A stretch of DNA of 35,471 bases from Saprospiraceae bacterium (lineage in GTDB: Bacteria > Bacteroidota > Bacteroidia > Chitinophagales > Saprospiraceae): positions 1 to 35,471 of the forward strand of contig JAHDBF010000016.1 in the NCBI GenBank assembly GCA_020630525.1, read 5' to 3'. This document shows, piece by piece, positions 1-35,471 of the stretch (positions within the stretch are counted from its first letter, which is position 1; each line of letters opens with the position of its first letter). The notes beneath the pieces were generated by a model, which made no database searches, was not told the DNA's origin, and saw nothing but the letters and a program-made list of their open reading frames with translations. The position numbers and the translations under genes were made by a program.

Positions 1-1
1 A

Positions 2-430
2 CAAGGACAAGGTACTGCAATACTGAATCCTGCAGACCCAACTATTGCTGATGGATGCAGAAGTTTCTTTATTGAAATAGAGCATACACCGATTACTTTT
101 TTTAATATGGAAGGTACTGACTTGACAACTGGACTTGATTATCAAGAAATTTTTACTGTAGATTGTCCAAATGATGAATCAGTAAAACAAAGAAGTCTAA
201 AAGACGAAAAGAACAGATTTAAAATCATTCCAAATCCTGCAATTGACTTTATTTCTATCCAAAATGAACATTCAGAAAGTGAGATTCAAATTATAGATAT
301 TAATGGGAATCATATTTTAACTAAAAAAGTAGTAGATAAACAATCTATCAACATTTCAGACTTTCTTCCGGGACTTTATTTTATTAGGGATATAAATACT
401 AACAATGTTGAAAAGTTTCTTAAAATATAG
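2..430 (+). CDS. C-terminal part of a secreted protein with a T9SS type A sorting domain (5' truncated by window)
   Basis: Frame is open upstream of the listed ATG to the window edge (QGQGTAILNPADPTIADGCRSFFIEIEHTPITFFNMEGTD...). C-terminus FKIIPNPAIDFISIQ...GLYFIRDINTNNVEKFLKI matches the Por secretion tail pattern. Confidence 0.8.
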   Translation, partial: QGQGTAILNPADPTIADGCRSFFIEIEHTPITFFNMEGTDLTTGLDYQEIFTVDCPNDESVKQRSLKDEKNRFKIIPNPAIDFISIQNEHSESEIQIIDINGNHILTKKVVDKQSINISDFLPGLYFIRDINTNNVEKFLKI

Positions 431-1925
431 ATTTATACTTGCCATTTATATAGTATTTCATATTTGCATAACTGTTACAACAGCCCAATGTATAGACTAC
501 TTCATTATAAATGAGAACAATACTGAACTAGATAGAGTAGGCGGTCCATATATATACGAGAACCTTGTAGTTTTCATTGGAAATATAAGAGCAGAGGCAG
601 GTGTATTTGATCTTAATACCCAAAGTTACCGATCATATGATAAACCTTCCATCATAGAAACTTGGGAAGTGGGTATATATAATGATAAAATCTATTTCAG
701 AGCTGATAATGATTTTGATCGTGATAATGAGCAAATATTTGTTATCCAAGGAGATTCTATTAAACAGATTTCTAACCATAACAATGATGGTACTGTAACC
801 AGGTTTTCAAGTAATGGGAAACAAATAGTTTGGACAGAGTTTATATTTGAAGATCGAAAAGATAGTTTAAATTCCGATATTATTGGAAAAAAAATTCATC
901 TCTACGATTTTGAATCTCAAGAGTCAACTCTAATCTCTTTTGTTGAATCTGGAGGAGGAGGCATGTCTGCAAGGATAGGAAGTGAATATGTATCCTGGTA
1001 TGACTATGCGAAAGAACTTGTTTACTATCGGAAGATATATGATAACGAAGAGAATACAATAGATAGCTTTACTGTGCAATTTCCTCAAAATGCATTTTCT
1101 ATAGGAAATAGATTATTTGTCACTGCTAAAAGGCATATAAGAGAATATAATATAGAGACCCATCAAATCATCAATCAATTAACTGATTCTAATAGCAATA
1201 TTTATGATAGGAATATTGACCATGACAGATATGATGCAACTGATGATTATATCGTATGGACTGAAAATTTATTTACTGATGAAAATAGTAAGTATCAAAT
1301 ACATGCTTATGATATTATAAACAATAAAAAAATAGAAATAGAGCAAGATGAAAGTGTTCATAATTTTGATTACTCTGTACATGGTAACTTTATCACCTGG
1401 CGGAGCACTGAAGAATTGTTCTACAGTAATTCAGTTGGTAAATATCAAAAAATCATGGTACATAACATAAATACTTCTAAAACTACCGAAATATGGGCTG
1501 AACTAATTCAATCACCTAGTTCAAGGCTTGGTCGACCAATTGTCAATAATGGTAAGGTCGTTTTCGATAGATACATTCCAAATCTATCAAAGCCAGTTCT
1601 TGAACAAGAGTCGGAAATTATTGTCGCTGATCTGAATTGTATTTTATCTAAAGCGGATGATTATGAAGTTTCTGATGCTGGGTTACATTGTGAGATTACG
1701 CCAAATCCTGTTCTAGACAATTTTAAAATTGATATATCTTCCACTAATAGAGACCTAATATCATCTATACAATTATATTCGATCGAAGGTCAAAATATCT
1801 CCTCAAATTTATCACAAAAAGAGGATCTTTCTTATGACATTTCATTTTTGGATTCTGGAGTTTATATTGTTCAAATTAGATTATCCAACGGTAGTTTCAC
1901 AACTAAAAAATTAATAAAAATGTAA
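405..1925 (+). CDS. Secreted beta-propeller-like protein with T9SS type A sorting domain
   Basis: Hydrophobic N-terminal signal (FILAIYIVFHICITVTTAQC), repeated YxxNKIYF/GKQIVWTE blades, C-terminal CEITPNPVLDNFKIDIS...GVYIVQIRLSNGSFTTKKLIKM. Start overlaps previous CDS by 26 bp. Confidence 0.8.
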   Translation: MLKSFLKYRFILAIYIVFHICITVTTAQCIDYFIINENNTELDRVGGPYIYENLVVFIGNIRAEAGVFDLNTQSYRSYDKPSIIETWEVGIYNDKIYFRADNDFDRDNEQIFVIQGDSIKQISNHNNDGTVTRFSSNGKQIVWTEFIFEDRKDSLNSDIIGKKIHLYDFESQESTLISFVESGGGGMSARIGSEYVSWYDYAKELVYYRKIYDNEENTIDSFTVQFPQNAFSIGNRLFVTAKRHIREYNIETHQIINQLTDSNSNIYDRNIDHDRYDATDDYIVWTENLFTDENSKYQIHAYDIINNKKIEIEQDESVHNFDYSVHGNFITWRSTEELFYSNSVGKYQKIMVHNINTSKTTEIWAELIQSPSSRLGRPIVNNGKVVFDRYIPNLSKPVLEQESEIIVADLNCILSKADDYEVSDAGLHCEITPNPVLDNFKIDISSTNRDLISSIQLYSIEGQNISSNLSQKEDLSYDISFLDSGVYIVQIRLSNGSFTTKKLIKM

Positions 1926-1928
1926 TTA

Positions 1929-3428
1929 CTATTTAAACAATCCACCCAACTTCATTGCCACTCCCATATCTCCTTTTATCTTCATTTTACCAGCCATCAT
2001 TGCATTCATCGGATCTAGTTTACCATCAACCAACAAGAGAAAATCTTCTGATGCAATTTCTACTAAACATGCTGCTTCTGCATTATCCATTTTAATAACA
2101 TTGTTATCTCCTAATCCATCAATATATAATTGATCTTCACCAAAATCAAATTTTAATGTACTACCTAGAGGCTTTGAATCCGCAGCTTTCAAATTTAGCT
2201 TTTCCACCAATTTATGGATTTTATTGATAGTACTTTCATCTGAATTTTGAGTTGACTCATTGATGCTAGAAGCTTCATATTGCACATCATCAATAATCAT
2301 CTTGGCTATGATTTCTCGCATAATCTCGGATGTTCCTCCACCAATAGTTCCTACCCTGCTGTCACGAAACATTCTTGCCATTTTATATTCCTCCATAAAA
2401 CCATAACCTCCAAAAAATTGCAAGCACTGATAAGCGACTTTATCCGAAAGTTCTGTTGCTAAAAGCTTTGCCATTGAACATTCTTTTACCGCATACTGCT
2501 TATCGTTATTTAATCTACAACAATACAAAACAAATTGTTTACATGCTTCTATCTCAGAACTTAACTGCGCAACTCTGTGTCTCAGAACTTGGAACTTATT
2601 TATCGATCTTCCAAAGGCTTTTCTTTCAGACATATACTTTAGCGAATATTCCATTGCTGCTTCACAACCAGCATATGCCATAATTGCACCTACCAATCGT
2701 TCTATCTGTAAACCACCCATTAGGTAATAAAATCCTTGTCCTTCCTCACCTACTAAGTTTTCTTTAGGAACACGAACATTATCAAAAGCCAACTCCGCCG
2801 TATCAGAAGAATGCCAACCAAGTTTTTTTAATTTAGTAGCAGATACCCCTTCCGTTAGTCTATCAATGACAAGCAAACTAACTCCAGCTGCACCTGCTGT
2901 TGGATCAGTCTTTACCACAGTTACAATAAAGTCACCATATACTGCATTCGTTATAAAAGTTTTGGAACCATTAACTACATAATGATCTCCTTCTAAGATT
3001 GCTGTAGTCTTTATGTTCATGACATCAGAACCAGCACCGGGTTCTGAAATACCGATGGAACTAATTAAATCGCCTGAAATAATTCCTGGAAGGTATTTTT
3101 GTTTTAGTTGTGGTGATCCGTATTTAAGTATGTATGGACCTGACATATACTGTACCACTGTCTGAGTAATACTAAATCCTCCTGAAAAAACTTTTGATAC
3201 TTCTTCACAGAAAATTACATCATAAAAAAAGTCAGCGTTTAATCCTCCATACTCTTCAGGATATCCCAATCCTAAAAAACCCAAATCGCCCATTTTTTTC
3301 CAAACCTCTTTTGGGATTCTTTGATTCTCTTCCCAGGCATCAATATTTGGAATGACTTCTTTTTTGAGAAAGCTTTTTAAACTGTCTCGAAACATTTCAT
3401 GCTCTTCCGTAAAGTAGTAATTTGTCAT
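1929..3428 (-). CDS. Acyl-CoA dehydrogenase with C-terminal SCP2-like (sterol carrier) domain
   Basis: ACAD motifs (ISEPGAGSDVMNIKTTA, ERKAFGRSINKFQVLRHRVAQ, QFFGGYGFMEEYKMARMFRDSRVGTIGGGTSEIMREII). Extra ~100 aa tail ends LDPMNAMMAGKMKIKGDMGVAMKLGGLF, an SCP2-type motif. Confidence 0.9.
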   Translation of the reverse strand: MTNYYFTEEHEMFRDSLKSFLKKEVIPNIDAWEENQRIPKEVWKKMGDLGFLGLGYPEEYGGLNADFFYDVIFCEEVSKVFSGGFSITQTVVQYMSGPYILKYGSPQLKQKYLPGIISGDLISSIGISEPGAGSDVMNIKTTAILEGDHYVVNGSKTFITNAVYGDFIVTVVKTDPTAGAAGVSLLVIDRLTEGVSATKLKKLGWHSSDTAELAFDNVRVPKENLVGEEGQGFYYLMGGLQIERLVGAIMAYAGCEAAMEYSLKYMSERKAFGRSINKFQVLRHRVAQLSSEIEACKQFVLYCCRLNNDKQYAVKECSMAKLLATELSDKVAYQCLQFFGGYGFMEEYKMARMFRDSRVGTIGGGTSEIMREIIAKMIIDDVQYEASSINESTQNSDESTINKIHKLVEKLNLKAADSKPLGSTLKFDFGEDQLYIDGLGDNNVIKMDNAEAACLVEIASEDFLLLVDGKLDPMNAMMAGKMKIKGDMGVAMKLGGLFK

Positions 3429-3469
3429 TTATTGAATTGAAATTTTATTATTGTATTGTCCTGTTAATA

Positions 3470-4288
3470 TTATTCTCCTGTCCAAATCGGTTTTCTTTTC
3501 TGTCTGAAAGCCATCATGCCTTCTTGTCCATCTTTGGAAGAAATTGTTTTTTGCAACATTTCCATCAAGTATTTGTGCTTGGATTCTGTGTACTCTATTG
3601 CCTCTAATGATTCTAAACCCAAGCTAATCGCAGTCGGTGAATTTTCATGAAGATCAGAGATGATTTTATCTACTTGAATATCTACTTCTCCAATAGAATT
3701 GACATGAGTCACTAAACCAAACTCAAATGCTTTCTCCACAGGTAAATTATATCCTCTGATACACCAATCGACTACTGCACGCTTAGGCATAATTTCTAAT
3801 AACGAAGCCATTACTTGAAACGGGTACAGGCCACGTTTAACTTCAGGCAAACCTAAGACAATATCATCTTTTGCAACAACATAATTTGCTCCTGTCAAAA
3901 AGAAAAAACCACCAGCATATACATCTCCCGTTACTTTGGCGATTATTGGTTTATGTACTTTCTTAAATAGTTCGCCTAACAATATTTCTTCATTAGGTTT
4001 TGGAATACTGGAATCGTATTCTCCAACCATTCCCATAAAGGCTTTAAGGTCTGCGCCAGCACAGAATACCTCTCCTTCCGCACCTAAAACCACTGTCCAA
4101 ATCTCCTTAGATTGTTTAGCATATTGAAGTGCAAACGCAATCTCGTTTACCATGTGTGGATGAATGGCATTTTTCTTTTCTGCACGGTCTAATCTTACCT
4201 CAAGTGTATTATTAATTTTGGCAACTTTTATAAACGCATAAGTTTCATTTAATGCGTTGTGAACTGCATCCTTCTCAAAGTATGTCAT
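3470..4288 (-). CDS. Enoyl-CoA hydratase/isomerase family protein (candidate methylglutaconyl-CoA hydratase)
   Basis: Crotonase fold motifs: LEVRLDRAEKKNAIHPHMVNEI, GEVFCAGADLKAFMG, GFFFLTGANYVVAKDDIVLGLPEVKRGLYP; operon context with a carboxylase. Confidence 0.85.
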   Translation of the reverse strand: MTYFEKDAVHNALNETYAFIKVAKINNTLEVRLDRAEKKNAIHPHMVNEIAFALQYAKQSKEIWTVVLGAEGEVFCAGADLKAFMGMVGEYDSSIPKPNEEILLGELFKKVHKPIIAKVTGDVYAGGFFFLTGANYVVAKDDIVLGLPEVKRGLYPFQVMASLLEIMPKRAVVDWCIRGYNLPVEKAFEFGLVTHVNSIGEVDIQVDKIISDLHENSPTAISLGLESLEAIEYTESKHKYLMEMLQKTISSKDGQEGMMAFRQKRKPIWTGE

Positions 4289-6280
4289 TTAATTTTGTTC
4301 TATTTTCATTAATAAAAAACCTGCTTCTACGTTTTTACCTTCTTTGGCATAGACTTCTTTTACGACACCATTTTCTTCTGCTGAAATGGTGTTTTCCATT
4401 TTCATTGAAGAAATCACTATCAAAGGATCGCCTTGTTTTACTTTTTGATTTTCTTGTACTAAAATCGAAACAATTTGCGATGGCATAGGTGCTTCATAAC
4501 CGCCTTTTATTTTTTCTTTTTCACGTTCAGGGAATCTTTCTTTCTGTTGTAATATTATATTCCCAACATTCTGGTTATTTACAAAAAATTGATTCCCATT
4601 TTTTAAAATCGTGTAACTCGATTGTATTTCATCGATGGAGATTCTAAGTATATCATTTTGAAATGCGACAAACTCAACATGAAAAGTAATTTCTTCTTTA
4701 TCTTGATTTTTAAATAAAAATTTATTATTCCCTAGATAACGGTATAATAATATATGCTCTACTTCTCTTGATAAAAATATTTCTTTATTAAACGCATAAA
4801 AACTATTTCTCCATCCAGAAGGAATTGACCTCAATAAGCCTCTTTTTGATTCCCGAAAATTCCAATCGTACATAATCGCAGCAATAGATGCTTTTGTGAT
4901 ATTTTTTACACTAATACTGTCACCAATTAGTATACTTTCTTTTTCTTTTAGATAATGGATATTGTAATTGCCATTTCTAAAATCCTCATCTTTTAAGACA
5001 GCAGAAAGTAGGTTTTGATTGGTGGTTATTCCTTGACAAATAAGCATATCAAGCACGTAAGACATTTTATTGTGTGCTTCATTTCTAGAGTCTGCCCAGA
5101 CAATTAATTTTGCAATCATAGGGTCGTAAAACACGGAAATATCAGAACCAGATTCTATTCCAGAATCTACTCGTAAACCATCTACTTTCGGAATAGTAAA
5201 CTTATGAATCCGACCCGTTACTGGTTGATAATTTTGACTCGCATTCTCTGCATAGAGTCTTACTTCGACAGCATAACCCTTAGCGCGTATTTGTTCTTGA
5301 GTTAATGACAATGCTCTTCCTTCTGCAGATTCAATTTGCATCTTAACCAAATCCAATCCTGTGATGGCTTCCGTAACTGGATGTTCTACTTGTAGTCTGG
5401 TATTTACTTCTAAGAAATAGAACTCACCAGAATTATCATCATAGATAAACTCCACCGTTCCTGCGTTGTCATAGTTGAGTGCTTTTGCTGCATTTATAGC
5501 AGCAGTCGACATCTTTTCTCTTAGGGAATCATTCATCACAGGAGAAGGACTTTCCTCAATAACTTTTTGATACCTACGTTGAACAGTGCATTCCCTTTCA
5601 AACATATGAAGTACATTGCCATGCTTGTCTCCAAAAATCTGAAACTCTATGTGTCTACCAGATTCTATATACTTTTCTATAATCAATTCATCATTTCCAA
5701 AAGCACTTTTTGATTCTCGCTTTGCGGCAGCGATTTCATCTTTTAGTTGTGACTGGTCTCTTACAATTCTCATTCCCTTTCCACCTCCACCTGCAGTTGC
5801 TTTAAGCAATAAAGGAAAGCCAATTTTCTTTGATTCTTCAATCAATGTTTCTTCGCTCTGGTCAGCTCCTTGATAGCCATCAATGATTGGGACACCATTT
5901 TTTTTCATTAATGATTTCGCTGCAGATTTAGAGCCCATAGCTTCAATAGCATCAGGATTTGGACCTATAAAAATAATTCCTTCTTGTTTGCATTTTCTTG
6001 CAAAGGATGCATTTTCAGACAGAAAACCATAGCCAGGATGTATGGCATCTGCATTTACTTTTTTGGCAGCAGCAATAATTTTATCTTGATCTAAATATGA
6101 TAAGCTCGGATTACTTTCTCCTATGTACACTGCTTCATCAGCCTGTCTCACAAATGGCTCATTTTTATCTGCATCGCTAAAAACGGCAACACTATAAATC
6201 CCCATTTCTCGACATGTTTTTTGAACACGTTGACTTATCTCTGCCCGATTTGCAATTAGTATTTTTTTAATCTTTTTCAT
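4289..6280 (-). CDS. mccA: Acyl-CoA carboxylase alpha subunit (biotin carboxylase plus biotinyl domain), methylcrotonyl-CoA carboxylase type
   Basis: KILIANRAEISQRVQKTCREMGI, GAGGGGKGMRIV-like ATP grasp (KATAGGGGKGMRIV), EVNTRLQVEHPVTE, C-terminal biotinylation motif ISSMKMENTISAE. Confidence 0.88.
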   Translation of the reverse strand: MKKIKKILIANRAEISQRVQKTCREMGIYSVAVFSDADKNEPFVRQADEAVYIGESNPSLSYLDQDKIIAAAKKVNADAIHPGYGFLSENASFARKCKQEGIIFIGPNPDAIEAMGSKSAAKSLMKKNGVPIIDGYQGADQSEETLIEESKKIGFPLLLKATAGGGGKGMRIVRDQSQLKDEIAAAKRESKSAFGNDELIIEKYIESGRHIEFQIFGDKHGNVLHMFERECTVQRRYQKVIEESPSPVMNDSLREKMSTAAINAAKALNYDNAGTVEFIYDDNSGEFYFLEVNTRLQVEHPVTEAITGLDLVKMQIESAEGRALSLTQEQIRAKGYAVEVRLYAENASQNYQPVTGRIHKFTIPKVDGLRVDSGIESGSDISVFYDPMIAKLIVWADSRNEAHNKMSYVLDMLICQGITTNQNLLSAVLKDEDFRNGNYNIHYLKEKESILIGDSISVKNITKASIAAIMYDWNFRESKRGLLRSIPSGWRNSFYAFNKEIFLSREVEHILLYRYLGNNKFLFKNQDKEEITFHVEFVAFQNDILRISIDEIQSSYTILKNGNQFFVNNQNVGNIILQQKERFPEREKEKIKGGYEAPMPSQIVSILVQENQKVKQGDPLIVISSMKMENTISAEENGVVKEVYAKEGKNVEAGFLLMKIEQN

Positions 6281-6289
6281 ATAGATGAA

Positions 6290-7891
6290 TCAATGTCTCC
6301 AAACACCAAAACTATTGGAACCTTTTATTTCGTTGTTATACAATACGGCTAAACAAAAGCCAAAATAATTTCTAGTTTCTCTCGGATCAATTACTCCATC
6401 ATCCCATAACTCAGAAGTAGAATACCAAACTGAAGATTTAGCATCTGCTTCAGCCATCAGCATCCCTTTAAGCATTTTGGCTTGTTCTTCATCATATGGA
6501 ATTCCTTTAGATTTTGCAGATGCTCTTTGCACAATTTCCATTACTCCAGCAATCTGTTCTGAGCCCATCACTCCTATTTTGGAATTAGGATAGGCAAACA
6601 GAAAATTTGGGTCATACGACCTACCGTTCATTCCGTAATTTCCTGCACCATAAGAGGAACCGACCATTAAGGTAATCGATGGCACTTTACTATTTGAAAC
6701 TGCATTGATAAGCTTAGCACCATTCTTAATTATACCACCTTCTTCGTACTTTTTTCCGACCATGTAGCCAGTGGTATTTTGTAAGAATATTAATGGAATA
6801 TTCTTTTGATTTGATAACTGAATAAACTGTGCGGCTTTGTTTGCAGACTCCGAAAATATAACACCATTATTTCCCAATATACCGACAGGATATCCATGGA
6901 TTTTTGTCCAACCACAGATCATGGTATTCCCATATTCTGCTTTAAATTCTGAAAATTTGGAGCCATCAGTTACCCTAAGAATAAGTTCTCTAATATCAAA
7001 AGGAGTTTTTACATCCACAGGAACTACGCCTAAGATTTCTTCACTATCGAACTTAGGTTCTTCTATCTTTTCTGTTGGAAAAAAATGTGGTTTTGAAGCA
7101 GGAATAAATGCTATTATTTCTCTTGCGATTCTAATGGCATCTAATTCATCTTCTGCTAAGTAATCAGAAACACCAGATACCCTACTATGCATTTCAGCAC
7201 CTCCTAATTCCTCATCTGTTGACTCCTCATTAGTTGCCATTTTTACCAATGGAGGTCCTGCTAAAAACACCTTTGCTGATTGCTTTTGGAAGATGGCATA
7301 ATCTGACATACCTGGTATGTATGCACCGCCTGCAGTTGCATTTCCAAAAACCAAAGAAATGGTTTGCAATCCCATTTCTGATCTTCGGGTTATTTCTCTA
7401 AAACTTTCACCTCCGTAATTAAAAATCTTAGCTTGGTCTGTCAAATTAGCTCCTCCACTTTCCACCATGTTAATCGATGGCAACTTACACTTTGTGGTAA
7501 TGTCACCAATTCGCAATCCCTTAAAGACAGTAGCATAATCAACTGAACCTCCTTTACGAGTACCAACATTAGAATTGATCATACATAGTTTCCCATTGAC
7601 TAAACCAATACCAGATACGTTAGTACCCCCTGCCCCAAATCCTCCTTTTTGTTGCATTCCTGCCAATGGCATTAATTCTAAAAACGGACTGTCTTTATCT
7701 AACAACAATTCAATTCTTTCTCGTGCTAAATACTTGCCTCTGTCTCTTGCCCGATCTATAGATTTTTCTTTGCCTTCAAATCTACTTTTTTCTAAATTTT
7801 TATTTAGTTCTTCGAGCAGAGACAACATTTCCTTTTTGTTGTCTTGAAATGTTTTTGAGGTTGTATTTATATTTGACTTTAATGCTCTCAT
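6290..7891 (-). CDS. mccB: Acyl-CoA carboxylase beta subunit (carboxyltransferase), methylcrotonyl-CoA carboxylase type
   Basis: RARDRGKYLARERIELLLDKDSPFLELMPLAG, GGAYIPGMSDYAIFQKQSAKVFLAGPPLVKMATNEESTDEELGGAEMHSRVSG, GSSYGAGNYGMNGRSYDPNFLFAYPNSKIGVMGSEQ. Confidence 0.9.
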   Translation of the reverse strand: MRALKSNINTTSKTFQDNKKEMLSLLEELNKNLEKSRFEGKEKSIDRARDRGKYLARERIELLLDKDSPFLELMPLAGMQQKGGFGAGGTNVSGIGLVNGKLCMINSNVGTRKGGSVDYATVFKGLRIGDITTKCKLPSINMVESGGANLTDQAKIFNYGGESFREITRRSEMGLQTISLVFGNATAGGAYIPGMSDYAIFQKQSAKVFLAGPPLVKMATNEESTDEELGGAEMHSRVSGVSDYLAEDELDAIRIAREIIAFIPASKPHFFPTEKIEEPKFDSEEILGVVPVDVKTPFDIRELILRVTDGSKFSEFKAEYGNTMICGWTKIHGYPVGILGNNGVIFSESANKAAQFIQLSNQKNIPLIFLQNTTGYMVGKKYEEGGIIKNGAKLINAVSNSKVPSITLMVGSSYGAGNYGMNGRSYDPNFLFAYPNSKIGVMGSEQIAGVMEIVQRASAKSKGIPYDEEQAKMLKGMLMAEADAKSSVWYSTSELWDDGVIDPRETRNYFGFCLAVLYNNEIKGSNSFGVWRH

Positions 7892-7893
7892 AA

Positions 7894-8559
7894 TTAAAAA
7901 ACGAAATAAGATTCTAATTTTTTATCAAATGCATTTCCCAGTGAATTGAAATATTCTTCTCCAAAATATTTTTTAAATGATTCAATTCCTTTATCTGTAA
8001 AATGCGGAATTAACAGACTCCAAATCATCTTTTCACCTTGAGTTGATTTATTTGATTTAACAATCATCGTTTGACTTATCCAATGAAATGCAATCATCCA
8101 CACTGTTGTTGCAATATTATTATAAACTCCAGGGAATGGCTCAGACTTCATATTCCCTGACTGAATAGAGAATGCAATAGCAGCTTTATTATCCAAAATT
8201 GTCTGGGCAGTCATTTCCTTAAACTTCTTATTGATAAATGGAATTTTCAACATTTGGCTATCGCCAAAAACGAATGCATACGATTTTTGGAATTTAAAAT
8301 ATAATTGTACTTCGTTATGTAGGTTTTCAAAAGATGGCAGTGATCTAGATTTACTTCTTAATTCTTCGATTGCATTCCACATATCTTCGAGAATTGCTCT
8401 GAGTAAAGTCTCTTTATCTTTATAATGATAAGTTAAATTCCCTCTAGATATTTTCAATATTTGCGCAAGCTCAAATAAAGATACTGAAGCGTAACCAGAT
8501 TTATTAAAACTTTGAATTGCCTGCTTTTTTATTTTAGTCTTTGTATCCACTTGACACAA
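7894..8559 (-). CDS. TetR/AcrR family transcriptional regulator (first gene of the catabolic operon)
   Basis: N-terminal HTH KKQAIQSFNKSGYASVSLFELAQILKISRGNLTYHYKDKETLLRAI. Listed start is TTG; GTG at 8550 (MDTKTKIKKQA) is a plausible alternative start. Confidence 0.85.
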   Translation of the reverse strand: MCQVDTKTKIKKQAIQSFNKSGYASVSLFELAQILKISRGNLTYHYKDKETLLRAILEDMWNAIEELRSKSRSLPSFENLHNEVQLYFKFQKSYAFVFGDSQMLKIPFINKKFKEMTAQTILDNKAAIAFSIQSGNMKSEPFPGVYNNIATTVWMIAFHWISQTMIVKSNKSTQGEKMIWSLLIPHFTDKGIESFKKYFGEEYFNSLGNAFDKKLESYFVF

Positions 8560-8570
8560 ATATATAATTT

Positions 8571-8590
8571 ATTAGTCAATAGTGACTAAT
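8571..8590. promoter_or_regulatory. 20-bp perfect inverted repeat, candidate TetR operator
   Basis: ATTAGTCA-ATAG-TGACTAAT just upstream of the TetR start, next to a TATATTTG (TAnnTTTG) box on the minus strand at 8557-8564. Confidence 0.6.
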
Positions 8591-8684
8591 TATTCTTATC
8601 ATCATTTATGCATGCATTTTGAGTCAAATTCTTAATCTTTCATTAAAGCCTAATCTCCAATACAAATAACGGCGATTTAAATAC

Positions 8685-8692
8685 TAACTTTG
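8685..8692 (+). promoter_or_regulatory. Candidate -7 box (TAnnTTTG) of the DUF255 gene
   Basis: TAACTTTG 19 nt before the ATG at 8711; no clear -33 TTTG seen, so weak. Confidence 0.35.
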
Positions 8693-8710
8693 AATATAAT
8701 TTTATCTATT

Positions 8711-10810
8711 ATGCGCATTCATTTTTGGTTAATATTCATGGCAACAATGTTTACTGCCTGCTCCCAAACAAACAAAAATTTGAAAAAAGAAAATCATAAA
8801 TACACCAATGACTTAATTCACGAAACAAGTCCTTACTTATTACAACATGCGCATAATCCAGTAAACTGGGCAGCTTGGAATGATAAAACATTGGCGAAAG
8901 CAAAAGAAGAAAACAAACTGATCCTTATAAGTATAGGCTATGCCGCTTGTCACTGGTGCCACGTGATGGAACACGAATCGTTTGAAGATGAAGAAGTTGC
9001 AGCAATAATGAACAACAATTTTATTCCAATAAAAGTAGACAGAGAAGAAAGACCGGATGTAGATGATGTATATATGACTGCCTGTAATATTGTCACTGGT
9101 CGAGGAGGTTGGCCACTAAATGCGATTGCACTGCCTGATGGAAGACCAGTATTCGCTGGTACATATTATCAAAAAGACCAATGGATTAACATCCTTAATC
9201 AAGTTTCTGAAATGTATGAGAATAATCCAGAAAAATTACTCGAAGCAGCAGAAGGAATTACCAGTGGAATTAAAAATGCAGATATCATTGAAACAACAGA
9301 AGAAACCATTTACACCCAAGAATCTTTGGATAAAATCATTGGTACCTTACTAAAAGGGATTGACTACAAGCATGGTGGAAACAATAGAACACCTAGATTT
9401 CCTATGCCAAACAACTTTGAACTCATCCAAAAGTACCATTGGATGAAAGGAGATTCGAGATCTTTAGAAGCAAACAATATTACACTGACACAAATGGGAA
9501 GAGGAGGCATCTATGACCAACTTGGCGGCGGTTTTGCACGATACTCTGTCGATGGAGTATGGAAAGTACCTCATTTTGAAAAAATGCTTTATGATAATGG
9601 ACAACTATTGGGATTATATGCTGATGGATACAAAATTACTAAGGACGAATACTATAAGAAAATTGCTTTAGAAACCTACGATTTCTTAATAAGAGAATTA
9701 AAACATAAACAAGGAGGATATTACTCTTCATTAGATGCTGATTCTGAAGGAGAAGAAGGGAAATTTTACGTTTGGAAAACTGAAGAATTAGATTCCTTAT
9801 TAGGAAATAACTCAGAAATCTACAAAGATTACTATAGTATTACTCGGAAAGGAAACTGGGAGCACAACAACATTCTCCATATCACAGACGATCCATTACA
9901 AATTGCAAAAAAACACAAACTATCCATTGATGAACTAGATAAGTTGATTGAACGATCAAATTTATTGTTGATGCAAGAAAGAGACAATAGAATCCGTCCG
10001 GGATTAGATGACAAGATATTATGCTCTTGGAATGCACTGGTCATTGATGGATTTTTACGTATGTACGAAGCATTTGGAGATAGCAATCATTATGATAGTG
10101 CTGTAGAAACCACAAATTTCCTTTTAGAAAATCTAATGATGAAAGATGGCTCGCTAAAAAGAAATTATAAAAATGGAGAAGCAACGATTAGCGGTTTTTT
10201 GGATGACTATGCTTTATTTATAAAAGCTTTAATACGACTTTACCAAAATGATTTTGACGAAAAATGGCTAGACAAAGCTCAATTATTAGTCAATTATGTA
10301 ATTACTCATTTCAAAGCCGAAGACCAATCTTTATTTTATTATACTTCTGACAAAGATGCACCACTTATAGTAAGAAAAATTGAATATTCTGATAATGTAA
10401 TTCCTGCATCAAACTCAGTAATGGCCAATAATTTAAATGAATTGGGCAATTTACTATATAATACAGCTTGGATTGAAATGTCAAAAAACATGCTTAAAGC
10501 GGTGTATTCTCAAGCTTCAGTTCCTGATGCTGCTGGCTTTTACTCCAATTGGTTACAACTGTTTTTAAACCAAGTGCAGAGTCCCTATGAAATTGCCATT
10601 GTTGGAAGTAATGCTGAAACATTAAGAAAAGAATTGGCTGCACATTATCTTGGAAACTCACTGGTTTTAGGGGCTTCAACAGAAAGTAAATTGCCATTAC
10701 TTGAGGGTAAATATGAAAAGGGAGAAACTAAGATTTTTGTTTGTCAAAACAAAAGTTGCAAATTCCCTGTTTTAACGGTGAATGAGGCATTGGCATTGAT
10801 GAAAAATTAG
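8711..10810 (+). CDS. Thioredoxin-fold/DUF255 (YyaL/SSP411-like) protein, predicted lipoprotein
   Basis: ORF track starts at TTG 8690; ATG 8711 gives [20 protein letters not shown] with a lipobox. Family motifs: [78 protein letters not shown]. Confidence 0.9.
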
Positions 10811-10854
10811 TACCTAATTATATTATTGTCATGTTTAATATATGTGGCAAATGA

Positions 10855-10886
10855 GTTGTATTAGGTCATGAAATAGCTTAATTTTG
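10855..10886 (+). promoter_or_regulatory. Bacteroidota-type promoter for ccmE-ccmF
   Basis: GTTG (10855-10858), 20-nt spacer, TAATTTTG (10879-10886; TAnnTTTG), 17 nt before ATG 10904. Confidence 0.55.
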
Positions 10887-10903
10887 GACAAAATTGATTT
10901 ACA

Positions 10904-11296
10904 ATGAAGAAGAGTTATATAATCGCATTATTAATGGTTGTAGCAGCCATAGCAATTTTTATAACAGCAAGTGGTGATGTAAGTACATATGCATCTTTTG
11001 GAGATGCAGCCATTTCTCAAGGAAAAGTAAAAATAGTAGGCGAATTGGATAGAGAATTTCCAGTACATTATGATCCAGATACAGATCCAAATATTTTCCG
11101 TTTCCATATGGTAGACAATAATGGAGAAAGCAAAAAAGTCATTGTCGGAATGCCAAAACCGCAAGATTTTGAAAAATCAGAGCAAGTTGTAGTGACTGGA
11201 AAGATGAAAGATGATACCTTCGTCGCTAGTGAGGTATTAACTAAATGCCCATCAAAATATAAAGACGAAGAATTATCCTTACGATCAGATAGCTAA
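10904..11296 (+). CDS. ccmE: Cytochrome c maturation protein CcmE, Cys-type (CxxxY) heme-binding motif
   Basis: N-terminal TM, OB-fold-like region, ...VVVTGKMKDDTFVASEVLTKCPSKYKDE aligned with the canonical VxAKHDENY region; overlaps ccmF start by 1 nt. Confidence 0.85.
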   Translation: MKKSYIIALLMVVAAIAIFITASGDVSTYASFGDAAISQGKVKIVGELDREFPVHYDPDTDPNIFRFHMVDNNGESKKVIVGMPKPQDFEKSEQVVVTGKMKDDTFVASEVLTKCPSKYKDEELSLRSDS

Positions 11297-14118
11297 TGCT
11301 TGCAACAATTTACACTGGAGAAACACTGTGGCCTGGACAACTTGGGCACGCTTTTATACTAATTTCATTTTTATCATGTCTTTTTACAGCGTTTAGCTAT
11401 TATAAAGATACTAAACAGCCGGATCAAGGATGGAAAAATATAGCTAGAGGTGGGTGGTATCTCCACGCCTTCTCTGTTTTTGGTATTCTTGCCACTATTT
11501 TTAGCTTGATGAGCTTAAAGATGTATGAATACAAGTACGTCCAAGAGCACGTTTCTGATGATTTGCCTTATGAATATATTTTCTCTGCATTTTGGGAAGG
11601 CCAAGAAGGAAGTTTCTTGCTATGGATGTTTTGGCATGTCATATTAGGAATAATCTTAATACGTAAAAACTATAAGATAGAATCTTTTATGATGCCGATC
11701 TTTGTATTGGTGCAGGCATTTATAGCAAGTATGATACTTGGAATTTATGTTGGGTTTGGAGAATCTATGGTTAAAATTGGTTCAAATCCATTATTGCTAT
11801 TAAGGGATACAATGAATATTCCACTTTTTCAGAATCCAGATTATTTATCCCTTATAGAAGGAAGAGGATTAAATCCATTATTGCAGAATTATTGGAATGT
11901 AATACATCCACCGACATTGTTTTTGGGATTTGCATCAGTTACCGTTCCTTTTTCATTTGTTTTAGGTGGGTTTTGGAAAAAGGACCTTAAAAGCTGGGTA
12001 GAACCTGTATTAAATTGGGCTTTGTTCTCCGCTTGTATTTTAGGAACAGGCATTTTGATGGGTTCAGCGTGGGCATATGTAGCTTTGTCATTTGGTGGAT
12101 ATTGGGCTTGGGATCCTGTTGAAAACATGTCTTTAGTGCCATGGATAATTTTGGTTGGTGGTTTACACACCAATATAATCGCAAAAGTAACTGGACGGGC
12201 AATAAAGTCAACATACTTTATGTATGCGCTGAGTTTTGTGATGATCCTGTATTCAACTTTCTTGACGAGAAGTGGTGTTTTGGGAGAAACTTCTGCTCAT
12301 GCATTTACGGAGATGGGATTAGAATGGCAACTGGTCGCTTTTGTTCTGTTTTTTGGTTTGTTATCAAAATTAATATTTCTAGCTAACCACAAACATGTTC
12401 CTAAATTAGCAAACGAAGAATCTATTTACAGTAGAGAATTTTGGATGTATATCGGAAGTATAGTTTTACTATTTTCTGCTGTAATTATTGCAGCATCTAC
12501 TTCACTGCCGGTAGTAAATTTAATAGGAAAATATTTTGACCCAACGTATATTGGAAGAGTTATTGATGAACCAATTACGCATTTCAATAAATATCAATTG
12601 TGGATAGCATGTTTTGTATCAGTGCTAAGTAGTGGCGCACTTTGGATGCGGTATAAAGCTTTTGGATGGGAGAAACAACGGAAGAAATTTGCCATTAGCT
12701 TTATGGTATTATTGGCTATTTCGGTATTGATATGTTATCTGATGAGTTTTTGGATTTCTTACTTCGAACCGAGATATGCAATATTAACCACGCTTGCAAT
12801 ATTTGGCGTATTGGCAAATCTATATGTATTATTTCCTAAAAATTGGAAAAGCACTAAAGCACTTGCATCTGCGACTTCGCACCTAGGTTTTGGCGTAATG
12901 GTTATTGGCACGATTGCCAGCGGTTTAAATGAAGGCGTAATCTCAACTAATCCATTTGCAATGAAAGGGCTTATGGAGGATGATGAATTAGGAAAAGTAG
13001 TAGGCTTAATAAAAGGAGAACCAATGTTTTGCAATGGATATTGGATCACCTACGAATCAGATACTATCACGGATAGATATAGATACTTTGATATTAATTT
13101 TAGACAAGTAGACAATCAAAATAACACTGTTGATGAATTTAATGTAGAACCTCATGTCTTGTTTTCAAATGACTTGAGAAAAATAGCTTCAATTAATCCA
13201 TCAACAAAACACTATATACACAAAGACATATTTACAAATATCAGATCACTCCCTGAATCACAGATTGATGTAGAGAAAGCTCAAGCTGCAGAGGATTCAC
13301 TAAAATACAAAGAACACATACTATCGATAGGTGATACTGTAAATTTCAAAAATTGCTATGGTGTCTTAGAAACAATAAACTACACTCCAAGCAACAAAAA
13401 TTATTCTAAGGAAGATCACGAATTAGGTGTTCAAGTAAATATGAAGTTCCACCCTACTCTAAAGGATAGTTTAAAAGAGGAGGATAAAAACAAAATTTAC
13501 CCAGTTGATCCAGCATTAGGGTTGGCAGAAAATTTAGTGTATACATATCCAGTCACTATTGATCAATTGGGTGTAAAAGTTAAAGTTGAAGACACATTCT
13601 TTGCTGATGTATTTACTGTAGATGGTGAATTAAAATATCAATCTTTTGAGATACCTCAAGGAGGTTCGTTTGAATTTGGTGATTATAATGTTTCTTTCAC
13701 AAATGTGATAAAGGACCCAACTCATAAGAATTATCAGTTTGAAGAAGGTGATCTTCCTATAGGTGCAAACTTAATTATAACACATAAAGATGGGACTTTA
13801 AATAGAACAGTTACCCCACTTTACATTATAAGAAATAGTATTCCTTTTACCGTAAAAGAATATTTACCTCAAGAAGGAATACACATCCGTTTTGCGAATA
13901 TTGATCCGACTACTGGAAAATTTACGTTTAAAATTGCATCTGATAGTAGAGACAATATACAGATACCGTTACTAATCGCAGAAGGAGTACCAAGGACAGA
14001 TGTTATATATCTAGAAGCGAAAGTATTCCCAGGCATTAATCTATTTTGGCTGGGGTCGATCCTAATGATGTTAGGATTTATATTGGCAATCATGGCTCGT
14101 AAAAAAGCAAAGTCTTGA
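11296..14118 (+). CDS. ccmF: CcmF/CcsA-type heme lyase
   Basis: Many TM segments, WWD-type heme motif ALSFGGYWAWDPVENMSLVPWIILVGGLHTN, TFLTRSGVLGETSAHAF, large periplasmic C-terminal insertion, final TM. Confidence 0.92.
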   Translation: MLATIYTGETLWPGQLGHAFILISFLSCLFTAFSYYKDTKQPDQGWKNIARGGWYLHAFSVFGILATIFSLMSLKMYEYKYVQEHVSDDLPYEYIFSAFWEGQEGSFLLWMFWHVILGIILIRKNYKIESFMMPIFVLVQAFIASMILGIYVGFGESMVKIGSNPLLLLRDTMNIPLFQNPDYLSLIEGRGLNPLLQNYWNVIHPPTLFLGFASVTVPFSFVLGGFWKKDLKSWVEPVLNWALFSACILGTGILMGSAWAYVALSFGGYWAWDPVENMSLVPWIILVGGLHTNIIAKVTGRAIKSTYFMYALSFVMILYSTFLTRSGVLGETSAHAFTEMGLEWQLVAFVLFFGLLSKLIFLANHKHVPKLANEESIYSREFWMYIGSIVLLFSAVIIAASTSLPVVNLIGKYFDPTYIGRVIDEPITHFNKYQLWIACFVSVLSSGALWMRYKAFGWEKQRKKFAISFMVLLAISVLICYLMSFWISYFEPRYAILTTLAIFGVLANLYVLFPKNWKSTKALASATSHLGFGVMVIGTIASGLNEGVISTNPFAMKGLMEDDELGKVVGLIKGEPMFCNGYWITYESDTITDRYRYFDINFRQVDNQNNTVDEFNVEPHVLFSNDLRKIASINPSTKHYIHKDIFTNIRSLPESQIDVEKAQAAEDSLKYKEHILSIGDTVNFKNCYGVLETINYTPSNKNYSKEDHELGVQVNMKFHPTLKDSLKEEDKNKIYPVDPALGLAENLVYTYPVTIDQLGVKVKVEDTFFADVFTVDGELKYQSFEIPQGGSFEFGDYNVSFTNVIKDPTHKNYQFEEGDLPIGANLIITHKDGTLNRTVTPLYIIRNSIPFTVKEYLPQEGIHIRFANIDPTTGKFTFKIASDSRDNIQIPLLIAEGVPRTDVIYLEAKVFPGINLFWLGSILMMLGFILAIMARKKAKS

Positions 14119-14894
14119 AAATAGGAATTGTTGGGGCTGGAACTATTGCAACTGAAGTTTGTAAAAAACTATGCAGCAGCGGTGTGTCAATAATTCAAGT
14201 GTACAATAGGACTTTTTCTAAAGCTAAGATACTAGCAGAATCAGTCGGAGCGAAAGCGATAAATGACATTGTTGAATTCAGCTTAGACTTAGACATTATT
14301 CTAATAATGGTAAGTGATGATGCGATCAAAAAAGTAGCTTCAAGCCTTAATCCCAATAGATTAAAAAAATATCCAAGCATTGCTCATACCTCAGGAAGCA
14401 AGTCATCTAGTAAATTAATAGCAGCGGATACGGACTACGGTGTTTTCTACCCGTTACAGACTTTTAAAAATATTAAAGCATCAGATTGGGATAGTATTCC
14501 GATCTTGATTTGTGGATCAAATAAGTTTGTTGAAAACAAATTAATCAATCTTGCAAAACTCATAAATTGCGACTATCACATAAAGACAGATCAACAACGT
14601 GCTGCATTACACTTATCTGCCGTAGTAGTTAATAACTTTATGAATCACTTATTTTGTCTCAATACTGAATTTGTAGAGAAACATCAATCTAACTTTGATT
14701 TATTGGTCCCGTTGATCCAAAAAACATTTCAAAATGTGGTAGAATCAAATGCATGCGACTTACAAACTGGGCCAGCAAAAAGAGGAGACAATTTAGTTAT
14801 CGACAAACATATCAATGCATTGAGTGAGTTTCCTCAATTGCAAAAACTGTATAAAGTATTTTCTGAAAGCATCAAAGAATCTTACAATAACTAG
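14115..14894 (+). CDS. Rossmann-fold plus DUF2520 domain protein
   Basis: KIGIVGAGTIATEVCKKLCSSG NAD(P)-binding start; DUF2520-like helical C-terminus (LHLSAVVVNNFMNHLF...LQTGPAKRGD). TTG start overlaps the ccmF stop. Confidence 0.8.
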   Translation: MKIGIVGAGTIATEVCKKLCSSGVSIIQVYNRTFSKAKILAESVGAKAINDIVEFSLDLDIILIMVSDDAIKKVASSLNPNRLKKYPSIAHTSGSKSSSKLIAADTDYGVFYPLQTFKNIKASDWDSIPILICGSNKFVENKLINLAKLINCDYHIKTDQQRAALHLSAVVVNNFMNHLFCLNTEFVEKHQSNFDLLVPLIQKTFQNVVESNACDLQTGPAKRGDNLVIDKHINALSEFPQLQKLYKVFSESIKESYNN

Positions 14895-14897
14895 GAC

Positions 14898-15170
14898 ATG
14901 AGAATATTGGCAGAAATTCCCCATCCTCGACTAAAAATCACCATCTTTAAACACAATGATAAATTAAGTTTGAAGTTGGAAAAAAATCTTCTCGAACAGA
15001 TTTATAAATTTAGAGAAGGCAGTCAATTGCACAATATTGAAATATTAAAATCTAAATTATCTGCTGAATTTTTACTTAATGTAGAAACTCAATTTAATGA
15101 AATGATGAAAGCAAGAGAATCCATCTCAAGTATTGACAATGCATTTGATGACTTCGAACAAATAATTTAA
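14898..15170 (+). CDS. Conserved small hypothetical protein
   Basis: ATG start 3 nt after upstream stop, in an operon-like run; resembles a small Bacteroidota protein beginning MRILAEIPHP. Confidence 0.65.
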   Translation: MRILAEIPHPRLKITIFKHNDKLSLKLEKNLLEQIYKFREGSQLHNIEILKSKLSAEFLLNVETQFNEMMKARESISSIDNAFDDFEQII

Positions 15171-15172
15171 TC

Positions 15173-16045
15173 ATGCAATTTATCGGTTATTTATTCTTTA
15201 GATTATTTATTATCATTCTTGGGATAATGCCGTTTTGGATGCTCTATAAATTATCTGATTTTTTAGCATTTCTGATGTTGAAAATTGGATACAGAAAAAG
15301 GGTGATTATTAAAAATCTTGATTTTGCATTTCCAGAAAAAAGCCAAGAATGGAAAAACAAAATTCTACCAAACATATATAAAAATTTTACTGACATCATT
15401 TTAGAATCTTTTAAAGGAATGTTTATTTCTGTAAAAAGTATTGATAAAAGGTACAAGATTTTATTGCCAGAAAAATTTATTGGTCATGCTAAATGCGGGA
15501 AAGATATTGTAGCCGTGGCAGGTCATTATACCAACTGGGAATGGGGCGTGATTGCATTAGCGTCGCAAACCCCGTTTAAAGTTATAGGATTATACAAACC
15601 TTTGTCAAATAAATACATTGATGCATTTATTGGAAAAGGAAGAGCAAAAAGTGGGATCAGCTTAGTCAGTATCTATGGTGATAAAACTGCAATGAAAAAA
15701 GATTATGATTTACCAAAATCAATCATATATGTTGCAGATCAAAATCCATCAAATAAAGAAAAAGCCCATAAAATTAAGTTCTTAAATCGAGAAACTATCT
15801 GCTTACATGGTGCTACTGAGTCTGCGATTAAAAATGATAATCCGATTTGGTATTATAAAATCGAACGTATGGAACGTGGAAAATATCAAGTCACACCTAC
15901 CCTACTTTCAGAAGGCGTTCATGAAATCAATGATGCAAAACAATTAACACAATTATATTTTAACGAACTAGAAAAACAGATTCTTTCAGACCCTAGCAAT
16001 TGGTTATGGACACATAAAAGATGGAAGGATCAAATTAAATATTGA
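15173..16045 (+). CDS. Lysophospholipid/lipid A acyltransferase family protein (LpxL/HtrB-like)
   Basis: GHYTNWEWGVIAL catalytic H-x4-acid motif, PIYVADQNPSNKEKAHKIKFLNRET-like acceptor block, C-terminal WLWTHKRWK. Confidence 0.87.
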   Translation: MQFIGYLFFRLFIIILGIMPFWMLYKLSDFLAFLMLKIGYRKRVIIKNLDFAFPEKSQEWKNKILPNIYKNFTDIILESFKGMFISVKSIDKRYKILLPEKFIGHAKCGKDIVAVAGHYTNWEWGVIALASQTPFKVIGLYKPLSNKYIDAFIGKGRAKSGISLVSIYGDKTAMKKDYDLPKSIIYVADQNPSNKEKAHKIKFLNRETICLHGATESAIKNDNPIWYYKIERMERGKYQVTPTLLSEGVHEINDAKQLTQLYFNELEKQILSDPSNWLWTHKRWKDQIKY

Positions 16046-16059
16046 AAACAGATTTTATC

Positions 16060-17400
16060 ATGAATGCATTGTCGCTAATATCTCCGATTGATGGCAGATA
16101 CCATCAAAAAACAAAATCACTTTCAACATACTTTTCAGAAGCTGCGCTAATTAAGTATCGGGTAATTGTAGAGATTAAATACTTTATTGCTTTATCAAAA
16201 GTTGACATACAACAATTTAATCACATTGAAGACCACATACTAGATACGTTATCACAATGGTCTAACGAACTGTCAAACGAAGAAATCCAAAAAGTCAAAG
16301 ACATTGAAAAGATAACTAACCACGATGTAAAAGCAGTTGAATATTTAATCAAAGAAAAATTTGATGACCTTGGATTGGGTGAATGGAAAGAATGGATTCA
16401 TTTTGGATTAACATCACAAGACATTAACAACACCTCATTTCCATTAATGATAAGAGATGCATTAATCCATGAGATGATCCCAACACTTAAACAAGTGATT
16501 TCAGATATTAAAGAAAAAGAATCAGAATATCACGGTGTTCCAATGCTGGCAAGAACACATGGACAAGCGGCGAGTCCTACCACAGTAGGAAAAGAACTAA
16601 GGGTTTTTCGCGAACGTATGGAGATACAGTTATCTATTTTAAAGAAGATTCAAATATGTGTAAAATTTGGTGGCGCAACAGGAAATTTTAATGCACATAA
16701 AGTTGCAATTCCAAATATTGATTGGGTAGATTTTGCAGATACTTTCGCTGTAAAACAATTAGGTTTAAATAGATATGAGACTACTACTCAGATCGCACAC
16801 TATGATGATTTATCACAATTATTGGATTGCTTTAAAAGGAGTAATACCATATTGATAGATTTTTGTAGAGATGTATGGACTTATATTTCTATGGATTATT
16901 TCGGTCAGAAAACAGTCAAAAATGAAGTTGGGTCTAGTGCCATGCCACATAAAGTAAATCCTATAGATTTTGAAAATGCGGAAGGAAATTTGGGAATGGC
17001 AAATGCAGTATTTTCATTTTTATCATCTAAACTTCCAATATCAAGACTACAAAGAGATTTAACAGACAGCACTGTATTAAGAAATATTGGTGTGCCATTC
17101 GGACATACATTGATTGCATATAAATCCATCATTAAAGGAATATCTAAATTAAAACTCAACGAAGCAAAGCTGAATGCTGACCTAGAATTAAACTATGCAG
17201 TAGTAGCAGAAGCAATCCAAAATATCTTAAGAAGAGAAAATTATCCGAAGCCATACGAAGCGCTTAAGGAACTAACTAGAGGAAAAACACGTATTACTAA
17301 AGAAGATATTGATGTATTCGTAAATCAATTAAAGGTAAATGAAGAAATCAAATCAGAATTATTACAGATTACTCCACATAACTACACAGGCTATCACTAA
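16060..17400 (+). CDS. purB: Adenylosuccinate lyase
   Basis: MNALSLISPIDGRYHQKTKSLSTYFSEAALIKYR, HFGLTSQDINNTSFPL, ARTHGQAASPTTVGKEL, VGSSAMPHKVNPIDFENAEGN. ATG at 16060 preferred to TTG at 16042. Confidence 0.93.
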   Translation: MNALSLISPIDGRYHQKTKSLSTYFSEAALIKYRVIVEIKYFIALSKVDIQQFNHIEDHILDTLSQWSNELSNEEIQKVKDIEKITNHDVKAVEYLIKEKFDDLGLGEWKEWIHFGLTSQDINNTSFPLMIRDALIHEMIPTLKQVISDIKEKESEYHGVPMLARTHGQAASPTTVGKELRVFRERMEIQLSILKKIQICVKFGGATGNFNAHKVAIPNIDWVDFADTFAVKQLGLNRYETTTQIAHYDDLSQLLDCFKRSNTILIDFCRDVWTYISMDYFGQKTVKNEVGSSAMPHKVNPIDFENAEGNLGMANAVFSFLSSKLPISRLQRDLTDSTVLRNIGVPFGHTLIAYKSIIKGISKLKLNEAKLNADLELNYAVVAEAIQNILRRENYPKPYEALKELTRGKTRITKEDIDVFVNQLKVNEEIKSELLQITPHNYTGYH

Positions 17401-17669
17401 TGAAATTATTAAACATTTTTAAGTTCTTAAAAGGTACAGGTAAAAAAGTTAACCAAAGCGTAAAAGGCACACTAGAGTTTATGGATGATGTTCTAGAAAA
17501 AGAATATATAGTAAACACGATAAGTGATGTAAAAGAAGCATCAGGAAAAGTGGTAGAAAAATCTGGAGAATTATATCAACGTGCTAAGGATAAGATAGAC
17601 AATATCGAAGAAGAACTAGAAGAAGGAATTGAGGCAATTAAAGACCGTTTTCAAGGAGAAGAAGAGTAA
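17400..17669 (+). CDS. Small coiled-coil/YtxH-like hypothetical protein
   Basis: Overlaps the purB stop by 1 nt (TAATG); amphipathic, Glu/Lys-rich helical protein. Confidence 0.55.
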   Translation: MKLLNIFKFLKGTGKKVNQSVKGTLEFMDDVLEKEYIVNTISDVKEASGKVVEKSGELYQRAKDKIDNIEEELEEGIEAIKDRFQGEEE

Positions 17670-17886
17670 TTTTTCATTGTAATGGTTTATTACTCCACAT
17701 GGTTAGAATCAACAAAACCATTTGATTTTTAAGGAGTTAGCCATCCTTAAAAGTGTTAAGTTATTTAGTTAGGAAAAGAATATGTTAAACTTTAATATCT
17801 AATAATCGTATTCTTGTCAAGATATTATTATTTTGTGTTAAACCGATTTTATAATTTATGTAACCTAATTAATTAAATATAAAATC

Positions 17887-18570
17887 ATGAAAAAATTATT
17901 AGCAGAATTTATTGGTACTTTTTGGTTAGTACTAGGTGGATGTGGAAGTGCAGTATTGGCTGCGGCATATCCAGAATTAGGCATTGGATTTGTTGGAGTA
18001 TCTCTCGCATTTGGTTTGACAGTAGTAACTATGGCTTATGCAATTGGACATATTTCAGGTTGTCACTTAAATCCAGCGGTCTCGATTGGACTTTGGATGG
18101 GAGGGCGTTTTGACAAGAAAGAATTATTGCCTTATATTATTTCTCAAGTATTGGGAGCGATTGCTGGTGCAGGGATTTTATATCTCATTGCGAGTGGAAA
18201 ATCTGGATTTGAAATCGGAGGTTTTGCTTCAAATGGATATGGCGCTCATTCTCCTGGCGGGTACAGCATGGTATCTGCATTAGTTACAGAAGTCGTTATG
18301 ACCTTCATGTTTTTGTTTATCATCTTAGGTGCAACGCATGCTAAAGCACCACAAGGATTTGGCGGATTAATCATCGGATTAGGTTTAACATTAATACATT
18401 TAATCAGTATTCCTGTGACAAACACATCTGTGAATCCTGCAAGAAGTACAAGTCAAGCGCTTTTTGCTGGAGATTGGGCTTTGACTCAATTATGGTTATT
18501 CTGGTTGGCTCCAATTGTTGGTGCAATATTGGCTGGACTAGTATATAAATATCTTTCATCAGAAGATTAA
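17887..18570 (+). CDS. aqpZ: Aquaporin Z-type MIP channel
   Basis: [21 protein letters not shown], both NPA boxes (HLNPAVSIG and TSVNPARST), [23 protein letters not shown]. Confidence 0.93.
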
Positions 18571-18577
18571 ACATATT

Positions 18578-18620
18578 GAGACAACAGACTATACTATTTC
18601 ATGTCTGTTGTCTCTATTTT
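18578..18620 (+). terminator. Rho-independent terminator after aqpZ
   Basis: GAGACAACAGAC (18578-18589) / GTCTGTTGTCTC (18603-18614), perfect 12-bp stem, followed by TATTTT. Confidence 0.8.
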
Positions 18621-18749
18621 AAATATTGATTTTGGTAAACTGATTCAATCATTTTTTTTGAGAAAACTATACTCGTTTTAACTAATCTTAAACAACTGCA
18701 CTGATCCAATAGTTTTTACTAAATTCTATAATTTCTTTTTTTACGTGGA

Positions 18750-19382
18750 TTAAAATACTGGCGATTTTTTGTTCTGCGTTTTAGCACGTTTGCCATCTTC
18801 ACCAGTAAAATAAAGAGTCAAAATTGAGTCCATTTTTGCTTCTCCTTTAATTATCCTTAAGACCTTATTCCAATTCTTATTCTGCATATAAAATTTTAGC
18901 GGTTGCTCAACATGAATTAAACTTTTAAATGCATTTAATAATTGTTTATCCCAAATTGAATAATATTTGGTTAAATCATCTGGGTATACAAACTTTCTCT
19001 TGGAACCTTCGTCTATACCCCTGAAGCGTTCTTTAACATTAAGATATCCATAATCATCAGTCAATTCTTCTCCCTCATGAATATCTCTAATGGCGATTTC
19101 AAAATCATAAGCACTACTTAGGCAATTGGAGTTAAAGCTATGGTTAACAAAACGAGCATTATCCCAACACAAAACATATTGACCCTTACTGTTCCTAAAT
19201 GTATAAGTATCCAATAAGTCTTTGTAAGAGCTATTGAATCCTTCGTACTGTTTAACAGTAAAAACTCTGTCAAGAGGGTCTTGAACCCAAGTAATTGTTC
19301 CTTTCGGAATAAAGCTTGTAGCGACAACACCAACACCTTTTTCGTTACTAATAAATTGAACTTTAGTATTCGGATGTAACAT
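18750..19382 (-). CDS. SET domain-containing protein (putative protein-lysine methyltransferase)
   Basis: KGVGVVATSFIPKGTITW, ARFVNHSFNSNCLSS (NHSxxPN-like), GEELTDDYGY (GEELTYDY-like). Confidence 0.82.
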   Translation of the reverse strand: MLHPNTKVQFISNEKGVGVVATSFIPKGTITWVQDPLDRVFTVKQYEGFNSSYKDLLDTYTFRNSKGQYVLCWDNARFVNHSFNSNCLSSAYDFEIAIRDIHEGEELTDDYGYLNVKERFRGIDEGSKRKFVYPDDLTKYYSIWDKQLLNAFKSLIHVEQPLKFYMQNKNWNKVLRIIKGEAKMDSILTLYFTGEDGKRAKTQNKKSPVF

Positions 19383-19616
19383 GGTTTACTCTATTTTAAA
19401 AATTAATTACTTAATAAATTAACAATCAAAAATGCAAATATTAGCTACGTAATAACTTCATTCATAATATTAAAGTTTCACTATTTTAAAAAAAAAGATT
19501 AGTAAAATGAAACAAAAAAAAAGGAATTATCGTTTATCCTCATATTTGAAATTAGATTGTTAGCAATTTGTCATATATCACTGTTTTTCAATTACATACA
19601 CATATAATTTTTTATT

Positions 19617-19979
19617 ATGAATCAAAGACTTTCAGACACGGATTTAGCTACATTTAAAGAAATATTGCTAAAGAAAAAAAACCATTCAGAAGAACAAATA
19701 AAGTATTATCAAGATCAATTAGAATCTATGGCGGAAAATGGAAGAGATGAATCAAATGTACTTCAAAATTCTAATGAGTATATTAATATGGAATATACTC
19801 TTCTACAACTTTCTCGGCAAAAAAAACATCTTAGCGACATTGATCAAGCATTGGAAAGAGTTGCTCGAAAAACATTTGGATTATGCACAATTACCGGAAA
19901 TTTGATTGACAAGAAAAGACTAATGGCAGTTCCAACCACCACAAAATCGTTATCAAATGGCAAGAAAGTTGGGGAATAG
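19617..19979 (+). CDS. DksA/TraR-like protein with degenerate zinc finger
   Basis: Coiled-coil hairpin N-terminus, LERVARKTFGLCTITGNLIDKKRLMAVPTTTKSL; only one of the C4 cysteines is evident. Confidence 0.75.
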   Translation: MNQRLSDTDLATFKEILLKKKNHSEEQIKYYQDQLESMAENGRDESNVLQNSNEYINMEYTLLQLSRQKKHLSDIDQALERVARKTFGLCTITGNLIDKKRLMAVPTTTKSLSNGKKVGE

Positions 19980-20346
19980 AAGAATTAATAACCTGTCAGT
20001 ACGTGCATTAAAAAAGAAGTATGGAGATGTCCCTACACATTTCCTATTTTCTATTAAAACGCCTTTAGAATATCAATGCCCAATAATTGATCATAATATT
20101 GACAAGGTTGCTAATTGCAAAGACAAATTACACAAGGCTTTCAATGCAAAATCAATTGAATCTAAAAATGCTTTGATTTCAGCTGCATTATTTGCAATTT
20201 CTGATTTAGAAAAAAATCTTGATGAAGTGACTAGAAATAATTTTATCGAATTGAGAGAATATGCAAAAGAATGGAAAAAACTTGCAATAGAGGTGTTAGA
20301 TGCTTCTGGACATCCTGAAAAATTTGTAAAAATCAAATGGAGGTAA
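19957..20346 (+). CDS. Hypothetical protein between the DksA-like and MscS genes
   Basis: Long open frame overlapping both neighbours; alternative TTG start at 19966. Confidence 0.6.
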   Translation: MARKLGNRRINNLSVRALKKKYGDVPTHFLFSIKTPLEYQCPIIDHNIDKVANCKDKLHKAFNAKSIESKNALISAALFAISDLEKNLDEVTRNNFIELREYAKEWKKLAIEVLDASGHPEKFVKIKWR

Positions 20347-21098
20347 TCAATCAATATTTGGAAACGTATATAAACAATTCTTTCATCAGATTTTTGATGA
20401 TACTATTGTTGTTATATTTACTGCGTTCAGTAATTGTTAAGTGGTATCAGATATCCAAAAATAGAAGAACACCTGATAATTTTATTTTTGGAATAAATAA
20501 TGTATTTCAGGCGTTTCTTTTTTTCGTAATATTTATTTTTTTCTTTTCATTATTTGGTATTGATTTAAAAAGTTTAGCTACCTCATTAAGCATCGTCGCA
20601 GCAGCTTTAGTATTAATTTTTAAAGAATATATTTCTGATTTTCTTTTTGGTTTATACTTTGGTTTTGCTAAGGACTTTGAAATTGGAGATTACATTTATT
20701 CTAATGATATTAAGGGAAAAGTAGTTGAGTTAACTTTATTCAAGACGAAATTATTGAATGATGATGATGATCTAATATCTATACCAAACAGTAAAATTTT
20801 CAATAACGAAATTATAAATTACACAAAAAAGGATTCTCGCTTGCTTAGTATTGATTTCCAAATTTACATTAACAAAGTAAAAAGCATTGAACACCTAGAA
20901 ATCGAATTGGTTAAATCTCTTGAAGACTATTTTGAATTTTTGGTTCCTAATTCTTTTAACTTAAAAATAGTAAAGATGGAAAAAGATTCTATTGACCTAA
21001 AGTTTCAATATCAATTGAAAAAATTTGACCAAGATAAAATGAAACAAATAAGAAAAAAGACTGTTAGGTGCCTATTAAACAATATCAGTAAAACTTAA
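20337..21098 (+). CDS. MscS family small-conductance mechanosensitive channel
   Basis: TM3-like LATSLSIVAAALVLIFKEYISDFLFGLYFGFAKDFEIGDYI, beta domain KGKVVELTLFKTKLLNDDDDLISIPNSKIFNNEIINY. Confidence 0.85.
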   Translation: MEVINQYLETYINNSFIRFLMILLLLYLLRSVIVKWYQISKNRRTPDNFIFGINNVFQAFLFFVIFIFFFSLFGIDLKSLATSLSIVAAALVLIFKEYISDFLFGLYFGFAKDFEIGDYIYSNDIKGKVVELTLFKTKLLNDDDDLISIPNSKIFNNEIINYTKKDSRLLSIDFQIYINKVKSIEHLEIELVKSLEDYFEFLVPNSFNLKIVKMEKDSIDLKFQYQLKKFDQDKMKQIRKKTVRCLLNNISKT

Positions 21099-21171
21099 AA
21101 AGCATTTTTCAATACTATAAAAAATCGGTTATTACATTATCAATATCTGGAAAATGAGAAGAAGAAGAAAA

Positions 21172-21215
21172 AGAAAAAGAAGAAGCTAGGCACACACCTT
21201 GGCTTCTTCTTGGAA
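21172..21215 (-). terminator. Candidate terminator for the minus-strand sigma operon
   Basis: AAGAAGAAGC (21177-21186) / GCTTCTTCTT (21202-21211), plus inner GG/CC; read on the minus strand it is followed by a T-rich pyrimidine tract (TTTCTTTTTCTTCTTC). Confidence 0.55.
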
Positions 21216-21225
21216 AACAACTCTC

Positions 21226-22659
21226 TTAAAGTTTATAACTCAATTTTAATTGCCCAGAAAAAACAATCGGATTGAAGCTATGTGTTTCTTTTGTCAAATT
21301 AGAAATAGTGTACTCAATTCCAGAGTGTAACCCCATCCATACACGTTGGGTTAAGTTATATTCTATTCCAAAATTAGTGGTGATTTGACTAGATATTTTT
21401 TTATAATTATTTGATTCCTCTATTGATATTACGTCATAATATTGAGGATCAATATTTTCTACTACAGTTTGTCCTTCATTCCCAAAATGATAGGTCAATT
21501 GAGTACCTAATCCATATGAGATTCCAATTTTTCTTGTGACATTATGAATTCTTGACACACTCATTGGCAATGACAATTGTTTATATTTATTGTATTTCAA
21601 TACTCTTGTATAAGCCACACCTTGGACATCAGAATCAATAGAATGAGAAGTAACGGTATGTGTTAATGTGTTAAGCAGTTCTACATTAACTTCTTGTACC
21701 ATACTAGTATCGCGTTCTTGTGTAAAATCAAATTTAGATTCTATATTTCTATAATGTAATCCTGTAGAAAAACTCCATTTCCCATTTACTACATAAGCTA
21801 TATTCAATCCTAAACCAATGCTTGGAAAACCAGTTTCTAAAATTGATTTAGTCTCAGCCAATTTGTTTCCATTAAAATTTGGCAACATATAACTGGTTGA
21901 TAAACCAAGAGAGGACATCCAGTAAGGATTTGTACCTTCTTTTGTCTCAATGATATAAAGGGGATCAATATTGGGAAACAATAATTGCGTTCTTTCAAAT
22001 ACTAGTAATTTACGAATAACCTCAATTGTAGTAATTTCATCAAGATCAGCAATTTTGGATTGAGTATTTGATAAGGGGATAATATGTGGAATTTCTTGAG
22101 TACTGTTTTCAATATTGACTTCAGCATAATCTGCTTCCAGATCATAAGTAGCATTGTTAATTCCTTCTGAAATCATATTATTCCTAACAGCACTATGGTA
22201 GTTTTCTGTTTTCTGTTCTTCTATCTTTTCTTGTTTATTTATTGAATTTGACACCTTTTCTATAGCATTATTTTTAAGGCTTTTTTCATTGTTATTGCTA
22301 CTTGATGATCTTCCTGATTTAGCATTAGAATCTGATTTATTATTAGATTCTATTGTTATTGGATCTATTGATTTTTTTACTTCGTCAAGAATTACTTTAA
22401 TGTTTTCATGATTTTCGGTAATCTTTTTTTCTAAATCGGCTAAGGAATTATTTTTCATTTTAAGGTTTGAAATCAAAAGTAACCCTGAGAAAACAAATAG
22501 AAGTATACCAATCCATATGAAGATTAATCCATATTTTCTTTTCTTATTATTTGGCTTTACGCCATGTAATATATCTTGCCCTACATTATCCCAAGACAAT
22601 GATTCTGGTAATTCTGAATTTGATCTTAATTTGTTTTTAAATTCATTTTTCTTATCCAT
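21226..22659 (-). CDS. Predicted dual-membrane-spanning anti-sigma-like protein: short cytoplasmic N-terminus, one TM helix, periplasmic linker, C-terminal outer-membrane beta-barrel
   Basis: No cleavable signal; TM at about residues 43-64 (YGLIFIWIGILLFVFSGLLLI), ~180 aa low-complexity linker, then alternating strands (MSSLGLSTSYML, PSIGLGLNIAYVVNGKWSFSTGLHYR, IGISYGLGTQLTYHFG, TNFGIEYNLTQRVWMGLHSGIEYTIS). Overlaps the sigma gene by 8 bp. Confidence 0.7.
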   Translation of the reverse strand: MDKKNEFKNKLRSNSELPESLSWDNVGQDILHGVKPNNKKRKYGLIFIWIGILLFVFSGLLLISNLKMKNNSLADLEKKITENHENIKVILDEVKKSIDPITIESNNKSDSNAKSGRSSSSNNNEKSLKNNAIEKVSNSINKQEKIEEQKTENYHSAVRNNMISEGINNATYDLEADYAEVNIENSTQEIPHIIPLSNTQSKIADLDEITTIEVIRKLLVFERTQLLFPNIDPLYIIETKEGTNPYWMSSLGLSTSYMLPNFNGNKLAETKSILETGFPSIGLGLNIAYVVNGKWSFSTGLHYRNIESKFDFTQERDTSMVQEVNVELLNTLTHTVTSHSIDSDVQGVAYTRVLKYNKYKQLSLPMSVSRIHNVTRKIGISYGLGTQLTYHFGNEGQTVVENIDPQYYDVISIEESNNYKKISSQITTNFGIEYNLTQRVWMGLHSGIEYTISNLTKETHSFNPIVFSGQLKLSYKL

Positions 22660-23203
22660 AATTAAATGATTTGGATGCTAACGAAAAATTATTTTTAATC
22701 CATTTCTTTCCACGCAATAGTTGCGATCTAGAAGTTTCTGGTTTTATGTTTAACAATTCTGCAATTTCTTTATGAGAATATTCGTCAATAACAAAGAGCA
22801 TAAAAATAGTTCGATACCCTTCTGGCATGGCTTTTAATCCATCCAATATTTCTTCTCTAGTTAAGTTTTCAAAATCAATTTCGTCAGTATAGTTTTCTAC
22901 ATCAGAAAAATCTTCTAACGGAATTAAATTCAATTTTGATGAATTTTTCCTTAGTTCTGAAATACATTTATTGATTGTAATTCTACGCATCCAGAACTTA
23001 ATATTCCCTTTACTTGGTTGATAGGATTCAAGAGATTTAAATATTTGAATAAAAACTTCTTGCATCATATCTTTCCTACTTTCCTTTTCAAAAATATAGC
23101 TACTTATTACCGCATAGATGTATGGAGCGCAAAGCTCATAGCACTGCTTATAAGCTTTGCGCTCTCCATTTATACATCGCTTTATTAATGAACTTTCTAT
23201 CAT
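22652..23203 (-). CDS. ECF (sigma-70 family) RNA polymerase sigma factor
   Basis: Region 2 KDMMQEVFIQIFKSLESYQPSKGNIKFWMRRITINKCISELRK; region 4 MPEGYRTIFMLFVIDEYSHKEIAELLNIKPETSRSQLLRGKKWIK. Confidence 0.9.
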   Translation of the reverse strand: MIESSLIKRCINGERKAYKQCYELCAPYIYAVISSYIFEKESRKDMMQEVFIQIFKSLESYQPSKGNIKFWMRRITINKCISELRKNSSKLNLIPLEDFSDVENYTDEIDFENLTREEILDGLKAMPEGYRTIFMLFVIDEYSHKEIAELLNIKPETSRSQLLRGKKWIKNNFSLASKSFNYG

Positions 23204-23209
23204 TAAAGA

Positions 23210-24502
23210 TTACTCACAACCATTCATCAATTCTGTCAATAACTCATTAGCATCGTCAAACTCTTCTACTGCTCCGCCATCTGTATACGTTACTGAAACT
23301 GGGTAAACCAAGCTGTAACTAGGATCAAAACTATATTCAATAATTGCCTCGTCTGAAGATACCGTCGCCGTATTTCCTTCATAGGTAACTAGCGTAATTG
23401 GGTAATTGATGTCGAAACAATTTTCAGCATAATCATCTGAAAGAAACGCTAGTATAATTAAATCGAAATTATCATTAAATTCCTCGCCTGGGCCCCAAAC
23501 ATCAATTGAATCCAAGCCTCCACCAGTCCATCCGCCATCACCAAAATCAAAACAATCAATCATTAGCTCTTCTAATTGATCTGAAGTTCCAACAACGTAA
23601 GTATTTCCTTCGTAGTCAGTTAAGGTAATTGGGTACACATAATCAACAACATCACCTTGCAACATTAAATTACATATGTCTTCATGGCTAGTAATTTCTA
23701 CAATAGAACCATCCGAAGTAGTTACGCTGAATGGAAACTCAATTTCATAACATCCTAATAGCTCAAAGTTATTTTCCCATTCCCAACCTAATCCATCAAA
23801 ACCTCCTCCATCATATCCTGAGGTATCAATATCACCAAAGCCATTACAATCGATCAAAGCTTCAAAAATATCATCAACATTTGCAACTGTAAGGGTATTT
23901 CCTTCTTCATCAATAAGTGTTAATGGAAACTGGAAAAAATACAAATCACTAGCGACTAATGCATTAAATGATTCCGCATCTTCTGCTGTGACAACGTTAC
24001 CTTCAATATCAGTTAATGCTACTGGGTAAACCAAATCCCAACAAGAATTATCGTAAGAAATATCATAGGCTGGAAAACTGTTTTCATCCCATCCACCAGT
24101 AGGAACACAAGAAGCGAATAGTTCTGCTAATTCATCACCATCTGCAACAGTAGAATCTTCTCCATCAAGGCTAACATTTAGAGGATAAACAAAATCTACT
24201 ACTTCTAATGTACCATCTTCAAAAGCTGCAGTTAAATCATCTTCACTTGCAATAACATATTCATTACCATCTATGTCGACCAAAGAAAATGGAAATGTAA
24301 TCAAGAAACAATCAAAATCCATTCCTTCTCCATCACTCCCAGAACTTCTTGATAATAGAGGATTATGATGAGCCATGTTATCTTCTTTCGGATCTTCCCA
24401 CTCTGTTTGATCTTGAATATTGACTTCTTCGTCTTTTGAACAAGAAGTAAAAATTAAACTTGCCATTAAGGCAATAAGAAAAATATTATTTAAAACTTTC
24501 AT
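23210..24502 (-). CDS. Repeat-containing, highly acidic predicted surface lipoprotein
   Basis: Lipobox MKVLNNIFLIALMASLIFTSC followed by SKDEE; eight divergent modules of the type [FY]P[FVLI]xLxDxEGNxxxVxxxDxLxxLxxxC; no K or R in residues 53-430. Confidence 0.8.
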   Translation of the reverse strand: MKVLNNIFLIALMASLIFTSCSKDEEVNIQDQTEWEDPKEDNMAHHNPLLSRSSGSDGEGMDFDCFLITFPFSLVDIDGNEYVIASEDDLTAAFEDGTLEVVDFVYPLNVSLDGEDSTVADGDELAELFASCVPTGGWDENSFPAYDISYDNSCWDLVYPVALTDIEGNVVTAEDAESFNALVASDLYFFQFPLTLIDEEGNTLTVANVDDIFEALIDCNGFGDIDTSGYDGGGFDGLGWEWENNFELLGCYEIEFPFSVTTSDGSIVEITSHEDICNLMLQGDVVDYVYPITLTDYEGNTYVVGTSDQLEELMIDCFDFGDGGWTGGGLDSIDVWGPGEEFNDNFDLIILAFLSDDYAENCFDINYPITLVTYEGNTATVSSDEAIIEYSFDPSYSLVYPVSVTYTDGGAVEEFDDANELLTELMNGCE

Positions 24503-24667
24503 TACACTTTTTTATAAATAGTAAAATAATTAGACGTCCTTTCATTCTACTATTCGCTTTCTATTTCAAATACGTTGCACGATAACAAAACTTTTTTTAA
24601 GATAGTAAATTTTAGCTTCAAACTGACAATTAAGATTCATATTAAAAGATAGTTGAGAAAATTCTTT

Positions 24668-24675
24668 TACATTTG
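24668..24675 (+). promoter_or_regulatory. Candidate -7 box (TACATTTG)
   Basis: Exact TAnnTTTG match 13 nt before ATG 24689; no convincing -33 TTTG. Confidence 0.35.
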
Positions 24676-24688
24676 GTAAAATCCTTTA

Positions 24689-25762
24689 ATGATGAAGTAT
24701 TTGGTATCAATAATTATCGTTGTTGCATTGTGTCAATCTAACATTGCGCAAAAAAGAGTAATTATTGAAAAATTTACTAATTCTCATTGTGGTGTTTGTC
24801 CTGGTGCAACCATTGATATTAAAAACATGGTAGCAGAAAATCCTGATCTATTTTGGATTAGTCATTACAAACCGAATACTTGGTATGAAAATCCATTAAA
24901 TAATGCAGAAAGTGTATTGTTGTATGACACTCTAAATGTGCCTGGTGTGCCAATGGCAATGATAAATAGAACTAGTGTAAACAATAAACCCTATTCTGGA
25001 GCTTCTAATTGGGAAACATTGATTGAGCAAGAAATAGAGAAACCGCATTTTGTAAATCTATCAATAGAAAATGTATCAATCAATCAACAATCTAGAGAAT
25101 TAAAATTTAGCGTTAATGCCAATTTTGAAACACTACCACCAGACAATGATTATAAAATTACAGCCATAATTGCTGAGGATTGGGTATATGGTGTTAAGCA
25201 AAGTAGCTACTTTAATGATGTAGAAGGACATCCATTAGAAGGTCTTGGTGATGAGATTTGGAGCTATGGACATAGACATGTTGTAAGAACTATACTAGAT
25301 GATATTTGGGGAACTGATAATTCCATTCCTGATGAAATCGAATTAAATACTGATTACATTCAAGAGTATAGTTATTCCGTACCAGAAGATTATAGATTGG
25401 AATTTATTGAGATTATATGTATGGTTTCCAAAAATGGAAGTACAAATTCGGACATCCAAGTCTTAAATGCTGCAGAAATAAAATTGAGTGAATTGAATAT
25501 ACTTTCGAGTAATGAAGAAAATATTGAACCATTGACATTTGACATTACACCAAACCCAGCTTCTACTTTCATAGAAATAAAGTTGGCTGAAGGCGTATCA
25601 TCACTATCCTTAATTGATGTGACTGGTCAAATAATTAAAACGATAACAGATCCAAATACTTTATATAAAATGGATATTTCTAACTTTCAATCTGGAATCT
25701 ATTATTTAAAAATTAATGATGGAATCCACACAAAAACAGAAGCATTATATATTACAAAATAA
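24689..25762 (+). CDS. Omp28-like/thioredoxin-fold secreted protein with T9SS type A sorting domain
   Basis: Signal peptide, RVIIEKFTNSHCGVCPGATIDI, C-terminal FDITPNPASTFIEIKL...GIYYLKINDGIHTKTEALYITK. Confidence 0.82.
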   Translation: MMKYLVSIIIVVALCQSNIAQKRVIIEKFTNSHCGVCPGATIDIKNMVAENPDLFWISHYKPNTWYENPLNNAESVLLYDTLNVPGVPMAMINRTSVNNKPYSGASNWETLIEQEIEKPHFVNLSIENVSINQQSRELKFSVNANFETLPPDNDYKITAIIAEDWVYGVKQSSYFNDVEGHPLEGLGDEIWSYGHRHVVRTILDDIWGTDNSIPDEIELNTDYIQEYSYSVPEDYRLEFIEIICMVSKNGSTNSDIQVLNAAEIKLSELNILSSNEENIEPLTFDITPNPASTFIEIKLAEGVSSLSLIDVTGQIIKTITDPNTLYKMDISNFQSGIYYLKINDGIHTKTEALYITK

Positions 25763-25794
25763 TTAAATATATTTTCAAAACCTTATTATAAATT

Positions 25795-27015
25795 ATGAGA
25801 ATTTACCACACATTAATTTCTAGCCTCTTTCTATTTTTAATAGCAAATATGGTGAAAGCACAGACTTGGGAGCAAGTGAGTTCACCACCAAATAATTTTT
25901 TTACAGATCATACCTTTGGTTTTGGTTTAGATGGTATGGGATATTTGGTAACAGGAACAGATTTAAATGGCAACATTAGTAACGACTTCTATCAGTACTC
26001 TCCTACTTCTGATTCTTGGACGCAATTGGATGATTTTCCAGGTGGAGCAAGAGGATATGCGATAGGTGATACATGGGATGGCAAAGCGTATTTTGGATTT
26101 GGACTAGGAAACGGATTAGCGTTTAATGACCTATGGGTTTTTGATCCAGCATTACAAACTTGGGAAAGGCTATCGGATTGTCCATGTGAAGCTAGGTTGC
26201 ATCCAGCTTTAGTTGCGCATAATAATAAAATATATATGGGTCTTGGTGGTGGAAATGGAAATTTAAAAGATTGGTGGATTTATGATATTATGACAGACAC
26301 TTGGAGTCAAGGGGCAGATTTACCAGCAGCGCCGAGACATCACCCATATCAGTTTGGAATTGGAGAATATGTTTATGCAGGATTTGGTCACGGAGATGGA
26401 ATTTTTAATGACTGGTATCAATATGATCCTCAAAATGACAGTTGGACAGAAGTTGCCTCATTACCTGCTGAAGGAAGAGTTGCTGGCACACAATTTTCTT
26501 ACAACGGAAAAGGATATGCGCTTAGTGGAGAGGGAGAATCTCATAGTGCAATGGATGAAGGAGAATTTTGGATGTATGATCCCATTTTAGATGAATGGAG
26601 TCAATTGCCTTCTCATCCAGGTACATCTCGATGGGCGCCTGCATCTTTTGTTATTGAAGATGAAGTATATTTATTCAACGGTACAAGATATTTACTTCCT
26701 TCAGGAAGCAATACGTATATACAGGAAGCTTTTAAATATGACCTAAACGCGACTATTTCTAACAACGAAGATTTCAATACAATAGAGAAAATCACTATTA
26801 GCCCAAATCCAACGACAGAATACGTCAATATAGAACTTCCTATAGAATGGGATATTCAAAATTTAACACTAAAAGTACTTAATTTAGAAGGAAAACTTTT
26901 ACTCAAATCAGTAGCAACAAATTCGATAAACATAAACGATTTATCGCAAGGTACTTATCTGCTAGAATGGGAATACCAAGGTAAAACCGATTCACAAATT
27001 ATTATCAAAAATTGA
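25795..27015 (+). CDS. Kelch-repeat secreted protein with T9SS type A sorting domain
   Basis: Repeated GKAYFGFG...NDLWVFDPALQTWERL / NDWYQYDPQNDSWTEVASLP kelch blades; C-terminal ITISPNPTTEYVNIELP...GTYLLEWEYQGKTDSQIIIKN. Confidence 0.88.
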   Translation: MRIYHTLISSLFLFLIANMVKAQTWEQVSSPPNNFFTDHTFGFGLDGMGYLVTGTDLNGNISNDFYQYSPTSDSWTQLDDFPGGARGYAIGDTWDGKAYFGFGLGNGLAFNDLWVFDPALQTWERLSDCPCEARLHPALVAHNNKIYMGLGGGNGNLKDWWIYDIMTDTWSQGADLPAAPRHHPYQFGIGEYVYAGFGHGDGIFNDWYQYDPQNDSWTEVASLPAEGRVAGTQFSYNGKGYALSGEGESHSAMDEGEFWMYDPILDEWSQLPSHPGTSRWAPASFVIEDEVYLFNGTRYLLPSGSNTYIQEAFKYDLNATISNNEDFNTIEKITISPNPTTEYVNIELPIEWDIQNLTLKVLNLEGKLLLKSVATNSININDLSQGTYLLEWEYQGKTDSQIIIKN

Positions 27016-27024
27016 TAATGATTT

Positions 27025-27063
27025 ATAAGAGGATACAACTCATGTATCCTCTTATTTTTTTTT
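27025..27063. terminator. Terminator between convergent kelch and endonuclease-like genes
   Basis: ATAAGAGGATACA (27025-27037) / TGTATCCTCTTAT (27043-27055), perfect 13-bp stem, 5-nt loop, then TTTTTTTTT. Confidence 0.9.
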
Positions 27064-28354
27064 AGTTACAACCTGTCTGTAACGTTTCAAATTCTCCATT
27101 GGTTTCCACTTCAAATCCTGCATTTAGTTCAATATACAAACCTGCAGAATAAGTTACTGAAGCCCCTGCTTCAATAACATTAGATGCTGAAATTGAAAAT
27201 TCTGCTTCACTCATAATTGTTGATCCAGCTGGGTAATTTATTGTTTCTGTTACGTCTGCTTGACACAAACTACAATTCGCATAAAATGATTCGATATCTA
27301 AGACTACAGGATAATGGTCTGACATGAAATGCAAGTCACTCGCTATCGGAGAATTTCCATCTAGTGCATCATTGTTCCATCCCAGAGGACTCCCTGGGGT
27401 TTTATACGTTCCTGGAATTAATTGGATATTACTGCTATTGTCATTTATGGCATTATTGTACCAAATGAAATCAAATCTATCATCGAGACCACCATTCGAT
27501 CCACCATTTCCATATTCATTAAAACCTACTTGTCTTGTGGATTGGGTATATTTTGCTACTTCCACAGGATCGCTAATATTTCTAGTAAATCCTCCAAAAT
27601 AATCAATCAGAGGATTTGCATTCCCCGCATCTATTAATACATCGTATGCAGGTTCAGCATAGGTACCTGTTACTGTATTGTCGCTATAAAAATTAAAATC
27701 CCCTACGGCAATTACGTTGTCAGAAATTGATAATGCATTAATATGATCCATTAGATCTTGCGCGCCTAAAACTCGTCTATCTCTATCGGCAATTTCTGAA
27801 GAATTTGCATTATCAAATCCAGCTTTCAGGTGAGAACTATACGCTTTTAGCGAATTTGATTCGTTAGGACAGTCTTTAGAAACTATACTTAAGTCATATT
27901 GTGTTGACGCTCGAGGAGTTATTGTTATACCTCCGTCTGGTTCTACTGCAGAGTTATTCCGTGGCACTTCTACTTGGCTATTAAACCCTACAACTTCGGT
28001 ATTGTAAATCAGCATATTCCCAATTTGAAACGGATTAGGTCCATATTCTTCAAAATCTGCTAAAGGAGAATGCGCATAAATTTTTCCTGTAGTAGCATTG
28101 GCATTAAGCTCATCTACTAAAATGGTAGCACCAGAAGCATCAGAAATTTCTTGTAACAAAATGATGTCAGGATCGACCTCGTTAATGACGTTTTTAAAAT
28201 GAACTTTCCTTGCATCATCAGAACCCAATGGATCAGAATTACCATTACTGGGAAAAAATAGACAATTATAAGTCATCACTGTTAAAGTATCTGTAGTTTG
28301 CGCGCCAACTTTTAATGCCAATATCAGGCACATCATAGCTATTGTAATTCTCAT
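27062..28354 (-). CDS. Secreted endonuclease/exonuclease/phosphatase family protein with C-terminal 3-coathanger-stack-like domain
   Basis: LTVMTYNCLFFP, DPDIILLQEISDASGA, NVIAVGDFNFYSD, LHFMSDHYPVVLDI; tail TINYPAGSTIMSEAEFSISASNVIEAGASVTYSAGLYIELNAGFEV. Confidence 0.85.
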   Translation of the reverse strand: MRITIAMMCLILALKVGAQTTDTLTVMTYNCLFFPSNGNSDPLGSDDARKVHFKNVINEVDPDIILLQEISDASGATILVDELNANATTGKIYAHSPLADFEEYGPNPFQIGNMLIYNTEVVGFNSQVEVPRNNSAVEPDGGITITPRASTQYDLSIVSKDCPNESNSLKAYSSHLKAGFDNANSSEIADRDRRVLGAQDLMDHINALSISDNVIAVGDFNFYSDNTVTGTYAEPAYDVLIDAGNANPLIDYFGGFTRNISDPVEVAKYTQSTRQVGFNEYGNGGSNGGLDDRFDFIWYNNAINDNSSNIQLIPGTYKTPGSPLGWNNDALDGNSPIASDLHFMSDHYPVVLDIESFYANCSLCQADVTETINYPAGSTIMSEAEFSISASNVIEAGASVTYSAGLYIELNAGFEVETNGEFETLQTGCN

Positions 28355-28454
28355 TATTTGACATTTTTAATAAAACAATACAAAGGGTGTACCGTTTGTC
28401 ATCAAGGCAGAATGGAATGTTGCCAATGTATATATTAAAATAATGATAGGTAAG

Positions 28455-28486
28455 CAAACTTACATATTATTCCTGAATAATGTCAA
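28455..28486 (-). promoter_or_regulatory. Promoter of the endonuclease-like gene with a palindrome in its spacer
   Basis: Minus strand: TTG (28484-28486), 21-nt spacer, TAAGTTTG (28455-28462); spacer contains ATTATTC-AG-GAATAAT (28466-28481). Confidence 0.5.
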
Positions 28487-28499
28487 GTAAATCTATAGA

Positions 28500-30776
28500 T
28501 TATCTAATTAATGTTAAGTGTCCATTCTGATTTATAGATTTTCCTCTAGGACTTACATAGCTTAACTGATAGACGTATACGCCTTTGGGTGATTGGATTC
28601 CAGTATTTTGTTTAGTGCCATTCCACCCTATCAATGGATCGTTTGTTTCATAGACCATTTCTCCCCAGCGATTCCAAATCCTCATCGAAAATTCTTGAAC
28701 ACCAGAAACAAAACCTCTCCCTATGAAAGTATCATTTTCTCCATCACCGTTTGGACTAAACGCATTCGGCATAAAGTAATCAACGAGTGGTTTTACATCT
28801 ATTTGTTGAGTTAAGGTATCAGTGCAGCCACTTTCATGAAATGCAACTAAGGTTACATCTTGGAATCCTGTGTCGACAAAGGTATACACTGGATTCTCCT
28901 GTAAGCTTATAAATTCATCATTAAAGTTCCATTGATATCCAATTGCCAATTCTGATAGATTTGAAAAGCTTACTTCATTATTAAAAATATCGGGATCTTC
29001 AGGATTATATGTGAAGTCTGCTAAGGGTTTTTCTAATACTGTAATCCAATCTATAAAAGTACGATCTACTTCACAGCTATTAGGAGAAACAATTGATACA
29101 GAAACGGTGTAATTTCCTATTTCTTCATAAACATGCGTAGGGCTTATATCATTAGAAAAATTTCCATCGCCAAAATCCCAAGTAATTAGATATTCTTCAT
29201 TAATTGGGGAGGATAAATTATTAAAAAAAACTTCACCACCCTCACAGGAAATAAACCTAGTGGGTTCAGTAACAATGAGAGGTGGTACTGGATACCAATT
29301 AATGATTTGCTCTATTGAATCTTTACATTCATTCACATCAGTTACCGTTAAAGTGACTGGTATATTTCCTGGATCAGAAAACAAATGATTTACATCTGTA
29401 TCTATTGAGAAAATCTCTGATTCATCTCTCCAACTCCAATCCGTAATTCCACCGGCAGCACCAGTTACACTTTCGTCAATAAAGGATACTGGTCCGGCAA
29501 CACAAGTATCATATGTAAAACTAAAATCTGCATCAATTGCTGGAAATACATCTACTGCAATATTGGCTGTATCAGCACAAGATGTGCCTTTATTTAATAT
29601 CATGTGACCGTAATATGTCCCGAGTCCAGGAAATGCTACAGTTGCATCTCTAGTATCAATAAAGGTGGTATCTCCACCAATATCAAAAGCCCATTCATAA
29701 GAGACAATATTGTCAATATTTGTGCTTAGGTTATTAAACGTTACAATATTTGCACCACAAGATTTTACGAAAAAGTCTACAAAATCAATGTTTGACTCTG
29801 ATTCTATATCTGCAAATACCAATGGCGTACACAACACTACGTTAAACTGAAAATCTCTTCTTGTCTCTCCCAATAAAATTCCATTTCTAAATTCTTGAAC
29901 ACATACACCTACTACAAATTGTCCTTGCATTGTTGGGCTTCCAGAAATTAGTCCAGTTTGAGGGTTTATGGTTATCAATGGATTTCCTGCCATCGGAGCG
30001 GTAGGTGTATAGGGACCAGAAAAAGTAACATTATCAAAAGGAGGTCTACAGTTTTCCGGGTTTGGTCTTACTCCATTACAAGATTCAGCATCACCCACAC
30101 CACCAACTCCTTCCTGCCCACCTGCTGTTTTGGGTGCGCAAAAGCTATATATCAGTTCATCACCTTCGGAATCTGTCGCTGAATGATCAAAATTAATGTC
30201 TTGATCTGCACAGATAAAAATGGGCGGAAAATTATTAAACGATGGACTATTATTACATTGGATTTGTGCTTCAGGCGTAATTTCTACTGAGAATGCCGCA
30301 CCATTGTCTCCAGGGTTTAGTAGATTCGTTATAGTCTCGTTTCTACAGCACCGCTGGTAAGTAATCATGTAATTCTGATTGATGATCGGTAGCGTAATGG
30401 TAAACTCGTAAATGCCTCTTTCTACACCAACTCCAGATGGAATCTCAACACAAGGATTACTAGTATCAAAGCCAACCTCTGATATACCCGTAGCTGGAAC
30501 ATTCTGAATCAATCTTACAAAATTCCAATTCTGTCCAGATCCCGAATAAATTCCAAATCTTGAAGCGGGTGTATTGTTAAATGGGTCTCCATCAAATGGT
30601 GCTCCTCCGCTTTGAGAATCTCTATATAAGGTAAACCTAACCCTAAATTCAACCGTATTATTTGCTGTATTTACTGATAAACATCGATACTCTACATCAC
30701 CACCAACAATATGTCTAGCTTCGCTAATAAGGCTATGAAAAAAAATAATTATACCTATGGCAATGATTCGCTTCAT
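28500..30776 (-). CDS. PKD-domain secreted protein with T9SS type B (gliding-motility-associated CHU_C) C-terminus
   Basis: Several PKD-like motifs (YLITWDFGDGNFSNDISPTHVYEEIGNYTVSV; GYQWNFNDEF), C-terminal MPNAFSPNGDGENDTFIGRG...MRIWNRWGEMVYETND...KGVYVYQLSYVSPRGKSINQNGHLTLIR. Confidence 0.9.
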   Translation of the reverse strand: MKRIIAIGIIIFFHSLISEARHIVGGDVEYRCLSVNTANNTVEFRVRFTLYRDSQSGGAPFDGDPFNNTPASRFGIYSGSGQNWNFVRLIQNVPATGISEVGFDTSNPCVEIPSGVGVERGIYEFTITLPIINQNYMITYQRCCRNETITNLLNPGDNGAAFSVEITPEAQIQCNNSPSFNNFPPIFICADQDINFDHSATDSEGDELIYSFCAPKTAGGQEGVGGVGDAESCNGVRPNPENCRPPFDNVTFSGPYTPTAPMAGNPLITINPQTGLISGSPTMQGQFVVGVCVQEFRNGILLGETRRDFQFNVVLCTPLVFADIESESNIDFVDFFVKSCGANIVTFNNLSTNIDNIVSYEWAFDIGGDTTFIDTRDATVAFPGLGTYYGHMILNKGTSCADTANIAVDVFPAIDADFSFTYDTCVAGPVSFIDESVTGAAGGITDWSWRDESEIFSIDTDVNHLFSDPGNIPVTLTVTDVNECKDSIEQIINWYPVPPLIVTEPTRFISCEGGEVFFNNLSSPINEEYLITWDFGDGNFSNDISPTHVYEEIGNYTVSVSIVSPNSCEVDRTFIDWITVLEKPLADFTYNPEDPDIFNNEVSFSNLSELAIGYQWNFNDEFISLQENPVYTFVDTGFQDVTLVAFHESGCTDTLTQQIDVKPLVDYFMPNAFSPNGDGENDTFIGRGFVSGVQEFSMRIWNRWGEMVYETNDPLIGWNGTKQNTGIQSPKGVYVYQLSYVSPRGKSINQNGHLTLIR

Positions 30777-31019
30777 TAATTATATAGTGCTAAATTAAAA
30801 TCTATATTTTGCAACAAACAAATTTAACCTTAATTCTTTGAATTAGTTGCTTGCCTTTCGACCTTTGATTTTTAATAAAAACCAATCCTAGAAAATCGAC
30901 AATAAAATATTCTCTAATCTTTTAATAAACACTCAAAATATTTGAGAATATTTCTTTTATTTGCTCAATTACAAAACCGATTATCCAACGATATTAACTG
31001 ATAAATTGTTTTCCATAAC

Positions 31020-31577
31020 ATGAATATTCAGCATTATTCGAATAGATTGCGACAAGGAGCGAGTTTACTCTATCCTACTGATACCATTTGGGGACTAGGA
31101 TGCGATGCATTTAATGAATCTGCGATTGCTAAAGTTCAGGGATTAAAAAATCGCGATTTAGACAAACCTTTAATTGTGTTAGTAGAGAATCTTGAGCATC
31201 TAAAACGATATGTAAGGCATGTTCATCCTAGAATTGAAAACATTTTATATTACTATCATAAACCAGCAACTGTAATTTTTGAAGCAAATGGTTTATTACC
31301 TAGAGTTTTACTTTCAAACGAAGGAACAGTAGCCATCAGAATAATCCAACATGAATTTTGTAATACATTAATTTCTGTTCTTAAAAAGCCGATTGTCTCT
31401 ACAAGTGCGAATACTCAAGGTTTGCCCTTTCCTACAAGTTTTGAAACTATAGAAAAGAAGATAATTACTGAAGTTGACGAAATAGTTTCTCCAGATATCG
31501 CCATACCAGGAGGAAACGAACCCTCAGTGTTATTAAAATGCACAGATGATGGGGAGTTAATTTTCCTTAGAAACTAA
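31020..31577 (+). CDS. Sua5/YciO/YrdC family protein (L-threonylcarbamoyladenylate synthase-like)
   Basis: GASLLYPTDTIWGLGCDAFNESAIAKVQGLKNRDLDKPLIVLV, VAIRIIQHEF, PIVSTSANTQGLPFPTSF. Confidence 0.9.
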   Translation: MNIQHYSNRLRQGASLLYPTDTIWGLGCDAFNESAIAKVQGLKNRDLDKPLIVLVENLEHLKRYVRHVHPRIENILYYYHKPATVIFEANGLLPRVLLSNEGTVAIRIIQHEFCNTLISVLKKPIVSTSANTQGLPFPTSFETIEKKIITEVDEIVSPDIAIPGGNEPSVLLKCTDDGELIFLRN

Positions 31578-33104
31578 CTTTTCTATTGGGTCATCGAAAG
31601 CCAACATTTCCATAGTTTTATTTATATATGGATCTTTCCTATGTGTAAACTTTTGATATTGAGACTTTCCGTACCAACTATAGATTAATTCTGCTCTAAT
31701 TGCGAATTCATCTTTTGATTGGATTTCTTCCGTGGAGCACTTGTATTTCAATTTTGGTAAAAGCGTGCGCTTGGTATCTACTAACTCTTCAAGACTTATT
31801 TGCTCAGTAAAAGGCAGGATTTGGGTAGTTACAAATTGCGTATTTTTTGTATCGTATATAAATCCAGAATCTACTACTTCAATATCTGGTTTTACCCCTG
31901 AATTACTTTCTAATGGGCGCAAATAAAGTTTTGATTCAAAGGTGTCTTGTGACTGTTTAATGGTATCGAGCCCTTTTACATATGGTTTTTGTATCTGTCT
32001 CCCAGAAGGCGTACAATATCTTGCGACTGTCAATCTTACTGCAGATCCGTTTTTAAGTGGAAAAATCTCTTGAACCAATCCTTTACCATATGACTGTTTT
32101 CCGATTATAATTCCACGGTCCCAATCTTGGATGGCTCCTGCAACAATTTCGCTTGCAGAAGCAGAATTTTCATTGATTAATACCACAACTTCCTTGATGT
32201 CATAAAAATTTCTGCCTGTAGTTTTATACTCTTTTTTCTTCCTATTTTCTCCTACTGTGTAGGTAAGTAATTTTGCTTTTTGATTAAATAATTGGCTCAA
32301 GATTCTGAGTGATTGAGGAAGATAACCTCCAGGATTGTCCCTTAAATCTATGACCAAATTAAACTCATCGGCATCTGCCTCAATGGATATTTTTTCCATT
32401 GATTTAAAAAACTGGTCATAAGTATTTGCGCTGAATCGCTCTATCTGAATGTAGCCAGTTTTTTTATCCAATAGATAATAATTGGTTGCAGAATTAGTAG
32501 TGATTTCTGATAATGGAATTTGTTGTTCTTTTATACCAGTATTCGGATGAAAAGAAGTAATACTGATTTGTTCATCATCCCATGCACGCAATAGCTCACG
32601 TACTTTAGTCATACTCCATTCAGGACCTACAACAGAGTGATCTCCTAATGCTAAAATTTGAGTACCTACTGTAAGGTTTGCTAGATCCGCAGGTTTGTTT
32701 TCTTCTATTTTATTAATATAAAGTGTGTCATTAATGTATAAGGATTCTATACCGATACCTTTGTATACCCCATTCATTTTTTCGTTATATGCTTCCATTT
32801 CTTTAGCAGGAATATATTGACTGAATGGATCTAATTTTGACATTAGATGTATCACACCATCTTCTATCAATTCGTCTGAAGCCAATTCATCTACATAAGA
32901 ATTCTCTATTATTCTGAGTAATTCTTCAATTCTACCTTGTCCATTTAAGCCATAATTGCCACTAGAAATATCCGAAGATTCCAATAGACTGATTTCAGTA
33001 TGATCTGCAAATAGTGTGTAGCCAAGCAACATACCAATAGCACAAGCACATGCTAGCAAAAATGGCTCTAATACTTTATATTTTCTATTTTCCGAACTTG
33101 GCAT
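31557..33104 (-). CDS. S41 family C-terminal processing peptidase (CtpA-like) with PDZ domain
   Basis: GVYKGIGIESLYINDTLYINKIEENKPADLANLTVGTQIL (PDZ), DLRDNPGGYLPQSL, LINENSASASEIVAGAIQDWDRGIIIGKQSYGKGLVQ (Ser/Lys dyad). Confidence 0.92.
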   Translation of the reverse strand: MPSSENRKYKVLEPFLLACACAIGMLLGYTLFADHTEISLLESSDISSGNYGLNGQGRIEELLRIIENSYVDELASDELIEDGVIHLMSKLDPFSQYIPAKEMEAYNEKMNGVYKGIGIESLYINDTLYINKIEENKPADLANLTVGTQILALGDHSVVGPEWSMTKVRELLRAWDDEQISITSFHPNTGIKEQQIPLSEITTNSATNYYLLDKKTGYIQIERFSANTYDQFFKSMEKISIEADADEFNLVIDLRDNPGGYLPQSLRILSQLFNQKAKLLTYTVGENRKKKEYKTTGRNFYDIKEVVVLINENSASASEIVAGAIQDWDRGIIIGKQSYGKGLVQEIFPLKNGSAVRLTVARYCTPSGRQIQKPYVKGLDTIKQSQDTFESKLYLRPLESNSGVKPDIEVVDSGFIYDTKNTQFVTTQILPFTEQISLEELVDTKRTLLPKLKYKCSTEEIQSKDEFAIRAELIYSWYGKSQYQKFTHRKDPYINKTMEMLAFDDPIEKLVSKEN

Positions 33105-33225
33105 TAAATTATATGAAGTTATGATCCGTAAAGATTATTATTTTTGATAATAATTATTCAAAGATAACAATACCTATGGATATGAAGTTTACTTGATTTT
33201 CTAAAACTTAGGTATAACAAAATAA

Positions 33226-33693
33226 TTGCTTATGGCAAATCATGTGCTAGATGAGACTGATACTAAATTATTAAACATTCTACAAAAGGATGCCAAAATG
33301 CCATATGCAGAAATAGGTAAAAAATTATTCGTTTCGCAAGGTACTGTTCACCTAAGAATTAAAAAATTGACTGAAGCTGGAATTATTACTGGCTCTAGGA
33401 TTACGGTCGATCCTGTTAAACTAGGATATGGCGTATGTGCTTATCTAGGCATCTATCTTTCGCAAAGTAAGATGTATGAGCATGTCAGTGAGCGACTTAA
33501 ACAAATCCCAGAAATCATTAGTGCAGACTATACCACTGGAGTCTATTCTATATTTGCAAAAGTTAGGTGTAAGAGTACTGAACATCTTAAAAATGTATTG
33601 TCAAATCATATTCAAAATATAGAAGGAATACAAAGGACTGAAACTTTTATTTCTTTAGAAAGTAGAATAGATAGACCAGTTTTACTCGAATGA
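33226..33693 (+). CDS. Lrp/AsnC family transcriptional regulator
   Basis: LDETDTKLLNILQKDAKMPYAEIGKKLFVSQGTVHLRIKKLTEAGIITGSRITVDPVKLGYGVCAYLGI. ATG at 33232 (MANHVL) is the likely start. Confidence 0.9.
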   Translation: MLMANHVLDETDTKLLNILQKDAKMPYAEIGKKLFVSQGTVHLRIKKLTEAGIITGSRITVDPVKLGYGVCAYLGIYLSQSKMYEHVSERLKQIPEIISADYTTGVYSIFAKVRCKSTEHLKNVLSNHIQNIEGIQRTETFISLESRIDRPVLLE

Positions 33694-33705
33694 TATGGTG
33701 TAAAT

Positions 33706-33745
33706 AAAAAAACCTCATACAAAGTTAATGCATGAGGCTTTTTAT
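33706..33745. terminator. Bidirectional terminator between the lrp-like gene and the primary sigma gene
   Basis: AAAAAACCTCAT ... ATGAGGCTTTTT flanking a 13-nt loop; A-run on one side and T-run on the other. Confidence 0.75.
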
Positions 33746-33767
33746 ATATTTTGAATTTTGGAATGGA

Positions 33768-34637
33768 CTATGTTCCCAAGTAATTCTTTAACAATTTTGA
33801 TCTACTTGCAGACCTTAATTTGTTAATGGCTTTATCTTTAATTTGTCTTACTCTTTCTCTTGTTAGACCAAATCTAGTTCCGATATCTTCTAGTGACATT
33901 GGGTGTTCTACACCGATACCAAAGTATAACTTTATGACATCACATTGTCTTTCTGTCAGTGTATTTAAAGATCTTTCTATTTCTTTTCTTAGAGAATCTC
34001 CATGCTCAAGACCTTTATCTGTGTTAGGAGTACCGCTATTTTCTAATACATCAAGTAATGAATTGTCTTCTCCATCTACGAATGGCGCATCCATAGACAC
34101 GTGACGTGAAGCAACTCCTAATGTAGTTTCTACTTCTTCTGTTGTAATCTCTAAGATAGATGCCAACTCCTCAGAAGAAGGCTCTCGCTCGTATTCTTGT
34201 TCTAATTCAGAAAATGCCCTGTTTATTTTATTTAAGGACCCAACTTTATTTAAGGGTAATCTTACGATTCTTGATTGTTCTGCAAGTGCTTGTAGGATAG
34301 ATTGTCTAATCCACCAAACGGCATAGGAGATAAATTTAAATCCCCTGGTTTCATCAAATCTTTGTGCAGCTTTGATAAGACCAAGGTTTCCTTCATTTAT
34401 TAAATCAGAAAGTGATAATCCTTGATTTTGGTATTGCTTAGCTACGGAAACAACAAATCGCAGATTGGCTTTTGTGAGTTCTTCTAATGCTTCTTGATCA
34501 CCATCTTTTATCCTTTGAGCTAATGATACTTCCTCTTCTGGAGTTAACAAATCAACTTTACCAATCTCTTGAAGATATTTTTCTAATGACTGGCTTTCTC
34601 TGTTGGTTATGGATTTGGTGATCTTTAATTGCCTCAT
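33768..34637 (-). CDS. rpoD: Primary RNA polymerase sigma factor (RpoD/SigA, short Bacteroidota form)
   Basis: [102 protein letters not shown]; region 4 [14 protein letters not shown]...[28 protein letters not shown]. Confidence 0.96.
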
Positions 34638-34676
34638 GCACGAGCGGGTTTATTATTGTAAATACTAAAAGGACTG

Positions 34677-34707
34677 CAAATATGAAGCCTTTTTTGTTAA
34701 GTTCAAA
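34677..34707 (-). promoter_or_regulatory. Promoter of the primary sigma factor gene
   Basis: Minus strand: TTTG (34704-34707), 19-nt spacer, CATATTTG (34677-34684); 7 of 8 to TAnnTTTG. Confidence 0.6.
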
Positions 34708-34837
34708 GTCTTTATTAATAATCAGTTAATGAAAAAAAAGTTCTTTTTTTTGTATAATTCAAAAAATTATTTTTCCTTGTGTCCAGATAAACGATAATAT
34801 ACACAATTAATCCTTAATTATCAATGATTTATAATTG

Positions 34838-35224
34838 ATGGCCAATAGCGAAAAGATACAATTTGATTTAGAGTACATACTGAAAGCATCACCTGCTATT
34901 GTGTACCAATTTTTAACTACTCCAGATATTTTAGTAAGATGGTTCTGTGATAGTTGCGATGTAACGGATGAAGTATATACTTTTGAATGGGACGGTTCGG
35001 AGGAATATTGGGAGATGATTGATGACATCCAAGAAGAAAGAATACGTTTCCACATCGAAGATTCTGGTGAGGATGAGTATATTGAGTTTAGAATGTATAG
35101 GTCAGATATTACCAATGAAACTATCTTAGAAATCACAGGATTTTGTGACGATGATGAGGTAGATGAAGAAAGTATTTTCTGGACTGACCAAGTTAGAAAG
35201 CTAAAATCTGCTTGCGGCGGATAA
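34838..35224 (+). CDS. START-like domain protein (Bacteroidota type)
   Basis: MANSEKIQFDLEYILKASPAIVYQFLTTPDILVRWFCDSCDVTDEVYTFEWDGSEEYWEMI; ATG 34838 preferred over TTG 34835. Confidence 0.85.
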   Translation: MANSEKIQFDLEYILKASPAIVYQFLTTPDILVRWFCDSCDVTDEVYTFEWDGSEEYWEMIDDIQEERIRFHIEDSGEDEYIEFRMYRSDITNETILEITGFCDDDEVDEESIFWTDQVRKLKSACGG

Positions 35225-35233
35225 GTTTATTTA

Positions 35234-35267
35234 ACGCTTTCTTTAACAAATCAAAGTGCGCGTTTTT
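35234..35267 (+). terminator. Candidate terminator after the START-like gene
   Basis: ACGC(TTT)CTTT ... AAAG(TGC)GCGT with 3x3 internal loop followed by TTTTT. Confidence 0.5.
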
Positions 35268-35322
35268 ACATGAATGGCGTTTTCAAGATAACAAATTTTA
35301 CTAGAAAAATTTTCAAGAGCAG

Positions 35323-35353
35323 TCTTGAGTAAATATTAGATAAACCATATTTG
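35323..35353 (+). promoter_or_regulatory. Candidate promoter of the right-edge RNA
   Basis: TCTTG (35323-35327), 18-nt spacer, CATATTTG (35346-35353), the same -7 octamer seen upstream of the primary sigma gene. Confidence 0.45.
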
Positions 35354-35359
35354 TAATTT

Positions 35360-35471
35360 AGTTGGGTTCTGGCGGAATTTTCATTCATTTCTACATTAGA
35401 AATGATAATTACCAAATTTGATTCTTTCAGAACTCAATCTGGAGCTGTCTACTTAGGTAGACAGCTTTTTT
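35360..35471 (+). ncRNA. Candidate structured small RNA or regulatory leader ending in a Rho-independent terminator
   Basis: Rod: 35361-35371 pairs with 35428-35438 (11 bp, two G-U), 35374-35379 with 35420-35425, apical hairpin TCATTTCT/AGAAATGA (35385-35392/35398-35405); then the 10-bp terminator stem listed separately. Confidence 0.45.
35443..35471 (+). terminator. Rho-independent terminator at the window edge
   Basis: AGCTGTCTAC-TTAG-GTAGACAGCT perfect 10-bp stem, then T-run to the end of the window. Confidence 0.85.

Follow-up and report, generated by a model that had tools for sequence, protein, structure and literature searches.

A three-gene operon of a Saprospiraceae bacterium bears on the signal and the purpose of Dma systems. 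The operon lies in a 35,471-nt stretch of DNA (the window, by which we mean the whole stretch that was analysed) from a 3.46-Mb draft genome. It encodes a predicted surface lipoprotein, an ECF sigma factor and a Dma-like protein that would span both membranes. The locus raises the question of whether the lipoprotein is the input of such a system or its output. A sequence-only reading of the window had cast the lipoprotein mainly as something that serves the outer-membrane barrel as ligand, sensor or cap. The analysis below points instead to output: this is probably a self-contained Dma-type operon, autoregulated through its trans-envelope sigma system, in which the surface lipoprotein is the response and not the receptor.

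Gene order and flanking elements

The three genes follow one another on the minus strand: the lipoprotein gene (gene 1; 23210..24502; 430 aa, with four Cys-bracketed modules), the ECF sigma gene (gene 2; 22652..23203; 183 aa) and gene 3 (21226..22659; 477 aa), a candidate Dma-like dual-membrane anti-sigma factor. Genes 1 and 2 are separated by 6 nt, and genes 2 and 3 overlap by 8 nt. The co-directional arrangement, the spacings and the domain boundaries given by the sequence-only reading are all borne out. A hairpin with a U-rich tail sits 3' of gene 3 (21177..21211, minus strand; -16.9 kcal/mol, z -3.35) and is a candidate operon terminator; it was absent from the list produced by a simple terminator scan. 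Inspection of the ORFs and Pfam matches found no FecR or STN-TonB receptor gene in the window operon, and a plasmid search returned no match. The genome has two more Dma-like genes next to ECF sigma genes, at other sites.

Genes 2 and 3: an ECF sigma factor and its Dma-like neighbour

Gene 2 is, on its domain matches, an ordinary ECF sigma factor, as had been proposed: Sigma70_r2 was matched at 2.1e-12 and Sigma70_r4_2 at 2e-14 (Pfam), and TIGR02937 (sigma70-ECF) at 7.7e-24 (NCBIfam). When 69 sigma factors were placed in a tree, a branch with support 99 parted the 20 Dma-linked ones, the window's included, from the 49 FecR-linked (FecI-type) ones.

Gene 3 begins with a hydrophilic cytoplasmic segment (residues 1-42; 22534..22659, minus strand), which carries the motif LPESLSWDNVGQDIL (LPxxxxWxxMxxGI) at residues 17-31. 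P18, W23 and I30 were invariant in 12 homologues; in a second alignment P18 and W23 were again invariant and I30 nearly so. These conserved residues mark the segment as a candidate for sigma binding, and it is through this N-terminus that gene 3 would hold its sigma factor. The segment is followed by an inner-membrane helix (residues 43-64; 22468..22533, minus strand), where the hydropathy peak, a 19-residue window starting at residue 45, scored 2.92 with KKRK just before it, and where AlphaFold2 modelled a helix over residues 43-96. A periplasmic tether (residues 65-245; 21925..22467, minus strand) is predicted to be disordered, with pLDDT below 50 over residues 64-242. The remainder (residues 246-477; 21229..21924, minus strand) is predicted to form an eight-strand, OmpA-like outer-membrane barrel, with block pLDDT mostly 81-96. 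For AlphaFold2, the window's gene 3 was aligned with its counterparts at the named MAG loci described below, 12 sequences in all.

Comparison of the barrel model with the PDB using Foldseek gave 95 matches at E <0.001; the OmpA match had a TM-score of 0.72 on the target, and further matches were Ail, NspA and OmpW. The Pfam match to OMP_b-brl_2 was weak (E 9.5e-4, under the cut-off), and no Pfam or NCBIfam family was matched above its curated cut-off. A single-sequence scan of the genome contigs with gene 3 returned no relative. Searching the phylum with a profile brought up homologues from several families; none was identified as Bacteroides.

The cytoplasmic N-terminus, TM helix at ~43-64, linker and barrel expected from the letters alone were thus recovered by hydropathy, AlphaFold2 and the OmpA fold match, and the structure prediction yielded both the eight-strand barrel and the helix. 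The same architecture supports the Dma-like character that had been claimed for gene 3. It has in common with the Dma proteins of B. thetaiotaomicron (PMC13088901) a cytoplasmic N-terminus, a TM helix, a long disordered tether, a C-terminal barrel and an adjacent ECF sigma gene, a likeness at the level of domain order and predicted barrel. Genes 2 and 3 are thus a Dma-like pair, of a known kind.

The lipoprotein belongs to a family of Cys-bracketed modules

In the surface-lipoprotein (LES) test, gene 1 showed a lipobox followed by C21-S-K-D-E-E (24425..24442, minus strand), with Cys21 as the predicted lipidated residue. As the sequence-only reading had noticed, these residues resemble the Capnocytophaga-type signal; they fit C-X-K-(D/E)2-X, the optimal surface-export signal in Capnocytophaga canimorsus (PMC5080379). 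An acidic export signal was present in 71 of the 96 collected members of the lipoprotein family, compared to 37 of 106 other lipoproteins. This suggests that the gene 1 product would be located on the cell surface.

The Cys pairs, the structure model and a module profile delimit four modules on the minus strand: C65-C132 (module 1; 24107..24310), C154-C219 (module 2; 23846..24043), C251-C317 (module 3; 23552..23752) and C362-C429 (module 4; 23216..23419). The Cys spacing is 65-67, and each module, of ~67 residues, consists of two [Y/F]P...G...E-L half-repeats predicted to be beta-beta-beta-alpha. A 68-residue module profile matched all 96 family members, with one to six module matches apiece, and some members are extremely acidic between modules.

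The structure model of gene 1 is of modest confidence (pLDDT 67.8, pTM 0.32). PDB sequence and fold searches found nothing significant (no fold match at E <0.001), and we therefore claim no fold family. Gene 1 matched no Pfam or NCBIfam family, including NigD, and was related neither to SusD nor to any other known binder. A few half-module stretches match the PB1 domain or YPDG/Rib-type surface repeats, which we take as no more than a resemblance: the matches are weak or short and mostly under curated cut-offs (PB1 reached 2.9e-6 at best, in a single member, and YPDG_rpt 5.3e-6, in two members). The lipoprotein had been singled out as the potentially undescribed part of the operon, and indeed no Pfam, NCBIfam or PDB family accounts for it. 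While its export signal is of the Capnocytophaga type, its module family lies outside these known families and appears to be undescribed in Pfam, NCBIfam and the sources searched.

The lipoprotein family adjoins two kinds of sigma system

Of 299 genomes of the order, 66 yielded the lipoprotein family in genome-wide searches, as did 23 of the 297 genomes in a phylum sample; it recurs both within Saprospiraceae and in further families of that class. A separate scan of named Saprospiraceae MAGs, with four close lipoproteins as queries, gave 12 loci, one of which is cut by a contig end and some of which come from genome records that the first survey also covered. The order lipoprotein, ECF sigma factor, Dma-like gene was found in all 11 complete loci, and in the triplet homologues the Dma-like gene overlaps or abuts the sigma gene. 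The triplet is therefore conserved beyond what coincidence would give, and the pairing of gene 3 with the sigma factor is likewise supported.

ECF envelope-signalling genes adjoined the lipoprotein gene in 72 of 96 loci, 20 of them Dma-type and 52 FecI-FecR-STN/TonB-receptor type. Neighbourhoods were labelled with profiles and loci were chosen by search rank, so these are sample counts and not frequencies. The other 24 loci were without adjacent sigma linkage, eight of them at contig ends. As a control, about 4 of 97 other ORFs in the same loci had an unrelated ECF gene no more than three genes away. The lipoprotein gene was divergent from the sigma/receptor operon in 46 of the 52 FecIR-linked loci, and it lay downstream of the Dma gene in four loci (L123, L125, L145 and L160).

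Dma-linked members did not form one clade in a full-length lipoprotein tree. The tree required seven changes, four of them forced by starred branches; it is a quick tree, limited by the repeats, and the non-clade claim rests on these four. This suggests that the lipoprotein may have been re-wired repeatedly between sigma systems. Dma-like operons without this lipoprotein family, for their part, often adjoin another lipoprotein (L040, L042, L054, L259, L261, L262, L264-L266, L268, L271 and L272).

A candidate promoter directly precedes the lipoprotein gene

Gibbs sampling of 20 triplet upstream regions yielded the motif RTGCAACG, 15-17 nt, nAATA/nCATA, placed mostly 44-69 nt from the ATG and surrounded by dissimilar flanks. 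It resembles an ECF promoter and can be condensed to RTGCAACG-N16/17-nAATA. In the window, the -35-like element TGCAACG (24573..24579, minus strand) is followed 18 nt further on by the -10-like element (c)(g/t)AATA (24551..24554, minus strand), ~48-49 nt before the lipoprotein ATG. The core TGCA[A/T/G/C]C was similarly placed in all 20 regions except that of L118, where it lies further upstream; TGCA[AGT]C was absent upstream in L145, L160, L187 and L194.

The full motif occurred once in the window (24579-24551; expected 0.09). The window's genome contained ten exact matches, nine inside ORFs and the sole intergenic one at this promoter, in a search by exact pattern that can miss degenerate sites. 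The matches inside ORFs were set aside as chance (10 matches compared to 7 in a reversed control). In eight other genomes, a slightly different pattern gave 23 matches; each of the eight had one of these ahead of its lipoprotein gene, and only three other copies were correctly placed. One of the three heads a second Dma operon, the first gene of which encodes an unrelated 199-aa lipoprotein. Sigma-70 consensus promoter scans of the region were near shuffle level (27 compared to 19.4, sd 4.4) and were not used.

Outside the triplets, TGCA[AGT]C was found within 200 nt upstream of 5 of 52 FecIR-linked and 4 of 24 unlinked lipoprotein genes. The FecIR-linked genes carried other upstream motifs, GGTAGGG-N14-GTTGTYT (information 14.0 compared to 9.3 in shuffled sequence) and GGTAGGGTAAA or GAGTACA (12.9 compared to 9.4). 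No motif rose above the shuffles upstream of the unlinked genes (10.5 compared to 9.6). On the simplest reading of these motifs, the neighbouring sigma factor drives transcription of each lipoprotein gene, and the linkage in the triplets suggests that the TGCAACG promoter may be recognised by the gene 2 sigma factor.

The lipoprotein is probably the response

We propose that the cytoplasmic N-terminus of gene 3 would hold the sigma factor inactive, while the protein, anchored in the inner membrane, would reach its own OmpA-like outer-membrane barrel through the predicted disordered tether. By analogy with the Dma and Reo literature, outer-membrane damage or a ligand bound at the barrel would release the sigma factor. 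Once free, it would read the TGCAACG promoter, and lipoprotein, sigma factor and anti-sigma factor would be made together. The surface lipoprotein would then be the main, perhaps the only, non-regulatory product, which would make it a response and not a receptor; it probably coats, protects or binds something on the cell surface. In other lineages the same family would answer to FecI-FecR-TonB-receptor systems, from promoters particular to each. Since the operon has one apparent sigma-dependent product, only one lipoprotein and one promoter need to be explained, and the problem is directly testable.

The case for output rests on the promoter directly before the lipoprotein gene, on the unrelated lipoproteins that fill the same slot, and on the FecIR pairing behind different promoters. 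Related systems behave in a similar manner: dma2 deletion induces its operon neighbours by up to 6 log2 units, BT_1557 by 6.0 log2 (PMC13088901), and EcfO-Reo controls NigD surface lipoproteins (PMC13114119). These same three lines of evidence fit poorly with the sequence-only reading, under which the lipoprotein would sit on the gene 3 barrel as surface ligand, sensor or cap and gate the sigma factor by its presence or loss. Such an input role would agree with the shared operon, the surface-export signal and the strict conserved order, as well as with the occurrence of the family beside two barrel-based transducers, Dma and the STN-TonB receptor. Lipoprotein and barrel also co-vary beyond what the sigma factor accounts for, although weakly (partial r 0.20, permutation p 0.046). 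However, the position of the promoter marks the lipoprotein as a likely sigma target, and the conserved barrel hairpin region SKFDF..HYNK is common to Dma relatives that have other lipoprotein partners. We therefore regard an input role as unlikely. Lipoprotein and barrel may touch directly, which would leave room for a sensor or cap role, but output does not require it.

Contact would be needed if the lipoprotein were output and feedback at once, made by the sigma factor and then binding the barrel to reset the switch, in Dma and FecIR-TonB systems alike. The promoter evidence combined with the repeated pairing to two barrel machines speaks for this arrangement. Many family members, however, are not linked to any barrel transducer, and the contact itself is conjectural, which leaves feedback doubtful. 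We would hold with similarly little confidence the broader proposal that Cys-module lipoproteins are a mobile surface-response part, repeatedly wired in evolution to two unrelated sigma switches that run from outer membrane to nucleoid, the one-piece Dma and the three-piece FecIR/TonB systems, and that this part both executes the response and binds the barrels to reset them.

The 52 of 96 members that adjoin an STN-TonB receptor, and the extreme acidity of some members between modules, could also indicate a SusD-like transport or binding partner. Such a protein would supply the TonB receptor with a captured substrate, for example a metal ion, and would act alone in Dma loci. This is quite improbable given that the Dma loci are without a TonB receptor, that in most receptor-linked loci (46/52) the lipoprotein gene and the receptor operon diverge, and that gene 1 is unrelated to SusD or other known binders. 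The reading of gene 3 as an ordinary protein of the outer membrane, or a structural one, in a coincidental neighbourhood would suit its want of a family above any curated cut-off, but it is very hard to reconcile with the conserved triplet, the N-terminal motif, the order TM helix, tether and barrel, and a gene that overlaps or abuts the sigma gene.

Comparison with known systems

The Saprospiraceae operon differs from its counterpart in B. thetaiotaomicron in being led by a Cys-module lipoprotein and not by BT_1557 (DUF4943), and the Dma2 operon is reported only from that species and close relatives. In B. thetaiotaomicron nigD1 is unlinked, whereas the Saprospiraceae lipoprotein is operon-borne. 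EcfO-Reo of Bacteroides fragilis and Phocaeicola vulgatus likewise has an anti-sigma factor that extends from the cytoplasm to the surface and sigma-dependent NigD surface lipoproteins (PMC13114119). Its NigD regulon comprises three paralogues, in contrast to the one operon-borne lipoprotein here, which has no NigD match in Pfam. In the sources searched, neither the proposed, promoter-based output role of the lipoprotein nor its occurrence in two sigma/anti-sigma architectures appears to have been described.

The lipoprotein family is also at home beside FecI-FecR-FecA systems with STN-TonB receptors, at 52 loci. There the anti-sigma factor and the barrel are separate proteins, the sigma factor belongs to another clade and the promoter motifs differ; no such system lies beside the window operon. 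The lipoprotein family connects two sigma/anti-sigma architectures hitherto studied apart from each other, and its presence in both suggests that they serve a common surface task.

At locus L040 (7686-10325), genes for a 199-aa lipoprotein, an ECF sigma factor and a Dma-like candidate anti-sigma factor form an operon that starts with the TGCAACG promoter, as does the window operon. The L040 lipoprotein is unrelated to that of the window. Since an unrelated lipoprotein lies behind the same promoter, the lipoprotein of such Dma operons seems, from these sequences, to be exchangeable.

The window genome carries a second Dma-like operon on contig C54 (L259, 5390-9109), which encodes a lipoprotein, an ECF sigma factor and a Dma-like protein. 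This lipoprotein (585 aa, C-Q-K-D-R-E) belongs to a family other than that of the window lipoprotein, and the TGCAACG promoter is absent from the operon. A third ECF and Dma-like pair, on contig C154 (L260, 3811-5654), has no adjoining lipoprotein gene.

Lipoprotein modules were also found fused to other domains. At L187 (8069-9367) and L194 (7127-8443), fusion genes adjoining ECF and diverged Dma-like genes encode a single module and, at the C-terminus, a domain that carries the motifs WGC and WSST and matched Lcl_C in one scanned member. At L123 (7348-8928) and L125 (1-1100), downstream of a diverged Dma-like gene, modules are joined to an N-terminal region resembling DUF4382, with a match in one member.

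Among the module-lipoprotein loci linked to FecI-FecR-STN/TonB receptor genes, one subclass (L136, L138, L139, L146, L155, L164-L166, L169, L173 and L174) has an extra 150-165-aa gene between fecI and fecR, usually with a lipobox. In most of these loci, a GAGTACA element lies upstream of the module lipoprotein.

Around the window operon are several type IX secretion cargo genes (405-1925, 24689-27015 and 28500-30776); their products have Por_Secre_tail or CHU_C tails and comprise Omp28, kelch and PKD proteins. A gene for an MscS-like mechanosensitive channel (20337-21098) is convergent with the operon.
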